Positions 1 through 64,000 of a stretch of 64,000 nucleotides of DNA are shown here, in pieces (within the stretch, counting starts at the first letter, position 1; every line of letters begins with the position of its first letter). The position numbers were made by a program, and so were the translations under genes. The notes below the pieces were generated by a model that did not search any database, was not told the origin of the DNA, and saw only the letters and a list, made by a program, of their open reading frames with translations. The stretch lies in the NCBI RefSeq assembly GCF_900103955.1, contig NZ_FNIL01000001.1, positions 186,001 to 250,000 of the forward strand. Direction: 5' to 3'. This DNA is from Alkalicoccus daliensis (GTDB taxonomy: Bacteria; Bacillota; Bacilli; Bacillales; Salisediminibacteriaceae).

Positions 1-130
1 CAGTGAAAAGTAAAGTAACGAGTTCTTCCTCATTATTAAGATAAGGATATTTTGAACTTAAATTATCATGCTGACAGCTTGGAAGCATCATCCAAAAAAA
101 CATGAGAGGGATTATTAACCCTTTATTCAA
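1..130 (-). CDS. N-terminal part of an unknown lipoprotein (runs off the window)
   Basis: Forty-three codons are visible before the window edge. The reading frame opens at a TTG (128-130), eight bases after an AAAGGAG ribosome binding site. The first residues form a classic lipoprotein signal: a Lys at position 3, a hydrophobic stretch, then the lipobox LPSC with Cys19 as the predicted lipidated residue. The visible mature part is polar and Asn/Glu-rich. The protein should be exported and anchored on the outer face of the membrane. No family can be recognised from so short a piece. The TTG start is chosen because it alone has both the Shine-Dalgarno match and a complete signal peptide. Confidence 0.6.
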   Translation of the reverse strand, partial: MNKGLIIPLMFFWMMLPSCQHDNLSSKYPYLNNEEELVTLLFT

Positions 131-386
131 CGCTTCCACTCCTTTCCTTAACTTAATCTTTCCTAATCCTAGCATAAGAGCAGCTGGATAAGTGATTTGT
201 AATCAAACTGTTACCTAAAGGTTACCTGATTGAGACAGCATCGTGTTATTTTAAGAAATTTACAGTTTCAATTGTCTGGAAACATAATTTTAAGGATTAT
301 ATTTTGTAAAATGTACCAATTAAAAATATCATGTGGTAAAATCGACAAAGATTGAAATTTTGCAGAAGAAGGCGAGTGACATATCA

Positions 387-1313
387 ATGAAAAAGACATC
401 AGTCCTGCTTGGAATATCTACAGTATTATTTATGACGGCATGTGGAAATGAAAATAATTCAAATGAAGCTTCTGAGAATGTTCAAAATAACGAAGTAAAT
501 AATACAAATGAAGATAATATTAACGGCAGCAATGAAGTGGACAACAGCAGCAATAATAACGCAGAGAACACATCTGAGAATGCTTCCCAGGAAAATGAGG
601 AAAGCAGCAATGACGAAGCAAACGAAAATGCAGAGTCCGAAACCTTGGATGAAAATAACGACAGCAATGAAGAAGAAGAGCCAGCAGAAGCACAGTATGA
701 AATTCGGGATGACAGCTCTATCGGTCCCATAAGCGATGCTGAGGAGAGTGTAGTCCTATTAACAATTGATGATGCGCCGGATAATCATGGGGTAGAAATG
801 GCAGAAGCTTTAAGAGAACTTGATGCAGAAGCGATATTTTTTGTAAATGGCCACTTTATTCAAAGTGAAGAAGGGCAGGAGCAGCTGCAGGAAATATATG
901 ACCTGGGATTTGAAATAGGAAATCATACTATGAGTCATCCTAATTTAAGTGAAATTTCTGAAGAAGAAACTTATGAAGAAATAGTAGGTCTAAACGATTT
1001 AATAGAGGATATTATCGGCGAACGACCAAGATTTTTCCGTGCGCCTTTTGGAGTCAACTCGGAATATTCCGATCAGATTATGGAAGAGGAAAATATGCAA
1101 CGGATGAATTGGAGCTATGGCTATGATTATTTTGAAGAATATATGGAAGCTGAAGCTCTTGCTGAAATAATGGTAGAAACAGATCAATTAAGAGATGGAG
1201 CAAATTTGCTGATGCATGATCGCTCCTTTACCCTGGAAGCGCTGGAAGATATTGTGGAAGGGTTACGTGATAAGGGTTACGAATTTGTCGATCCCGCGTT
1301 AATAGAAGAATAA
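387..1313 (+). CDS. Polysaccharide deacetylase (NodB domain) lipoprotein
   Basis: Predicted secreted carbohydrate esterase family 4 enzyme, which removes acetyl groups from peptidoglycan or another N-acetylglucosamine polymer. The frame is open from 333, but the ATG at 387 is preferred because it begins a lipoprotein signal peptide with lipobox FMTAC (Cys19). Residues 20 to about 108 form a low-complexity Asn/Glu/Ser linker that is very acidic. The NodB domain follows: motif 1 TIDDAP (126-131, usually TFDDGP, both aspartates kept), zinc motif HTMSH (180-184), RAPFG (218-222) and LMHD (275-278). The catalytic and metal residues are therefore present. The linker probably spans the wall. The substrate cannot be told from sequence. 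There is no operon partner; the next terminator is at 1641. Confidence 0.85.
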   Translation: MKKTSVLLGISTVLFMTACGNENNSNEASENVQNNEVNNTNEDNINGSNEVDNSSNNNAENTSENASQENEESSNDEANENAESETLDENNDSNEEEEPAEAQYEIRDDSSIGPISDAEESVVLLTIDDAPDNHGVEMAEALRELDAEAIFFVNGHFIQSEEGQEQLQEIYDLGFEIGNHTMSHPNLSEISEEETYEEIVGLNDLIEDIIGERPRFFRAPFGVNSEYSDQIMEEENMQRMNWSYGYDYFEEYMEAEALAEIMVETDQLRDGANLLMHDRSFTLEALEDIVEGLRDKGYEFVDPALIEE

Positions 1314-1439
1314 TTCCTAAAAATTAACTTTATTTTAAATTGCACATAATTAACTCTATACTACGAAGTGTTGTCGGCAATAATATAAAGAATCGTAACG
1401 AAGTAAATGGTCTTTTTAATTAATAAAGGTACTTTTTTC

Positions 1440-1570
1440 AACCAACGTGGAAATGGGGCTACTGCAAAACGGTTCAGTCCGAATTGATGAGCCGGAGGGC
1501 GGAATCAGCTGAGATCGGCCCGCCTGAAATGTGTCCCCATGGAAACAAAAGCTGTGTGAGGAAGGGATGC
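1440..1570 (+). other. G+C-rich, structured non-coding segment (RNA candidate)
   Basis: The gap 1314-1819 holds no convincing gene. Within it, 1440-1570 is richer in G+C than its surroundings and can fold: ATGGGG (1453-1458) pairs with CCCCAT (1535-1540), and GGCGG (1498-1502) pairs with CCGCC (1520-1524). A good terminator follows at 1641-1676, so a transcript of about 200 nt is possible. I could not match it to a riboswitch or housekeeping RNA class I know. It could equally be a decayed intergenic repeat. Transcription is inferred, not seen. Confidence 0.3.
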
Positions 1571-1640
1571 TCTTCGGTCTATTTTAACTATATATTATGG
1601 TGAAGAACTTATATGATGCAAAGTTTTGTAATTCTAGCAG

Positions 1641-1676
1641 CCGCATGGGAGAAAGTACCTTCCATGCGGTTTTTTA
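1641..1676 (+). terminator. Rho-independent terminator
   Basis: Perfect 8-bp stem CCGCATGG / CCATGCGG with a 13-nt loop, followed directly by TTTTTT. It ends either the deacetylase transcript or the structured segment just upstream. Confidence 0.8.
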
Positions 1677-1724
1677 TTAGGTACAAAGCGCTGTTTATCC
1701 ACAATATATAATTTCTTTTTCGAA

Positions 1725-1753
1725 TTGACAAAAGACGACAAGAAATATAAGAA
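1725..1753 (+). promoter_or_regulatory. Probable sigma-A promoter for the GAF-like gene
   Basis: Consensus -35 TTGACA (1725-1730). The -10 is ambiguous: TATAAG with a 15-bp spacer or TAAGAA with 17 bp. It lies about 70 bp upstream of the gene starting at 1820. Confidence 0.5.
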
Positions 1754-1819
1754 TATTATGTTATTATGATTTTTAACAGGGGATTTACAGATACATCATG
1801 ATAAACGGTGGTGAAAAGT

Positions 1820-2260
1820 ATGAGGAAATCAGATTTTTTGGATGAATTAAGGCTGGAAATTGGTCTTGCTTATGATTACGCTTTGAACCAACAGGATTTC
1901 ATAATGCGTATTTTAAAAACTATTCATGCAGTAGCAAAAAAACAAATTACGTTAACAATTCACAGCTATAAAAATAAAAAGCTGGAATTATCCTATGCTT
2001 TAGGTATTCGCGGACTTACGAGAGAGCAGGAGCTGCTGGGGCAGGGTTTTCTGTTTGCGGATACAATGAAAATGGTTACTTACGTACAACGCGGGAGAGA
2101 TCACGTTCTTTATCTTCCTATTTATGATAAAGATAAGCTCTTATACATTATAAGTATTAAATTAATGGATACCGATTATGTAGTTTCTAAACAGGATATT
2201 ATTTTTGCGCAGGAACTTATTCAGTTTATACAGGCAAAACAGTCCTCTTTTCAAAAATGA
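1820..2260 (+). CDS. Small GAF-like domain protein, function unknown
   Basis: A 146-residue soluble protein. The ATG at 1820 is chosen over the GTG codons at 1808 and 1811 because GGTGGTG sits six bases in front of it. The second half reads like the end of a GAF sensor domain: a strand LYLPIYDKDKLLYIISIKL, then a helix starting at VSKQDIIFAQELIQFI. No chromophore- or nucleotide-binding residues can be assigned and no output domain is attached. It is a single-gene unit with its own promoter, and its terminator overlaps the last codons. The GAF assignment rests on pattern only. Sensing of a small molecule would be inference. Confidence 0.5.
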   Translation: MRKSDFLDELRLEIGLAYDYALNQQDFIMRILKTIHAVAKKQITLTIHSYKNKKLELSYALGIRGLTREQELLGQGFLFADTMKMVTYVQRGRDHVLYLPIYDKDKLLYIISIKLMDTDYVVSKQDIIFAQELIQFIQAKQSSFQK

Positions 2261-2277
2261 AAAGAGGACTGTTTTTT
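2240..2277 (+). terminator. Terminator overlapping the 3' end of the GAF-like gene
   Basis: 13-bp stem (2240-2252 with 2259-2271), 6-nt loop and a run of Ts. The left arm encodes the last residues and the stop codon (2258-2260) begins the right arm. Confidence 0.9.
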
Positions 2278-2332
2278 AAAAGTTGAGAAGATGTTTGAAT
2301 TTTCGTATAATAAAATAAAGGAGGTTGCTGAT

Positions 2333-2635
2333 ATGCCTATATACCGTGAGTTATATAATGAGCATGAAAAAGCAGACGTTCAGTTTGTAGGAGTCGATAT
2401 TGCTGGTGACCGTTATGACTTTTCACTTATTTATACGAGTATGTTTTTTGGGAAAGCATTAGTCATATGCATGCACACGGGACGACAGGTACTTCTTGAA
2501 TATGAACACCTCGATGATATTTCAAATTTATCAGGTATGCTGCACGTCGATGATGAAGAAGATATGGAAATTTTGGCAGCATTTTTTAAAGAAGCTATGA
2601 AACCTTATATTGCGAAACCACCAATAAAAATGTAA
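2333..2635 (+). CDS. DUF3055 family protein
   Basis: A 100-residue cytosolic protein of the Bacillales-specific DUF3055 family. The diagnostic core is a tyrosine-aspartate-phenylalanine segment followed by MFFGKALVICMHTGR (about residues 42-56). The ATG at 2333 is chosen because AAAGGAGG lies eight bases upstream. An in-frame ATG at 2291 has no ribosome binding site, and the shorter form matches the usual family length. The C-terminal half is acidic and helical. The biochemical function of the family is unknown. It is monocistronic, closed by the terminator at 2641. Confidence 0.8.
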   Translation: MPIYRELYNEHEKADVQFVGVDIAGDRYDFSLIYTSMFFGKALVICMHTGRQVLLEYEHLDDISNLSGMLHVDDEEDMEILAAFFKEAMKPYIAKPPIKM

Positions 2636-2640
2636 ATATT

Positions 2641-2690
2641 AAAGACCTTTGCGCAGAGGATGATTTCCAAACTGTGCAAAGGTCTTTTTT
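2641..2690 (+). terminator. Terminator after the DUF3055 gene
   Basis: 12-bp stem AAAGACCTTTGC (2641-2652) with GCAAAGGTCTTT (2675-2686), followed by Ts. The downstream gap to 2862 shows no gene. Confidence 0.85.
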
Positions 2691-2862
2691 TGTTAGAAAT
2701 TGTTAGTAATTAAATAGGAGTTAAAAATTCTTCATATTAGTAATTACGCTTTGCTGCATATTAATATAAGAAAAGCGCAGGAAGTAAGCCCTGATATAAC
2801 GTTTATCTTATAACAAAGCAGGAGAATTACAGGCAGTTATCAAATGATGATTGACCGGCAGT

Positions 2863-4347
2863 TTATAAAATAGCCTTTCGTTCTTTTATAACACGCAAAT
2901 TTTTTAATGAAGCATCTTCAGGTCCCTGGACAGGCAGGCCGCTTCTAATATTTTTTTCGATATAATCAAGGTTTTCCTGTTCAATAATTTCACCAGGAAT
3001 AAAGACTGGAATACCTGGGGGATAAATCATGATAAATTCAGCACTTATTCTTCCTGCTGCTTCAAATAAAGGAATTGTTTCAGTCTCTGCATAGAAAGCA
3101 TCCCGTGGGGAATATGCGAGCACTGGAATATTAGGGATATCTACATGTACACCATTTTTTATTTGATCATTACCAGGATAAAAGTTTTCACTCATCGCGC
3201 TCAGGGCTGCTAAAAGAGTATGAATGGTATCTTCACTGTCACCAAAAGTTATTAAACAAAGAACATTATATAAATCAGATAATTCTACTTCAATGTTTTT
3301 ATGATCACGGAGCCAGACTTCTGCTTCATATCCAGTTATCATAAGATTTTTAACAGATATGGTGATTTTCGTAGGATCCAGGTCGTATCTCGAATGTTCA
3401 TTAATGATTTCTTTCCCGGGCGCATGGAGACCTGGGATTTTATTTATATGATTTCTTAAACTGTCAGCCAGGTTCTGGATCCTCTCCAATTCATTACGCC
3501 CTTCTGTCGCTAAATAACGTCTCGCAGTATCCAGTGAAGCAAGCAGAATATAGGAGGTGGAAGTAGTAGTTAACATACTGATAACTGTTTGAACTCTTGC
3601 AGTGGAGATAAGGCTGCCCTGTACATTTAACACAGAACTTTGAGTTAAAGATCCACCGAGCTTATGTACACTTGTAGCAGCCATATCTGCTCCTGCCTGC
3701 ATTGCCGAAAGAGGCAGATTATCATGAAAATGAATATGCACTCCATGTGCTTCATCAACTAATACAGGAATACCGGCAGCGTGAGATATCTGCACTATTT
3801 TTTTAAGGTCTGCAGCTATTCCAAAATACGTAGGATTAATTACGAGAAGACCTTTTGCTTCAGGATGAGAACGTATTGCACGTTCCACTGCTTCTGCAGT
3901 AATCCCGTGAGAGATTCCTAATTCGGAATCCACTTCCGGTGAAATGAAAATGGGCGTTGCACCTGAAAAAATAATAGCTGACATAATAGATTTATGTACA
4001 TTTCTGGGAACGATTATTTTATCTCCCGGAGCACATACTGTCATTATCATGGTCATGATAGCACCACTGGTACCCTGCACAGAAAAAAAAGTAGCTTCAG
4101 CTCCAAAGGCTTCAGCGGCAAAATTTTGCGCCTCCTGGATCATACCGTGAGGGTGATGGAGATCATCAAGCGGGGCAATATTAATAAGATCAATTCCAAG
4201 AGCATTCTCTCCCAGAAACTCTCTGAAGTCCGGGTCCATTCCTCTGCCTTTTTTATGGCCGGGGATATGAAAGGGAAGGGTATTTTTTTCTTTATGCTTT
4301 AACAGCCCCTCAAACAAAGGAGCACGTTTTTGGTCGTAACTATACAC
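2863..4347 (-). CDS. speA: Orn/Lys/Arg decarboxylase family protein (SpeA-like)
   Basis: PLP-dependent fold-type I basic amino acid decarboxylase of 494 residues, the usual length for the short Bacillus form. In B. subtilis SpeA decarboxylates arginine to agmatine, the first step of spermidine synthesis. Visible features: the N-terminal FHIPGHKKG segment (26-34), the cofactor-contacting DEAHG (198-202) and the Schiff-base lysine in SVHK (Lys229). The start is a GTG nine bases after GGAGG. The neighbouring yktA, yktB and suhB genes are the same as around B. subtilis speA, which supports the name. Substrate (Arg versus Lys or Orn) cannot be decided by eye. Confidence 0.85.
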   Translation of the reverse strand: MYSYDQKRAPLFEGLLKHKEKNTLPFHIPGHKKGRGMDPDFREFLGENALGIDLINIAPLDDLHHPHGMIQEAQNFAAEAFGAEATFFSVQGTSGAIMTMIMTVCAPGDKIIVPRNVHKSIMSAIIFSGATPIFISPEVDSELGISHGITAEAVERAIRSHPEAKGLLVINPTYFGIAADLKKIVQISHAAGIPVLVDEAHGVHIHFHDNLPLSAMQAGADMAATSVHKLGGSLTQSSVLNVQGSLISTARVQTVISMLTTTSTSYILLASLDTARRYLATEGRNELERIQNLADSLRNHINKIPGLHAPGKEIINEHSRYDLDPTKITISVKNLMITGYEAEVWLRDHKNIEVELSDLYNVLCLITFGDSEDTIHTLLAALSAMSENFYPGNDQIKNGVHVDIPNIPVLAYSPRDAFYAETETIPLFEAAGRISAEFIMIYPPGIPVFIPGEIIEQENLDYIEKNIRSGLPVQGPEDASLKNLRVIKERKAIL

Positions 4348-4479
4348 GCAGATGTGCCTCCATTTCGCTTTTAAAAATACTTAGGTTTTGATAGAATACA
4401 AATAGTTTTATAAAAGAACAAAAGAAAGTATAGCAGAAACATAATTAAAAGAACAGATATTTCAATCAGGAGGTCTCCA

Positions 4480-4755
4480 ATGTCGAAAGATATATATTTT
4501 CCTATTTCGATGAATTGGTCGAAGGAAGAAGTAATTGATATAGTAAATTTTTTTGAAGCAGTAAATAAAGCTTATGGTAAGGGTGTGGATCGTGCAGTTT
4601 TGTTGACTCTTTACAATCACTTTAAAAAAATCGTACCCTCAAAATCCGAAGAAAAGCAGCACTTTAAAGAATATCAGGAACAGACTGGTCAGTCACCCTA
4701 TCATGTGGTGAAAAAAGCAAAAGAAATGGAAGATGGAAATATTCTTAGAATGTAA
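4480..4755 (+). CDS. yktA: UPF0223 family protein YktA
   Basis: A 91-residue protein of the UPF0223 family, divergent from the decarboxylase gene as in B. subtilis. Family signature: the opening SKDIYFPISMNWSKEE, then VVNFFEAV-type and YNHFKKIVPSKSEEK segments. The ATG is seven bases after AGGAGG. The structure is predicted all-helical and soluble. Function is unknown. The identification rests on sequence pattern plus conserved position between speA and yktB. Confidence 0.85.
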   Translation: MSKDIYFPISMNWSKEEVIDIVNFFEAVNKAYGKGVDRAVLLTLYNHFKKIVPSKSEEKQHFKEYQEQTGQSPYHVVKKAKEMEDGNILRM

Positions 4756-4924
4756 AAATTCCAACTATGCAGTTCTTTAAAAGTGTCAAATTGTTTAATT
4801 GTCTGATTTGACGGAATATGCGTATTGACTATTTTGAAAAAAGTTATGTTTAAATCAAGTATTAACGCTGCTGTACCTATGGAGAGGCTTACCAATTAGT
4901 TGAGAATGGCTGGTGAACAGTACA
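4756..4924. other. Intergenic, no gene seen
   Basis: A+T-rich spacer downstream of yktA. It contains a TTGACT hexamer near 4826 that could be a -35, but no convincing -10 at the right spacing. The rest of the gap to 5429 is taken by a diverged family A repeat (4925-5060) and a hairpin (5119-5164). Confidence 0.4.
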
Positions 4925-5060
4925 AGCTGGTGTGAAGCCAGACAGGATCTTGACATCCAGGTAAGAAGCTCTTTGTTTTACCTGGCTTGGTGCGCGGGCA
5001 TCTGCATATTATTAGGAAAGCTGAGCAGAAGGATTTCTCCGCGACAGGTGTGCTTTGCTC
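4925..5060 (-). repeat. Diverged partial copy of dispersed repeat family A
   Basis: Read on the minus-strand sense of the family, this segment shares two blocks with the better copies at 28264 and 44743. One is GTGAAGCCAGACAGGATCTT against GGAAGCCAGCCGGGACTTT. The other is AAGGATTTCTCCGCG followed by CA, which is identical over 15 bases with the copy at 28264. The ends of the element are not recognisable. Found by eye; an alignment is needed to fix its limits. Confidence 0.45.
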
Positions 5061-5118
5061 ATCACGCCATCAGGGGATAACAGATACAATGATTAAGGAA
5101 AATATTATTTTTCAGTAT

Positions 5119-5164
5119 AAAAGGCTGCTCCCTATAAGAGGGGCCCAGCCTTTTAGAATAATTT
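5119..5164 (-). terminator. Possible terminator for yktB
   Basis: 9-bp stem AAAAGGCTG (5119-5127) with CAGCCTTTT (5156-5164). On the minus strand a weak T-rich tail follows. It lies some 270 bp past the yktB stop, so the role is uncertain. Confidence 0.3.
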
Positions 5165-5429
5165 GAGTCAATTTCATAATATAAATAAATACGGACGATT
5201 TTGTTTAATAAGAGGTTCCTGTCTACATACCGGTGTTTCCAGCAGTAGAAGAAGCAGCTTAATCGTTGGATCTTTAAACTTTGCTCCTCCATCAGGACTC
5301 ACATTTTTTCTTTGGATCAATCAGGTAGATCGAAAAATTTGAGTCTGCTTGTAAAACGAAAGTTAGTACTCTGAGAAATAAAGTGAAAAATTCAGGTTAT
5401 CCATATCCCTGCCATGGCCGTAATTAATA

Positions 5430-6074
5430 TTAAACAGTTTGTTCATAAAGTTTTATGCTGCGATTATACAGAGGAAGCAATGTGTTAAAAGTAGCTTCGA
5501 TTTCTTTTAGAAGTGCTTCTCCGTCCTGCAGTAAAGGATCGTCAGCATCGATAGTTTTTCCGCAAAGCAGTTCGGCTTTTTTAATATTTCCCAGTCTTTC
5601 CAGCATTCCCTGCAACTCAGATCTTGTTACATCCTTATGAGATATAGTGTCAGGTTTTGTATGGTCGATACTCCACACAAAAGAATCTGGAATAGTCTGC
5701 TCGATATCTTCAATATTGTTTAAAAAGTCAGCAGACAGTTCATTTTTAACAGGGGACTCATAAATAACTGCAAACCATATAAATAAATGAGAACCAAACA
5801 TCCCAATTTGGAAATGAGGGAGTTTCTTGTATCCTCTATTATTATTGCAAAATGCCACCCAGGTGTCCTTCGGAGGATTAACCTTTCTTCTTGCATGCTT
5901 TGCAACATGATAATACATTTCATCATTTGTTTTTTCTGAAAGAAAAGTTTTAAAATATTCTCCCAGCGTTTCTAACTTAGGCCGAATTGTCTTTTTTAAT
6001 TCGTGCATCCTTTCATCCAGTCCTTCTACTGCAAAAACATCAAAGTCCTTTTGATCAAATCCGTGAAAGCTCAT
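5430..6074 (-). CDS. yktB: DUF1054 / UPF0637 family protein YktB
   Basis: A 214-residue cytosolic protein. It opens MSFHGFDQKDFDVFAVEGL and contains the conserved segment YYHVAKHARRKVNPPKDTW followed by a GYKKLPHFQIGMFGSHLFIWFA-type strand block, typical of UPF0637. The ATG at 6074 has AAGGTGG upstream. The frame stays open 13 codons further, but that extension has no ribosome binding site. Position between yktA and suhB matches B. subtilis, except that the gene is on the opposite strand to its neighbours here. Function unknown. Confidence 0.85.
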   Translation of the reverse strand: MSFHGFDQKDFDVFAVEGLDERMHELKKTIRPKLETLGEYFKTFLSEKTNDEMYYHVAKHARRKVNPPKDTWVAFCNNNRGYKKLPHFQIGMFGSHLFIWFAVIYESPVKNELSADFLNNIEDIEQTIPDSFVWSIDHTKPDTISHKDVTRSELQGMLERLGNIKKAELLCGKTIDADDPLLQDGEALLKEIEATFNTLLPLYNRSIKLYEQTV

Positions 6075-6306
6075 AACAACACCCACCTTAAAAGAATAAT
6101 CATATTGTAGCAAAGCAAATTATATAAATAAAATAAAGAGGTTTAAAAGTTCTCGAATTGTGGAAATTTAAAAATAAGAAATATAATAGTTGCAAAATTC
6201 CGATAAATAAACTAACCTTAGTATAACCCAATTACATTTGCTCTTTCTTTCCACTATTTTTTAAAAAAATATCCGATCATTATCGGAGAAAAAAGGGGTG
6301 CGAATC

Positions 6307-6495
6307 ATGGAGAAGGTCATTCAAACGTTAAAGAGAAAAGATGGGGAGCGTCGTATCCCTGTACTAAAACTGGAAATTGATTACGAGCTTCAGACACTTT
6401 TTGACGCAATGCAGGAGAATGAAAGCAGCCAGATTGAAATGAGTAAAGTTCGGCTGGAGGAACTCCGGGAAGAATGGCTTCGTCTAGAAGCTTAG
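6307..6495 (+). CDS. Small YkzI-like protein
   Basis: A 62-residue charged, probably helical protein. The ATG at 6307 follows AAAGGGGTG at good spacing; a GTG at 6298 is in frame but inside that site. The gene sits between yktB and suhB, the position of ykzI in B. subtilis, and is followed by a strong terminator. It has no membrane segment, Cys or recognisable motif. The name is by position and size only. Function unknown. Confidence 0.6.
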   Translation: MEKVIQTLKRKDGERRIPVLKLEIDYELQTLFDAMQENESSQIEMSKVRLEELREEWLRLEA

Positions 6496-6571
6496 TGCCC
6501 GAACTTAACGAATTTTAAACGCATTTAATAATATTTTCATACATTCCAGGCATTGTAAAAGTATTTCTTTG

Positions 6572-6600
6572 CCCTTCATGAATTTCATGAAGGGATTTTT
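6572..6600 (+). terminator. Terminator after the YkzI-like gene
   Basis: Stem CCCTTCATGAA / TTTCATGAAGGG followed by ATTTTT. Confidence 0.85.
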
Positions 6601-6728
6601 ACGGGATTTTTTATGACCTTCTCCCGGAAAGAACTTGTAAAAGGGCTTATTTTATTTGCCTCCACAGCTGCGATTATGATATAAGTGTATACATTACAAT
6701 AATCGAAGCGAAGGATGTGAAAGCAGGA

Positions 6729-7496
6729 ATGAATATACATGAATTAAAAGATACAGCTGTGAGATATGTGGAAGAAGCAGGTATTTATATAAAGGAAGAA
6801 ATGAAAAAATCTTATCATATTGATACAAAAGCGAATAAAAATGATCTCGTAACAGATGTAGATAAAAATGTAGAGCTTTTATTTAAAGAAAAAATAGAAC
6901 ATGATTTCCCTGAGCACCGGTTAATGGGGGAAGAGGGATCTTTTGAGGATATAAAAGATCTGGATGGAATAGTCTGGATATTGGATCCAATAGACGGAAC
7001 GATGAATTTTGTACATATGAGCACGAATTTTGCTGTCTCGGTTGGAATTTTTGAAAACGGCAAACCATTAATAGGTATCATTCTGGATGTAATGAACGGT
7101 GAACTCTTTGTATCCTTAACAGGGGAAGGTGCTTATTTGAATGATAAGAAACTTCCTTTACTTGAAGAAAAACCTTTGGATGAAGCGATTGTTAGTTTTA
7201 ACACTGGGTGGGTGCTAAAAGATGAAAAGCTTCAGCATATTGTGAAACAGGTACGAGGAACGCGGTCTTTTGGTTCAGCTGCACTAGAGCTTGCTTATGT
7301 AGCGGCTGGTCGTCTGGATGCTTATATCAGTATGAATTTAGCTCCATGGGACGTTGCGGGAGGCTATGCACTGCTGCAGGAAGTTGGAGGAATCGCTACT
7401 AATTACGAAGGCAATAAGTTAAGTTTTCTTGATAAGGATACTTTATTTGCTGCAAACCCTTATATTTATAGAGAAATTGATGCTCAACTTAAATAA
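6729..7496 (+). CDS. suhB: Inositol-1-monophosphatase family protein
   Basis: Mg-dependent phosphatase of the inositol monophosphatase family, 255 residues (B. subtilis YktC/SuhB type). It hydrolyses myo-inositol monophosphates and related sugar phosphates in the cytosol. Metal-binding motifs are intact: GEEGS (67-71), then DPIDGTMNFVH (86-96) and PWDVAGG (206-212). ATG 6729 is chosen on length, with AAGGATG eleven bases upstream. A GTG at 6717 lies inside that ribosome binding site and is less likely. Synteny with yktB upstream and ylaF downstream supports orthology. It is closed by a bidirectional terminator at 7503. Confidence 0.9.
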   Translation: MNIHELKDTAVRYVEEAGIYIKEEMKKSYHIDTKANKNDLVTDVDKNVELLFKEKIEHDFPEHRLMGEEGSFEDIKDLDGIVWILDPIDGTMNFVHMSTNFAVSVGIFENGKPLIGIILDVMNGELFVSLTGEGAYLNDKKLPLLEEKPLDEAIVSFNTGWVLKDEKLQHIVKQVRGTRSFGSAALELAYVAAGRLDAYISMNLAPWDVAGGYALLQEVGGIATNYEGNKLSFLDKDTLFAANPYIYREIDAQLK

Positions 7497-7502
7497 TCAA
7501 AA

Positions 7503-7545
7503 AAAGATCGCCTGGAATCCATAAAGGAGCAGGCGATCTTTTATT
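7503..7545. terminator. Bidirectional terminator between suhB and ylaF
   Basis: 12-bp stem AAAGATCGCCTG (7503-7514) with CAGGCGATCTTT (7530-7541), T-rich on both strands, between convergent genes. Confidence 0.9.
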
Positions 7546-7593
7546 TTGACTGATGAAAGAAGAAATTTTACTGAAAAATTTCAAAACAGCTGA

Positions 7594-7785
7594 TTATGAT
7601 TCATTGATGCTGGTGGCATATAATTTATGCTTTCTTCGGAAACCGATAAAAAGACTTCCTCCAAGCAGCAAAAGTGATACAAAAAGTATAGTCAAACTAA
7701 GCTGCGCTAACGCTACACCTAATCCCATCATTCCAACAGTACCTAAAACTGCAAGCATAAAGAAAATTATATCGAAAGATTTCAT
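7594..7785 (-). CDS. ylaF: DUF5325 small membrane protein YlaF
   Basis: A 63-residue protein that is almost all membrane: a helix at about residues 6-24, a second at about 30-48, and a basic C-terminal tail after GFRRKHK. This matches the DUF5325 (YlaF) family in length and layout. The ATG follows GGAGGAG at eight bases. In B. subtilis ylaF lies next to typA. Here typA is absent and ylaH follows directly on the other strand. Function unknown. Confidence 0.75.
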   Translation of the reverse strand: MKSFDIIFFMLAVLGTVGMMGLGVALAQLSLTILFVSLLLLGGSLFIGFRRKHKLYATSINES

Positions 7786-7905
7786 AAATGCGCTCCTCCT
7801 TTTTCTACTTACAGTTTACTCGAAGTAATTAGTTTTGAAAAGGTTTTAAGATAATGAATACTATGTGACAATCAGCATAATTGCTATAGGTTCAATACTA
7901 AGATG

Positions 7906-7914
7906 TGCTATAGT
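7906..7914 (+). promoter_or_regulatory. Possible extended -10 promoter for ylaH
   Basis: TGC followed by TATAGT (7909-7914), 43 bp before the ylaH start. There is no good -35. Confidence 0.35.
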
Positions 7915-7956
7915 AGGTGAGTGATAAAAAAGAGTTTATAGGAGTGTGTAAAATTA

Positions 7957-8298
7957 ATGATATTAACTGCTAACAATGATGTCGTTGCTCCCGATATGAC
8001 ACCCATTGCAGAATTTTTAGGAGCAAATGATCCTGAGAATTTCCTTACAGCTTTCTGGATATTATATATACTTATTAATGTATTAAGTATTATTGTATTT
8101 AACCTGGGGTTTGCACGCAAATTACCACTGCTAAAAAATATCGTGATTTATGCAGCAATGCTGTTTGGGAATATGTTTATTACTTTTTTGGCTTTTACTC
8201 TTCCTATAATAGAGTCACTATTTTTAGCGGCATTAGTTCTGGGAATATATAAACTGCAGCTGAGGCGTCATAAACAATTAGCCTCGGAAGAAGAATAG
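7957..8298 (+). CDS. ylaH: YlaH-like membrane protein
   Basis: A 113-residue protein with three predicted membrane helices (about residues 29-47, 59-78 and 83-98) after a polar N-terminus, and a short charged cytosolic tail. It fits the YlaH family of Bacillales. AGGAGTG lies 11 bases before the ATG. The position between ylaF and ylaI is that of B. subtilis once typA is removed. Function is unknown. A very strong terminator follows immediately, so it is monocistronic. Confidence 0.75.
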   Translation: MILTANNDVVAPDMTPIAEFLGANDPENFLTAFWILYILINVLSIIVFNLGFARKLPLLKNIVIYAAMLFGNMFITFLAFTLPIIESLFLAALVLGIYKLQLRRHKQLASEEE

Positions 8299-8300
8299 TA

Positions 8301-8353
8301 AAAAACGCTAAAAGGACTGGACCATTTAATGGTCCAGTCCTTTTAGCGTTTTT
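8301..8353 (+). terminator. Strong terminator after ylaH
   Basis: A perfect hairpin of about 24 bp centred near 8327, ending in TTTTT. It is symmetrical and would also work on the minus strand. Confidence 0.95.
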
Positions 8354-8384
8354 ATAAAGTAAGGAATTTTGTATATTTATGATT

Positions 8385-8650
8385 TGATGAGTAAGGGTTC
8401 TCAACGGCTTTCCGGCGGAAGCCTTGCCGTGAGGCTGATCTTCAGCTACTTGCAATGCCTGCCGGTATTACAAAGGTTCTACAGACTGCGCTTGTGTTTG
8501 AAGCGCTGTATAAAATCTAATCCTCTTTTTCTCAGCTGCAGTCGCAGAAAGTCGACTCCGGGAGGGTTTAGAACGATTTGAAGATCGCCTGGGCTGGTTA
8601 GCTGAGAAAGTTCCCACCGGAACGCGTACCTTCGAAGGCAAAGTATAAAA
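8385..8650 (-). repeat. Diverged copy of dispersed repeat family A, reversed
   Basis: The gap between ylaH and ylaI carries no gene. Its left part matches the complement of the right part of family A (CGGCGGAAGCCTTGCCGTGAGG here against CGGCAGGCTTGCCGTGGAGG in the copy at 28264). Its right part matches the complement of the left end (TAGCTGAGAAAGTTCCCACC...GCGTACCTT against TAGCTGAAGGATTTCTCCGC...GCGTACCTTT). The blocks are in the right order for one complete but eroded element. Limits are approximate. Confidence 0.45.
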
Positions 8651-8677
8651 GCGTATGCTTATACAAAATAATAACTT

Positions 8678-8881
8678 TTAAATATAGTCATCTTTTTCTT
8701 CTTCGGTATGGTGCTTTCTAAAAGAACCGGTTTTTAATCTTTCTTCAGTACGATGACCAATTCTCTCTCGACACCCTTCACACATATAAGTATGAATAGG
8801 CCTGTTCCGTAATTTTTTCGCTATTGGTAAATTTGATGAAATAGTTTCAATTTTATCACATAGTACGCATTTCACTCTCAT
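8678..8881 (-). CDS. ylaI: DUF2197 zinc-ribbon protein YlaI
   Basis: A 67-residue protein with two CxxC pairs, Cys5/Cys8 and Cys34/Cys37, typical of a small zinc ribbon, followed by a basic tail. Length and layout match YlaI. It lies in the same neighbourhood as in B. subtilis. No catalytic residues are seen; a nucleic-acid or protein contact role would be inference. Confidence 0.8.
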   Translation of the reverse strand: MRVKCVLCDKIETISSNLPIAKKLRNRPIHTYMCEGCRERIGHRTEERLKTGSFRKHHTEEEKDDYI

Positions 8882-9062
8882 GGAGTATCACCTGCTTTTA
8901 TTATAAGGTATCGGATTCAGTATAACATGGTCCAAGCTTTTATGAAGAAAAATGATTGTAAAATATAAATTTAATGGAGAAGGAAAATTGTCGTTTTTGT
9001 CGAATAATATTTATTAAGCTCACAAACTGGGGAGCGGATTTTCCAAAGGAGGAAGATAAATA

Positions 9063-9515
9063 ATGGGAAACCGGGTAGAGATTTCATTAACAGAAGATTT
9101 ACTTTCTACTTTACAGGAAGAACATTACGTAACGATAGCTACGGTAGATGCTGAAACAGGGGCACCAACAGTGAATGCTATTTCCTGGATTTATGCTAAG
9201 GACAAGCAGACAGTTCGTTTTGCAATCGACTGTCGTTCACAAATTATAAAAAATATTAAAGAAGAACCGCTCGTCAGCATGACTGTGATAGCTGAAGGTT
9301 CTACTTATTCTTTATCAGGAAGAGCTAAAATCACTGCTGAACTTATTGAAGACGTTCCATTAAAATTATCTATGATTGATTTGAAAGTCAGTGAAGTAAA
9401 AGATGTAATGTTTTATGGAGCGAGACTCACAGCAGAACCAAAATTCGAAAAAACCTACGATGAAGAGGCAGCTGCAAAATTAGATAAACAGGTAATGAAC
9501 GCTTTGATGAAATAA
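9063..9515 (+). CDS. ylaL: Pyridoxamine 5'-phosphate oxidase-family protein YlaL
   Basis: A 150-residue split-barrel flavin-binding-like protein. Its N-terminal part (residues 14-50, EEHYVTIATVDAETGAPTVN and following strands) has the shape of the PNPOx-like fold used for FMN or F420 binding. It is too short and lacks the C-terminal motif of true PdxH, so vitamin B6 oxidation should not be assumed. AAAGGAGG precedes the ATG. In B. subtilis ylaL lies just after the PhoH gene ylaK; here it lies just before. Function unknown. Confidence 0.75.
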   Translation: MGNRVEISLTEDLLSTLQEEHYVTIATVDAETGAPTVNAISWIYAKDKQTVRFAIDCRSQIIKNIKEEPLVSMTVIAEGSTYSLSGRAKITAELIEDVPLKLSMIDLKVSEVKDVMFYGARLTAEPKFEKTYDEEAAAKLDKQVMNALMK

Positions 9516-9700
9516 GATTTAATAATATTTTATTATATATCGTGCAATAAGTTTTTCTGGGGATACATTATAAGAAAATAAGTATGACTTAACAGCAGCA
9601 GTAAAGGGGTCAGGGAATGGAAATTTTTACCTTTTTTCTTGAGAGGAATTTACTAAAGAAATCAGGTTGTGGATGCATGAATTAATTTGGAGGGATTCCT

Positions 9701-11020
9701 ATGATCAAAACTTACATTCTTGATACGAATGTTTTACTGCATGACCCTCTATCAATATACTCTTTTGCAGATAATAAAGTTGTTATACCAGCTGTAGTAC
9801 TCGAAGAAATAGATACCAAAAAAAGATTGACTGATGAGATCGGCAGAAATGCCAGAGAGGTAGCACGTCTGCTGGATAAACTAAGAGAACAGGGCAAACT
9901 GCATGAAGGGGTAGAAATGCCGAACAAAGGACAGATGGTGGTGGAACTTAACCATAGATCTCATGAACAGCTTGAAAAGCATGGGCTTGAAAAGACAAAT
10001 GATAACCGCATACTTGCGATTGCATTGAATTTAAAAGAAGAAGCCTCTGATCCGAGAAGTGTTGTCCTTATCACAAAGGATGCGCTGTTAAGAGTAAAAG
10101 CCGATGCACTCGGCTTACCTGCTGAAGACTTTTTATCAGATCATGTCAGTCAATTTGATCATATTTATAAAGGATACAGTGAAAGCTGGATCGAAAGTGA
10201 CACAATGGACCGGCTGTTTGAAAATCGCAGTTTAAGTTTAAAAGAAGCCGGCATTAAAGAAACTTTTCCTCATCATTTTTATATTTTTAGAGATACGGTG
10301 AATCAATCCCGTTCAGCTTTGGCAATGGCAGACGAGAGTATGCAGAAATTAGAATTATTCTTAGGTGAATCTGAAGGCATATGGGGGATACGCCCACGCA
10401 ATGTACAGCAAAGAATGGCTATGGAACTGTTGACCAGAAAAGATATACCTCTGGTCACTTTAGTAGGGAAAGCTGGAACAGGAAAGACGCTGCTGGCGCT
10501 GGCATGTGGAATGTACCTTACGGAAGATAAACAGCTGTTTAAAAAACTGCTTGTTACCAGGCCCGTTGTACCTGTCGGGAAAGATATCGGTTATCTTCCT
10601 GGGGAAAAAGACGAAAAACTCAGGCCGTGGATGCAGCCTATTTATGATAATTTAGAGTTTTTGTTCAATACAAAGAAAGATACAGAATTAGAAGATATTC
10701 TCGCTGGTATGTCTTCTGTACAGGTGGAGGCTTTAACTTATATAAGGGGAAGAAGCATTCCAGATCAGTTTATTATCATTGATGAAGCTCAAAATCTGAC
10801 AAAACATGAAGTGAAGACGATTATTACCAGGGTGGGAGAAGGAAGTAAAGTCGTACTTATGGGAGATCCTAAACAAATTGATCACCCATATTTAGATGAA
10901 TATACGAATGGGCTGTCCTATGTTATAGAAAGAATGAAACATCTTACGATTTCGGGACATATGAAATTTGAAAAGGGTGAACGGTCCGGTCTCGCACAAC
11001 TGGCAGCTGATTTACTTTAA
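9701..11020 (+). CDS. ylaK: PIN domain-PhoH family ATPase (PhoH2/YlaK)
   Basis: A 439-residue fusion of an N-terminal PIN nuclease domain and a C-terminal PhoH helicase-like ATPase. The PIN acidic residues are visible: Asp8 in ILDTNVLLHD, Asp101 in KTNDNRI and Asp127 in TKDALL. The PhoH half has Walker A GKAGTGKT (256-263) and Walker B FIIIDEAQN (357-365). Proteins of this architecture act as RNA helicase-nucleases in other bacteria. GGAGG lies before the ATG. The gene ends next to an eroded repeat and the terminator at 11162. Confidence 0.9.
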   Translation: MIKTYILDTNVLLHDPLSIYSFADNKVVIPAVVLEEIDTKKRLTDEIGRNAREVARLLDKLREQGKLHEGVEMPNKGQMVVELNHRSHEQLEKHGLEKTNDNRILAIALNLKEEASDPRSVVLITKDALLRVKADALGLPAEDFLSDHVSQFDHIYKGYSESWIESDTMDRLFENRSLSLKEAGIKETFPHHFYIFRDTVNQSRSALAMADESMQKLELFLGESEGIWGIRPRNVQQRMAMELLTRKDIPLVTLVGKAGTGKTLLALACGMYLTEDKQLFKKLLVTRPVVPVGKDIGYLPGEKDEKLRPWMQPIYDNLEFLFNTKKDTELEDILAGMSSVQVEALTYIRGRSIPDQFIIIDEAQNLTKHEVKTIITRVGEGSKVVLMGDPKQIDHPYLDEYTNGLSYVIERMKHLTISGHMKFEKGERSGLAQLAADLL

Positions 11021-11150
11021 AGTCGACTCGCACGCTTTTGGAAAAAGCAAGGAAGAGGAGCCGGCAGCAAGTGCGGCCATCCAGATATTTTTTCTTCAGC
11101 AGGCCGAACTCCCTTACAATATTATCATCTCAATAATGAGTATTAACAGA
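11021..11150 (+). repeat. Eroded right end of repeat family A
   Basis: Between the PhoH stop codon and the terminator. The best-preserved part is TTATCATCTCAATAATGAG followed by TATTAACAGA near the right end, against TTATCAACAATGAGCATTAACAGA in the copy ending at 45193. Upstream similarity (GGAAGAGGAGCC, GCAGCAA) is weak. Confidence 0.4.
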
Positions 11151-11161
11151 CCTGAAAACCT

Positions 11162-11203
11162 AAAAAGGCTTCGCAGAAATTTCATTGCTGCAAGCCTTTT
11201 TAT
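11162..11203 (+). terminator. Terminator downstream of ylaK
   Basis: Stem AAAAAGGCTTCGCAG with CTGCAAGCCTTTTT, one mismatch, then a T-rich tail. Confidence 0.8.
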
Positions 11204-11219
11204 TTATTAAAAATTCAAT

Positions 11220-11711
11220 TTATAAAATGGTAAAACCTGTAACCCCTGTAATTGGCGAATATCTATTTGAGCCATCTGCCATATATAAGTGAATTGGACC
11301 ATTTTCTTTAAGCGGAGCTCCTTTATGGGAAAATGCTGCAATCGCAGTTTTCACCTTATCCAGGGGAAGAATTACTTCCTGATTATTAATTCTCTGCACT
11401 ATTACTCTTTCTGCATGTGACTCAGGTTCTGCATTCACAATAAATGGGGTAAGATGTATCCCTAATGACTTTTCAGTGAGGTCTTTTTTGCTGATGGTGA
11501 CTTTGTTACCATTGGTTTGGGGGTTAACGCCTTTTCGTTGTTCGTCAAAAGCTCGCCCCATTGCAGCGAAGTCTTTTTCTTCAATGCTTTTTTCTTCTTC
11601 ATCGAATACTTTATCCATATCCACCCTGCGCTCATCAAATATCCACACACCTGGGTCAATCATGATAGGATGTTTTACAGCTCCTGTGATTTTCACAATC
11701 ATTTCATCCAA
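11220..11711 (-). CDS. Bacillales conserved protein, often labelled peptidyl-prolyl isomerase
   Basis: A soluble protein of about 163 residues. It carries the family blocks ITGAVKHPIMIDPGVWIFDERR near the N-terminus, FIVNAEPES in the middle, and a C-terminal LKENGPIHLYMADGSN segment. Homologues in Bacillus are often annotated peptidyl-prolyl cis-trans isomerase, but I see no FKBP, cyclophilin or parvulin motif, so the name should not be trusted. The TTG at 11709-11711 is preferred because AAAGGAAGTG lies in front. An ATG three codons later (11702) is the alternative. The gene faces ylaN divergently. Confidence 0.6.
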   Translation of the reverse strand: MDEMIVKITGAVKHPIMIDPGVWIFDERRVDMDKVFDEEEKSIEEKDFAAMGRAFDEQRKGVNPQTNGNKVTISKKDLTEKSLGIHLTPFIVNAEPESHAERVIVQRINNQEVILPLDKVKTAIAAFSHKGAPLKENGPIHLYMADGSNRYSPITGVTGFTIL

Positions 11712-11874
11712 GTAAATCACTTCCTTTCTATCAATAGTATAATAGTGAATGGAATAGAAGTCACCCATACATCTTCAGTTGCAATTTTTTAGCATAACCG
11801 ATAAGATAAGAATAAATCATGAATCGTGATATTTGCTCGATCCGTGATCGTTTTGAAATAGAGGAGGGATTCGC

Positions 11875-12171
11875 GTGTCCACTGAAATCCTGCCCGAACA
11901 ATGTGAAAAAGCCTATGCCCTTCTAAAAGAGGACGCTGAAAAGATAGTCAAGCTCATTGAAGTTCAAATGAAGAACTTAACGATGCCGCAGTGTCCACTC
12001 TATGAAGAGGTATTAGATACGCAAATGTTCGGTTTGTCACGTGAAATTGATTTTGCGATTCGCCTGAACCTCGTCTCCGATGACGAAGGTAAAATGCTTT
12101 TGACACAGCTGGAACAGCAATTGTCTGCACTGCATGAAGCGACGATGCGGGCCAGGGAAAATAATGCTTAG
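11875..12171 (+). CDS. ylaN: YlaN family protein
   Basis: A 98-residue all-helical protein of the YlaN family (DUF1507). In B. subtilis YlaN is needed for growth when iron is scarce and interacts with the iron regulator Fur. The family core around residues 37-68 ([20 protein letters not shown], then REIDFAIRL) is well kept. The start is a GTG with GAGGAGGG seven bases upstream. In B. subtilis ftsW and pycA follow; here they are absent and dps follows. Confidence 0.9.
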
Positions 12172-12185
12172 TTATATAAGCGGAT

Positions 12186-12224
12186 AAAGAAGGTTCCTTT
12201 TTATTAAGGGAATCTTCTTTTTTT
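12186..12224 (+). terminator. Terminator after ylaN
   Basis: Imperfect stem AAAGAAGGTTCC with GGAATCTTCTTT, then a run of Ts. Confidence 0.8.
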
Positions 12225-12374
12225 GGAGAGAGATAACAACATTAAGTTCATCAAATGTCCACAAAAGCAGCACTTTCTTTGAAAATATTTGGTTTACTGT
12301 GTTTGGAGAATTTGAAAAAAGGAAATAGATATAACTGCATGAATTATTTCTTAAGATATAGGAGTGAATACACA

Positions 12375-12821
12375 ATGGCACACAAGCAGACAACTGAAAT
12401 ATTAAACCGGCATGTTGCAAACTGGAACATTATGTTTGTAAAACTGCATAATTATCATTGGAATGTAAAAGGATCAAATTTCTTTACCCTTCATAATAAG
12501 TTTGAAGAACTTTATAATGAAGCAGCTGAGCATATTGATGAACTTGCAGAACGCCTTCTGTCATTAAAAGGTAAACCTGTAGCCTCTATGAAGGTTTTCC
12601 TGGAGACTACTACTATTAGCGAAGCCAGTGGGGAAAAGACGGACGTTGAAATGGTAAGAGCACTGGTAGAAGATTTTGAAACTTTTTCAAATGAGCTAAA
12701 AGAAGATATTGAAACACTTGAAGGAGATGCTGATGATGAGGATACTGCAGATATGCTTGTCTCGATTCGTCAATCAGTAGTAAAACACAATTGGATGCTG
12801 AGATCATTTCTTGGGCACTAA
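12375..12821 (+). CDS. dps: Dps family DNA-binding ferritin
   Basis: A 148-residue Dps/MrgA-type mini-ferritin, forming a dodecamer that oxidises and stores iron and protects DNA from peroxide. The ferroxidase residues show the canonical spacing: His28, His40, Asp55 and Glu59 (in NYHWNVKG, LHNKFEELY and HIDELAER). The ATG at 12375 is chosen because AGGAGTG precedes it and the protein then has normal family length; the upstream open frame has no support. No PerR box was recognised upstream. It occupies the slot of ftsW-pycA in B. subtilis, next to the iron-related ylaN. Confidence 0.9.
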   Translation: MAHKQTTEILNRHVANWNIMFVKLHNYHWNVKGSNFFTLHNKFEELYNEAAEHIDELAERLLSLKGKPVASMKVFLETTTISEASGEKTDVEMVRALVEDFETFSNELKEDIETLEGDADDEDTADMLVSIRQSVVKHNWMLRSFLGH

Positions 12822-12846
12822 ATTATAGAATCACCTAGTAATTAAT

Positions 12847-12881
12847 AAAAAGAGCTGAGATACTTCTCAGCTCTTTTTATT
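12847..12881. terminator. Bidirectional terminator between dps and ctaA
   Basis: Perfect stem AAAAAGAGCTGAG / CTCAGCTCTTTTT with a 6-nt loop, T-rich on both strands, between convergent genes. Confidence 0.9.
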
Positions 12882-12964
12882 ACGAAATGTTATTTGTTTG
12901 CTGTTTCATTCAATTGAATATTTTTTGGGAAAAAAAAGATAGAATTTAAAAGAATGAAACCGGA

Positions 12965-13861
12965 CTATTTTTCAGCTCTGGAAGCTAATAAACTCATATA
13001 ACTGATGGTTGCAAAGAGAAGACTTACGATAATGGCATGTGCCATTGTTGCATATAAGGTGAAACCTGTGAAAATTACTACTGCACCGCTGATTACCTGA
13101 GCGGTGATAAAAATCATACTTAAAGAACCGCTGTACAACAAAGGCTTGTTTGAAACCTGTGTTTTTAACATTTGGATAAACATAATAAGAATGCTAATGA
13201 ATAATAGTCCGGCAGCTACCCTGTGACCAAATTGAATTGCTGTTCTTCCTTCAAGCGAAGGAATCACTGCTCCATTACAGAGAGGCCAGCCCGCACATGC
13301 TCCGCCCGCACCGGAATGTTTTACGAACGCCCCGGTATAAACTACTGCATACATGTAGATAAGATTGAAGAATATTAGATTTTTAAAATTCCTGTTTAGA
13401 ACGGGACGAGTCAAACTAACAGCTTTTCCATCTTCAAATGCAAGTATTGTTAATAGTACAACACTGGCAAAGGAAATGAGAGAAAAACCAAAGTGCAGCG
13501 CCATAATTGCATCGGATTGTCCCCAAACAACTGCAGCTGCCCCTAACAAGCCCTGTAGTACAATAAATAGAACTGCTATAAAAGCGAAGAATTTAGTTTC
13601 ACGTAAATGCCCGATAGAAATCCAGCTCCATATAGCATGAACTACTACCATAATTCCGAGAACTCCGGAAACCAGCCTGTGTGTATATTCAATTAATGTT
13701 TCAATCGTAGGGTTTTCAGGGATCAGCTGGCCATAGCAAAGAGGCCATTCCGCCCCACAGGCATCACCGGATCCGGTCTGGGTAACAAGTGCTCCCTGGA
13801 TCAATACCAGCAGCATGCCTAAAGAAGTAAGAATGCCGTAAAATTTAAGGAGTCGATGCAT
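12965..13861 (-). CDS. ctaA: Heme A synthase
   Basis: A 298-residue integral membrane protein with eight predicted helices that converts heme O to heme A for the cytochrome oxidase encoded next door. The heme-ligand histidines of the two four-helix halves are visible (His61, His123, His213, His275), as are both extracellular Cys pairs (Cys35/Cys42 in GDACGAEWPLC and Cys189/Cys195 in GGACAGWPLC). The duplicated half-structure is obvious from these repeats. It is transcribed divergently from ctaB, as in B. subtilis, across a 465-bp gap that should carry both promoters. Confidence 0.95.
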   Translation of the reverse strand: MHRLLKFYGILTSLGMLLVLIQGALVTQTGSGDACGAEWPLCYGQLIPENPTIETLIEYTHRLVSGVLGIMVVVHAIWSWISIGHLRETKFFAFIAVLFIVLQGLLGAAAVVWGQSDAIMALHFGFSLISFASVVLLTILAFEDGKAVSLTRPVLNRNFKNLIFFNLIYMYAVVYTGAFVKHSGAGGACAGWPLCNGAVIPSLEGRTAIQFGHRVAAGLLFISILIMFIQMLKTQVSNKPLLYSGSLSMIFITAQVISGAVVIFTGFTLYATMAHAIIVSLLFATISYMSLLASRAEK

Positions 13862-14119
13862 AAATTCACCGTCTTTCTGGATATAAATAGTTAATTTAAA
13901 ATAAAAGAGTTTAACAAAATATATAAGTTACTATAATAGTATAAAACTGATAATAATCATGCGTTAAAAAATGAGGCTAAACCTATATTAGTATAATTGA
14001 TTTAGTTCTATCTGCAAACTTAATTACTATCTCATAATATAGCAAATATAATAGGAAGAAACGAATTTCACATAATTGTCACAAAGAACACCTGAAAATA
14101 CTTACAAATAAAAAAGGTG
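13862..14119. other. Divergent ctaA-ctaB intergenic region
   Basis: Very A+T-rich, no gene. It includes the short palindrome-like ACTATAATAGT (near 13932-13942) and several TATA-like hexamers on the ctaA side, but I could not choose one ctaA promoter. In B. subtilis this region binds ResD; I cannot identify such sites by eye here. Confidence 0.5.
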
Positions 14120-14148
14120 ATGAAAAACTATGGTCCTTCCTTTATAAT
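14120..14148 (+). promoter_or_regulatory. Probable promoter of the ctaB operon
   Basis: -35 ATGAAA (14120-14125), 17-bp spacer, consensus -10 TATAAT (14143-14148). It leaves an A+T-rich leader of about 170 nt before the ctaB start. Confidence 0.55.
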
Positions 14149-14326
14149 GTGTATGAACGGTGCAAACTGTCATCTTTTTTGTTATGCATAATTTTTCAAA
14201 GAAAATTTTAGTGCAGTTATCTGTACTTCCATAACTCTGTGAAAAGTAATTTATTAGTCTGATATTATTCTTAATTGCTAATATGCATAGCGAATTTAGG
14301 TGGCCGAAACAGGGGGTGAACGAATA

Positions 14327-15256
14327 TTGAGTAAACTAAATGCAATGTCTTCAGCGGAGACAGTAGCAAATGTACGGGAAGTCGAAGATTCAGCCGTAAC
14401 GTGGAGAGACTACGTAACTATTTCGAAAACTGGAATTGTTATGTCCAACTTGATTACAACGTTCGCAGGGCTGTATCTGGCAACACACTATACTGGTACT
14501 ACACTTGTGGCGAATGCGTGGATTGCTTTCATGGCGCTATTAGGTTCAGCATTAATTATTGCCGGAGCCAGTGCATTAAACAATTTCATTGATAGAGATA
14601 TTGACCATCTTATGGAACGCACGAAAGAGAGACCTACTGTCAATGGAAGACTCACTGGTAAACAGACACTTACATATGGACTTGCTGTCTCCATTGCCGG
14701 GACCGCTGCTCTTGCCGTTGCTTCTTTAATGGCTGCATTAATTGGTGTAATTGGTCTGATTATTTATGTGGTACTGTATACGATGTGGACGAAACGTACT
14801 ACTACGCTGAATACAATTGTTGGCAGTTTTTCCGGAGCTGTGCCGCCTTTAATTGGATGGGCCGCAATTGACCCAGGTCTTCATCCTTACGCCTGGTCCT
14901 TGTTCCTGATAATGTTTATTTGGCAGCCGCCTCACTTTCTAGCTCTTGCAATGCGCAGAGCTGATGAATACAAAGCAGCAGGAATTCCTATGCTGCCGGT
15001 AGTGGCAGGCTTTGCTTTAACAAAGCGCCAAATTATCTGGTATATTGCAGCTTTAATACCTGTATCTCTGCTTGTTGCAGATTTCGGATTTATTTATACA
15101 GCAGCCGCTGTAATTCTTGGCGGGGGCTGGTTGATTTATGGAATCCGTGGTCTAAAGACAAAAGATGATATGAAATGGGCAACGGGTATGTTCATTTACT
15201 CCCTGAATTATTTAACAATTATGTTTGTACTGATGGTACTTGTACACATGTTCTAA
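14327..15256 (+). CDS. ctaB: Protoheme IX farnesyltransferase (heme O synthase)
   Basis: A UbiA-family membrane prenyltransferase that adds a farnesyl group to protoheme to give heme O, the substrate of CtaA. The diagnostic aspartate motif [15 protein letters not shown] lies in the first cytosolic loop, with a second acidic loop at [15 protein letters not shown]. About nine membrane helices are predicted. The TTG at 14327 is preferred because AGGGGGTG lies eight bases before it. The frame is open from a GTG at 14300, and an ATG at 14345 is also possible. It leads the ctaBCDEF operon. Confidence 0.9.
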
Positions 15257-15289
15257 AAAATGAAAACAGAAAGCGGGGTTTACGACGCG

Positions 15290-16348
15290 ATGAGGCACAT
15301 TTTGCGATTGCTTCCATTTTCGCTGATTCTGCTTTTAGCAGGGTGCGGTATGGAAAACCTAACGGCATTGGATCCTCGGGGTCCAGTTGCAGAAATGCAG
15401 ATGTCTTTGATTCAACTATCCTTATACATCATGATTTTTGTAATAGTAATCGTTTTTACTATTTACATTTTCGTATTGATCCGCTTCCGTGAGCGGCCGG
15501 GAGATACACATATCCCGAAACAGGTCCATGGAAACCGTGCACTTGAATTTATATGGACTACCATTCCTATTCTGTTACTCCTTTTATTGGCTATTCCTAA
15601 CGTTATGGATACGTTTACACTAGCTGATACAGGTGTGCCGGAAGAGGGAGTAGACGAAGCGCTGCTGGATGAAGATGAAGCAGTAGAGGATTATCTTGTA
15701 GTTCAGGCTACTGGACATCAGTTCTGGTGGGAATTTGAATATCCCGATTTAGGGATAAATGCAGGCCAGGATCTTTATATACCTACGGACACTAGAATTG
15801 TCGTGGAACTTGAAGCAAGTGATGTAATTCACTCTTTCTGGATTCCTTCATTAGCTGGTAAGCAGGACAATATTCCGGGTATCACTAACGATTTATGGTT
15901 CGAAGCTCCGGAAGAAGGAATATATGCAGGTAAATGTACAGAACTTTGTGGACCATCACATTGGCTGATGGATTTTAAAGTTGTGGCTGTAGATCCTGAA
16001 ACTTTCGCAGTATGGGCTGAAAATATGGCAGAGCCAGACGAAGAGCTTACTGAACCTTCCGGAGAAGTTGCTGTCGAAGGTAGAGAAGTCTTTGAGAATA
16101 ACTGTATCGGCTGTCATGCTGTGGGTGATGAAGGAAGTCCTACCGGACCTAACTTTACCAACTTTGGTGAGCGTACAGTAATTGCAGGATTCCTTGAATA
16201 TAATGAAGATAATCTTCATGACTGGATCCGCGATCCTGAATCTTTGAAGCCGGGAAATGACATGCCTGCTTTCGATGAGAATACAATCTCAGAAGATGAA
16301 ATGGATTCACTAATTGAATATATAAATGACTTACGAGTACTTGAATAA
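15290..16348 (+). CDS. ctaC: Cytochrome c oxidase subunit II with fused cytochrome c (caa3 type)
   Basis: Membrane-anchored subunit II that receives electrons for the caa3 oxidase. The ATG at 15290 begins a lipoprotein signal with lipobox LAGC (Cys19); an in-frame ATG at 15260 has no ribosome binding site. Two membrane helices are followed by an acidic loop (about residues 115-135) and the CuA domain with His181, Cys216, Cys220, His224 and Met227. A C-terminal cytochrome c domain carries CIGCH (272-276) and a candidate axial Met325. The acidic external loop fits life at high pH or salt. Confidence 0.95.
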   Translation: MRHILRLLPFSLILLLAGCGMENLTALDPRGPVAEMQMSLIQLSLYIMIFVIVIVFTIYIFVLIRFRERPGDTHIPKQVHGNRALEFIWTTIPILLLLLLAIPNVMDTFTLADTGVPEEGVDEALLDEDEAVEDYLVVQATGHQFWWEFEYPDLGINAGQDLYIPTDTRIVVELEASDVIHSFWIPSLAGKQDNIPGITNDLWFEAPEEGIYAGKCTELCGPSHWLMDFKVVAVDPETFAVWAENMAEPDEELTEPSGEVAVEGREVFENNCIGCHAVGDEGSPTGPNFTNFGERTVIAGFLEYNEDNLHDWIRDPESLKPGNDMPAFDENTISEDEMDSLIEYINDLRVLE

Positions 16349-16375
16349 AGTCTTGATAAAGGGAGGTATTTTTCT

Positions 16376-18211
16376 GTGTCTAACAGTGCCGCTTCGTCAA
16401 AAAGCGTAATCTGGGACTGGATAACAACAGTAGACCATAAGAAAATCGGTATTTTATATTTCTTAACCGGACTTTTCTTCTTTGCTGTTGCTGGGTTGGA
16501 AGCAATTCTAATGCGTATCCAGCTTATGTTCCCGGAAATGTCTTTTTTAGGCGAACAAACATATAATGAAATACTTACAATGCATGGTACAATGATGCTT
16601 TTCTTTGCAGCCATGCCGATATTCTTCGGTTTCATGAACTTTATTATTCCACTTCAAATCGGAGCGCGGGATGTAGCTTTTCCCTTTTTGAATAACCTTG
16701 GTTATTGGCTGTTCCTGTTTGGTGGTATCATATTAAATGTGAGCTGGTTTACTGGTGGAGCACCTGATGCTGGTTGGACTGCTTACGCACCGCTTTCTTC
16801 TAATTCTCCAGGACATGGTGTGGATTTCTATGTAATGGGGCTGCAGGTCAGTGGTATAGGAACATTAATGTCGGGTATTAACTTTCTCGTTACAGTTATA
16901 AACATGAGAGCACCAGGTATGAGTATGATGAGAATGCCACTATTTACATGGAGTTCTTTCGTAACATCTATGTTAATTCTTTTTGCATTCCCTGCTCTTA
17001 CAATCGGACTTTTACTTCTTATGCTGGACCGGATCTTCGGAGGGGCTTTCTTTGATGTAGGTCTTGGAGGAAACGTAGTTATCTGGCAGCATTTATTCTG
17101 GATTTTTGGACATCCGGAAGTTTACATTCTTATTCTGCCTGCTTTTGGTATCTTTTCTGAAGTTATACCAACCTTTGCTAAAAAGCGTCTCTTTGGATAT
17201 ACAGCGATGGTGTTTGCAACACTTATCATTGGTTTCCTTGGATTCATGGTATGGGCACACCACATGTTTACAGTTGGTATGGGACCAGTGGCAAACGCAG
17301 TCTTTGCTGTAGCAACAATGGCTATTGCGGTACCTACAGGTATTAAAATATTCAACTGGCTGCTGACATTATGGGGCGGGCGTATCCGCTTTACAGTGGC
17401 TAATCTGTTCGCATTAGCTTTCATTCCATCCTTTGTTATGGGTGGGGTAACAGGTGTAATGCTTGCCACAAGTGCGGCAAACTATCAGTTTCATGATACT
17501 TACTTTGTTGTCGCTCACTTCCATTACGTAATTATTGGTGGATCTGTATTTGGTATTTTTGCAGGTGTCTTCTACTGGTGGCCGAAAATGTTCGGTTATC
17601 GTTTGAGCGAAGCCTGGGGCAAATGGTTCTTCTGGTTATTCTTAATCGGGTTCCACTTAACTTTCTTTGTCCAGCACTTCCTCGGCTTAATGGGGATGCC
17701 GCGCCGAATCGCTTCTTACCTTGACGGACAGGATTTAAATGACCTGAACTTCATTAGTACAATGGGAGCTTTCTTAATGGGTATTGCTTTCATTCTTCTC
17801 GTTATCAATGTATTTATATCTCGTAAAAATACAACAAATGTTAACGATCCTTGGGATGGTAGAACTCTTGAGTGGTCCATTCCATCGCCGGTGCCTCATT
17901 ATAACTTTGCACAGACACCGTTAGTGCGGGAGTTGGATGGACTTTGGTTTGAAAAAATGAATGGTGATGGACGTATGAAAGCAGCTGAACCACTCGATGA
18001 AATTCATATGCCGAACGGCTCGATCTTACCGTTTTTCATCGCATTAGGTCTTTCTATTGCAAGTTTCGGGGTTATCTTCACATCCTGGATTGTAATTATA
18101 GTTGGCCTGCTGGTAACTTTTGCTGCAATGTTTATACGATCTATTAAAGAGGATCATGGCTATCATGTTCCTGTATCAGAAATTAAAGCGGATCAGGAGG
18201 TGGAGAAATAA
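16376..18211 (+). CDS. ctaD: Cytochrome c oxidase subunit I (caa3 type)
   Basis: The 611-residue catalytic heme-copper subunit that reduces oxygen and pumps protons. Key residues are in place: His70 (low-spin heme a), His246 and Tyr250 of HPEVY (CuB and the cross-linked tyrosine), His295/His296 (CuB) and His381/His383 in HFHYV (heme a3 and heme a). The protein has at least 12 membrane helices plus the two C-terminal helices typical of the Bacillus caa3 form. The start is a GTG nine bases after GGGAGG. The stop codon overlaps the ctaE start by one base. Confidence 0.97.
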   Translation: MSNSAASSKSVIWDWITTVDHKKIGILYFLTGLFFFAVAGLEAILMRIQLMFPEMSFLGEQTYNEILTMHGTMMLFFAAMPIFFGFMNFIIPLQIGARDVAFPFLNNLGYWLFLFGGIILNVSWFTGGAPDAGWTAYAPLSSNSPGHGVDFYVMGLQVSGIGTLMSGINFLVTVINMRAPGMSMMRMPLFTWSSFVTSMLILFAFPALTIGLLLLMLDRIFGGAFFDVGLGGNVVIWQHLFWIFGHPEVYILILPAFGIFSEVIPTFAKKRLFGYTAMVFATLIIGFLGFMVWAHHMFTVGMGPVANAVFAVATMAIAVPTGIKIFNWLLTLWGGRIRFTVANLFALAFIPSFVMGGVTGVMLATSAANYQFHDTYFVVAHFHYVIIGGSVFGIFAGVFYWWPKMFGYRLSEAWGKWFFWLFLIGFHLTFFVQHFLGLMGMPRRIASYLDGQDLNDLNFISTMGAFLMGIAFILLVINVFISRKNTTNVNDPWDGRTLEWSIPSPVPHYNFAQTPLVRELDGLWFEKMNGDGRMKAAEPLDEIHMPNGSILPFFIALGLSIASFGVIFTSWIVIIVGLLVTFAAMFIRSIKEDHGYHVPVSEIKADQEVEK

Positions 18212-18831
18212 TGGCGCAAAATGAAGCGATTACCCCACAGATTCTCCCGCCAAATCCCGAAAAAGCTACGCTTGAAGGCAGAAATAAGTATTTAGCTTTT
18301 TGGTTTTTTCTAGGAGGAGAAACAGTTTTATTTGGTTCTTTATTCGGAACCTACCTTGGTCTGAGAAGCAGTACTGAGGGAGGTCCTGGACCGGCAGACT
18401 TATTCCACCTGGATCTCGTATTTATTATGACAATGATACTTCTTACAAGTAGTTTAACCAGTGTATTTGCAGTTATTAACATGAAGCGGGGCAATTTTAA
18501 AATGCTGCTCGTGTGGATGTGGGCTACTGTTATATTAGGGCTGGGATTCTTAGGATTCGAAATTTATGAGTTCTATGAGTATGCTCATCAAGGTTTAGGG
18601 TATGGAGTAAGTGCTTTTGCTTCTTCCTTCTATACACTTGTAGGAACTCACGGTGCCCACGTAACATTTGGTGTGCTCTGGATAACTACACTCCTAATTC
18701 GTTACCGAAAGAGTGGAATTACACTGACCAACGCACCGAAGTTTTACACTGCCGTACTTTACTGGCACTTCATTGATGTAGTATGGGTATTTATTTTTAC
18801 GGTAGTTTATTTACTCGGAGTAGGAGGTTGA
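18211..18831 (+). CDS. ctaE: Cytochrome c oxidase subunit III
   Basis: A 206-residue membrane protein with five predicted helices, the short form of subunit III used by Bacillus caa3 oxidases. It contains the subunit III block KYLAFWFFLGGETVLFGSLF near the N-terminus and FYTLVGTHGAHVTFGVLW later, and ends with a WHFIDVVWVFIF helix typical of the family. The ATG overlaps the ctaD stop (TAATG) after CAGGAGGTGG, so translation is coupled. Confidence 0.95.
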   Translation: MAQNEAITPQILPPNPEKATLEGRNKYLAFWFFLGGETVLFGSLFGTYLGLRSSTEGGPGPADLFHLDLVFIMTMILLTSSLTSVFAVINMKRGNFKMLLVWMWATVILGLGFLGFEIYEFYEYAHQGLGYGVSAFASSFYTLVGTHGAHVTFGVLWITTLLIRYRKSGITLTNAPKFYTAVLYWHFIDVVWVFIFTVVYLLGVGG

Positions 18832-18835
18832 TGGA

Positions 18836-19180
18836 ATGGCTCATGTAGATCCCAGTGCTCCTTTAGAAGGGAAAGCCTCTAAAGAGACAGAACGTAAATT
18901 AAAAAGAGAATCCCGTACGCAGATTGTATCTTTCGTATTTATGGTTTTTATCACTACAACTGCATTTTTAACAGTAGCAAGTGATGTTATTCCATCTGGA
19001 TTTGCAATCCCGTTTATCCTACTTCTAGCAAGTGTCCAGGTAATTATGCAGCTATATTATTTTATGCATATGAATGCCAAAGGTACAGGATGGGTAAATG
19101 CATTAATATGGGGCGGACTTTTCGTTGCGGCTATGACCGTGGCGGCACTGATGCTTCTTATAGGAATAACAAAGTATTAA
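18836..19180 (+). CDS. ctaF: Cytochrome c oxidase subunit IVB
   Basis: A 114-residue small subunit with a charged N-terminus and three membrane helices. The middle helix contains QVIMQLYYFMHM, the family hallmark. It starts four bases after the ctaE stop with GTAGGAGG upstream. A strong terminator follows, so the operon ctaBCDEF ends here. CtaG, the last gene of the B. subtilis operon, is not present. Confidence 0.93.
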   Translation: MAHVDPSAPLEGKASKETERKLKRESRTQIVSFVFMVFITTTAFLTVASDVIPSGFAIPFILLLASVQVIMQLYYFMHMNAKGTGWVNALIWGGLFVAAMTVAALMLLIGITKY

Positions 19181-19190
19181 TGTGTACTTA

Positions 19191-19231
19191 AAAAGGAGGT
19201 ACGCCGGTATCGCCGGCGTACCTCCTTTTAT
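19191..19231 (+). terminator. Terminator ending the cta operon
   Basis: 17-bp perfect stem (19191-19207 with 19213-19229) and a 5-nt loop. The T-run is part of the stem. The left arm contains AAGGAGG. Confidence 0.9.
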
Positions 19232-19283
19232 GTAACCCGTCAACTCTAATTATAAAAAATCTAAAGGTGTGAGGGGCGGAATA

Positions 19284-19754
19284 ATGGCAACATTTTTACC
19301 TTTTGTCAGTACAGTGTTTATCGCTATCAGTGGCTTATTTGTGGCGATAGGATGGGTGCTCGTTGCTAGGCGTAAAATCGAAGCCCATAAAAAAGTAATG
19401 TACTGGGCAGCAATCCTTGCTGTTGTTTTCTTTATTACTTACTTATCCAAGACAATATTCATCGGCTCCACTTCTTTTGGGGGACCGGATGATATAAGGC
19501 TGTATTATACTATTTTCCTGCTGTTTCATATTACTATGGCTTCGTTAGCAGCAGTTTTAGGGATAATTTCTTTAACAACAGGCTATAAAAATAATTTAAA
19601 ACTCCATCGCAAGCTGGGTCCATTTACTTCTGTGGTATGGTTTATTTCTGCTACCACGGGCATCGCCGTATACTTGCTGCTTTATGTAATATATGAGCCT
19701 GGAGAAACCACACAGCTTTTTGACGCTATACTGAATTTAATATTGTTTATTTAG
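19284..19754 (+). CDS. DUF420 membrane protein (YozB-like)
   Basis: A 156-residue protein with about five membrane helices. It has the DUF420 layout, with conserved histidines in EAHKKVMY, LLFHITMA and LKLHRKLG, the last preceding the family segment GPFTSVVWFISATTG. B. subtilis YozB belongs to this family. The ATG at 19284 follows GAGGGGCGG. It sits where ctaG would be expected, but behind the operon terminator. A role in oxidase assembly or copper handling is inference from position and histidines only. Confidence 0.75.
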   Translation: MATFLPFVSTVFIAISGLFVAIGWVLVARRKIEAHKKVMYWAAILAVVFFITYLSKTIFIGSTSFGGPDDIRLYYTIFLLFHITMASLAAVLGIISLTTGYKNNLKLHRKLGPFTSVVWFISATTGIAVYLLLYVIYEPGETTQLFDAILNLILFI

Positions 19755-19849
19755 GTTTTACCATAGTTTGGTGTCGCTAATAAAAAGGTAAGTCTGCGGG
19801 TCTTTTTCTTCATTATTTGCTTTAGAAAAGTTCGCCATAGACTATTTTC

Positions 19850-20010
19850 TGCTTTGTTTTTACAAGCTAAGAACGAAGCTAAAACCAGCGGATGCCTGTG
19901 GTGGGGAGAACATTGCACTGTTCTGCCAACAGTCGTCTGCACCCAGGCCGTGATGATGAATTCAGGATCAATACGTCGGAAAAGAAGCAGAATCTGCAGC
20001 ACAAGCAGAT
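19850..20010 (+). repeat. Diverged partial copy of repeat family A
   Basis: Part of a 364-bp gene-free gap. AAGAACGAAGCTAAAACCAG followed by CGGATGCCTGTGG matches AAGAACGAAGCGAAAACCGG followed by CGGACGCCTGTGG in the copy at 28264. Similarity fades to the right. The remaining gap up to 20050 shows nothing else. Confidence 0.5.
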
Positions 20011-20050
20011 AACTGCATGAAAATGTGGAGAACTCCTTCTTCATATAAAT

Positions 20051-20092
20051 AAAAAGAGCTTTCCCTTTTAAAATTGGGAAAGCTCTTTTTTA
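20051..20092. terminator. Bidirectional terminator
   Basis: Stem AAAAAGAGCTTTCCC / GGGAAAGCTCTTTTT, T-rich on both strands, between the convergent DUF420 and YtvI-like genes. Confidence 0.9.
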
Positions 20093-20118
20093 TGGGATGT
20101 GCTCTGATCCAGTCATTT

Positions 20119-21174
20119 TTAAACTTTAAAGTTTATTTTTATAATACCCGCCTCACGTGCACTTGTAAATAAAATTACAAGAAGCGGACCGAGTACAAAT
20201 CCTATCGCCCCAAAGAGCATCAGACCGATATACAGGGAGATTAAAGTGGCTAAAGGAGATAGTCCAATATGATGCCCCATAACCTTAGGTTCCACTGTCC
20301 GGCGAATAGTTAATAGTATACCAGCAAGAATAAATAACTGAACAGCAACGGCAGAATCCCCGGCTAACAGCTGATAACCGGCCCATGGTGCAAGTATAGC
20401 AATGGAACCAATAATGGGAATGAAATCTATTAGCCATATAACAATCGACATAATTAACGCAACTTCAGGCGCAATGATAAGCAGCCCGATAAAAGTAACC
20501 ACAAAAATAATTATACTCACTAAAAACTGTGCTTTAAAAAACCCGAATATTACAATGGAAAGCCGCGAAGCCATAAACTGAACTTTTTCAGCAGTTTCAG
20601 GTTTCATATAAGAAAAAGCTTTATGTTTTAAGCGTGGAAGATCAGTTAAAAATAAATATAATGCAATCAGATATACAAGCAAAGAAACTATATAGGAGGG
20701 GATGCGGATAATAATGGCTGTTACCCAGCCTATTAGATTCATTTCCTGAAGATCTGACCTCCAGTTTGTTAACAAAGTGGTTACTTCGGTATCTATTGTG
20801 TCTACGATATCTTCAGATAAATGGTCAAACTGTCCTCTCAAATTATCAAGCATAGACATCCATGCTAAATTAATTTCATTTATCATAATAGGCAGATTTT
20901 CTATAAAGGAATTTATTTGAATAAGTGCTCTGGTCATTATGAAGTAAACTACTAAAGAAAGCAGAGCCACGAAGATTATAAAAACAATAAATACTGAGAT
21001 GTTTCGCGTTAGTTTAGTTCTCGACACTAAGGCTTTTACAGCAGGTGAGAGGAACAGAGCTGTTAAAAAAGCCAGTATCAAAGGCACAGAAACTGGCAGA
21101 ATAAAATAAAGAATTAACAGGGTCAGGATGATTCCTATACCTGTCAATAAGTAGCGTTTCAGTTGAGGAGACAA
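20119..21174 (-). CDS. AI-2E family transporter, YtvI-like
   Basis: A 351-residue polytopic membrane protein with six to eight helices. It carries the AI-2E/UPF0118 signature at the C-terminus: WLIDFIPIIGSIAILAPWA, then EPKVMGHHIGLSPLATLISL. Its length and layout fit the YtvI subgroup, described in B. subtilis as a sporulation-associated membrane protein. Other family members export AI-2 or act as Na+/H+ antiporters, so transport of a small solute or ion is likely but the substrate is unknown. The start is a TTG with AAAGGGG upstream. Confidence 0.75.
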   Translation of the reverse strand: MSPQLKRYLLTGIGIILTLLILYFILPVSVPLILAFLTALFLSPAVKALVSRTKLTRNISVFIVFIIFVALLSLVVYFIMTRALIQINSFIENLPIMINEINLAWMSMLDNLRGQFDHLSEDIVDTIDTEVTTLLTNWRSDLQEMNLIGWVTAIIIRIPSYIVSLLVYLIALYLFLTDLPRLKHKAFSYMKPETAEKVQFMASRLSIVIFGFFKAQFLVSIIIFVVTFIGLLIIAPEVALIMSIVIWLIDFIPIIGSIAILAPWAGYQLLAGDSAVAVQLFILAGILLTIRRTVEPKVMGHHIGLSPLATLISLYIGLMLFGAIGFVLGPLLVILFTSAREAGIIKINFKV

Positions 21175-21233
21175 AGCCAGACCCCTTTCTATGTAATTTA
21201 ACTATTTTAAAAAATATGTATTTTGAAGATAAG

Positions 21234-21284
21234 TGTAAAAAAACTTTCGATCTATACAGAAGTATCTCCAGTAAAGATCGAAAG
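21234..21284 (-). terminator. Terminator after the YugN-like gene
   Basis: 10-bp stem CTTTCGATCT (21244-21253) with AGATCGAAAG (21275-21284). On the minus strand a run of seven Ts follows. Confidence 0.85.
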
Positions 21285-21301
21285 CCTTTAGAAACTGTTT
21301 A

Positions 21302-21655
21302 TCAAACAGAATCTTCTTTTACTTGATTACGAATCAGATCTAATTTTTTAATACACTTTTCAATGATTCGTTCAGGAAAGACTTCATCATACTCTACACC
21401 ATGAGGATAATAGTGTTTGCCCAGATAAGGTTCCATCATACGGACTTTTGCACTTTCTTTTGGGATCTCTCCCTCATGAACATGCCCGGGAACCCGTAAA
21501 TAATAGACATCTTCCTTAACATTATCGACAATTTTAAAATCATATGTTACTCTTTCGTAATCCCACTGGATGTCAAAACCAGCATTCTTCATTGTTTCAT
21601 CTAAATCTCCGAAATTAATAATCTTACCATTAAACTCTGACTGATCTAATTTCAT
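21302..21655 (-). CDS. YugN-like family protein
   Basis: A 117-residue cytosolic protein of the YugN-like family. It has the alternating hydrophobic and acidic pattern of that family and the segment YYLRVPGHVHEGEIPKESA followed by LGKHYYPHGVEY. GGAGGGA precedes the ATG and a good terminator follows. Function is unknown. It lies divergent from ylbF, an unusual place compared with B. subtilis. Confidence 0.7.
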   Translation of the reverse strand: MKLDQSEFNGKIINFGDLDETMKNAGFDIQWDYERVTYDFKIVDNVKEDVYYLRVPGHVHEGEIPKESAKVRMMEPYLGKHYYPHGVEYDEVFPERIIEKCIKKLDLIRNQVKEDSV

Positions 21656-21789
21656 TATGTCCCTCCTACAAGCAATGTAACCTTACCTCTTACAATGATA
21701 TTATGAAATCGTCACCGTTGCAACGTAGACGGCAATATTTTTAAAATAAGTTCACATAATATCGGTACTTTCTTGAAAAGCTCTTTCCG

Positions 21790-21798
21790 TGCTATACT
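21790..21798 (+). promoter_or_regulatory. Extended -10 promoter for ylbF
   Basis: TGC followed by TATACT (21793-21798), 22 bp before the ylbF start. A TTGAAA upstream is 14 bp away, too close for a standard -35. Confidence 0.45.
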
Positions 21799-21819
21799 AA
21801 AAATGGAGGTGTGGTCCCC

Positions 21820-22260
21820 ATGATGACGATGACTGATGTATCCCTTGCGCATGCAGCGCAGGATTTAAGTGAACATATTTCAGACTCGCAAGTTTTTAAA
21901 ACATATATAGAAACAAAAACTATCGTGCAGAATAATGCCGAAGCACAGGAAAAGATCAAACATTTTCAAAATTTGAAAATAAAATATGAAGAAGTACAGC
22001 GGTTTGGGAAATACCATCCTGATTTTAGAACAATTACAGCTGAAGTACGGGAATATAAAAGACAATTAGATACAGACCCTTTAATTGCAGCTTTTAAGAC
22101 AGCAGAAAAGGAATTACATGAACTTTTAAGTGAGATCAGTTTACTAATTGCAAATCAGGTATCACCAAATATAAAAGTCCCTACCGGCAATCCATTTTTT
22201 GATGCACAGTCTTCCTGCAGCGGCGGTTGTGGGTCAGGAGGAAGCTGCGGTTGCGGATAA
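21820..22260 (+). CDS. ylbF: RicF (YlbF), Ric complex subunit
   Basis: A 146-residue helical protein of the YlbF/YmcA family. In B. subtilis RicA, RicF and RicT form an iron-sulfur complex that assists RNase Y in mRNA maturation and influences competence, biofilm and sporulation. The helical core is followed by a short Gly-rich tail with five cysteines (CSGGCGSGGSCGCG), consistent with [4Fe-4S] ligands. ATG 21820 is chosen for its GGAGGTG at eight bases; the GTG at 21811 is part of that site. It is followed closely by ylbG. Confidence 0.9.
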   Translation: MMTMTDVSLAHAAQDLSEHISDSQVFKTYIETKTIVQNNAEAQEKIKHFQNLKIKYEEVQRFGKYHPDFRTITAEVREYKRQLDTDPLIAAFKTAEKELHELLSEISLLIANQVSPNIKVPTGNPFFDAQSSCSGGCGSGGSCGCG

Positions 22261-22276
22261 TTAGGAGTGAATGAAT

Positions 22277-22552
22277 ATGGTCACGGAAAGAGTAGGATTA
22301 GCTGTGTATATTCAATCGTTGAAGCAGGTGAAACAGCTGAAACGTTTTGGGCACGTTCATTATGCTTCGAAAAAGATGAAATATGTAATCTTATATTGTG
22401 ATTTAGATAAATCAGAAGATGTAATGAATAAGCTGCAGCGATTGTCTTTTGTCAAAAAGGTTTCTCTTTCGATGCGTCCTTGGATTAAAACAGAATATCA
22501 GGGATTAGTACCCGACAGGGAGAAAAAAGATGATTATAAAATGGGTTTATAG
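22277..22552 (+). CDS. ylbG: DUF2129 protein YlbG
   Basis: A 91-residue protein of the YlbG family. The core around residues 26-45 (GHVHYASKKMKYVILYCDLD) and the final DYKMGL are typical. Two ATGs are possible. The second (22277) stands nine bases after AGGAG, while the first (22271) is only three bases away, so the second is chosen. It lies 16 bp after ylbF and ends at a terminator, making a two-gene unit. Function unknown. Confidence 0.85.
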   Translation: MVTERVGLAVYIQSLKQVKQLKRFGHVHYASKKMKYVILYCDLDKSEDVMNKLQRLSFVKKVSLSMRPWIKTEYQGLVPDREKKDDYKMGL

Positions 22553-22559
22553 AAAGCTG

Positions 22560-22596
22560 GCCCAATAAGATGAGCAGTCTTATTGGGCTTTTTCTT
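22560..22596 (+). terminator. Terminator after ylbG
   Basis: 11-bp stem GCCCAATAAGA / TCTTATTGGGC with a 7-nt loop and TTTTTCTT. Confidence 0.92.
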
Positions 22597-22605
22597 ATTC
22601 CATCA

Positions 22606-22792
22606 GCTCTGTTAAAGCCTGGTGTAATTAGGAGGAAGGAGAGTACTCCTTAAGGATGAGCACAGGTTGAGAATCCATTTTGGCCGACATTCTTTTCGTC
22701 AAAATTAGCGGGAACAAGCCCTTGGGTAAGCCTTTCCGAAAGTGAAGCAGTATTATTACTACTTTTTTGTAAAACTTTTATTTCAAGGCAGC
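22606..22792 (+). repeat. Repeat family B, internally deleted copy
   Basis: The gap between ylbG and rsmD begins with GCTCTGTTAA (22606-22615), identical to the left tip of family A. It then matches, in order, the complement of 44437-44700: AAGGATGAGCACAGGTTGAG..., GGAACAAGCCCTTGGGTA, CCGAAAGTGAAGCAG and AAAACTTTTATTTCAAGGC. About 80 bp of the other copy's middle are missing here. Non-coding. Confidence 0.6.
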
Positions 22793-22821
22793 CATTTCAT
22801 TAAATACTGTAGGTGAAGCAG

Positions 22822-23379
22822 ATGCGTATTATAAGCGGTACAAAAAAAGGCATGGCAGTGAAAGCGGTGCCTGGTAAAACCACCAGGCCCACGACCGATA
22901 AAGTAAGAGAGTCTCTTTTTCATATAATAGGCCCTTATTTTGAGGGGGGAGAAATGCTGGATTTATATGGAGGTAGCGGAGTAGTGGGACTGGAAGCAAT
23001 ATCCCGGGGGTTCTCTAAAGTTGTATTTGTAGATAAGGATCCTAAAGCTGTAAAGATAATTAATGAAAACGTAGAGGCTTTAGGATTTAGATTACAGACA
23101 GAAGTTTACAGAAACGATGCCGGCCGGGCTTTGAAAGCAGTAGTGCGTAAGGAGAAGAAGTTTGACTTTATTTTTCTTGATCCACCTTATGAAAAACAAA
23201 AAATTAATCTAGAACTCGATTTAATAGATGAGGCAGCGCTTCTGAAAAAAAACGGAATTATTGTTGCAGAACATAAAAAAGAAATAGAACTGAATGATTC
23301 TTTTAAAAATTTCAGTCTTTGGAGAAGTGAAGTATACGGTATCACTAAGATGTCTATATTTAAGGGGAGGTACATTTAG
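22822..23379 (+). CDS. rsmD: 16S rRNA (guanine966-N2)-methyltransferase RsmD
   Basis: A 185-residue SAM-dependent methyltransferase that modifies G966 of 16S rRNA during 30S assembly. It opens MRIISGTKKG and carries the family's RPTTDKVRESLFHII, the SAM-binding DLYGGSGVVGLEAISRG and the catalytic DPPY. The ATG at 22822 follows TAGGTGAAG; a GTG at 22813 is in frame but within that site. The stop codon touches the coaD start, as in B. subtilis (ylbH-coaD). Confidence 0.93.
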   Translation: MRIISGTKKGMAVKAVPGKTTRPTTDKVRESLFHIIGPYFEGGEMLDLYGGSGVVGLEAISRGFSKVVFVDKDPKAVKIINENVEALGFRLQTEVYRNDAGRALKAVVRKEKKFDFIFLDPPYEKQKINLELDLIDEAALLKKNGIIVAEHKKEIELNDSFKNFSLWRSEVYGITKMSIFKGRYI

Positions 23380-23856
23380 ATGACAACTGCTATGATGCCC
23401 GGAAGCTTTGACCCTGTTACAAATGGCCATATTGATATAATGGAACGCGGTGCTGGAATGTTTGATAAAGTTATAGTAGCAGTACTTCATAACTGCCGAA
23501 AAAAACCTTTGTTTACCCTGGAAGAAAAAATACATTTCCTAAAAGAAGGAACTTCACACATAGAAAATATAGAAATTGCTTCTTTTGACGGTTTATTAAT
23601 TGATTTTGCAATTGAAAAAGAAGCATCAGTTCTCTTAAAAGGACTCCGCTCCATCACAGATTACGATTACGAGGCGCCGATGGCAGTAATGAATAAAAGA
23701 ATAGCTGCGGATATTGAAACGGTATTTTTACACACGAATCCTGAATTTGCTTCACTCAGTTCCTCTCTTGTAAAGGAAGTAGCTAAATTCAATGCTCTTC
23801 CTGCAGGTTTAGTACCGGGGCTGGTGGAAGAGGCTTTAAAAGATAAGTTCAAATAA
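23380..23856 (+). CDS. coaD: Phosphopantetheine adenylyltransferase
   Basis: A 158-residue nucleotidyltransferase, which transfers AMP to 4'-phosphopantetheine, the penultimate step of coenzyme A synthesis. The N-terminal GSFDPVTNGHID (8-19) includes the nucleotide-binding histidine His17. The C-terminal SSSLVKEVAKF corresponds to the ISSTxVRE-type motif. GGGGAGG lies in front of the ATG, which directly follows the rsmD stop. The next gene of the B. subtilis order, ylbJ, is missing. Confidence 0.95.
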   Translation: MTTAMMPGSFDPVTNGHIDIMERGAGMFDKVIVAVLHNCRKKPLFTLEEKIHFLKEGTSHIENIEIASFDGLLIDFAIEKEASVLLKGLRSITDYDYEAPMAVMNKRIAADIETVFLHTNPEFASLSSSLVKEVAKFNALPAGLVPGLVEEALKDKFK

Positions 23857-23924
23857 ATCATATTCTGAAACAATACTCCGCAAGCACAGAAGATTTTGCT
23901 TGCATGCTTAAAAAGGAAATAAAG

Positions 23925-24059
23925 AACTTTGTAACTAACATGACGGGGAGAGTTATTTTTCTGCCGGGTGGTGTAGCATAGTCCTCACAGCCAGCCTGAA
24001 AGAGTCTGATTCTCTGAGCATTCTTTAATGAATGAAAACAGCTGTTATTTTACAAAGTT
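23925..24059. repeat. Palindromic-ended element, possible MITE or structured RNA
   Basis: The 385-bp gap between coaD and ylbL contains no gene. A perfect 10-bp inverted repeat, AACTTTGTAA (23925-23934) and TTACAAAGTT (24050-24059), encloses about 115 bp with internal hairpin potential. The match extends imperfectly inward (CTAACA against AATAACA). No clear target-site duplication flanks it. It could be a miniature element or an RNA closed by a basal stem. Confidence 0.4.
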
Positions 24060-24241
24060 ATGTAATATTATCATTTTCGGTGCATGAAACACCTCTATAA
24101 TTAATCTGATAAATTCTTCAAAAATTAAAAAATACCTTTTATAAAACTCAGTGCTGTCTTTAGCAAAATAAAAGGTGTAATATTAGCAAGTTATTAATAA
24201 ATATTGTATCTTTGATATAGGTAAGGATAGAGGTGTTGTTA

Positions 24242-25297
24242 ATGGAAAATCAAGAGACGAATTCTCCTGGGAAATTTTCCTGGGTAAAATGGGTTATACT
24301 TTTTGCAGTGCTGATTGCTGTAAATTTTGTTCAACTTCCGTATTATTTTTCAGTACCTGGGGACGCACAGGTATTAACAGAAGTTATAGAAGTAGAAGAA
24401 GGGTACGATTATGAAGGGAGCTTCGCTTTGACAACCATTAGAATGGGTCAGGCGAACCCTGTAAACTATGTTTGGTCTTTATTGAGTGATCGAAGAGAAT
24501 TAATGCATGAGGATCAAATCAGACCACCTGGTGAAACGGACGAAATGTATCAGCACCGTCAGATGATGCTGATGACTTCTTCACAGGAACAGGCAATTTT
24601 AGTAGCGTATGATGCCGCTGGCAAAGAAGCGGAATTTGAAGAGTATGGAGTACTTGTAACAGGTATAATCTCTGGTATGGATGCAGAAGGTAAACTTGAA
24701 GCTGGAGACTTGATTACTTCTATCAATGGTGAAGAAGTGACGGAAGTAAACAGCATGTTTGAATTACTTGAAGATGCTGAAATAGGAGATACCATCTCCG
24801 TAGGGTATATAAGAGATGAAGAGCCGGGGGAAGCGGAAATTGAAATGCAGGAATTTCCTGCTGAGCTCGGAGCTGAAGAAGGGGCAGGGGGGTTAGGAAT
24901 TTCAAATCCTGTCACTGACAGAGATTTAATTCGTGATCCTGAAGTAGAAATAAATACAGATCAGATTGGCGGTCCTTCCGCTGGACTGATGTTTGCTCTG
25001 GAAATTTATAATCAGCTGACAGAAAAGGATATTACCCATGGTCTTCATATTGCCGGAACTGGTTCAATAGATGAAGAAGGGAACGTTGGCAGAATCGGCG
25101 GAGTTAAACAAAAAGTGTATGCGTCTGATGAAGACGGTATGGATGTATTTTTTGTTCCTGTAGAAGAAGGTGCAGAGGATTCAAATTATATTATCGCATC
25201 AAATACTGCGCAAGAAATAGATACTGATATGGAAATAGTGCCGGTCGGACATTTTCAGGAAGCGCTGGATTATTTAAATTCACTTGAAGAAGAATAA
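24242..25297 (+). CDS. ylbL: YlbL, membrane-anchored PDZ-Lon-type S16 protease
   Basis: A 351-residue protein: one N-terminal membrane helix (about 15-31), an extracellular PDZ domain (about 130-205) and a C-terminal Lon-like S16 peptidase domain. The catalytic Ser246 lies in GGPSAGLMF, and the lysine of the dyad is in GGVKQK (289 or 291). B. subtilis YlbL cleaves the cell-division inhibitor YneA after DNA damage, and streptococcal SepM processes a signal peptide. ATG 24242 follows AGAGGTG at six bases; a GTG at 24233 is in frame. The expected upstream neighbours ylbJ and ylbK are absent. Confidence 0.9.
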   Translation: MENQETNSPGKFSWVKWVILFAVLIAVNFVQLPYYFSVPGDAQVLTEVIEVEEGYDYEGSFALTTIRMGQANPVNYVWSLLSDRRELMHEDQIRPPGETDEMYQHRQMMLMTSSQEQAILVAYDAAGKEAEFEEYGVLVTGIISGMDAEGKLEAGDLITSINGEEVTEVNSMFELLEDAEIGDTISVGYIRDEEPGEAEIEMQEFPAELGAEEGAGGLGISNPVTDRDLIRDPEVEINTDQIGGPSAGLMFALEIYNQLTEKDITHGLHIAGTGSIDEEGNVGRIGGVKQKVYASDEDGMDVFFVPVEEGAEDSNYIIASNTAQEIDTDMEIVPVGHFQEALDYLNSLEEE

Positions 25298-25307
25298 AAA
25301 AATGAGA

Positions 25308-25360
25308 GTAACCCCAGCTTCCTGAAACTTTTTCAAATTGGAGGCTGGGGTTACTTTATT
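25308..25360. terminator. Bidirectional terminator between ylbL and tmcAL
   Basis: 15-bp stem (25308-25322 with 25340-25354) around GTAACCCCAGC, T-rich on both sides. It touches the tmcAL stop codon. Confidence 0.9.
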
Positions 25361-26546
25361 CGATAATGATAGGATGTTCGTAATCAAACTTTCTGCTTTC
25401 AGCAGGCAGGATATGAGAATGAATATCTGCGGCTGAAGAAGAATATATATAGCTTGTACCTGCACTATCTTTAACTTTTGTAATGAGCGGTACAGACAAT
25501 TTTTTCTTTATTTTATTTAAATGTGTTCTGCCGCTATTGTTAATTCCCAACACTCTTATAAAATCAGGATCTTTCCAGGCAAGCTCACGTATAGTCTTTT
25601 TTTCACTGTTTGTAAGAATATGTACACAAAGTCTTTGCAGGCGTGTACGGGTATAGCGTTTCGTTTTAACTGCATCTATGAAAGAAGAGAAGGTGGGCAT
25701 ATATTTAAATCGAAGTAATCGATTTTCCAGACCCTCATCGCATTCATAAATTGTTTTTAAAGTGTCCGGCGTCATGGTGAGAAGTTTATATTGAAGAAAA
25801 GGATAATAGTTCTCCCACGTGTGAAACATACGATTATTTTTTTGATAATCTACAAGCAGCTGAAAAGTTTTTTCGGGAACAAAATTCTTGATGGAAGATA
25901 CGCCTGTGTCGCCAATAAGATTTCTTAATGAAGTGGCGCTTGCTATTTTAGCAGTATAATTAGGAAAATATTCATTATGCCCGGCACCGGTTCGCTGGAT
26001 GGTCGCGCTGTGAATTCCATGTTTTTCAGCTTCGATCGTGTAATGATAGCCTAAAATGTTATTTGGCTTGGACAAATCCACAGCCCCTGGTTCGTTATTA
26101 AGTTCGCTGAAAGCTTCTGAAAAACTACGGGGATAACTTTTTCCGGATGCAGAATGTTCTTTGATTTTGATATCTAATTTTGATTTATGCATACGCATCC
26201 AGTCCATCGTCGTATAAAAAGGCTGAATTTCACCAGCTTCACTCCCGAAGCAGATGTGGGTGGCACCCATCTCATGTAAAGAGGCTACCGCACCTTGTGC
26301 AAATATTTCTGCTTTTTGTACTGCATATTGATAAGGAAGTTCTATTACTAAATCAACTCCTTGAGCTAAAGCCATCTGGGTTCTTGTCCATTTATCGACA
26401 AGAGCCGGCTCTCCTCGCTGCAGAAAAGAACCGCTCATTACAGCAATAGTAATATCGGCTCCGCATTTTTTTATGGATTCATCCAAATGGAGTTTATGAC
26501 CATTATGAAAAGGGTTATATTCTACTATAAGTCCTAAAACTCTCAA
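25356..26546 (-). CDS. tmcAL: tRNA(Met) cytidine acetate ligase TmcAL (YlbM)
   Basis: A 396-residue nucleotidyltransferase-like enzyme that activates acetate with ATP and transfers it to the wobble cytidine of elongator tRNA(Met) to give ac4C34. The ATP-binding HNGH (14-17) follows GLIVEYNPF at the N-terminus, and further family blocks SGSFLQRGEPALVDKW and FGSEAG are intact. The TTG at 26546 is chosen because AAGGTG precedes it by seven bases and the sequence then begins like other family members. It is divergent from yceD-rpmF, as in B. subtilis. Confidence 0.93.
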   Translation of the reverse strand: MRVLGLIVEYNPFHNGHKLHLDESIKKCGADITIAVMSGSFLQRGEPALVDKWTRTQMALAQGVDLVIELPYQYAVQKAEIFAQGAVASLHEMGATHICFGSEAGEIQPFYTTMDWMRMHKSKLDIKIKEHSASGKSYPRSFSEAFSELNNEPGAVDLSKPNNILGYHYTIEAEKHGIHSATIQRTGAGHNEYFPNYTAKIASATSLRNLIGDTGVSSIKNFVPEKTFQLLVDYQKNNRMFHTWENYYPFLQYKLLTMTPDTLKTIYECDEGLENRLLRFKYMPTFSSFIDAVKTKRYTRTRLQRLCVHILTNSEKKTIRELAWKDPDFIRVLGINNSGRTHLNKIKKKLSVPLITKVKDSAGTSYIYSSSAADIHSHILPAESRKFDYEHPIIIE

Positions 26547-26668
26547 AAAAATCACCTTCTTTAAGTATGTGAAATCAGTATAGCATAAGATACTTGCATG
26601 AACGCTGAGAGTATGTTTACATGGAAAAAGTAAGAGAGGGAAGTCAGGAAGAATGTAAAGAGATTATC

Positions 26669-26697
26669 TTGACAATTGATTTTTACAGCGATATAAT
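26669..26697 (+). promoter_or_regulatory. Consensus sigma-A promoter for yceD-rpmF
   Basis: Perfect TTGACA (26669-26674), 17-bp spacer and perfect TATAAT (26692-26697), 29 bp before the yceD start. It is the strongest promoter match seen in the window and fits a ribosomal protein operon. Confidence 0.95.
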
Positions 26698-26725
26698 TAC
26701 ATTTGTTGTCTTGAGGTGAATATAA

Positions 26726-27244
26726 ATGAAATGGTCGATACAGCAGCTTCAATCGTTCAAAAACGATGGAGTGCTTTTGGATGAATCGGTCGATGTATCA
26801 GAGGTAAAACAAGTAGACCGTGAAATTCGTGATATCAGTACAGTAAAAGTAAAGGGAAGTGGTTCCATATCGAGAGATCTGGCAACCTTTCATCTTAAGA
26901 TCGAAGGTACAATGACTTTACCTTGTGCCCGGACCTTAAATGATGTTGAATTTCCTTTTGCTATAGATGCTATTGAAGCTTTCCAACTGTCAGAGGGGGC
27001 CACCTTTGACGAAGAGGATGAAGTTCACGAATTAACAAGTAACACGGTGGATTTATTACCTTTTGTACAAGAACGGATTCTATTAGAAAAACCGTTTCGA
27101 GTATTTAGTGAAAAAAGTGAAGGACCTGCTCCACATTCTGGAAACGGCTGGAAGATGCAGGCTGAAGATGCAGACGCCGACCAGAAGAAGCAAGTAGATC
27201 CAAGGCTGGCAAAACTGGAAAATTTATTTAAGAAAGATGAATAA
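26726..27244 (+). CDS. yceD: DUF177 family protein YceD/YlbN
   Basis: A 172-residue protein of the DUF177 (YceD) family, nearly always found just upstream of rpmF; in plants and bacteria it has been linked to 23S rRNA processing. The family segment [20 protein letters not shown] followed by [11 protein letters not shown] (with the usual Cys) is visible, and the C-terminus ends with the typical [18 protein letters not shown] precedes the ATG. It is co-transcribed with rpmF, 20 bp downstream. Confidence 0.9.
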
Positions 27245-27264
27245 TTTTCAAGGAGGTGGGACTA

Positions 27265-27438
27265 ATGGCAGTACCATTTAGAAAAACAAGTAAAACTCGT
27301 AAAAATAAGCGCCGGACTCACATTAAACTGCGAGTACCTGGTATGGTTGAATGTCCTGAATGTGGAGAAATGAAACTTTCTCACCGCGTATGTAAAGCAT
27401 GCGGCACTTATAAAGGACGAGACGTAGCAAGCAAATAA
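27265..27438 (+). CDS. rpmF: 50S ribosomal protein L32
   Basis: A 57-residue ribosomal protein of the large subunit. It starts [17 protein letters not shown] as usual. A zinc ribbon is complete (Cys30, Cys33, Cys43, Cys46), so this is the zinc-binding form. The ATG at 27265 is six bases after AAGGAGGTG; an in-frame upstream ATG has no support. A strong terminator ends the operon. Confidence 0.98.
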
Positions 27439-27447
27439 TTACGTTTT

Positions 27448-27480
27448 AACAGGAAGGGATCCTCCCTTCCTGTTTTTTTG
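27448..27480 (+). terminator. Terminator after rpmF
   Basis: 12-bp stem AACAGGAAGGGA / TCCCTTCCTGTT with a 3-nt loop, followed by seven Ts. Confidence 0.95.
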
Positions 27481-27580
27481 TTTTTCTCAAATATGCTTAA
27501 AATAAAATAAAGAAGTAATGTTTAGTCTCTCTTTTGATAAATTCTCCACTCAAGGTTTATAAAGAATTTTCTTAACTAAT

Positions 27581-27612
27581 AAAAAAGCAGCATTCACTAA
27601 TGAATGCTGCTT
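27581..27612 (-). terminator. Terminator after the KGG-repeat gene
   Basis: 12-bp stem AAGCAGCATTCA / TGAATGCTGCTT with a 4-nt loop. The minus strand continues with six Ts. Confidence 0.92.
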
Positions 27613-27644
27613 ACACTATACTTCTTCCGAAGCTGTTAAAATAA

Positions 27645-28055
27645 TTAAGAATCTTTACTGTTGTCTCCGCCGCTTGCTTTTCCGCCTTTTTCACCAATAT
27701 CTTCAAAGAATTCCTGATCATGATTTCGGGCAGTGGCTTCGCCGCCTTTGCGTCCTGCTTCTTCACGGGACATAGGACTATCAGTGTTCAAGCTGCCGCT
27801 TGCTTTTCCACCTTTTTCACCAATATCTTCAAAGAACTCCTGATCATGATTTCGGGCAGTGGCTTCGCCGCCTTTGCGTCCTGCTTCTTCGCGGGACATA
27901 GGACTATCAGTGTTCAAGCTGCCGCTTGCTTTTCCACCTTTTTCACCAATATCTTCAAAGAACTTTTTATCATGATTTTGAGAAGTAGCTTCGCCGCCTT
28001 TACGTCCCGCTTCCTCTCGTGACATTTTACGGTTAGATTGGTTGTTATTTACCAT
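27645..28055 (-). CDS. KGG-repeat general stress protein (GsiB-like)
   Basis: A 136-residue, very hydrophilic protein made of three 42-residue repeats with the core MSREEAGRKGGEA followed by FFEDIGEKGGKASG. Each repeat holds two KGG motifs of the stress-induced acidophilic repeat family (PF10685). B. subtilis GsiB, a sigma-B-controlled desiccation and salt stress protein, is built this way. The ATG at 28055 follows GGAGGTGG at six bases; the longer open frame upstream has no ribosome binding site. A possible sigma-B promoter lies upstream. The protein is probably disordered and protective. It occupies the ylbO (gerR) slot of B. subtilis. Confidence 0.85.
   Translation of the reverse strand: MVNNNQSNRKMSREEAGRKGGEATSQNHDKKFFEDIGEKGGKASGSLNTDSPMSREEAGRKGGEATARNHDQEFFEDIGEKGGKASGSLNTDSPMSREEAGRKGGEATARNHDQEFFEDIGEKGGKASGGDNSKDS
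27669..28024. repeat. 126-bp tandem repeat inside the KGG gene
   Basis: Three units begin at 27669, 27795 and 27921 with an exact 126-bp period. The first two differ at only about three positions, the third is more diverged and slightly shorter. The DNA itself has duplicated recently, not only the protein pattern. Confidence 0.95.
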
Positions 28056-28111
28056 ATGAATCCACCTCCAAAATTTAATTTTACTGATTACTGATCTTAC
28101 ATTAGTCAAAG

Positions 28112-28137
28112 ATTCCACAACTGCCACAGATTAAAAC
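28112..28137 (-). promoter_or_regulatory. Possible sigma-B promoter for the KGG-repeat gene
   Basis: On the minus strand GTTTTA (28132-28137) and TGGAAT (28112-28117) are 14 bp apart. Each matches five of six bases of the sigma-B consensus GTTTAA / GGGAAT. It lies about 57 bp before the start codon, which fits a stress-induced gene. Confidence 0.45.
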
Positions 28138-28263
28138 ATATTTTTTTACATTTGAAGCTTAGTACCCATGGAATTTACACCCTGCGCCTTTCGTTACCCG
28201 AATTAATGAGTGAATATGTTGTGTTGCTGTAACTGCTTGAACAAAGAAGAATCTAAAATAAAG

Positions 28264-28915
28264 GCTCTGTTAAAGGCTAGGGCTCTTACGCGTAAAAAGT
28301 GAATTTATTTTTATGGTTATTAATTTCCAATCGTTCTTATGCTCAAAAAGCCTTGAGTAAAGGTTTAAACAGTCAAAGTTAATTGGTTAAATGCAGGAAA
28401 TTTGTTAAATAAATCTTATTTTCACTAAGTTTGCGTAAGAGCCAAGGCTAGTGTGGATATAAAAAAGGTACGCCTAAGGCTTTTTTTTCTTCGCTTGCCG
28501 CGGAGAAATCCTTCAGCTATCCCTCTAAAATTAGCAGGGTTCCGCGCAGCCAATCCAAGTTAGACAAAGACCGTCTTTCTTGGATTAAGATTCCGGCTGG
28601 CTTCCCACCTGCTTTTCGAGTTCGTCAGCAGATCGAGACGAACCATCGATCTTCACGCTTTCTTTTTCCGCAGGCGTCTTGAAAAATCACCTTGTCTTCG
28701 TTTTTTATGGAGAAGAATGTATGAAAAAAACAATCCCTCTCTTTTGTTTTAAAAAGGAAAGAACGAAGCGAAAACCGGCGGACGCCTGTGGAAGAAGGAG
28801 ATCGGAAGATCCCGGAAGACGTTAGTCTGAGGAAGCTGGAGATCTCCTCCACGGCAAGCCTGCCGAGTTGCAGCGATGTCTTCTGTTATTATCAACACTG
28901 AACATTAACAGAGCA
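28264..28915 (+). repeat. Dispersed repeat family A, most complete copy (interrupted)
   Basis: Bounded by the inverted tips GCTCTGTTAA (28264-28273) and TTAACAGAGC (28906-28915). Without the insertion described separately it is about 480 bp. It aligns along its length with 44743-45193. Internal hairpins are shared by both copies: GTTCGTC/GACGAAC (28619-28642), and the long-range pair CTTTTTCCGCAGGCGTC (28662-28678) with GACGCCTGTGGAAGAAG (28781-28797). No reading frame is conserved. Similar intergenic elements are common in Bacillaceae genomes as far as I recall. Function unknown. Confidence 0.8.
28273..28451. mobile_element. 163-bp MITE-like insertion with 8-bp target duplication
   Basis: The element spans 28281-28443. 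Its ends are a perfect 11-bp inverted repeat, GGCTCTTACGC and GCGTAAGAGCC, extended imperfectly to about 23 bp (AGTGAA matches on both sides). It is flanked by the direct repeat AAGGCTAG (28273-28280 and 28444-28451). Removing it and one repeat restores a sequence that aligns with the uninterrupted family A copy at 44743. There is no coding capacity. The GGCTCTT tips and 8-bp duplication resemble ISL3-family elements, so mobilisation by an ISL3-type transposase elsewhere is a guess. Confidence 0.85.
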
Positions 28916-28920
28916 AAAAT

Positions 28921-28952
28921 ATAAAAAAACGTGATGCGGGAACATCACGTTT
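28921..28952 (-). terminator. Terminator after ylbP
   Basis: 10-bp stem AAACGTGATG / CATCACGTTT with a 6-nt loop. The minus strand continues with Ts. Confidence 0.88.
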
Positions 28953-29021
28953 AACGAAGTATACAAAAGAGCAGAAAAAAATTTAAGAAAGTTTTTCAAA
29001 TGAAGCTCCCTCGTAAATATG

Positions 29022-29495
29022 TTATTTTTGTTCCCCAACTCCACTAGGAAACCAAACATATGGGTTTTCACCACGGTCCCGGTTTTCATCATAAGTAATT
29101 GGTTCAAATCCCTGTTTTGTCCAAAAATCATCTGAACGCTGTCTTGCATTTGTTTTAACAGGCAATCCTTCAGCTTTTGCAAAATCGACCATAGCTTTAC
29201 CTATCCCTTTTCCTTGAAAGCCAGGTAGCACTTCCAGTTTCCAAAGTTCCAGATAATCCTGAGGTGGATCAAAATAACGGTCAAATTTTGCATCAATTTT
29301 ATAGAGACTCATTCTTCCTACAAGTTTATCTCCAAAATAAATTCCGTAAAAAGGAGATTCGCTGTCATTTTCGACAATATTATCCTGTAAATCTTCTTTC
29401 ATCGATAATTCCTGAACGCCATATTCTCTGAAATTCTCAAAATCCTCCAATGTTTTGAAATTAACTCTTAGTCTGACTACTTCATGCTTATCCAT
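29022..29495 (-). CDS. ylbP: GNAT-family N-acetyltransferase YlbP
   Basis: A 157-residue GNAT acetyltransferase. The acetyl-CoA loop is seen in LEVLPGFQGKGIGKAMVDFA (about residues 88-107), preceded by the strand YLELWKLEV. Its start MDKHEVVRLRVNFKTLEDF is typical of the YlbP family. GGAGGGA lies seven bases before the ATG at 29495. It is divergent from panE, as in the ylbP-ylbQ order of B. subtilis. Substrate unknown. Confidence 0.85.
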   Translation of the reverse strand: MDKHEVVRLRVNFKTLEDFENFREYGVQELSMKEDLQDNIVENDSESPFYGIYFGDKLVGRMSLYKIDAKFDRYFDPPQDYLELWKLEVLPGFQGKGIGKAMVDFAKAEGLPVKTNARQRSDDFWTKQGFEPITYDENRDRGENPYVWFPSGVGEQK

Positions 29496-29534
29496 GGACT
29501 GTCCCTCCAAATCTAGCTACAATTATTAATAATA

Positions 29535-29576
29535 AATTGTAAACGTTCTCTTTATTATATAGTAAAATTTACAATT
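29535..29576. promoter_or_regulatory. Inverted repeat in the ylbP-panE promoter region
   Basis: AATTGTAAA (29535-29543) and TTTACAATT (29568-29576) form a perfect 9-bp inverted repeat whose centres are 33 bp apart, about three helical turns. A TATAGT -10-like hexamer lies between them. It could be a bipartite operator between the divergent genes or chance in A+T-rich DNA. Confidence 0.35.
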
Positions 29577-29636
29577 AAGAAAGTAACTTTCTTGAAGATA
29601 GCCTGTGATAAGATGGGGGAAAAGGAGAATCAGCAG

Positions 29637-30494
29637 ATGAAAATTGGAATTGCAGGCGGAGGCGCCTTAGGACTGCTGTTTGCGAGTTATCTGATGGAGG
29701 GCGGACATAAAATCCATATCTGGACGCGGTCACCTAAGCAGGCAGAAGTTTTAAATGAAGAAGGAATTACCAGAGAAAATAACGTATATAACAATTTGAC
29801 AGCTTCTTCCACTTTATTTGAAGAGAATGTGGATGCTGTAATTATTGCAGTGAAACAATATGACCTTACGGAAGTTTTTGATACCGGGCTTCCAGACTGT
29901 CCAGTATTGTTTATTCAAAATGGGATGGGACACCAGGATAAAGCGAGAGAACAACATACAAACCCCCTTTTTGCAGTAGTGACTCATGGAGCCATGAAGA
30001 ATGCTCCTGCGCATGTAACTCATACTGGGCTTGGTGAAATAATTATGGGTGGGAGCTCAAAAGCAAATCCGTTAGCCCATGCAATGCTGGCTTTAAAAGA
30101 ACCTTTTTCCGCTCGCTGGACTGACGATATAATTATCGCTATGAAAAAAAAGTTGATTGTGAACGCCGTAGTAAATCCGTTGACTGTCATATATGAAGCT
30201 CAGAATAAAATTCTTCTTTCCAACAAAGAAGCGTGGGAACGTGCTCAGATTCTTTTTAAAGAGGCTGCGCTGGTACTGGATCTGCCACTGAGTGAATGGG
30301 AAAATGTTAATAAAGTAATAGAGAAAACGAGAGAAAATCGTTCATCTATGCTGGTAGACTTTTTAGAGCGCCGGCAGATGGAATTAGATTCAATAAACGG
30401 TTATATAGTAAAAGAGGCAGAAAGGAAAGGCCAAAAAGCCTCAGCACATGAAAATATTATGGAAGAAATATTAAGAAAGGAGAAAGATAGATGA
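29637..30494 (+). CDS. panE: 2-dehydropantoate 2-reductase
   Basis: A 285-residue NADPH-dependent ketopantoate reductase for pantothenate synthesis (B. subtilis YlbQ position). The Rossmann motif GIAGGGALGLLFASYL lies at residues 4-19. The catalytic lysine is in the segment KKKLIVNAVVNPLTV, and a second family block is VDFLERRQMELDSINGYIV. The ATG at 29637 is nine bases after AAAGGAG; 15 in-frame codons upstream lack support. The stop overlaps the DUF3397 start (ATGA). Bacteria often have paralogues, so the exact ketoacid is not certain. Confidence 0.85.
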   Translation: MKIGIAGGGALGLLFASYLMEGGHKIHIWTRSPKQAEVLNEEGITRENNVYNNLTASSTLFEENVDAVIIAVKQYDLTEVFDTGLPDCPVLFIQNGMGHQDKAREQHTNPLFAVVTHGAMKNAPAHVTHTGLGEIIMGGSSKANPLAHAMLALKEPFSARWTDDIIIAMKKKLIVNAVVNPLTVIYEAQNKILLSNKEAWERAQILFKEAALVLDLPLSEWENVNKVIEKTRENRSSMLVDFLERRQMELDSINGYIVKEAERKGQKASAHENIMEEILRKEKDR

Positions 30495-30862
30495 CAGATA
30501 TAGCTGCAGCGATAATAGCTACAACTGTAACTATTCCGCCGCTGGTACTTATCATTATTTTTATGGTTTTTAAAAAGTCAGGGAAAAGTTCCTCGAAAGC
30601 TGTAAGAATGGCAGCAGATCTCACGATGCCTGTTTTTATGATTTCTGTGTATTTTATCGTTAATGAGGTGTGGGGGATAAATACAGGATGGTATATGATA
30701 TTAGGATTTATTATAACAGCTGCAGTTATAACAACTTTACATTGGAAAATTCGTGGAGATACAGCTATAACCATAATTTTAAAACAATCCTGGCGGTTTC
30801 ACTTTTTAGTTTACTTTATTTTGTACTTTATTGTTACTATAACTGGGTTAATCTACATATAA
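30491..30862 (+). CDS. DUF3397 membrane protein
   Basis: A 123-residue protein with four membrane helices. The DUF3397 pattern is clear: a helix ending at FMVFKK, then AVRMAADLTMPVFMISVYFIV, a central LHWKIRG loop, and a WRFHFLVYFILYFI final helix. It overlaps panE by four bases, with AAAGGAG inside the end of panE, so the two are co-translated. It lies before bshC as in many Bacillaceae. Function unknown. Confidence 0.8.
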   Translation: MTDIAAAIIATTVTIPPLVLIIIFMVFKKSGKSSSKAVRMAADLTMPVFMISVYFIVNEVWGINTGWYMILGFIITAAVITTLHWKIRGDTAITIILKQSWRFHFLVYFILYFIVTITGLIYI

Positions 30863-30871
30863 AGCATATTA

Positions 30872-30900
30872 TTGGTCTTGGGCAGTCAGTCTGCTATAAT
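30872..30900 (+). promoter_or_regulatory. Probable promoter for bshC
   Basis: TTGGTC (30872-30877), 17-bp spacer, perfect TATAAT (30895-30900) with an extended TGC just before it. It is 35 bp upstream of bshC. Confidence 0.65.
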
Positions 30901-30934
30901 TAACGAGACTTTGGGAAAGAAAGGTTGAACCGAC

Positions 30935-32554
30935 ATGCAGCTGATTAAACAACAACTTTTTAAAAATTCGAGTTTTGCAGGAAAGTATCTGCAGGGCGAT
31001 AAAAATATACTGCGATTTTATGATTATAATCTTACAATGGAAAAAGAGAGGGCAGAAGAACTCAGCCATCTGAATTTCCAGCGGGAAAAAGTGGCGGACG
31101 CCATGAAGGAATTTCATGAGAAATTTTTCCCCTGCAACGAAGCATTTTACCAAATAAACCGTCTTAGGGAGAACAATGCAGTAACAGTAGTAGGGGGACA
31201 GCAAGCAGGTCTTTTTACAGGACCTATGTATACAATACATAAAATTATATCTATTATCACTGAAGCCAAAAGGCTGGAAAATATCCTTCACCAGCCGGTA
31301 ATTCCAATTTTTTGGATTGCTGGCGAAGATCATGATATTGATGAAATAAATCATACTTATGTACAGCACAGCAGTGAAATACACAAAGTGAGGATACCGG
31401 AAAAAAACAATATTAAAACCCCGGCGAGTGAGAGGAAAATAGATCCCGAAAAAGCCATAGCGGCTGTAACAGAAGGCTTGCGTCATTTACAGGAAACAAA
31501 ATATACAAAGTGGTTAAAAGAGTCGCTCCTCTCGGATGTTGAAGAAAATTTAACTTACACTTCCTGGTGTGCAAAAATTCTTTACAGGCTGTTTAAAGGT
31601 ACTGGACTCGTAATAATGGATGCCCATGATCCGGCTGTTCGCAGGATTGAGTCAAACTTTTTTCTGGAAATGACAGAAAAAAATAACAGTATTAGAAAAG
31701 CTTTCACCACTCAAAGTGCAGATTTTAATTCGCTGGGCTTTGGCGAACCGGTAGAAGTTGATGAAGATAATGCTCACTTATTTCTGCACGATAATCATCA
31801 AAGGTTTTTACTTCAGTCAAAGGACGGAATCTGGAAGGAAAAAACAAGCAATCGTGTATGGCAGGAAGCTGAATTTAAAGAAAAGGTTGCGAGCGGGGAA
31901 TATAAGTTAAGTAATAACGTTATCACAAGACCTGTAATGCAGGATTTACTGCTGCCGGTTCATACATTTATTGCAGGAGCGGGGGAACTGGCTTACTGGG
32001 GGGTTCTCAAGCCTGTATTCCATTTGTTTGGACATAAAATGCCGATTGTCCGGCCAAGGCATTCGGTAACACTGCTCTCGAGAAAATCAGAAAAAACGCT
32101 GAAACAATATGATTTATCTGTAGAGGATGTATTAAATGGAGAAGCACGGAAAAAAAGAGAGCAGACAATAGCAAAAGTAAAATCACAAAATAATAATAGT
32201 ATATTTTATCAGATTCAAAAAGATATTATAGAAAGGTTTGAAGAAATTCCAGCTGCTCAGGCTGATTCAAATTCTTACCTCCAGCTCCATGAACATTACA
32301 AAAAAAAGCTTACAGTCATGCTTGAAGACTATGAGCAAAGTATTGATAAAAAAATTAAAGAGCTGGAAGGCGTGCATCTTAACAGGTTATCCTCGCTGGA
32401 AGCAGAAATTTTTCCGAATGCACAAAAACAGGAAAGACAAATATCAATACTGTCTTATTTAAATACAGGCGGTCCTGATACCGTATCAAGACTTTTAAAT
32501 AAAGTAGCAGAAGAGGAAAGCGGGACCCCGGCTCATTTCGTAAGTTATTTGTAA
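30935..32554 (+). CDS. bshC: Bacillithiol biosynthesis cysteine-adding enzyme BshC
   Basis: A 539-residue cytosolic enzyme, the last step of bacillithiol synthesis, joining cysteine to glucosaminyl-malate. The family block VVGGQQAGLFTGPMYTIHK followed by the helix IISIITEAKRL (about residues 86-115) and the segment PIFWIAGEDHDIDEINH are diagnostic. A coiled-coil region (about 415-475) fits the known dimer. It has its own promoter and terminator. Bacillithiol is the main low-molecular-weight thiol of Bacillales, which supports the host assignment. Confidence 0.95.
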   Translation: MQLIKQQLFKNSSFAGKYLQGDKNILRFYDYNLTMEKERAEELSHLNFQREKVADAMKEFHEKFFPCNEAFYQINRLRENNAVTVVGGQQAGLFTGPMYTIHKIISIITEAKRLENILHQPVIPIFWIAGEDHDIDEINHTYVQHSSEIHKVRIPEKNNIKTPASERKIDPEKAIAAVTEGLRHLQETKYTKWLKESLLSDVEENLTYTSWCAKILYRLFKGTGLVIMDAHDPAVRRIESNFFLEMTEKNNSIRKAFTTQSADFNSLGFGEPVEVDEDNAHLFLHDNHQRFLLQSKDGIWKEKTSNRVWQEAEFKEKVASGEYKLSNNVITRPVMQDLLLPVHTFIAGAGELAYWGVLKPVFHLFGHKMPIVRPRHSVTLLSRKSEKTLKQYDLSVEDVLNGEARKKREQTIAKVKSQNNNSIFYQIQKDIIERFEEIPAAQADSNSYLQLHEHYKKKLTVMLEDYEQSIDKKIKELEGVHLNRLSSLEAEIFPNAQKQERQISILSYLNTGGPDTVSRLLNKVAEEESGTPAHFVSYL

Positions 32555-32737
32555 ACAGTTTAAAATACTCTCCATTAAATATTCAGCTCTACAGCATTCC
32601 ACTCTATACAAGTAATGTATTTTCAGCAGAAGTAAGGGAGAGCTGGAATTAAATTTATCAGCCGCTGTTGATTATTTTTCATTTATCCAACGCACAATAA
32701 ATGCCTATATAACTACATGTTTCCTAGATAAAAATTA

Positions 32738-32776
32738 AGAGCGTTGCGCAATTTTAATTGCGCAACGCTCTTTTTG
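32738..32776 (+). terminator. Terminator after bshC
   Basis: 16-bp perfect stem (32738-32753 with 32756-32771) around GAGCGTTGCGC, then TTTT. The 180 bp between bshC and this hairpin show no gene. Confidence 0.9.
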
Positions 32777-32924
32777 TTGTTTTTTTATTCAAAGTCCAAC
32801 ATCGTGTGAAAAATAAATTTTTTCCCCCACCTTCTTTTTTCTTTGAAAAATCCTTGATATAAAAGGGTTTTTCAGATGTTCATTATGAAGAAGTCTGAAA
32901 ATTTATGAATAATTTTTAAATAGA

Positions 32925-32980
32925 GTGGTAGGAAGTGGGGAGATGTGGTAAATTAGTGTTAAGTAGTGGGAGGGGAGTGG
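32925..32980 (+). promoter_or_regulatory. MraZ-type operator: six GTGG repeats
   Basis: GTGG (or GTGT) begins at 32925, 32935, 32945, 32956, 32966 and 32977, intervals of 10 or 11 bp, one per helical turn. The last repeat reaches the mraZ ribosome binding site. MraZ proteins bind direct repeats of this kind in front of their own gene in other bacteria, so autoregulation of the dcw cluster is expected. The promoter upstream is not clear by eye. Confidence 0.75.
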
Positions 32981-32985
32981 ACCGT

Positions 32986-33414
32986 ATGTTCATCGGAGAA
33001 TTCGAACACCAGATGGACACGAAAGGCAGAATGATTATTCCGGCTAAGTTCCGGGATGATTTAGGGTCCGCTTTTGTGGTTACCCGTGGATTGGATGAAT
33101 GTTTATTCGTATATCCGCGGGAAGAATGGAAAAAACTCGAAACGCGTCTGCGTGAGCTCCCTTTTACGAAGAAAGATGCGAGAGCATTTACAAGATTTTT
33201 CTTTTCAGGAGCCGCAGAATGTGATTTAGATAAACAAAATAGAATTAATATACCATCAGTGTTGCGTAATTACGCGAAACTCGACAAAGAATGTGTAGTT
33301 ATTGGAGTTTCTTCCAGAGTGGAAATATGGAACAAACAAATATGGGACGAATATGTGAATGGTTCAGTTGATTCATTTGCTGAAATTGCTGAAGGATTAT
33401 TCGATACGGATTAG
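32986..33414 (+). CDS. mraZ: Transcriptional regulator MraZ
   Basis: A 142-residue DNA-binding protein made of two SpoVT/AbrB-like MraZ domains, each with the DxxxR core: [14 protein letters not shown] (about 10-23) and [16 protein letters not shown] (about 82-97). It forms an octameric ring and represses the dcw promoter by binding tandem repeats, which are visible just upstream. The ATG at 32986 follows GGAGGGGAG; the frame upstream of it is the operator itself. It is the first gene of the cluster and rsmH follows after 17 bp. Confidence 0.95.
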
Positions 33415-33431
33415 AAGGAGGATCGCTGATA

Positions 33432-34358
33432 TTGTTTGAACATGAAACGGTTTTAAAAGAAGAAACAATTGCTGGGCTAAAAGTAGATCCTTCCGGTATT
33501 TATGTAGATTGTACTCTCGGAGGCGGGGGACACAGTGAACGATTGATAAAAGAGCTTTCCCCGGAAGGACATCTATATGCTTTTGACCAGGATGAAAGCG
33601 CACTGCAAGCTGCAAAAGAAAGATTGGATTACAAAAATATCAGCTTTATCAAGTCTAATTTTTCAGGGTTAAAAGAAGAATTAGAAAAACTCGGTATAGA
33701 AAAAGTTGATGGAATTATGTTTGATCTAGGTGTTTCCTCTCCTCAATTTGATGTTCCTGAGAGAGGTTTTAGTTATCGTTTTGATGCTCCGCTGGATATG
33801 CGCATGGATCAATCTCAACCTTTGACTGCCTACGAAATTATTAACAATTGGAGCTTTCAGGATCTTCATCGTATTATACATAATTACGGAGAAGAAAAGT
33901 TCGCAAAGCAAATCGCCAGAAAAATTGAAAAAGCCAGGGAAGTAAAACCTGTGGAAACAACCTTCGAACTAGTAGAACTTATTAAAGAAGGGATCCCTGC
34001 ACCCGCCAGAAGAACAGGCGGACACCCGGCGAAAAGAACTTTTCAAGCTTTCAGAATAGCTGTTAACGATGAATTGGAAGTTTTCCAGAATACTTTAGAG
34101 CAGGCAGTTTCCTTGCTTGCACCCGGAGGCAGAATAGCTGTCATAACATTTCATTCTTTGGAAGACAGGATATGCAAGAAGACTTTCAAAAAAATGAGCA
34201 GTTATCCTGAACTTCCGAAAGGCTTACCTGTTATTCCTGAAGGCATGGAACCTGAATTGAATTTAATCACAAAAAAACCTATTACCGCCTCAGAAGAAGA
34301 GTTAGCGACAAATAACAGAGCGCATTCAGCGAAACTGAGAATCGCAGAAAAAAACTAA
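33432..34358 (+). CDS. rsmH: 16S rRNA (cytosine1402-N4)-methyltransferase RsmH
   Basis: A 308-residue SAM-dependent methyltransferase (MraW) acting on C1402 of 16S rRNA. The SAM motif [11 protein letters not shown] lies near residues 24-34, with [11 protein letters not shown] and a late ITFHSLEDR as family blocks. The start is a TTG ten bases after AGGAGG, giving MFEHETVL, which matches the usual N-terminus. Second gene of the dcw cluster. Confidence 0.95.
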
Positions 34359-34377
34359 ATTAAAGGAGGAATATTAG

Positions 34378-34743
34378 ATGAGTCCACTTCTTGATCAGAG
34401 ACAGCATGCAGCGGAACCAAAACGGCACCAGACTCAGCATGTGAAAACAAGAGTTTATAAAGGCGGTATTACCCGCGGGGAGAAATTAATTTACAGTCTT
34501 ATTGTTCCATTAGTTATTGCCTTTGGTTTTATGATTATCTCTAATTACGCGGCCATCTATTCATTAAATCACGAACTGCAGCAAACGGAAGCAACAATTG
34601 CGCAGCAGGAGAATGTAAACGATGCATTGTCCCTTCAAGTAAAAGAACTTTCGGATCCGGAGCGTATTTTATCAATTGCTCAAACTGATCTGGGGATGTC
34701 TCTGAATGAGGAACAAGTTCAGGTGCTTCATCAGTCAAACTAA
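34378..34743 (+). CDS. ftsL: Cell division protein FtsL
   Basis: A 121-residue bitopic division protein: basic cytosolic N-terminus, one membrane helix (about residues 38-60) and an external coiled coil ending in a conserved ERILSIAQTDLGM segment. It partners DivIB and DivIC to activate septal wall synthesis. The gene lies between rsmH and pbpB as in all dcw clusters. AAAGGAGG precedes the ATG. A terminator-like hairpin follows. Confidence 0.9.
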   Translation: MSPLLDQRQHAAEPKRHQTQHVKTRVYKGGITRGEKLIYSLIVPLVIAFGFMIISNYAAIYSLNHELQQTEATIAQQENVNDALSLQVKELSDPERILSIAQTDLGMSLNEEQVQVLHQSN

Positions 34744-34765
34744 TAGATTATTTTAGAGAGGAAAA

Positions 34766-34807
34766 CTTTTCCGGAACTTTTTAAAGAATTCCGGAAAGGT
34801 TTTTTCT
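34766..34807 (+). terminator. Terminator-like hairpin between ftsL and pbpB
   Basis: 9-bp stem TTTCCGGAA (34768-34776) with TTCCGGAAA (34789-34797), followed by GG and six Ts. It would reduce read-through into pbpB. Confidence 0.75.
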
Positions 34808-34850
34808 ATGGTTTCACAGTAAACCAGCTGATCTAGGGGTGGATAATAGT

Positions 34851-37061
34851 ATGGAAAATAATAAAAATAAAATGATTACCCGACGAGCATTAACCATGAT
34901 GGGGATATTTGCACTAGCTATTCTGTTTATGTTTTCAAGGTTTGTATACATTCAGGCATCCAAGGAAGTACAAGATGTTGATTTGCAGCAGCTGCTTGAA
35001 AACCGATGGACGCAGACGGTAGCCCTGGAAGGTGAGAGGGGAAATATATTAGACAGGAATGGCGAGGTTCTTGCTGAAGAAATCCCTTCATATACAATTG
35101 TTGCTGTTTTGGATGACAGATACGATTCTCATGTGGAGAACCCTTCAGAAACTGCAGAAGCTTTATCTTCAGTATTAGAAATTGACCGCGAATTTTTAGA
35201 ATCTCAGCTTTCAAGAGATTCTGTGCAGGTGGAGCTTGGCCCCTCTGCAAAAAATATGAGTTATGAAACAAAAGAAAAGATAGAAGCGTTAGAGCTTCCT
35301 GGAATTACATTTCGGGAAGACCCCCGGAGGTACTATCCAAAACAAACTTTTGCATCGCATATTATTGGTTATACCGAGCGGGATATGTCAGAGGCAAGAA
35401 TGGGACTTGAAAACAGTTTAGATGAGTATCTGCAGGATGAACCAGGCTCGATAGAATATCAAAAGGACGGAAAGAGCAGAAGGCTTGCTAACGCTGAGGA
35501 GTTTATCGACGAACCTAAAAATGGAAGTGATGTAGTACTGACTTTGGATTCAAGAATTCAGACTGCAATGGAACAGACGATGAACCAGGTAGATGAATTA
35601 TATGAACCCGAACGAATGATGGCAATTGTAGCGAATGCTAAAACTGGGGAAATATTAGGAATGTCCAATAGACCGAGCTTCAATCCTAATGAATATGAAA
35701 ATATAGAAAATTTTACGAATTTTAATATATCCTCCCGATTTGAACCAGGTTCAACTATGAAAATTTTCACATTGGCAGCTGCTATTGAAGAAGGTGTATA
35801 CGATGGGGAAGATACGTTTGATTCTGGTACTTACAAAATTTATGACAGAACAATCAGAGACCACAATCAAGGAGAAGGATGGGGAGAAATCACCTTTAAT
35901 GAAGGCGTGCAGCGGTCATCCAACGTCGCTTTTTCAATTATTGCAATGGAAATTTTAGGCCCTGAAAAACTTTACGAATATATTGATAAGTTTGGTTTTA
36001 GAACTCCGACTGGAATTGACCTTCCGAACGAGATAGAAGGAGGTTCCATCGCAGAGTCTTATCCTATTGATGCTGCCACTACAGCTTTTGGACAAGCTAC
36101 GTCTATTTCTCCAATGCAGCAGGTCCAGGCTGCCACCGCAATAGCGAATGATGGAAAAATGATGAAGCCCTATGTAGTATCTGAAATTGTAGATGCAGCC
36201 AGTGGAGAGGCGATTAAGAAAACGGAGCCTGAAATAGCAGGAGAACCAATTTCTGCAGAAACAGCGGAACAAGTAAGAGAAATAATGGAGACAGTCGTGA
36301 CAGAAGAAGCGGGTACAGGTCAACCTTATGCTGTAGAAGGTTTTGATATAGCGGGTAAAACAGGTACAGCACAGATTCCAAGAGAAAGCGGCGGCGGTTA
36401 TATTACTGGTAACGGACAGAATATATTTTCATTTATAGGTATGGCCCCCGCTTCTGATCCTGAAGTGATTGTATACGTAGCTGTGGATCGACCACAGCTT
36501 GAAGGGTATCAGCTGGGTAATGAACCAGTATCTATGATTTTTAAGCAGATCATGGAACAAAGCCTCCAATATCTGAACATCGCACCTTCAGAAGAAGATG
36601 AGCTGCAGAATGAACCTGTAAATAATGTTGTAATTTCAAATTTGGCAGGAGAAAATATTCAAGAGGCTGAGCAAGTATTGGAAGATGAAGGGATTCAGAC
36701 AATAATACTGGGAGAGGGAGAATCTGTAGTTGCTCAGTCTCATGAGGAAGGAAGTACCTTAGCTTCGCAGGAAAAGGTTATTCTTCTCACTGAAGGAAAG
36801 GCTGAAATGCCTGATATTACAGGTTGGAGCCTTCGAAGCGTCCAGCAGGCTGCCGCACTGCTTGAAATAGAAGTAGAGGCAGAGGGAATCGGTTTTGTGA
36901 TTGAGCAGAAACCTGACTACGGAAAGACGCTGGAAAATGTGAAACGGATTGCTGTAACTTTAGGAGACGAAGAACTGGAAGAAGATTCAGAAGAGGAAGA
37001 AGAAGAGGTTATAGAAGAAGGTACAGACGAAGAAAATGAACAAAATTTCATTATGGATTAG
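34851..37061 (+). CDS. pbpB: Septal penicillin-binding protein 2B, PASTA domains
   Basis: A 736-residue class B transpeptidase that cross-links septal peptidoglycan. One N-terminal membrane helix (about 15-36) is followed by the dimerisation domain and the transpeptidase domain with STMK (301-304), SSN (356-358) and KTG (503-505). Two PASTA domains (about 595-705) come next, then an acidic tail of some 30 residues rich in Glu. ATG 34851 follows AGGGGTGG; a GTG at 34839 is in frame. B. subtilis has a second, sporulation-specific paralogue (spoVD) next; here murE follows instead. Confidence 0.93.
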   Translation: MENNKNKMITRRALTMMGIFALAILFMFSRFVYIQASKEVQDVDLQQLLENRWTQTVALEGERGNILDRNGEVLAEEIPSYTIVAVLDDRYDSHVENPSETAEALSSVLEIDREFLESQLSRDSVQVELGPSAKNMSYETKEKIEALELPGITFREDPRRYYPKQTFASHIIGYTERDMSEARMGLENSLDEYLQDEPGSIEYQKDGKSRRLANAEEFIDEPKNGSDVVLTLDSRIQTAMEQTMNQVDELYEPERMMAIVANAKTGEILGMSNRPSFNPNEYENIENFTNFNISSRFEPGSTMKIFTLAAAIEEGVYDGEDTFDSGTYKIYDRTIRDHNQGEGWGEITFNEGVQRSSNVAFSIIAMEILGPEKLYEYIDKFGFRTPTGIDLPNEIEGGSIAESYPIDAATTAFGQATSISPMQQVQAATAIANDGKMMKPYVVSEIVDAASGEAIKKTEPEIAGEPISAETAEQVREIMETVVTEEAGTGQPYAVEGFDIAGKTGTAQIPRESGGGYITGNGQNIFSFIGMAPASDPEVIVYVAVDRPQLEGYQLGNEPVSMIFKQIMEQSLQYLNIAPSEEDELQNEPVNNVVISNLAGENIQEAEQVLEDEGIQTIILGEGESVVAQSHEEGSTLASQEKVILLTEGKAEMPDITGWSLRSVQQAAALLEIEVEAEGIGFVIEQKPDYGKTLENVKRIAVTLGDEELEEDSEEEEEEVIEEGTDEENEQNFIMD

Positions 37062-37070
37062 CATAGTAGA

Positions 37071-37113
37071 GAAAGGGGACAGTGCCGGTAGCAGCAGCTG
37101 CCCCTTTTTATTT
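37071..37113 (+). terminator. Terminator after pbpB
   Basis: Stem AAAGGGG-CAG with CTGCCCCTTT, then a T-rich tail. Together with the promoter at 37325 it splits the dcw cluster into separate transcripts. Confidence 0.75.
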
Positions 37114-37324
37114 TCAGCTGTAACGGTGTTATAATTTACTTTTCAGGAAATACCACTTAAAGGAGGGTTTGTTAAGTAATATTTCTTTCATAATACATTT
37201 AGATAAACAGTAAAACTCAGCCTCTTTAAAAAGAAGTGAGTTAAGGTTTAATTCATTCTTGCAGAGGTAATAACTAACGTGGTGCAAATTTTTAAATATT
37301 ACTGCCATATCTTTTGAAAATAAT
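37114..37324. other. Intergenic region between pbpB and murE, no gene seen
   Basis: A+T-rich. A minus-strand frame here has no ribosome binding site and no recognisable product. The region corresponds to the spoVD position of B. subtilis, but no remnant of spoVD is visible. Confidence 0.5.
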
Positions 37325-37353
37325 ATGACAAATCCCTCCAGGAGAAGTAAAAT
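37325..37353 (+). promoter_or_regulatory. Probable promoter for the murE operon
   Basis: ATGACA (37325-37330), 17-bp spacer and TAAAAT (37348-37353), 44 bp before the murE start. Confidence 0.55.
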
Positions 37354-37396
37354 AGACAAGAAATAAGATCGCGTTAAGTAAAGGATGAGACATGTG

Positions 37397-38863
37397 ATGA
37401 AGTCGTTACATAATTTAGCAGATAATCTACCTTTAATGGAATTATCACAGGAGAAAGATGTAACTGTATACGGTATGAAAATGGATCACAGAGAAATAGA
37501 ACATGGAGATATATTTTTTTGTGTACCCGGGTTTACTGTGGATGGACATAATTTTGCAGAAGACGCAGTAAAAAATGGAGCAGCAGCTCTCGTAACGGAT
37601 CGGTGGCTGAACGTATCGGTTCCTGTTTTAAAAGTCCCGGATGTAAGACGTGCTATGGCACTTCTTTCTGCAGTGTTTTATGAGCACCCAAGCAGTGACA
37701 TGCATTTAATAGGTGTTACCGGCACAAACGGGAAAACTTCCGTAACCCATTTCATAGAGCAGATGTTAGCAAAACTTAAAATCAATACAGGAATTATTGG
37801 TACCATGTACACAAAATATAATGAAAAGATAATTCCTTCAAAAAATACTACGCCGGAATCATTGATCCTGCAGCAGTTGTTAGCAGAAATGCGGGATGCC
37901 GATACGGACACAGTAGCAATGGAAGTTTCCTCACATTCTCTGGCTAATGGCAGAATTCATGGTACTCAATTTAATACTGCTATTTTCACTAATTTGTCGC
38001 AGGATCATCTTGATTATCATGTCACAATGAAAGATTATGCGAGAGCTAAAAGTCTATTGTTTGCTCAGCTGGGCAGCTCTTTTAACCGGAATCCACAGGC
38101 AGTCTCCATTATTAATATTGATGATGAATATGCTGATATCATGATGGAAGCTTCAGCAGCGCCAGTTATTACTTATGGAATGACGGATAATGCAATGATT
38201 CGAGCTGAAAATGTACGGTTGACACCAACTGGTTCAGTATTCAAATTTTCTGCACAGGGAATTACAAAAGAAGTCTCACTAAAGCTGCCCGGCCGGTTTT
38301 CAGTTTATAATGCTCTAGCAGCTGCAGCAGCGCTGTATGTAAGAGGATATGAATGGGAGAAGCTCTTGCCATTACTGTCAGACCTTACCGGGGTCAGTGG
38401 AAGATTTGAGCCTGTGATGAGTAATGCATCAGTACATGTAATTGTGGATTATGCGCATACACCGGACAGTCTTCAAAATGTCCTGGAGACAATTAAGGAC
38501 TTAGCAGAAAAGAAGATATATGTCGTAGTTGGGTGCGGGGGAGATAGGGATAAGACAAAAAGACCAGTAATGGCAGGAATTGCTGAACGATATGCTGATT
38601 TTGTTTATTTAACTTCTGACAATCCGCGCACGGAAGATCCTGCGTTAATATTAGACGAAATGGCAGCCGGAGTTGAAGGTTCTGCCTATGAAGTGATTGA
38701 AGATAGAAAAGAAGCGATATACAAAGCAGTGATGCAGGCAGGACCTGAAGATGTTATATTAATCGCAGGCAAAGGTCATGAAACTTATCAGGAAATCGGA
38801 AAGGAACGTTTTGATTTTAATGACAAGGCTGTAGCAGAGCAAGCTTTAAAGGAGTGGAAATAA
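37397..38863 (+). CDS. murE: UDP-MurNAc-L-Ala-D-Glu:meso-diaminopimelate ligase
   Basis: A 488-residue Mur ligase that adds the third residue of the peptidoglycan stem peptide. The ATP loop GVTGTNGKTSV (about residues 105-115) is intact. The DNPR motif, in TSDNPRTEDP, is the signature for meso-diaminopimelate rather than lysine, so the wall should be of the m-DAP type. ATG 37397 is chosen; AAAGGATG upstream is far, and GTG 37394 or ATG 37385 are alternatives. The stop codon overlaps the next start (TAATG). Confidence 0.93.
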   Translation: MKSLHNLADNLPLMELSQEKDVTVYGMKMDHREIEHGDIFFCVPGFTVDGHNFAEDAVKNGAAALVTDRWLNVSVPVLKVPDVRRAMALLSAVFYEHPSSDMHLIGVTGTNGKTSVTHFIEQMLAKLKINTGIIGTMYTKYNEKIIPSKNTTPESLILQQLLAEMRDADTDTVAMEVSSHSLANGRIHGTQFNTAIFTNLSQDHLDYHVTMKDYARAKSLLFAQLGSSFNRNPQAVSIINIDDEYADIMMEASAAPVITYGMTDNAMIRAENVRLTPTGSVFKFSAQGITKEVSLKLPGRFSVYNALAAAAALYVRGYEWEKLLPLLSDLTGVSGRFEPVMSNASVHVIVDYAHTPDSLQNVLETIKDLAEKKIYVVVGCGGDRDKTKRPVMAGIAERYADFVYLTSDNPRTEDPALILDEMAAGVEGSAYEVIEDRKEAIYKAVMQAGPEDVILIAGKGHETYQEIGKERFDFNDKAVAEQALKEWK

Positions 38864-40068
38864 TGACAGCATTCGTGTCCTCCTCTAACATAATTTCGTT
38901 GGTAAGCGAAGTAAGAGGTGATGCAGAAAACTTAACGTTTCCTAAGGTAGTAAGTAATATTTATGACGTGGAAGAAGGAAGCCTGTTTGTACCAAGAAAA
39001 GATAACAGATATGATGGACATCAGTTTGTGGAAGCTGCAGTGGAAGCAGGAGCAGCGGGAGCGTTATGGAAAGCAGGAGAACCTGTTCCAGAAACATTGC
39101 CCGAAAATTTCCCTTTGTTTATCACTGATTCGCCGCAGAAAGTCTGTGATTTATTAGCAGCTGATTACCTTAAATTTCATAAAGCACCTGTTATATATAT
39201 TACAGGAGATTATACTGCAAGCATTGTTATGCGTGTATTGTCTGCATGGACGAAAGGGAAAAGAACGGAAATTATTAAAGAAAGATCGAATTTAAATATT
39301 TCCCATGCTGAAACGATCTTATCTATAGATCTGGATACAGAAATTATTTTTATAGAAGATCTGGACCAGCAAAACTCCATGACTGAAGTAGTTGATTCTT
39401 TAAAGCCGGATATTAATATTACTAGTCATTACAGGAAAGACCGCTTAAATTCATCCACCTTCCCGGAAGAAGGAAAATTACATTTTGAAACCTCGGTTTC
39501 ACCAGTCTATCCAGAGATGGAAACGTTGGATTTACCAGTATGGCTGGAAAGTTACCGGCCGCTTATGGAAACTGCGGCTAAAGTTTACTTCGAAATCACG
39601 GGAAATTCATATCCACCTGTTTCTTTTATTCACGGAGAGACTTTTGGTTTTCAGACAATGACAACGAAATCTGCAGGACTGGTCTTATTTGAAGCAGAAG
39701 CAATGGAAGTAGCAAACTTAGACTATTCCCTCGGATGGCTTTCTCATGTAGAGCCCTATGAACGCAGGGTTCTCGTGATCGATGAGGGGTTTCAGTCGGA
39801 CAGGTCACATAAATCTGTTCACGAACTGTTTGCGGACCATCTGACTTCTCAAATTACAGATGTATTTACAGTTGGTGAAAAAGCTTTTTGGGTGTCTGAT
39901 GCGCTGCAGAGATCAGAAAGAAAATTACCTGAAGCAACCCACTACCGGACTCATATTGAAGCGATTGATGATTTAAGAGAAGTTTTGAATGGACCACACG
40001 TATTAATGTATAAAGGTGCGAACCGGGAATTAATTTATCAGATTCTGCACCAATTGAACAGGAATTAG
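38863..40068 (+). CDS. Degenerate MurF-like protein (ATP-binding loop lost)
   Basis: A 401-residue protein in the slot that murF holds in most dcw clusters. The N-terminal domain keeps the MurF pattern VEEGSLFVPRKDNRYDGH with FVEAAVEAGAAGALW (about 37-70), and the C-terminus keeps an LMYKGANREL segment like the VLVKGSRGMxME end of MurF. The P-loop, normally GITGSNGKTT, reads YITGDYTASI (about 112-121) without GKT. The TEGNxNN motif has become RSNLNI, and the EMG segment reads FIEDL. It is about 50 residues shorter than MurF. ATG overlaps the murE stop after AAAGGAGTGG. It cannot bind ATP in the usual way and is probably a pseudoenzyme; a true murF would have to lie elsewhere. Confidence 0.75.
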   Translation: MTAFVSSSNIISLVSEVRGDAENLTFPKVVSNIYDVEEGSLFVPRKDNRYDGHQFVEAAVEAGAAGALWKAGEPVPETLPENFPLFITDSPQKVCDLLAADYLKFHKAPVIYITGDYTASIVMRVLSAWTKGKRTEIIKERSNLNISHAETILSIDLDTEIIFIEDLDQQNSMTEVVDSLKPDINITSHYRKDRLNSSTFPEEGKLHFETSVSPVYPEMETLDLPVWLESYRPLMETAAKVYFEITGNSYPPVSFIHGETFGFQTMTTKSAGLVLFEAEAMEVANLDYSLGWLSHVEPYERRVLVIDEGFQSDRSHKSVHELFADHLTSQITDVFTVGEKAFWVSDALQRSERKLPEATHYRTHIEAIDDLREVLNGPHVLMYKGANRELIYQILHQLNRN

Positions 40069-40083
40069 AGAGGGGAAAGTTTG

Positions 40084-41055
40084 ATGTTGGAAAATGGGCT
40101 GCTTTTTGCCTTATTATTGTCATTTTTATTAACAGTATTTATTTCACCTGTGTTCATACCTTTTTTAAGAAGGTTAAAATTTGGACAGAGCATAAGAGAT
40201 GTTGGACCTGAATCGCATCATAAAAAAACGGGCACTCCTACTATGGGAGGGCTGATGATTATTTTTTCTGCACTAATTGCGACACTGGTTATTGCCGGGC
40301 AATTCCAGGGATTAACAGTAGAAATATGGTTGCTGCTGCTTGTAATGCTCGGGTTTGGCCTGCTTGGATTTATGGATGATTTTATTAAAGTTGTTAAAAA
40401 AAGAAATTTAGGATTAACTTCCAAACAAAAATTTCTTGGCCAGGTCGTAATTTCAGCGATTGTTTATGTGGTGCTTTTACAGACAGGGTTATCTACGGAG
40501 ATTATTGTGCCGGGTACAGGCTGGTCTGTGGATATCGGATGGCTTTATCTGCCCTTGATTATTATTATGCTCGTAGGAACAAGCAATGCAGTAAATTTAA
40601 CAGACGGACTGGACGGGTTAGTAGCCGGAACAGGAGCCATTGCTTTTACGGCATTTGCAGTACTCGCTGGATTTACTGAACTCTGGACAGTGGCTATATT
40701 TTCTTTAGCAGTCGCAGGTGCACTCCTGGGTTTCCTTGTATTTAATGCCTATCCTGCGAAAGTTTTCATGGGGGACACTGGTTCGCTGGCCCTTGGAGGA
40801 GTTCTTGCACTGATTGCGGTCTTTACAAAAACAGAGTTGCTGTTGATTTTAATAGGAGGAGTTTTTGTAATAGAAACTCTTTCTGTAATTATGCAGGTAG
40901 CATCTTTTAAAATCCGTAAAAAACGAATTTTTAAGATGAGCCCTATTCATCATCATTTTGAGCTGACTGGTTGGAGTGAGTGGAGAGTTGTTCTGACTTT
41001 TTGGGCAGCAGGACTCTTATTTGCTCTTACAGGCATTTGGCTGGAGGTAGGTTAA
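40084..41055 (+). CDS. mraY: Phospho-N-acetylmuramoyl-pentapeptide transferase
   Basis: A 323-residue polytopic enzyme with ten predicted helices that moves phospho-MurNAc-pentapeptide onto undecaprenyl phosphate, giving lipid I. The catalytic and Mg-binding blocks are intact: [33 protein letters not shown] and [12 protein letters not shown], plus the HHH cluster in [13 protein letters not shown] 40084 is preceded by GAGGGG; the TTG at 40081 is also in frame. It is 15 bp after the MurF-like gene. Confidence 0.96.
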
Positions 41056-41058
41056 TTT

Positions 41059-42447
41059 ATGAAGGAATCATCACGTTGGACAAACAAAAAAGTACTTGTG
41101 CTCGGACTAGCAAAAAGCGGTACAGAAGCGGCTAAACTTTTACTGCAGCTCGGAGCACAGGTAACAGTAAATGACCAGACACCCTGGGAAGAAAATGAGC
41201 AGGCAAAGGACCTGCAGAAACTTGGTGCAGAAGTGATCTGCGGTAGTCACCCGATAAGTCTGATTCACAGTGAGTTAGATGCATTAATCAAAAACCCGGG
41301 CATTAGATATGACCATGAGCTGATTGTAGAAGCAGAAAAACATAATATTCCGGTATTGACTGAAATTCAGCTGGCATATGATGTAAGTTCAGCTCCAATT
41401 ATTGGCATCACAGGTTCGAATGGTAAGACAACTACTACAACATATATAGCTGATATGCTTGAAGACAGTAAAACACAACCGCTTCTGGCAGGGAATATAG
41501 GGCATGCAGCATCAGGTGTTGCAAAGAATGCTGCTGAAACAAGCACGCTAGTTATGGAATTATCCAGTTTTCAGCTGCTCGGAACTGACAGCTTCCGTCC
41601 GGATATTGCAGTGCTGCTGAATTTAATAGATGCTCATTTAGATTATCATGGCACTCGAGAAGAGTATATTGAAGCAAAAAAACGTCTTTTCATTTATCAG
41701 ACTCCTGAAGACTATCTTATCTACAATGCAGATGATGAAACAGTAATAGATATGGTGAAAGAAGCAAAGGCGAAAAAAATTCCGTTTTCATTAAAAGAAG
41801 ATTTACCAGATGGTGCTTGTCTATCTCATGGCAGAATAAAATTGTTTGGAGAAGAGCTTATGCCTGTATCGGATTTTTCTCTGCCAGGTGATTATAATAT
41901 TGCCAACGCACTTGCTGCTGCCTGTGCTGCAAAGCTTGGAGGAGCATCTAATGAAAAGATTACAGAAGTAATGAAATCATTTACAGGAGTAAAGCATCGG
42001 CTGCAGCATGTAGGAAGTTGGAGAGGAAGAGAATTCTTTAATAATTCCAAAGCTACAAACGTAACTGCTACAGTAAAAGCTCTTCAAGCATTTGATCAGC
42101 CGATAGTGCTGATTGCAGGAGGACTTGACAGGGGTATTCCTTTTGATGATTTAGAATCTTCCCTGAAAAATGTAACTGCTGCGTTTACTTACGGAGAAAC
42201 TGCAGAAAAGTTAAAGGATACAGCTCACAATGCAGGCGTACCTCTCATTTCAGCATTAGAGACGCTGGAGGAAGCTGTAAAAGAAGCGGTAAATCACGCT
42301 CAAGAGGGGGAAGTGATTCTGCTTTCACCAGCATGCGCTTCGTGGGATCAATTTAAAACCTTTGAAGAACGCGGAGATGCTTTTATCAGAGCTGTAGAAA
42401 AAAACATCGAAGAATTTAACAATCAGCCAAAAGGAGATTTATTATGA
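41059..42447 (+). CDS. murD: UDP-N-acetylmuramoylalanine--D-glutamate ligase
   Basis: A 462-residue Mur ligase that adds D-glutamate to UDP-MurNAc-L-Ala. The N-terminal Rossmann domain starts KVLVLGLAKSG. The ATP loop GITGSNGKTTTTTY (about 114-127) is complete, in contrast to the MurF-like protein two genes upstream. A late block FNNSKATNVTAT is typical of MurD. GGAGGTAGG lies before the ATG. It overlaps murG by four bases, so no spoVE or other SEDS gene stands between them as in B. subtilis. Confidence 0.95.
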   Translation: MKESSRWTNKKVLVLGLAKSGTEAAKLLLQLGAQVTVNDQTPWEENEQAKDLQKLGAEVICGSHPISLIHSELDALIKNPGIRYDHELIVEAEKHNIPVLTEIQLAYDVSSAPIIGITGSNGKTTTTTYIADMLEDSKTQPLLAGNIGHAASGVAKNAAETSTLVMELSSFQLLGTDSFRPDIAVLLNLIDAHLDYHGTREEYIEAKKRLFIYQTPEDYLIYNADDETVIDMVKEAKAKKIPFSLKEDLPDGACLSHGRIKLFGEELMPVSDFSLPGDYNIANALAAACAAKLGGASNEKITEVMKSFTGVKHRLQHVGSWRGREFFNNSKATNVTATVKALQAFDQPIVLIAGGLDRGIPFDDLESSLKNVTAAFTYGETAEKLKDTAHNAGVPLISALETLEEAVKEAVNHAQEGEVILLSPACASWDQFKTFEERGDAFIRAVEKNIEEFNNQPKGDLL

Positions 42448-43538
42448 AAGTATTAGTTTCCGGCGGGGGTACCGGGGGGCACATATATCCTGCGCTTGCT
42501 TTGGTCCGGCATTTAGCTGAAGATGATAATAATTCATTTTTATATATCGGCACGGAAAAAGGATTGGAAGCAACGATAGTGCCAAAGGCAGGAATTCCTT
42601 TTAAAAGTGTACACATTACCGGCTTCCGCAGAAAAATCAGTTTTGAGAATGTTAAAACGGTCCTCCGTTTTCTAAAAGCAGTAAAAAAGGCAAAAAAATA
42701 TATTAAGGAATTTCAGCCCGATGTGGTTGTAGGTACTGGTGGATATGTATGTGGACCTGTAGTTTATGCTGCTGCAAAAGCAAACATACCAACTTTAATT
42801 CATGAACAAAACAGTGTCCCGGGACTGACAAATAAATTTCTTTCAAAGTATGTAGATAAAGTTGCGATATCTTTTGAGGATGCTGCGGAATATTTTCCTG
42901 AGAATAAAACTGTACTTACTGGAAATCCACGTGCTAGTGAAGTAACAGCACCAGGAGATACAGTTTCGCTGAAAGATTTTGGACTGTCAGATGACAAGCA
43001 GACAATCTTAATTGTAGGCGGAAGCAGAGGAGCAAAACCTATTAATGAAGCTGTACTGGAAGCAGTAACTTCCTGGGAAGACAAACCGTATCAAGTAGTA
43101 TATGTAACTGGAGAAGTTCATTTCGATTCTATAAAGTCTGCACTGGAAAATTTAAAGGTCGGAAACCATATTGTTACACTGCCGTATGTTGAAGATATGC
43201 CATCTTTACTAAAAAAGGTTGATATGGTAATAGCCCGGGCAGGAGCAACTTCACTTGCAGAAATAACTGCGCTCGGATTACCATCCATTTTAGTGCCGAG
43301 TCCTTACGTAACAAATAACCACCAGTTTAAAAATGCAAAATCGCTTGTAGATAAGGGTGCAGCAATATTACTTGAAGAAAAAGAACTGAATGCAGCATCA
43401 CTGACCGAAAAAATGGATATCGTCCAGGATCCGGAGAAGCTGGGGGCAATGAAAAATGCTTCATTGAATACTGGAAAGCCGGAAGCTGCTGATTTACTGG
43501 AGAAAGAACTGATATCACTTACTCTGCCCAATAATTAA
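42444..43538 (+). CDS. murG: UDP-GlcNAc:lipid I N-acetylglucosaminyltransferase
   Basis: A 364-residue peripheral membrane glycosyltransferase (GT28) that converts lipid I to lipid II. The N-terminal glycine-rich loop SGGGTGGHIYPALAL, the second loop VGTGGYVCGP and the donor-binding GGSRGAKPINEAV with ARAGATSLAEI are intact. ATG overlaps the murD stop (ATGA) and AAAGGAG lies in the end of murD, so they are translationally coupled. In B. subtilis murB follows; here divIB does. Confidence 0.96.
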   Translation: MKVLVSGGGTGGHIYPALALVRHLAEDDNNSFLYIGTEKGLEATIVPKAGIPFKSVHITGFRRKISFENVKTVLRFLKAVKKAKKYIKEFQPDVVVGTGGYVCGPVVYAAAKANIPTLIHEQNSVPGLTNKFLSKYVDKVAISFEDAAEYFPENKTVLTGNPRASEVTAPGDTVSLKDFGLSDDKQTILIVGGSRGAKPINEAVLEAVTSWEDKPYQVVYVTGEVHFDSIKSALENLKVGNHIVTLPYVEDMPSLLKKVDMVIARAGATSLAEITALGLPSILVPSPYVTNNHQFKNAKSLVDKGAAILLEEKELNAASLTEKMDIVQDPEKLGAMKNASLNTGKPEAADLLEKELISLTLPNN

Positions 43539-43613
43539 AAAATGTATTTTTCTATAGATCTGTATTAGATGTAGGATTACTCGACGCGTAAGGATATAAT
43601 GGAGGACAAAGAG

Positions 43614-44417
43614 ATGGGAAAAGACAAAGTCCTGGATATGGAACATAAGCTGCCTCAGCTGCAGGCGGAAAGAAAACGCCGGACAAAAAGAAGGTTTATC
43701 ATATATTTAGCTGTGTTTACTTTTCTTATTGCGCTGGTGCTTTACTTTCAAAGCAGTTTCAGCCATGTGCAGCGGGTGGAAGTACAGGGAAATGACACTT
43801 TATCCAGAGAAGAAGTCATAGATATGTCAGGTTTAAGTTCTGAAGTCAGCATTTGGAACTTAAATAAGGAAGAACGCGTTGAGGAAATAGAGAATCATGA
43901 TGTAGTTTTGAGTGCTGATTTCAGCAGATCCTTTCCCAATACTGTCAATATATCCATTGAAGAGCATGAAATAGTCGCTTATCTTTACCAGAGTAACGGA
44001 TCAATTCCAGTTTTATCTACAGGTGCGTTAAATGAAAATGCGGATGTGGAGGCTGGAAATGCTCCAATTCTTCGGGACTTTAATGATCAGACACTGATAA
44101 ATCAAGCAGCTGAGGAACTCAGCAAAATGGCACCTCATATTAGTGCGCGTATATCAGACATCATTCACACTCCTGTGGAAAATGATTCAAGCCGCATTAC
44201 TTTACTGATGAATGATGGCCATACAGTAAGTTCTACTCTTACTAATTTCGCCAGCCGCATGGTTCCATATCCTGCGGTTGTACAGCAGCTGGATGAGGAT
44301 GCTGATGGGATTATCCATATGCGCATAAATCCTTATTTCGAATCATTTGATGAAGAAGATGCTGAGGAAGTGGATAATATCGAGGAAGAAGAAGAAATAA
44401 ATGTTGAAAATGAATAA
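43614..44417 (+). CDS. divIB: Cell division protein DivIB (FtsQ)
   Basis: A 267-residue bitopic protein: cytosolic basic N-terminus, membrane helix (about 28-46), then the POTRA domain beginning FSHVQRVEVQGNDTLSREEV and the FtsQ domain. It forms the FtsL-DivIC-DivIB complex that controls septal wall synthesis. It ends with an acidic tail of about 22 residues. The ATG at 43614 is eight bases after GGAGG; the upstream in-frame ATG at 43599 lacks one. A 1.1-kb gene-free stretch follows where ylxW, ylxX and sbp would be in B. subtilis. Confidence 0.9.
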   Translation: MGKDKVLDMEHKLPQLQAERKRRTKRRFIIYLAVFTFLIALVLYFQSSFSHVQRVEVQGNDTLSREEVIDMSGLSSEVSIWNLNKEERVEEIENHDVVLSADFSRSFPNTVNISIEEHEIVAYLYQSNGSIPVLSTGALNENADVEAGNAPILRDFNDQTLINQAAEELSKMAPHISARISDIIHTPVENDSSRITLLMNDGHTVSSTLTNFASRMVPYPAVVQQLDEDADGIIHMRINPYFESFDEEDAEEVDNIEEEEEINVENE

Positions 44418-44436
44418 TAAAATGGAGTACAGAAAA

Positions 44437-44700
44437 GCTGCTTTGAAAATAAAAGTTTTGCTAAAAAGAAGTAATACTGCTGCTTCACTTTCGGAGCGGC
44501 ATACCCAAGGACTTGTTCTTGACTAATTTCTCTCCCAGGGCACGGCTTCCATCGATCCACAGCCAGCAGGGCAGAGACCGCCATGCTGTCTTGAAGAACC
44601 AGGATCGATTCCGCTCGTGCTTCGTGACCTTCCAGAAGGTCACTTGGATTCTCCAACTGCGCTCATCCTTTGGGTATCTTCTCCTTCGCTACACAGCAGT
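44437..44700 (-). repeat. Repeat family B, fuller copy
   Basis: Aligns in reverse with 22620-22792. It is rich in hairpins: a perfect GTGACCTTC-TG-GAAGGTCAC (near 44624-44643) and an 8-bp inverted repeat ATCGATCC/GGATCGAT. Minus-strand frames through it are not conserved between the copies, so it looks non-coding. It abuts a family A copy on its right. Confidence 0.6.
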
Positions 44701-44742
44701 ATTAATTTTCATCTTTCTTGATGCATAAATTATGCATGAGTA

Positions 44743-45193
44743 TCTCTGTTAGAATCTGATGTTGATATAAATAAAAGTACGCCTGCTGCTTCTTTTTCTG
44801 CGCTTGCTGTGGAGAAATCCTTCAGCTAGCCCGTGGAAATAAGCAAGGTTTCGCACAGCCCATACAAGCAAGCCTAAGATTGTCTTTCTTAAATATAAAG
44901 TCCCGGCTGGCTTCCTGCCTGCTTTGCGAGTTCGTCTGCAGTGCGAGACGAACCTTTGATCTTCACGCTTTCTTTTCCGCAGGCGTCCTGAAAATCGACT
45001 TGCCTTCGTTTTATTAATTGAAATTTTGTAATAGAAACAATCTCCTTCTTTTGTTTCGCAAAGGAAAGAACGAAGCGGAAAACGGCGGACGCCTGTGGAA
45101 GATCCTGAAGCGAAGCGAGGAAGGTGAGGAGCCCGTCTACGGCAAACCAGTTGCAGTGACGTTTCTATTATCAACAATGAGCATTAACAGAGC
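44743..45193 (+). repeat. Dispersed repeat family A, uninterrupted copy
   Basis: About 450 bp, from CTCTGTTAG (left tip) to TTAACAGAGC (45184-45193). It aligns with 28264-28915 after removal of the insertion there and shares its hairpins, including GTTCGTC/GACGAAC with a different loop. With the family B copy it fills most of the 1,137-bp gap between divIB and ftsA. The last 360 bp of the gap (45194-45554) hold only A+T-rich DNA and the ftsA promoter. Confidence 0.8.
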
Positions 45194-45446
45194 TAAGAGA
45201 AAAGCAATTGTTATCGGCTTCCTGAATTCATTCCAGAAGTAGAATTTTGAAAAATTATGTAAAAAATCTGGCAGCGATAATGTTTATTTTCAATTATATG
45301 CGGGTGAAATATTAAATTATTTGAATAAGCGTTTGAGTAATTTAATATTCAACCCCATAATAGCTTTTCTGAGGCCCTAACTTAGTGTAGACTTGTATTA
45401 TGAGACATCGAATGAAATTTAATGAAGTAAAATGAATTAAAAATTC

Positions 45447-45455
45447 TGATACAAT
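45447..45455 (+). promoter_or_regulatory. Possible extended -10 promoter for ftsA
   Basis: TGA followed by TACAAT (45450-45455), 100 bp upstream of ftsA. No clear -35. Confidence 0.35.
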
Positions 45456-45554
45456 GAATAAAAGTGAAAAAAGCAAAGGATTATTGTGAATTTTGTAGAA
45501 TAGTAAATGTAGAGAAGAAGAGCTGATAATTTCAGTTGGGGGAGGTGCCGCTTT

Positions 45555-46847
45555 GTGAATTATGAACATACATATGTAACACTGGATATTGGAACTTCAT
45601 TCGTTCGTGTTTTAATTGGTGAAGTTTCCAGTGGTGCTTTAAATATTATTGGAGTGGGGGAGGTTAAATCTTCAGGCCTCCGTAAAGGTGCGATAGTCGA
45701 TATTGATGAAACAGTGCAGTCCATACGTGCTGCAGTAGAAAAAGCAGAACGCATGATTAATATGAGTATATCCAATGTAATTGTAGGGGTAACTGGTAAT
45801 CATATTAAACTGCAGCCCTGTCATGGAGTGGTGGCAGTATCCAGTGAAGACCGTGAAATTGGTGATGAAGATGTTAAGCGGGTAATAGATGCAGCTCAGG
45901 TTATGTCTATTCCACCTGACCGGGAGATTATTGATGTCATTCCAAGGCAGTTTGTCGTGGATGGCCTTGAAGAAATCAATGATCCGAGAGGCATGATTGG
46001 TGTCAGGCTGGAAATGGAAGGCACCATTATTACAGGGTCGAAAACTGTTTTACATAATCTTCTGAGGTGTGTAGAAAAAGCAGGACTGCAAACTGCAGAT
46101 ATCGTACTTCAGCCTCTGGCAGCTGGTTCCATTGCAATCAGTAAAGATGAACGAAGTCTCGGTGTGGCCCTGCTTGACCTTGGCGGAGGCTCTACTACTG
46201 TATCAGTATTTGAAGGTGGCTCTCTTCAGTCAGTCAGGCAGATTCCTATAGGAGGAGACCACATCTCTCATGATATATCTGTGGGCCTCCGTACATCTAC
46301 AGAAGAAGCAGAAGAAATTAAAATGAATTATGGCCATGCTTTAATTGATGACGCCTCCGATGAAGAAACTTTTGAAGTTTCGGAGATAGGCAGTGAGCAG
46401 ATGCAGGAGTTTTCCCAATGGCAGCTTGCCAACGTAATGGAACCCAGAGCAGAAGAAATTCTGCTGCTTGCAGAACAGGAACTCAGAAAACAGGGCTATG
46501 AAGATTTGCCGGGTGGGTTTGTTCTGACTGGAGGAAATGCGAAAATTCCAGGCATGCTTGAGCTTGCAAAAGAAGTCTTCCAGCAGAATGTACGTGTCTC
46601 TGTTCCTGATTATATCGGGGTTAGAGAGCCGCAGTATACAAATGGTGTTGGTTTAATTACTTTTGCTCATAAAAATGCACGGATACAAGGTAAGGAGCTT
46701 GAATCTGGTTTGGAAGAATTATCAAATCAGCCGGTTCAGAAACAGGAAGCGAGAAAAGAACGTCCGCAGCAAGTAAAACGACAGGAAAAAGAAGGACCAG
46801 GTTTAAAACAAAAAGTCTCAAAAATGTTTAAGTCCTTTTTAGAATAA
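45555..46847 (+). CDS. ftsA: Cell division protein FtsA
   Basis: A 430-residue actin-like ATPase that tethers FtsZ to the membrane. The phosphate loops are clear: [16 protein letters not shown] at the N-terminus and [17 protein letters not shown] in the middle. The C-terminal [14 protein letters not shown] forms the expected amphipathic membrane-targeting helix after a Gln/Lys-rich linker. The start is a GTG eight bases after GGGAGGTG. ftsZ follows after 53 bp. Confidence 0.95.
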
Positions 46848-46900
46848 TAGATGATCGGACATCTACTAATTGGCTAGATTTGGAATGGAGGATCGCAACT

Positions 46901-48037
46901 ATGCTAGAGTTTGAAATGGAAACAGAACAGTTAGCTACGATTAAGGTAATTGGAGTAGGGGGCGGCGGTAGTAATGCCGTTAACCGAATGATTGAAAATG
47001 GACTGCAGGGAGTAGACTTTATTGCGCTTAATACGGATGCCCAGGCATTAAAAATGTCTCAGGCAAGCGAAAGACTGCAGCTTGGCGGCAAGCTTACAAG
47101 AGGACTTGGTGCAGGTGCAAATCCTGAAATTGGTAAAAAGGCTGCAGAAGAAAGCCGGGACCAGCTGGAAGAACATATGAAAGGTGCAGATATGGTATTT
47201 ATCACTGCAGGCATGGGAGGCGGCACCGGTACTGGAGCTGCGCCGGTAATTGCAGAGATTGCAAAAGAAGCAGGAGCACTGACAGTGGGAGTAGTTACTC
47301 GTCCTTTTACATTTGAAGGAAGAAAGCGAATGAATCAGGCAGCAGCAGGTATTGAAGCTTTAAAAGAAAAAGTAGATACCTTAATTGTGATCCCGAATGA
47401 CCGGCTTTTAGAAATCGTCGATAAAAATACGCCGATGCTTGAAGCTTTCAGAGAAGCTGATAACGTCCTCCGCCAGGGTGTGCAGGGAATTTCGGATTTA
47501 ATTGCAGTTCCCGGACTGATAAACCTTGACTTTGCAGACGTAAAAACTATCATGAGTGAAAAAGGCTCTGCATTAATGGGAATCGGTGTAGCTACAGGTG
47601 AAAGCCGTGCTGCGGAAGCGGCTAAAAAAGCTATTTCCTCACCGTTACTGGAGACAAGTGTCGACGGAGCGCAGGGTGTTTTAATGAATATAACCGGTGG
47701 AACGAATTTAAGCTTGTTTGAAGTACACGAAGCTGCAGAAATTGTATCTTCCGCTTCCGATGAAGAAGTAAACATGATTTTTGGTTCTGTAATTAATGAA
47801 AATTTAAAAGATGAAATAGTAGTTACAGTGATTGCTACAGGATTTGATGAAAATACGCAGAAGGCGATGGCGAAACCGAGCCGTTTATCCAAGCCTCAGT
47901 CAAATCCTCAAAAAGAAGCTCCTGCAAGACAGCAGTATGAGCCTTCGCAGCAGGAGCAGCAGCCTGTGGAACAAGAAGCGCAGGAAGAAGAAACGCTGGA
48001 TATCCCGACTTTCCTGCGAAATCGCAGAAAAAGATAA
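46901..48037 (+). CDS. ftsZ: Cell division GTPase FtsZ
   Basis: A 378-residue tubulin-like GTPase forming the Z ring. The nucleotide loop GGGTGTG (106-112) and the N-terminal [16 protein letters not shown] are intact, as is the catalytic T7 loop [13 protein letters not shown]. The C-terminal peptide [13 protein letters not shown], which binds FtsA and SepF, follows a Gln/Glu-rich linker. ATG 46901 follows GGAGG at nine bases; the TTG at 46880 has no support. A terminator follows at 48048; spoIIGA-sigE-sigG, expected next in B. subtilis, are absent. Confidence 0.97.
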
Positions 48038-48047
48038 GAACTTATGA

Positions 48048-48076
48048 AGAACTGTCCTGCGGGGCAGTTCTTTTTT
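48048..48076 (+). terminator. Terminator after ftsZ
   Basis: Stem AGAACTGTCC with GGGCAGTTCT (one G-T pair), then TTTTT. Confidence 0.88.
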
Positions 48077-48094
48077 AAGGAATTCTGTTGCGCG

Positions 48095-48103
48095 TGTTAT
48101 AAT
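48095..48103 (+). promoter_or_regulatory. Extended -10 promoter for the ylmE-sepF group
   Basis: TGT followed by perfect TATAAT (48098-48103), 137 bp before ylmE. The -35 is weak. Confidence 0.5.
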
Positions 48104-48240
48104 TACATAGAAAAGATTATGAAAGAAGACAAATAATAATTTAGTCAATTTTAACTGCCTGTTAAGAAAAGATTGAATGATGAAAGACTTTTCTTTATGA
48201 TTAACAGTAGCAGGATTGTTTATAAGGAGGATAAAATACC

Positions 48241-48930
48241 TTGGTTGTTCAGGAAAATCTTCGGGAGATTCAGCAAAAAATTGCTGCTGCCTGTAAAAAA
48301 GCAGACCGCAGTCCGGAAGAAGTGAATATTGTTGCTGTGACAAAATATGTTTCAGTTGATAGGGCAAAAGAGGCAGTGGAAGCTGGAATTTCTCATCTTG
48401 CCGAAAACAGGCTTGAGGGTGCCATGGAAAAATATGAAGAAATCGGGGGAAAAGCCCACTGGCACTTTATAGGGAATTTACAGTCCCGCAAAGTAAAAGG
48501 TATGATTCATGCATATGAATACATACATTCTCTTGACCGTGGCTCTCTGGCGAAGGAATTGAATAAACGAGTGGAAAGTGGCAGAACAGTTAAATGTTTT
48601 GTACAAGTAAATGTGAGCGGGGAAGAATCCAAATCCGGCATTGCACCGGCAGAGGTATTGAGCTTCATACGGAGTCTTGACAAGTATCCTGCAGTAAAAC
48701 TCATCGGATTGATGACGATGGCTCCTCATGTGGAAAATCCGGAGGAAGTTCGTCCGGTGTTTTCTCACCTGCGTGAATTAAGAGATCAAGTGATGGCTGA
48801 AAATCTTGACCATGCACCCTGTACAGAATTATCTATGGGAATGTCAAATGATTTCGAAATAGCCGTGCAGGAAGGCGCAACATTTATTCGTCTTGGTACA
48901 TCGCTCGTTGGGACTGAGTCAACTTCATAA
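48241..48930 (+). CDS. ylmE: YggS/PROSC family PLP homeostasis protein
   Basis: A 229-residue single-domain alanine-racemase-fold protein that binds PLP and helps balance vitamin B6 and amino acid metabolism; no catalytic activity is established. The PLP lysine is Lys35 in VAVTKYVS, and the family blocks [13 protein letters not shown] (the usual GENYVQE position), [11 protein letters not shown] and [13 protein letters not shown] are present. The start is a TTG eleven bases after AAGGAGG. It lies upstream of sepF as in most Gram-positives. Confidence 0.93.
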
Positions 48931-48949
48931 GAGAAAGGAGTTCAGAGAG

Positions 48950-49387
48950 ATGACGATCAAGAACAAGCTGAAAAAATTCTTTGAAATGGAAGATGAGTAT
49001 GAAGAACGGGAAGTGAAAGTTGAAGAAGAAACGCAGGCGGAACAATATCAGGCGCCCGTAATGAGTAAAAAACAACGCAGACAAGAGAAAGCAAATGTGG
49101 TAAGTTTAAGTTCTGTACAATCCTCTTCCAATTCAAAAGTGATTCTGCTTGAACCTCATTCATATGACGAGGTGCAGGAAATCGCTGATCAGTTGAAAAA
49201 CAGAACTGCGGTAGTTATTAATTTACAAAGAATACCCAGAGAACAGGCTAAGAGAATTGTAGACTTTTTGAGTGGAACTGTTTACGCTATTGGAGGAGAC
49301 ATTCAGAAGCTTGGGGAACATATCTTCTTATGTACTCCTGATAATGTGAACGTTTCAGGATCAATTTCAGAGATGCTACAGGAATAA
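48950..49387 (+). CDS. sepF: Cell division protein SepF
   Basis: A 145-residue FtsZ-bundling protein that also anchors FtsZ to the membrane. The N-terminal [14 protein letters not shown] is the amphipathic lipid-binding helix; an acidic linker follows. The C-terminal SepF domain includes [18 protein letters not shown] and [23 protein letters not shown] 48950 is nine bases after AAAGGAG. Upstream in-frame codons belong to the end of ylmE. Confidence 0.95.
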
Positions 49388-49408
49388 CAATTCAGGCAGG
49401 TGAAAGCA

Positions 49409-49672
49409 TTGGTAACTTTAGCAAACGTAATTCTGCAGCTTATGCAGCTGTACTGGTTTATATGCATTATTTATATATTTATGTCCTGGGTACCGAGTGC
49501 AAAAGAGTCTTCGTTCGGCCAGATGATCGGCAGAATCGTAGAACCCTTTTTTGCTCCTTTCAGACAGATTATCCCCCCATTGGGGATGATAGACATTTCT
49601 CCCATAGTAGCGCTTATTGCATTAAGATTCGCTATGGATGGTGTTAGGTATTTATTTTCATTCTTAATTTAA
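49409..49672 (+). CDS. ylmG: YggT family membrane protein YlmG
   Basis: An 87-residue protein with two membrane helices flanking the loop containing MSWVPSAKES, and the family block EPFFAPFRQIIPPLGMIDISPIVA (broken here for length: EPFFAPFRQIIPP, then DISPIVA). YggT proteins affect septum or nucleoid organisation in other bacteria. The TTG at 49409 is five bases after AGGTGA. A GTG at 49400 is the alternative but has no ribosome binding site. It lies between sepF and ylmH as usual. Confidence 0.85.
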   Translation: MVTLANVILQLMQLYWFICIIYIFMSWVPSAKESSFGQMIGRIVEPFFAPFRQIIPPLGMIDISPIVALIALRFAMDGVRYLFSFLI

Positions 49673-49687
49673 GCTGCAGGAGGCATC

Positions 49688-50467
49688 ATGTCACTATATG
49701 ATCATTTTCGCAAAGAAGAAAGGCCTTTTATAGATCAGGTGCTTGATTGGAAATCGACCGTAAAAGAAGAATATCGTTCCAAGCTCTCAGATTTTCTGGA
49801 CCCCAGACAGCAGCAGATAGTGACCTCTGTTGTTGGTACTGATAAAGATGTGAAGCTTTCCTTTCACGGTGGTGCTTCTGCAGTCGAAAGAAAGCGTGCA
49901 CTTTTATATCCGGAATATATGGATCCGGATTACTCAGATTTTGAGCTGGCTGCATATGAACTTCAATATCCGTCGAAATTCGTAACACTTGAACACCCGC
50001 AGGTGCTGGGTACTTTAACCAGCCTGGGAGTGAGACGTGAAAAATTCGGGGATATTCTTATTTCAGGGAACCGAATTCAGATTGTAGCAGCCGGTGAAAT
50101 AGCAGGGTATCTGGAACAGCAGTTTACCAGTGTTGGCAGAGCATCTGTAACAATGCTTTCTATATCTCTGGATGACCTGCTGGAGCCGGCTGAAGTATCA
50201 AAAGATTTGTCCGTAACAGTTTCTTCTATGAGATTGGACACCGTTCTATCTGAAGCTTTTAAAATTTCCCGGTCTAAAATAAAACCCTTGATTCAAAATG
50301 AGAAAGTAAAAGTAAATTGGAAAGTTATAATTGATCCTTCAGTAACAATTGAAGAGGGAGATGTACTTTCGTTGAGGGGAAGCGGCCGCTGTAAGGTAGA
50401 GTCGGTAGAAGGAGTCACAAAAAAAGGGAAGCTGAGAGTTCAGCTGCGCGTAACAGGAAATAATTAA
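49688..50467 (+). CDS. ylmH: S4-domain RNA-binding protein YlmH (RqcP2)
   Basis: A 259-residue protein: an N-terminal YlmH-specific region and a C-terminal S4 RNA-binding domain (about 180-245, starting VTVSSMRLDTVLSEAFKISR). B. subtilis YlmH can take part in ribosome-associated quality control by stabilising peptidyl-tRNA on the 50S subunit. The block LTSLGVRREKFGDIL is a family hallmark. AGGAGG lies before the ATG. Located between ylmG and divIVA. Confidence 0.9.
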   Translation: MSLYDHFRKEERPFIDQVLDWKSTVKEEYRSKLSDFLDPRQQQIVTSVVGTDKDVKLSFHGGASAVERKRALLYPEYMDPDYSDFELAAYELQYPSKFVTLEHPQVLGTLTSLGVRREKFGDILISGNRIQIVAAGEIAGYLEQQFTSVGRASVTMLSISLDDLLEPAEVSKDLSVTVSSMRLDTVLSEAFKISRSKIKPLIQNEKVKVNWKVIIDPSVTIEEGDVLSLRGSGRCKVESVEGVTKKGKLRVQLRVTGNN

Positions 50468-50553
50468 TGGAATTTATAGAGGATTCCGGTGCTGTGTGTC
50501 GAATCATTTATTAATAATAAAGAAGTGTAAAATAATCGGAGGTGCCCCAGGGA

Positions 50554-51057
50554 ATGCCATTGACGCCATTAGATATCCATAATAAAGAATTTACGAGAAG
50601 TTTCCGAGGTTATGATGAGGACGAAGTGAATGAATTTTTAGATCAGGTAATTAAAGATTATGAAACGGTAACCCGTGAAAAAAAAGAGTTATTTGACCGG
50701 GTGCACGAACTTGAAGAAAAATTAAGTCATTTTTCCAGTATTGAGACTACACTTAATAAATCTATTCTCGTAGCACAGGAAACCGCTGAAGAAGTTAAGA
50801 GAAATGCAGAAAAAGAGTCTAAATTAATTATTAAGGAATCCGAAAAGAACGCTGATCGCATTGTTAATGAAGCACTTTCCAAGTCACGTAAAGTTTCTCT
50901 TGAAATTGAAGAACTAAAAAAGCAGGCTGCAGTATACCGTACGAGATTTAAAATGCTGCTGGAAGCACAGCTGGAAATGCTACATACTGAAGGTTGGGAA
51001 GGAATTACTGAAGAACCTGAAGAGAATAGATACGAATCAGAAGAATCTCGCAGCTAA
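50554..51057 (+). CDS. divIVA: Cell division/polarity protein DivIVA
   Basis: A 167-residue coiled-coil protein that recognises curved membrane at septa and poles. The N-terminal membrane-binding domain reads MPLTPLDIHNKEFTRSFRGY, followed by DEDEVNEFLDQVIKDYE, with the usual Phe and Arg of the hairpin loop. Two long coiled coils follow and the tail is acidic. ATG 50554 is nine bases after CGGAGGTG; the GTG at 50542 lies in that site. Last gene of the division block. Confidence 0.95.
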   Translation: MPLTPLDIHNKEFTRSFRGYDEDEVNEFLDQVIKDYETVTREKKELFDRVHELEEKLSHFSSIETTLNKSILVAQETAEEVKRNAEKESKLIIKESEKNADRIVNEALSKSRKVSLEIEELKKQAAVYRTRFKMLLEAQLEMLHTEGWEGITEEPEENRYESEESRS

Positions 51058-51060
51058 GTA

Positions 51061-51090
51061 TTGACGCTGTATCAAATCGTACTTTATACT
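51061..51090 (+). promoter_or_regulatory. Promoter of the ileS T-box transcript
   Basis: TTGACG (51061-51066), 18-bp spacer, TATACT (51085-51090), directly after the divIVA stop codon. Confidence 0.7.
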
Positions 51091-51099
51091 TATATTAAT

Positions 51100-51348
51100 T
51101 TTCAAGCGAAGACAGGGTCAGTATGAAATGAGCAGACCAACAGCGAGCCGGGGGAGGTGGAAGCCCGGTGGAACCCTTATTTCAGAATATCTCCCTCGAG
51201 CAGCGAACTGAACGGAAGCTAATTCTTAGTAGGTAAGCCGGTTCATGATCGTTATTTCATGTGCGAGCGGCTGTGCAGCAGCTAACTTGGGTGGTACCGC
51301 GGGTAAACTTCTCGTCCCTTCATATATAAGGGGGAGAAGTTTTTTTAT
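51100..51348 (+). promoter_or_regulatory. T-box leader controlling ileS
   Basis: The T-box sequence TGGGTGGTACCGCGGG (51288-51303) is unmistakable, as is stem I with the AGCGAGCCGGGG and GGTGGAAGCCCGG elements. The likely specifier codon is ATC (51189-51191) in the segment AATATCTCCC, reading isoleucine. The terminator AACTTCTC-GTCCCTT / AAGGGGGAGAAGTT with seven Ts (51306-51347) competes with the antiterminator. Uncharged tRNA(Ile) should allow read-through into ileS. Confidence 0.95.
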
Positions 51349-51377
51349 GTTCAAATTATGATTGGAGGATAAGAAAA

Positions 51378-54146
51378 ATGAATTATAAAGATACATTATT
51401 AATGCCAAAAACAAGCTTTCCGATGAAAGGAAATCTGCCTAACAAAGAACCTGATATGCAGGCACAATGGAACGAGAAGAAAATGTATGAAAGAGTACAG
51501 GAACGGACAGAGGGACGTCCTTTATTTATTCTTCATGACGGTCCTCCTTATGCTAATGGAGATATCCATATGGGGCATGCATTAAACAAAATTTTAAAAG
51601 ACTTTATTGTAAGGTCAAAATCTATGACGGGCTATCACGCTCCGTATGTACCAGGTTGGGACACGCATGGACTCCCTATCGAAACTGCTCTTACGAAAAA
51701 AGGGAAAGTGAACCGAAAAGAAATGAGTATTGCTGAATTCAGACAGAAGTGTGAAGAGTATGCACTTGAACAAATTAACAGTCAGCGGGAACAATTTAAG
51801 CGGCTCGGTGTTCGGGGAGACTGGGACAACCCCTATGTAACGTTAACGCACGCGTATGAAGCACAGCAGATTAAAGTGTTTGGGGAAATGGCAAAGAAGG
51901 GCTATATCTATAAAGGTAAAAAACCAGTCTACTGGTCTCCATCGTCTGAATCTGCGCTGGCAGAAGCAGAGATTGAATATCACGATAAGCGTTCTCCTTC
52001 TATTTATGTAGCGTTTGATGTAACGGAGAGCAAAGGTATTCTGCTTGGTGATGAAAAATTTGTTATCTGGACAACCACCCCATGGACGATTCCGGCAAAT
52101 CTGGCTATTGCGGTTCATCCTGATCTTGACTATGCAGTAGTGGAAGTTCAGGAAGAGAAGTTTATTGTTGCAGAGGGACTGCTTGAAGAACTTACTCAAA
52201 AATTTGAGTGGGAAAACCCGAAAGTTACTGCTACTTATAAAGGTAAGGAATTAGAAGGGATTAAGACGAAGCACCCGTTATACGATAGAGAGTCTTTAGT
52301 AATTCTTGGAGATCATGTAACGCTTGATGCAGGTACTGGATGTGTGCATACGGCTCCTGGACACGGGGAAGATGACTACATTGTAGGTCAGCGGTATAAT
52401 CTGGACGTATTATGTCCGGTAGATGATAAAGGTGTATTTACAGAGGAAGCACCTATGTTTGAAGGGCTCTTCTATGATACCGCAAACAAACCAATTACAG
52501 AAAAGCTGGAAGAGGCAGGGAAATTGTTAAAGCTGGATTTCTTTACACACTCCTACCCTCATGACTGGAGAACAAAAAAACCAGTAATATTCCGCGCTAC
52601 AGCACAATGGTTTGCTTCGATTAAAGACTTTCGGGAAGATCTGCTGCGCGAGGTAGAAGCAGTAGAATGGCTTCCAAAATGGGGAGAAACCCGTCTTTAT
52701 AATATGGTTCGTGACAGAGGAGACTGGTGTATTTCGCGCCAGCGGGCCTGGGGAGTACCGATTCCAATTTTCTACGGGGAAGATAACCAGCCGATCATTA
52801 TTGATGAAACGATTTCCCACGTTTCCGAGCTGTTCCGTCAGCACGGATCTAATATCTGGTTTGAGAAAGAAGCAAAAGACCTTCTTCCGGAAGGCTTCAC
52901 TTCAGAGCAAAGTCCAAATGGCCATTTTACGAAAGAAACGGATATCATGGATGTATGGTTCGATTCCGGTTCTTCCCATCAGGCAGTGCTGGAAGAGAGA
53001 GAAGATCTTCAGCGGCCTGCGGATGTTTATCTGGAAGGGTCTGACCAGTACAGAGGATGGTTCAATTCCTCACTATCAACTGCAGTAGCGGTAACAGGAA
53101 AAGCTCCCTTTAAATCAGTAGTGAGCCATGGATTTACGCTCGATGGTAAAGGGAAGAAAATGAGTAAATCTCTTGGAAATGTAATTGTGCCGAATAAAGT
53201 TATGAAACAGCTGGGCGCTGACATTCTGCGTCTCTGGGTTTCTTCTGTAGACTATCAGGCGGATGTACGTGTATCGGATGATATTCTGAAGCAGGTAGCA
53301 GAAGCATATCGAAAAATCCGGAACACATTCCGTTTCCTTCTCGGTAATTTAAATGACTTTCATCCTGAGATGAATACAGTTTCTTATGAAGAGTTATCCG
53401 GTGTAAATCAATACATGCTTGTAAAGCTGAATGAGCTGGTAAAAGAAGTACGGGAGGCTTATGATAATTATCAGTTCTCTGCGGTTTATCATAAAGTGCA
53501 TAACTTCTGTTCCATTGAATTAAGCTCATTCTTTATGGATATTTCTAAGGATACGCTGTATCTAAAGCATGAAGACCATCAGGAGCGCAGGGGCATTCAG
53601 ACTGTAATGTTTGAAACACTCACTTCCCTGGTAAGGCTGATGAGTCCAATTATTACTCATACTGCAGAAGAAGTCTGGAATAACATTGAAGGAGTGGATG
53701 CTGAAGCAGCACAGCTGACAGATATGCCCGAAGTGCAGAGTTATCAGGGTGTAGATACTTTAGTGAAAAAGTGGGACCGGTTCATGGTTCTGCGAGATGA
53801 CGTCCTGAAAGCTTTAGAGGATGCAAGAAACGAAGAAGGTATAAAGAAAAACCTTCATGCTTCGGTAGAAGTGTTTGCTTCTTCTGAAGATAAGGAACTT
53901 TTGGATTCCCTGGAAGACCTTAAAAAGTTATTTATCACTTCCGGTGCAGTTGTTTCTCTTAAAGAGAATGCTCCTGCAGAGGCAAGAACTTACGAAGAAA
54001 TGCTCGTAAAAGTATCGAGAGCAGAAGGGGAAACATGTGAACGCTGCTGGGTAGCTTCCACTGAACTTGGAAAAGACCCTGAGCATCCTGGACTTTGCCC
54101 TGAATGTACAGATACAGTTGTAAATTATTACCCGCATCTGGTATGA
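51378..54146 (+). CDS. ileS: Isoleucyl-tRNA synthetase
   Basis: A 922-residue class I aminoacyl-tRNA synthetase. The HIGH motif reads HMGH (64-67) in [15 protein letters not shown] and KMSKS is at 594-598. The editing domain (CP1) lies between, with [18 protein letters not shown]-terminal zinc ribbon CERCW...CPEC is present. Length and zinc finger match the bacterial, mupirocin-sensitive type. It is expressed from the T-box leader. In B. subtilis ylyA comes next; here lspA does. Confidence 0.97.
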
Positions 54147-54283
54147 TTTTTAAAATTGATCCGGGAAGCTTTTTAATGGTGACCCAGCCAATAATTTAAA
54201 ATTTCATATATTTAAAGTATAAAATATCAGTTTAAATAGGTTCTTACTTTTATATTATAAAGGGATTGTACAGAGATTTTTTA

Positions 54284-54325
54284 GGAGGCCGTGCTGTGAA
54301 AGGATAACAGGCGGTCTCTTTTTCT
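54284..54325 (+). terminator. Terminator after ileS
   Basis: Two-part stem GAGGCCG...CGGTCTC with inner CTGT/ACAG, followed by TTTTTCTT. Confidence 0.75.
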
Positions 54326-54399
54326 TAAGATTGCCGGAATAAGATTGCTGTGCTATGATATCTCAGGAAGTATGGACAGAAGAAATGGAGGCTTTGCAC

Positions 54400-54858
54400 G
54401 TGATTTACTATATAATCGCGGGTTTAATAATTGCAGTTGATCAATTTACAAAATGGCTAGTAGTGCAGAACATGGAAATCAGAGAAAGTATCCCAATTAT
54501 TGAAAATGTACTTTATCTTACATCACATAGAAATGCAGGAGCAGCTTTTGGCATGCTGCAGGGGCAGATGTGGCTCTTTTATATCGCCACCATCGGAGTA
54601 ACTGCTGTAATTATTTATATGATTCAGACGCAGCTGAATGGCAGCAGATGGTACGGTACTGCACTTGGATTAATTTTAGGCGGAGCGATAGGCAATTTTA
54701 TCGATCGGGTTCTCGAGGGAGCAGTAGTTGATTTTGTAGATGTTTACATTTTTAATTATAATTATCCTATATTCAATGTTGCTGATATGGCGTTGGTTTC
54801 AGGAGTGATTATGGTAATTATTCATGTTTTATTAGAAGAAAAACGTCAGGAGAAATAA
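54400..54858 (+). CDS. lspA: Lipoprotein signal peptidase (signal peptidase II)
   Basis: A 152-residue membrane aspartyl protease with four helices that cleaves prolipoproteins after lipidation, such as the lipoproteins encoded at 1, 387 and 15290. Catalytic Asp102 is in GNFIDRV and Asp129 in IFNVADM. The start is a GTG eight bases after GGAGG, giving the typical MIYYIIAGLIIAVDQ N-terminus; the longer open frame from 54355 has no support. Confidence 0.95.
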   Translation: MIYYIIAGLIIAVDQFTKWLVVQNMEIRESIPIIENVLYLTSHRNAGAAFGMLQGQMWLFYIATIGVTAVIIYMIQTQLNGSRWYGTALGLILGGAIGNFIDRVLEGAVVDFVDVYIFNYNYPIFNVADMALVSGVIMVIIHVLLEEKRQEK

Positions 54859-54862
54859 ATTA

Positions 54863-55780
54863 ATGGAAAATTATACTTTTACCGCAGAAGAAGGCGGCGC
54901 GAGGCTCGACAAATGGCTTACCGATAAAGATCCATCATGGTCAAGAAGTGCTGTGCAGGATTGGATTAAAGAAGGACATGTAGAAGTCAATCAGACAGTA
55001 GTGAAAAGTAATTATAAATTAAAGCAGGGAGATCAGATTTTTGTAGAAATTCCTGAAGTTATAGAGCTGGAGATAAATGCAGAAGATTTACAACTTGATG
55101 TTGTATATGAGGATGAAGATGTAATAGTAATTAATAAGCCAAGAGGAATGGTAGTTCATCCTGCACCGGGACACCCTTCAGGGACGCTGGTCAATGGCTT
55201 GATGCACCACTGTCAGGATCTTTCAGGTATTAATGGAGTGGCTAGACCGGGAATCGTCCATCGCATTGATAAAGATACTTCGGGATTGATTATGGTTGCA
55301 AAAAATGATGCAGCACACGAATCGCTTGTGGAGCAGCTGAAAAATAAAACTACGAAGCGGCGTTATGAAGCTATCGTTGCCGGGGTTATCTCTCATGAGA
55401 AAGGTACCATCGATGCGCCGATTGGACGTGATCCGCAGGACCGTCAGAAAATGACTGTAACGGAGTCACATTCGCGGGATGCAGTTACTCATTTTCAGGT
55501 GTTAAAAAGATATGCGAGACACACCCATGTTGCTTGTGAACTGGAAACTGGAAGGACCCATCAGATCCGCGTCCATATGCGGTACATCGAATTTCCGATT
55601 GTTGGAGATCCAAAGTACGGTCCCAGAAAAAAACATGACTTTCCTATTGAAGGCCAGGCACTGCATGCCGCACTGCTTGGGTTTAAGCATCCGCGCACCG
55701 GAGATGATATGACTTTTACAGCAGAGCCACCTGCAGATTTCAAAAATTCTCTCCATCATGCTAGTTTATTTTCAATTTGA
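54863..55780 (+). CDS. RluA family pseudouridine synthase (RluD-like, YlyB)
   Basis: A 305-residue RNA-modifying enzyme with an N-terminal S4 domain (about 12-60) and the RluA catalytic domain. The catalytic aspartate lies in the HRIDKDTSG motif (about 134-142). B. subtilis YlyB is at the same place. By length and S4 domain it resembles RluD, which modifies helix 69 of 23S rRNA, but the exact target is not decided by sequence alone. It is four bases after lspA. Its stop codon overlaps the -35 of the pyr promoter. Confidence 0.9.
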   Translation: MENYTFTAEEGGARLDKWLTDKDPSWSRSAVQDWIKEGHVEVNQTVVKSNYKLKQGDQIFVEIPEVIELEINAEDLQLDVVYEDEDVIVINKPRGMVVHPAPGHPSGTLVNGLMHHCQDLSGINGVARPGIVHRIDKDTSGLIMVAKNDAAHESLVEQLKNKTTKRRYEAIVAGVISHEKGTIDAPIGRDPQDRQKMTVTESHSRDAVTHFQVLKRYARHTHVACELETGRTHQIRVHMRYIEFPIVGDPKYGPRKKHDFPIEGQALHAALLGFKHPRTGDDMTFTAEPPADFKNSLHHASLFSI

Positions 55781-55805
55781 CAAAGGGATCATATTATGGC
55801 ACAAT
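55777..55805 (+). promoter_or_regulatory. Promoter of the pyr operon
   Basis: Perfect -35 TTGACA (55777-55782) overlapping the stop codon of the preceding gene, 17-bp spacer, -10 CACAAT (55800-55805). Confidence 0.75.
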
Positions 55806-55829
55806 AATGTAAGAATTAAATAAGTCCTT

Positions 55830-56491
<662 letters not shown>

Positions 56492-56509
56492 TAGATAAAA
56501 CAGCCTCCC

Positions 56510-56622
56510 TTTAAACTGGTCCTGAGAGACTGAAAAGGGGTATATTCTTCTGTAATGCTGAGCCTCTCTGGTTCAGTGTGTAGATGGATAACCTCTTTGG
56601 GAAGCAAAGGGGTTTTTTATTT
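56510..56622 (+). promoter_or_regulatory. PyrR attenuator 2 (pyrR-pyrP)
   Basis: A PyrR-type loop GGTCCTGAGAGACT within 56515-56532 and a terminator, AACCTCTTTG (56590-56599) with CAAAGGGGTT (56605-56614) and Ts. Confidence 0.88.
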
Positions 56623-56648
56623 ACCTAAATACAGGGGGTATACGATAA

Positions 56649-57956
56649 ATGGAAAATAAAGAAATTGGTATCAGAGAAATTCCAAGAATAGATAAATGGA
56701 TTATGCTGAGTATACAGCATCTTTTCGCAATGTTTGGAGCTACGATATTAGTACCGCTCCTGACCGGGTTATCACCGGCAGTTGCGCTCGTTTCAAGTGG
56801 TTTAGGCACACTTGCTTATCTGGTTATTACACGGGGCAGAATTCCTGCTTACTTAGGGTCTTCATTCGCATTTATTGCGCCTCTTATTGCTGCAATCGGC
56901 ATCGGGGGACCGGAAGGAGCAATGATCGGAAGTTTCTTCGCAGGACTGCTTTACGGATTAGTTGCACTATTTATTAAGCTGACAGGAGTGCAGTGGATTA
57001 TGAGAATCCTTCCTCCTATCGTAGTCGGGCCGGTAATTATGGTGATCGGTTTAGGGCTTGCCGGGGTGGCAGTCGGTATGGCAATGGAAAACCCTGCAAC
57101 AGAAAGTTACAGCGGTACCCACTTTGGAGTTGCTTTAGGAACGCTCGGAATAACTATTCTTGCAGCTATCTTTTTCAGAGGATTCTTCAGCCTTCTGCCG
57201 ATACTTACAGGAATTATCGGTGGTTACGCTATTGCAGCTTGGCAGGGACTGGTTGATTTTTCACCGGTAATGGAAGCAGCCTGGATCCAGTCACCGGAAT
57301 TTCTGATTCCTTTTGTCACCTATAATCCAACAATGAACTGGACGATTATTGCGATTATGGTACCTATTGCTGCGGTTACTCTCAGTGAACATATTGGAGA
57401 TCAGATGGTACTCAGTAAAGTGGTAGGAAAAAATTTAGTGCGTACGCCGGGGCTGCACCGCTCCATTTTTGGTGACGGGGTAGCTACAGTAATCAGTTCG
57501 TTTCTTGGAGGACCTCCCAATACAACATACGGTGAAAATATCGGAGTAGTTGCTTTAACGAGAGTGTTCAGCGTATTTGTGATTGGCGGAGCTGCAGTTG
57601 CAGCGGTAATGTTTGGCTTTGTAGGAAAAATTTCAGCTTTAATTACGACGATTCCCACTGCGGTGATGGGCGGTGTGTCCATCCTGCTCTTCGGTATCAT
57701 CGCTTCCAACGGTATGCGGATGCTGATTGATAATAAAGTAGATCTCGGCAAGAAAAGGAATCTGGTTATCTCTTCTGTGATACTCGTAATAGGAATAGGC
57801 GGCGCTTTTATTCAAGTAACAGAAGAAATTCAGATTGCAGGAATGGCGCTGGCGACAGTTATAGGTATTATTTTAAATTTAATTCTGCCAGGGAAAGATT
57901 ATGTCCAGACTGATGAAGAAATGTTTGAAGCAATGAAAGATGATCCAGCTGCATAA
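56649..57956 (+). CDS. pyrP: Uracil permease
   Basis: A 435-residue nucleobase-cation symporter of the NCS2/NAT family with about 12-14 helices, importing uracil. The first helix region contains IQHLFAMFGATILVPLLTG, and the substrate-site motifs SEHIGDQMVLSKVVG and GGPPNTTYGENIGVVALTR are intact. AGGGGG lies before the ATG. It sits between two attenuators, so its expression follows UMP levels. It ends with an acidic cytosolic tail. Confidence 0.95.
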   Translation: MENKEIGIREIPRIDKWIMLSIQHLFAMFGATILVPLLTGLSPAVALVSSGLGTLAYLVITRGRIPAYLGSSFAFIAPLIAAIGIGGPEGAMIGSFFAGLLYGLVALFIKLTGVQWIMRILPPIVVGPVIMVIGLGLAGVAVGMAMENPATESYSGTHFGVALGTLGITILAAIFFRGFFSLLPILTGIIGGYAIAAWQGLVDFSPVMEAAWIQSPEFLIPFVTYNPTMNWTIIAIMVPIAAVTLSEHIGDQMVLSKVVGKNLVRTPGLHRSIFGDGVATVISSFLGGPPNTTYGENIGVVALTRVFSVFVIGGAAVAAVMFGFVGKISALITTIPTAVMGGVSILLFGIIASNGMRMLIDNKVDLGKKRNLVISSVILVIGIGGAFIQVTEEIQIAGMALATVIGIILNLILPGKDYVQTDEEMFEAMKDDPAA

Positions 57957-57962
57957 GACACC

Positions 57963-58060
57963 TTTTAAATACGTTCAGAGAAACGTAAAAGGGTGTTCAT
58001 GACAGGGGGAGTTCTCCTGCATGAAGCACCCGTATATAAAAAAACGGGTGCTTTTTTTAT
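57963..58060 (+). promoter_or_regulatory. PyrR attenuator 3 (pyrP-pyrB)
   Basis: A hairpin with the PyrR-type loop, TACGTTCAGAGAAACGTA (57970-57987), then the terminator AGCACCCGT (58025-58033) with ACGGGTGCT (58044-58052) and seven Ts. Confidence 0.88.
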
Positions 58061-58089
58061 AGAAAGCCGCCCGCAAGGAGGATTTTTTC

Positions 58090-58986
58090 ATGAGACAGCT
58101 TCGCACACTAAATGACCTTTCAATTACTGAAATTAACTATTTACTAACGCAGGCAGAAAAACCTATTGCACCATTGAACGGATTCTACACTGCAGCAAAT
58201 TTATTTTTTGAGGCAAGTACACGGACAAAATACAGCTTTGAAATGGCAGAAGCAAAACTGGGAATTCATAAATTTGATTTTGCAGCTCAGGCTTCCAGCC
58301 TGGAAAAAGGAGAATCTTTGTACGACACTTTAAAAACATTTGAATCATTTGGTACAGACTTATTAGTAATCAGACATCCTCAGGCAAGATATTATCAGGA
58401 ACTGGAAGGATTAAATATTCCAATCATAAATGCCGGTGATGGTGCAGGAGATCATCCGACGCAGTCTCTCCTGGATCTGCTCACGATGAAGCAGGAATTT
58501 GGAACACTGCTCGGGCTTCACGTAGTAATAGCAGGAGATATTCTTCACAGCAGGGTTGCGAATACAAATGCGAAAATTCTGGAACAGCTGGGAGCACGGG
58601 TTTCCTATGCCGGGCCGGCTGAATGGATGCCGCCACATATTTCTGCAAAACAGCTGCTTACTATGGATGAAGCAGTAAAACAGGCGGATGTGATGATGAT
58701 GCTGAGAATTCAGACGGAGAGACATGACGGCAAAGCTTTCTGGAGTAAACAGAGCTATCACAACAGATTCGGTTTAACTGAAGAAAGAGAACAAAAGATG
58801 CTGCCTCATGCAATTATTATGCATCCTGCACCTGTAAACAGAGGCGTTGAATTAGCAGATTCACTTGTGGAAGCTGAAAGATCAAGGATATTTAAGCAGG
58901 TACAGAATGGTGTGCTGGTAAGACAGTCCGTACTGAAATATCTTCTAGAAACCAAGGGGGCAAAACGCTATGAAAACATTGTTTAA
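58090..58986 (+). CDS. pyrB: Aspartate carbamoyltransferase
   Basis: A 298-residue catalytic subunit that condenses carbamoyl phosphate with aspartate. The carbamoyl phosphate motif [13 protein letters not shown] (about 38-50) and [12 protein letters not shown] are intact, with a late [11 protein letters not shown]. There is no pyrI regulatory subunit, as in Bacillus. AGGAGG lies before the ATG. The 3' end overlaps pyrC by 17 bases. Confidence 0.96.
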
Positions 58987-60262
58987 GAACGCTCACGTCT
59001 TTTATCAAGGAAAAATAAAAAAGCAGGATTTGATTGTGGATGATGCATCTGGAAATATTGACAAAGTAGCAAAATCTATTGCAGAAGAACACGCAGAAAA
59101 AGTGATAAATCTGGAAGGAAAACTTCTTGCTCCAGGACTTGTGGACGTTCATATTCATTTAAGAGAACCAGGGGGAGAAGCGAAAGAGACCGTCAAAACC
59201 GGAACAGAAGCTGCGGCTCGCGGTGGTTTTACTACAGTTTGCGCAATGCCTAACACGCGGCCGGTACCGGACAGTGAAGAGACGATGCAGGTTGTGCTGG
59301 ACAGGATTAAAGAAACAGCACTTATCCGCGTACTTCCGTACGCTTCTATTACAGAAAGACAGCTGGGAAAATCGCTTACAAACATGAATAAACTTGCTGA
59401 ACAGGGTGCTTTCGCATTTACTGACGATGGCGTAGGTGTTCAATCTGCAGGAACAATGTATGAAGCGATGAAGAAAGCAGCCGAATTAAATAAAGCGATC
59501 GTAGCTCATTGTGAAGATAATTCACTTCTTTATGGAGGCAGCCTTCACAGTGGGAAGAAAGCAGCAGAATTAGGCATGAAAGGAATTCTTTCCGCCTCAG
59601 AGGCAGTACATATTGCAAGGGATGTATTACTAGCCGAAGAAACAGGAGTCCATTATCACGTATGCCATGTCAGCACAAAGGCTTCTGTCAGAGTAATCCG
59701 GGATGCAAAAAAAGCAGGCATACATGTGACAGCAGAAGTAACACCCCATCATTTACTTTTAACAGAAGATGATATTCCGGGTGATGATGCCAATTTTAAA
59801 ATGAACCCGCCGCTCAGAGCACAGGAAGACCGGCTTGCCCTCGTAGAAGGCTTATTGGATGGAACAATTGATTTTATAGCAACGGATCATGCTCCGCATA
59901 CAGCTGATGAAAAAAAGAAATCAATCGAAGAGGCACCTTTTGGAATTGTAGGACTGGAAACAGCCTTTCCGCTTCTTTATACACATCTGGTCCAGCCTGA
60001 TCATATTAAAATAGAGCAGCTGCTCGAATGGCTTACCGTGAAGCCGGCACAGACGTTCCAGCTTCCATTCGGCATTATTGAAGAGGGAAGCCCGGCGGAT
60101 CTTGTAGTATTGGATACAAATCTTAAACAGCCGGTAGAAAAAGAAGAATTTTATTCTAAAGGCAGAAATACTCCTTTTAACAAATGGGAGCTCAGCGGGT
60201 GGCCGGAGATGACAGTTGCTGCGGGTAAGATTGTATGGACGAATGAGGAGGGAATTTTATAA
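58970..60262 (+). CDS. pyrC: Dihydroorotase
   Basis: A 430-residue zinc amidohydrolase (class I) that closes carbamoyl-aspartate to dihydroorotate. Metal ligands are visible: [19 protein letters not shown] (about 57-75), the later His residues in VAHCEDN and [10 protein letters not shown], and Asp in [22 protein letters not shown] precedes the ATG inside pyrB. The stop codon overlaps the carA start (TAATG). Confidence 0.96.
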
Positions 60263-61350
60263 TGAAGCGACAACTTATACTGGAAAACGGTGAAATTTTC
60301 AAAGGACAAGCAATTGGTGCAGCGATGGAGCAGACAGGAGAAGTCGTTTTTAATACAAGTATGAGTGGTTATCAGGAAATTTTTACGGATCCCTCCTACT
60401 GTGGGCAGATTGTAACAATGACTTATCCACTTATAGGCAACTACGGAATTAACCGGGATGACTTTGAAAATGTAATTCCGAATGTAGCTGGGGTGATTGT
60501 TAAAAAGCCTGCAAATAAACCGAACCACTTTCGTAATGAAAAAACGTTGGATGAATGGCTGAAGCAAACAAAAGTACCTGGATTAGCTGATATTGATACC
60601 CGGAGGCTGACCCGGATAATTCGTACTTATGGGACTTTAAAGGGAAGAATCTGCGATATGGAGCAGGATGTACTGAAGGTTGTGCAGGAATTAAAAGGAA
60701 TACAGCTTCCAAGAAATCAGGTGGAAGCAGTATCTACTAAGAACCAATACTGGCATCCAGGTAGAACAAACGACCGGATAGTTTTAATTGATTATGGAGC
60801 AAAAAAAGGCATCGTAAAAGATTTATTATCACGTGGATTTGAAGTTATCGTGGTACCCTATGACACTTCGGCTGAAGATATTCTTGCATTGTCACCAGAT
60901 GGTGTAATGCTGAGCAACGGACCTGGAGATCCAAAAGATATTAAGCATGTAATTCCACATGTTAAAACACTTGCAGAAAACGTGCCTGTCTTTGGTATTT
61001 GTCTGGGACATCAGTTGCTCGCGCTTGCTTTTGGAGCTGCCACCGAAAAAATGGTGTTCGGCCATCGGGGAGCAAATCATCCTGTAAAAGATATTATTAC
61101 TGGGAAAGTTGCAATTACCTCTCAGAACCACAGTTACACCGTATCAAGGGAATCGCTGATCAATACGCCGCTGGAGGTTACCCATATAAACGTGAATGAT
61201 GGATCAATTGAAGGTGTAAAGCATAAAACGCTTCCAGCATTTTCTGTGCAGTATCATCCGGAAGCTTCACCCGGACCGGAAGAATCAAAATATTTGTTTG
61301 ATCAGTTTCAGAAGCTTGTAACTGAAAAAAGGGGGATTATTCATGCCTAA
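60262..61350 (+). CDS. carA: Carbamoyl-phosphate synthase small subunit (pyrimidine-specific)
   Basis: A 362-residue glutamine amidotransferase subunit (PyrAA) that supplies ammonia to CarB. The nucleophile Cys is in [15 protein letters not shown], and the His/Glu of the triad in [14 protein letters not shown]. The N-terminal domain [19 protein letters not shown] is typical. GAGGAGGG lies before the ATG. It overlaps both pyrC and carB, so the three are translationally coupled. Confidence 0.96.
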
Positions 61351-64000
61351 ACGGTCTGATATTAAAAAAATTCTAGTTGTAGGATCAGGACCTATTATTA
61401 TCGGCCAGGCTGCGGAATTTGATTACGCTGGTACGCAGGCCTGCCACGCCTTGAAAGAAGAAGGGTATGAGGTAGTCCTCGTAAACTCCAACCCTGCAAC
61501 AATTATGACGGATGAATCCACAGCGGATAAAGTGTATATAGAGCCGCTTACTCCGGAATTTGTAACCTCTGTTATTCGTAAAGAACGTCCGGATGGAGTA
61601 ATTGCCACGCTTGGAGGACAGACAGGGCTGAATCTGGTGATGGAGCTGTCGAATCAGGGAATTTTAGAAAGATATGGTATAGAACTGCTCGGCACACCCC
61701 TCTCCGCAATTACAAAAGCAGAGGATAGAGAAGAATTTAAAGCCTTGATGAATGAATTGAACGAACCGATCCCGGAAAGCGATATTGTACGCTCCATTGA
61801 ACAGGCGAAAAAGTTCACTGAAAGAATCGGCTATCCTGTTATCATCCGTCCAGCCTATACGCTTGGCGGTACTGGCGGAGGAATGGCATATAATGAAGAA
61901 CAGCTGGAGGAAATTATGGCCAATGGGCTGTATGCGAGTCCTGTGCATCAGTGCCTGATAGAAAAAAGTATTGCTGGATTTAAGGAAATTGAATATGAAG
62001 TGATGAGAGACGGAAATGATCAAGCGATCGTAGTATGTAACATGGAAAATATTGATCCTGTAGGCGTACACACTGGTGATTCTATTGTCGTTGCTCCCAG
62101 TCAGACACTAGCTGACAGAGAGTATCAGCTGCTCCGCAATGCATCGCTAAGAATTATTAGAGCGCTGGGTATTGAAGGTGGCTGTAACGTCCAGTGTGCG
62201 ATTGATCCGCACAGTGAGCAGTATTATATTATTGAAGTGAACCCAAGAGTGAGCAGATCCTCTGCACTGGCTTCTAAAGCAACAGGCTATCCAATTGCTA
62301 AACTCTCAGCAAAAATTGCTGTCGGGTATCATTTGGATGAACTTCAGAATCCGATTACGAAAACAACGTATGCAAGCTTCGAACCTGCTCTTGATTATAT
62401 TGTAACGAAGTGGCCCAGGTTCCCATTCGATAAATTTGATTCCGCAAACCGGACCCTCGGTTCGCAAATGAAAGCAACCGGAGAAGTAATGGCGATCGGC
62501 CGCACTTTTTCAGAATCTATTTTAAAAGCAGTTCGTTCTGCCGAAGTGGATCTTGTCCACCTGAAGCCAAACAAGGAACTTTCCAGAAAAGAATTGCTGG
62601 CAAAGATAGCTTCTCAGGATGATGAAAGACTGCTGTATGTAGCTGAAGCAATCCGCCAGGGTCATACACTGGAGGAAATTCATGAAATTTCTAAAATAGA
62701 TTATTATTTTCTTGCAGAAATAGTGGAAATAGTGGAAGTCGAAAAGAAATTGGAAAACGAACCGCTCTCAGACGAATTATTTTTAGAAGCAAAAGAAGCA
62801 GGATTTTCCAACGAAGCAATGACTATTTTTACCAAAAAAGATCTCATGGAGATGGAAGCAAAGCAGCAGGAACTGAATGCTTATCCAGTATATAAAATGG
62901 TAGATACGTGTGCAGCTGAATTCGAATCGAGAACACCTTACTATTACAGTACATTTGAAGAAGAAAACGAAGCTGAAAGAACAGAAACACCTTCTATACT
63001 GGTACTCGGTTCTGGTCCTATCAGAATTGGGCAGGGAATAGAATTTGATTATGCTACTGTGCATACGGTAAATACTATTAGAGAAGCAGGTTATGAAGCG
63101 ATTATTATCAATAATAATCCCGAAACTGTTTCAACAGATTTTGAAATTTCAGATAAGCTGTACTTTGAGCCTCTTACTATTGAAGATGTAATGAATGTAG
63201 TTAGAAATGAGCAGCCGGAAGGGGTAATTGTTCAATTCGGCGGCCAGACTGCTTTGAACTTAGCAGATGACCTGGTAAAGCGCGGAGTAAAAATTATAGG
63301 AACAGAACTTAAGAATATTGATGCCTGTGAAGACCGGGATAAATTTGAAGCTACGCTGCAGGGATTAAATATTCCACAGCCGCTCGGTAAGACAGCGACA
63401 TCTGTAGAGGAAGCACAGGTAATTGCCGACAGAATCGGCTATCCGATTTTAATTCGCCCATCTTATGTTTTAGGCGGCAGGGCGATGGAAATTTTATATC
63501 ACGAAGAAGAACTGCTGACTTATATGAATCGGGCAGTGAGAGTCAATGATAAATATCCAGTTTTAATAGATAGATATCTGGTAGGGAAAGAAATAGAAGT
63601 AGATGCAATAAGTGATGGAGAGACTGTGGTAATACCAGGAATTATGGAGCACATTGAGCGCGCTGGAGTACATTCTGGGGATTCTATCGCAGTCTACCCG
63701 CCCCAGCACCTTTCAGAAAAAATTAAAAATCAGCTGATTGACTATACGATCCGCCTTGCAAAAGGATTTAATGTAAAGGGACTGATGAATATACAGTTTG
63801 TTTTACAGGGAGAAAATATTTATGTACTGGAAGTGAATCCCAGATCCAGCCGTACTGTTCCCTTCCTAAGTAAAATTACTGGAGTGAACATGGCGCAGCT
63901 TGCAACAAAAGCTATTTTAGGAACATCACTAAAGGACCAGGGATTCACTACAGGATGCCTTCCGGAGCCGGATTATGTTTCTGTGAAAGTACCCGTATTC
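61343..64000 (+). CDS. carB: Carbamoyl-phosphate synthase large subunit, 3' end outside the window
   Basis: 886 codons are visible with no stop; the full protein is normally about 1,065 residues. The two homologous halves are clear: [20 protein letters not shown] at the start and [20 protein letters not shown] about 550 residues later. Each is followed by an ATP-grasp domain ([12 protein letters not shown] and [12 protein letters not shown]). ATG 61343 overlaps the carA stop by eight bases, with GGGGGA upstream. It makes carbamoyl phosphate from bicarbonate, ATP and the ammonia from CarA. Only the distal allosteric part is missing. Confidence 0.96.

Follow-up and report, generated by a model that had tools for sequence, protein, structure and literature searches.

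The gene between murE and mraY in the dcw cluster of the salt-loving bacterium Alkalicoccus daliensis encodes, judging by its sequence, a MurF homologue that sits in the ancestral murF place and is catalytically dead. The best explanation of the data as a whole, which we hold with slightly less than even confidence, is that the ancestral murF died, was replaced by another ligase and was retained as a docking or regulatory subunit. The gene was found in the window, by which we mean the whole stretch of 64,000 nucleotides that was analysed, and feature coordinates are those of the window. A family set of 35 genomes was used, consisting of the own genome and the dcw regions of the other 34, with family and order membership as assigned by the genome collection.

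The slot gene, its neighbours and its protein

The gene occupies 38863..40068 on the forward strand, is open over 401 codons and codes for P0001 (401 aa), a putative non-catalytic MurF homologue encoded at the dcw place of murF. Upstream lies murE (37385..38863, forward strand), which has an intact P-loop, and downstream mraY (40081..41055, forward strand; an ATG at 40084 is also possible as its start). The murE stop and the ATG of the pseudo-MurF gene overlap in TAATG at 38861-38865 with one base in common, and the ribosome binding site AAAGGAG of the latter (38848..38854, forward strand) lies inside murE. The open frame, the overlap and the ribosome binding site described in an earlier note on this DNA were thus all present, as were the intact P-loops it had reported for the neighbouring MurE (GTNGKT) and MurD (GSNGKT).

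The domain limits of P0001 (residues 105 and 255) were set by us from the alignment, and all features of the protein given here are on the forward strand. The N-terminal domain (residues 1-105, 38863..39177) keeps the DGH motif and has lost DSR. The shrunken central domain (residues 106-255, 39178..39627), from which the carbamoyl-Lys segment is deleted, contains the former P-loop as ITGDYTAS (residues 113-120, 39199..39222). The remodelled C-terminal domain (residues 256-401, 39628..40065) carries the conserved motif GEKAFW (residues 338-343, 39874..39891) and two new conserved motifs, namely DEGFQ (residues 307-311, 39781..39795), which stands where MurF has GDMxE, and YKGANR (residues 383-388, 40009..40026), which stands where it has FKASRG.

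On the MurF model TIGR01143 P0001 scored 61.7 bits against a curated cut-off of 288.6, and it stayed under the gathering scores of both Pfam Mur domains that it touched. A search of solved structures gave 7 matches, the best five of which were MurF (3zl8, E 2.5e-5). The model and the structure matches bear out the MurF homology that had been claimed for the slot protein. GNxNN, GESH, the AKxE Lys segment, TGMR and NDAYN are lost or deleted, the places of GNxNN and NDAYN being occupied by ERSNLNIS and LFEAEA. Also, gaps were found in the central domain at 11 columns whose conservation among 19 canonical dcw MurFs is 90% or more, in agreement with the earlier description of this domain as shorter. 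That description had listed the P-loop, GNxNN and EMG as altered; the loss of the first two stands, but P0001 has kept the Glu of EMG.

Distribution in the family and loss of the catalytic site

An ORF was found between murE and mraY in all 35 family genomes, and in 3 of these (G010, G022, G025) it is an intact dcw MurF. The form seen in the window, which we call type A, has lost the P-loop and kept the N- and C-domains. It is present in 20 of the 35 genomes, measures 383-508 codons when the first possible start is taken, and is spread over four genera (8 genomes in the window's genus, own included, where all 8 have it; 8 in g3, 3 in g6 and 1 in g7). Type B (12 of 35; 220-351 aa) is missing the C-domain, and two of its members (G020 and G027) are missing the N-domain as well, so that no domain is kept universally. 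Named type A relatives (12 loci, which overlap the numbered genomes and are not independent of them) come from Alkalicoccus, Salipaludibacillus, Salisediminibacterium and one MAG labelled Bacillus sp.

The P-loop Lys is found in none of the 20 type A orthologues, and the same is true of the carbamoylated Lys of AKxE (a gap in P0001), the GESH His, the TGMR Arg and the Arg of the N-domain DSR (each 0/20). According to the accessible text of two papers (PMC6085368, PMC3060825), Mur ligase activity requires both the P-loop Lys and the carbamoylated Lys. The Glu of EMG is kept in 9 of the 20, P0001 among them, and the N-domain DGH is retained (D 20/20, H 20/20, G 19/20). In the aligned sequences, therefore, the old protein has lost the ATP-binding and catalytic residues, and those for uridine binding are probably gone likewise. 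In the altered loop G115-D116 do not vary among the 20 orthologues (20/20), and neither do several new residues of the C-domain; the altered form is therefore more than chance, and the proposed comparison of the altered loop among relatives came out in favour of conservation of these two loop residues.

Descent of the slot protein

In a tree of 50 proteins (50 rows, 46 of them different), type A formed one clade (100/99). Five ddl-linked MurFs formed a clade of their own (100/100) inside a 99/97 branch, and types A and B attached outside this ddl-linked branch, beside the intact dcw MurFs of the family (g8). The tree has long branches and a midpoint root, and its rooting is not settled. Left out of it were 10 type B rows, the ddl row L088 and 8 dcw rows missed by the loop pattern (L110, L111, L116, L119, L120, L121, L132, L133). 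Eight order relatives with unmatched loops turned out on reading to have ordinary GNGKT variants. Synteny, homology and the tree together place P0001 in common descent with MurF and in the dcw slot order murE-murF-mraY, and by the tree the 20 type A orthologues share a common descent. The earlier note had supposed that the catalytic copy moved or was replaced; as the ddl-linked MurFs in the tree form a clade apart from the slot proteins, a moved copy is unlikely and replacement is favoured.

A profile search over 299 genomes of the order (288 out-of-family) gave no full-length type A outside the family among the matches listed. The best out-of-family score was 290 bits, those that were read being ordinary MurFs, as against 618-673 bits for full-length type A; short type A forms score in this search as pieces of about 200-280 bits.

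The acting MurF and a membrane-anchored ligase

The second murF with an intact GKT loop that had been looked for was found in the own genome (G000), where a full MurF of 458 bits lies at G000:C12:295146-296414, directly downstream of a Ddl-like gene, with ITGSNGKT, GNYNN, EMG and NDAYNASP all present. A canonical MurF above the TIGR01143 cut-off was found in 23 of the 35 family genomes, being the dcw copy in 3 and lying elsewhere in 20. The remaining 12 are without a canonical MurF and have a Mur ligase frame of 528-540 codons. In 12 family proteins of this kind that were read (from 9 of these 12 genomes and from G000, G009 and G029) four to five hydrophobic stretches lie within the first ~160 residues, and the 2 that were scanned have no N-terminal Mur domain. 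The loop ITGS[FY]GKT is intact in each of the 12 replacement ligases, and a Ddl-like gene lies next to every one; one such Ddl was scanned (338.9 bits vs 262).

On dividing the 23 family genomes with a canonical MurF, 14 had no membrane ligase at E 1e-60 and 5 had a partial one (G003, G005, G007, and with a stop G028 and G032). In 3 others the ligase is full-length with a changed loop (G000 SAGKS, G009 FAGAN, G019 VAGAN) and is not accompanied by a Ddl-like neighbour, and in 1 (G029) an intact membrane ligase with its Ddl-like neighbour exists alongside the canonical MurF. Over the whole family, an intact dcw copy goes with the absence of another MurF-type ligase (3/3 genomes) and a degenerate copy with its presence (32/32; Fisher 1.5e-4, kinship among genomes being ignored).

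A similar relation was seen in a sample of 120 genomes of the order, where the membrane ligase is present in all 6 genomes that gave no MurF match at E 1e-80 and, of the 7 with a membrane ligase, the own genome is the sole one that also has MurF (Fisher 1.9e-9; the 7 ligase genomes belong to three families, and G088 with 281 bits was counted as MurF-bearing). Fifteen out-of-family genomes gave no profile match: 14 have a membrane ligase, with no MurF reaching the cut-off, one of them (G297) having the ligase as two 451-codon frames, and the fifteenth (G066) has a canonical MurF. TIGR01143 is an imperfect sieve here, as one of 10 control genomes matched at E 1e-60 fell under the cut-off. A Ddl-like neighbour of the out-of-family membrane ligase was found in G126 and not in G068, G107 or G139, so that the link between this ligase and ddl is not general.

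Selection and shift of constraint

We calculated dN/dS by the simple method of Nei and Gojobori (NG86); 15 pairs were tried, and 7 were saturated for the slot gene. Three close Alkalicoccus genomes gave slot-gene values of 0.044, 0.040 and 0.064 at dS 0.42-0.53, the three pairs being drawn from the same three genomes and so not independent, and the same set gave 0.081 for murE (one pair measured) and 0.013-0.033 for mraY. Between P0001 and its G003 counterpart the value was 0.139 at a near-saturated dS of 2.49 (murE 0.162). In Salipaludibacillus the slot gene gave 0.156, 0.115 and, for the G016/G026 pair, 0.262, all below 1 (murE 0.053-0.082 where measured), and for type B the sole pair with usable dS gave 0.158 (murE 0.065). 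Purifying selection on the slot gene is therefore strongest in Alkalicoccus and weaker in Salipaludibacillus. The test of selection suggested with the first description thus gave purifying selection, at 0.040-0.064 in Alkalicoccus, and relatives carrying the gene as a decaying pseudogene, which would have spoken against a kept protein, were not seen among the 20 type A orthologues, none of which has an internal stop.

Mean conservation of the central domain was 0.44 in type A against 0.70 in the 19 canonical dcw MurFs, the corresponding values being 0.56 and 0.55 for the N-domain and 0.60 and 0.61 for the C-domain. When conserved C-domain positions were compared between type A and MurF, 3 were shared, 6 switched, 20 found in type A only and 21 in MurF only, a pattern that we read as new constraint and not as leftover conservation. 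The substitution ratios and column conservation establish purifying selection and a shift of constraint from the central domain to the N- and C-domains.

Short N-domain relics elsewhere in the order

For comparison, 24 out-of-family genomes with MurF located outside the slot were chosen by high TIGR01143 scores (441.5-476.7 bits), a linkage to ddl not being implied. A slot ORF of 138-163 aa was present in 11 of these, and in the other 13 no relic-sized ORF (>100 codons) was found between murE and mraY. The slot relic was absent too from 6/6 out-of-family genomes with the membrane-anchored ligase, and the relic is therefore dispensable in many lineages. Six short slot proteins were scanned and none rose above the Pfam or NCBIfam cut-offs; a profile of the 11 matched the type A N-domain with 99.4% probability (E 5e-22). 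The search over 299 genomes gave at least 59 with a short frame of 109-190 codons holding the N-domain only, none of them in the family among the matches listed, and murE was confirmed upstream in 30 and mraY downstream in 29. For 20 same-genus pairs of these relics (pS below 0.62) dN/dS was 0.17-0.55, above the 0.014-0.152 of murE where measurable. Among the genomes counted above as having no relic-sized ORF between murE and mraY, G089 and G104 have a 106-codon frame that overlaps the mraY start.

Proposed role and alternative readings

We propose that the slot gene is the ancestral dcw murF, and that its D-Ala-D-Ala-adding reaction has passed to another ligase, here the ddl-linked MurF and in some sister genomes the membrane-anchored Mur ligase. 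The old protein has lost its ATP-binding and catalytic residues and probably those that bind uridine, while selection holds the N- and C-domains and the C-domain has gained a new set of conserved residues. Probably made from one mRNA with MurE and MraY, it would fill the former place of MurF in a membrane-near Mur assembly and, as a docking or regulatory subunit, would assist or control the passage of UDP-MurNAc-peptide among MurE, the acting MurF and MraY; in this MurE-MraY segment of lipid I synthesis the catalysis would be provided in trans. Because selection retains the old protein though another MurF does the reaction, a new non-enzymatic role is probable; P0001 has both lost catalytic residues and purifying selection, as a pseudoenzyme should. 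A docking or regulatory role at the MurE-MraY step appears the most likely form of it, from the lost chemistry, the kept domains, the new C-domain constraint, the operon position and the reported contacts of MurF; its partner, assembly and effect are what we infer from these. As to the contacts, the accessible part of one paper reports them with MreB and proposes a complex with MraY and MurG (PMC4929429), and in that of another a natural MurE-MurF fusion binds MurG (PMC6420597).

More tentatively, the rebuilt C-domain of the Alkalicoccus type may bind a partner or precursor and control the hand-over of UDP-MurNAc-pentapeptide to MraY, as part of an overlooked, order-wide set of displaced MurFs that would be non-catalytic. 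Displaced dcw MurFs would, on this wider reading, often be retained after another MurF takes over and be shortened in frame, to N only, N+central or N+C.

The main rival of the docking role is ligand sensing, whereby the rebuilt C-domain would bind UDP-MurNAc-peptide, stem peptide or nucleotide and the signal would go to MurE, MraY or the acting MurF. Conserved polar or aromatic residues, among them D307, Q311, K340, W343, H364, Y383 and N387, are distributed over several separate C-domain motifs that are mostly new and would suit a binding site, as would the retained DGH. Yet the ATP site is gone and the DSR Arg is lost in all 20 orthologues, which weakens the UDP-MurNAc-peptide sensor proposed in the earlier note, and we consider sensing unlikely.

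Somewhat less likely again is that the ORF is kept as a bridge for ribosome passage from murE to mraY and that the protein matters little, in which case in-frame shrinkage would be tolerated, and frameshifts and stops purged. The geometry agrees with this: in 30 of the 31 family genomes in which murE was found, the first possible slot start is -44 to +1 nt away from the end of murE (the exception is G034, 944 nt). Also, the stop of the N-only relics and the first possible start of mraY are -35 to +3 nt apart in all 28 loci measured, so coupling may be one reason for a frame there, and several of their C-termini (RRG, GGE) read as the mraY Shine-Dalgarno. However, little amino-acid constraint is predicted by a bridge, as opposed to the dN/dS found both in Alkalicoccus and in the N-only relics; type B ORFs end 51-275 nt before mraY (type A -4 to +22 nt); and the invariant new motifs are left unexplained. 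A pure bridge fits the N-only relics better than P0001.

A dying pseudogene, or a MurF-type ligase still active with an unusual ATP site, is quite improbable. Decay would account for a constraint looser than that of murE or mraY in some lineages (as in the G016/G026 pair), for the raised dN/dS of the N-only relics relative to murE, for the stops inside the match in two of the 59 short relics listed (three in one, one in another) and for type B, which resembles partial loss; but the 20 orthologues without an internal stop and the Alkalicoccus dN/dS near that of murE make it unlikely for the slot gene. Activity is opposed by the loss of the P-loop Lys, carbamoyl-Lys, GESH His and TGMR Arg in 20/20 and by the other MurF-type ligase in each of the 32 genomes with a degenerate copy. 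The idea of a split MurF, in which the relic gives its N-domain in trans to the membrane-anchored ligase, can hardly be credited, for although that ligase has no N-terminal Mur domain (2 scanned) and occurs with a slot relic in 12/12 family genomes without a canonical MurF, 20 family genomes that have a full-length MurF elsewhere retain the relic just as well, and 0/6 out-of-family membrane-ligase genomes carry it.

It has long been asked whether the Mur enzymes act together in one assembled complex, and a dead MurF kept by selection renders that idea directly testable. A putatively non-catalytic MurF kept in the murE-mraY operon would set the structural contribution of MurF apart from its catalysis. 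The series in the family (intact, N+C, N+central, central only) with the N-only forms outside it makes a natural experiment on what survives the replacement of an essential enzyme. A membrane-anchored ligase without the N-terminal Mur domain is itself an unexpected replacement for an essential step.

Comparison with known systems

In the literature searched, with few subscription journals covered and texts accessible in part, no non-catalytic or membrane-anchored MurF was recognised; nothing was found joining 'Mur ligase' and 'pseudoenzyme', nor on murF in Alkalicoccus. The closest known protein is the dcw MurF (TIGR01143), with which P0001 shares the slot, homologous N- and C-domains and parts of the central domain, DGH, GEKxxW and the general C-domain layout; it differs in its score (61.7 vs 288.6 bits), lost motifs, short central domain and new C-domain motifs. 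MurE-MurF fusions and the Mur complexes with MurG and MreB resemble our case in the physical grouping of co-encoded Mur proteins, but MurF is catalytic there, and the accessible parts of these papers describe no dead MurF (PMC6420597, PMC4929429).

MurT/GatD is comparable as a relative of the Mur ligases that serves a different function within the same pathway. MurT-type ligases lack the N-domain and keep the ATP site, whereas in P0001 the N-domain is there and the ATP site is lost. MurT also retains the P-loop Lys and acts on lipid II, according to the accessible text of PMC6085368. With pseudoenzymes in general P0001 appears to share the dead site, the purifying selection and an active paralogue in the cell.

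Mur ligases and MurF relics in the relatives

A membrane-anchored Mur ligase of about 530 aa (for example at locus L079, positions 2864-4459; also at L080-L087, L092, L140, L143 and L150), in which hydrophobic segments replace the N-terminal Mur domain, was found to stand in for MurF in 12 of the 35 family genomes, with a Ddl-like gene adjoining it in all 12, and in 6 of 120 genomes of the order. Membrane-anchored ligases with changed loops were also found (L075, 2766-4370; L093, 3082-4665; L147), the loop reading SAGKS in the window's genome, FAGAN in G009 and VAGAN in G019, and no Ddl-like gene lies beside these three loci. They look like a second MurF that is decaying or repurposed. Two other Mur ligases, of about 390-440 aa (L089, 3138-4316; L090, 485-1804), start close to the P-loop without an N-domain, and one of them adjoins a Ddl-like gene. 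Besides the dcw murE, the window's genome carries two MurE-like ligases (L077, 3478-4935, contig C20; L078, 3534-5024, contig C14), each with an intact TGTNGKT loop and above a murE model cut-off.

In many genera of the order, the slot between murE and mraY holds a relic of about 150 aa with the MurF N-domain only, coupled to murE and also to mraY (L163-L180, L192-L221); the six that were scanned gave no Pfam/NCBIfam match above cut-off. Another family, f36, includes among the matches listed at least two genomes in which a frame of 313 codons fits the profile of the MurF N-domain (G284, C1:1670645; G241, C5:52088), perhaps a separate relic of N-terminal and central domains.

The dcw cluster (window 34839-43538; L063, L066-L074) shows one PBP gene in the window's genus and genus g6 against two in other genera, and its murD-murG interval is poorer in genes; the G007 fragment is uninformative here. 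This reduction is possibly tied to sporulation gene loss.

Since the membrane-anchored ligase that stands in for MurF has no uridine-binding domain, its substrate might be a lipid-linked precursor, as it is for MurT.
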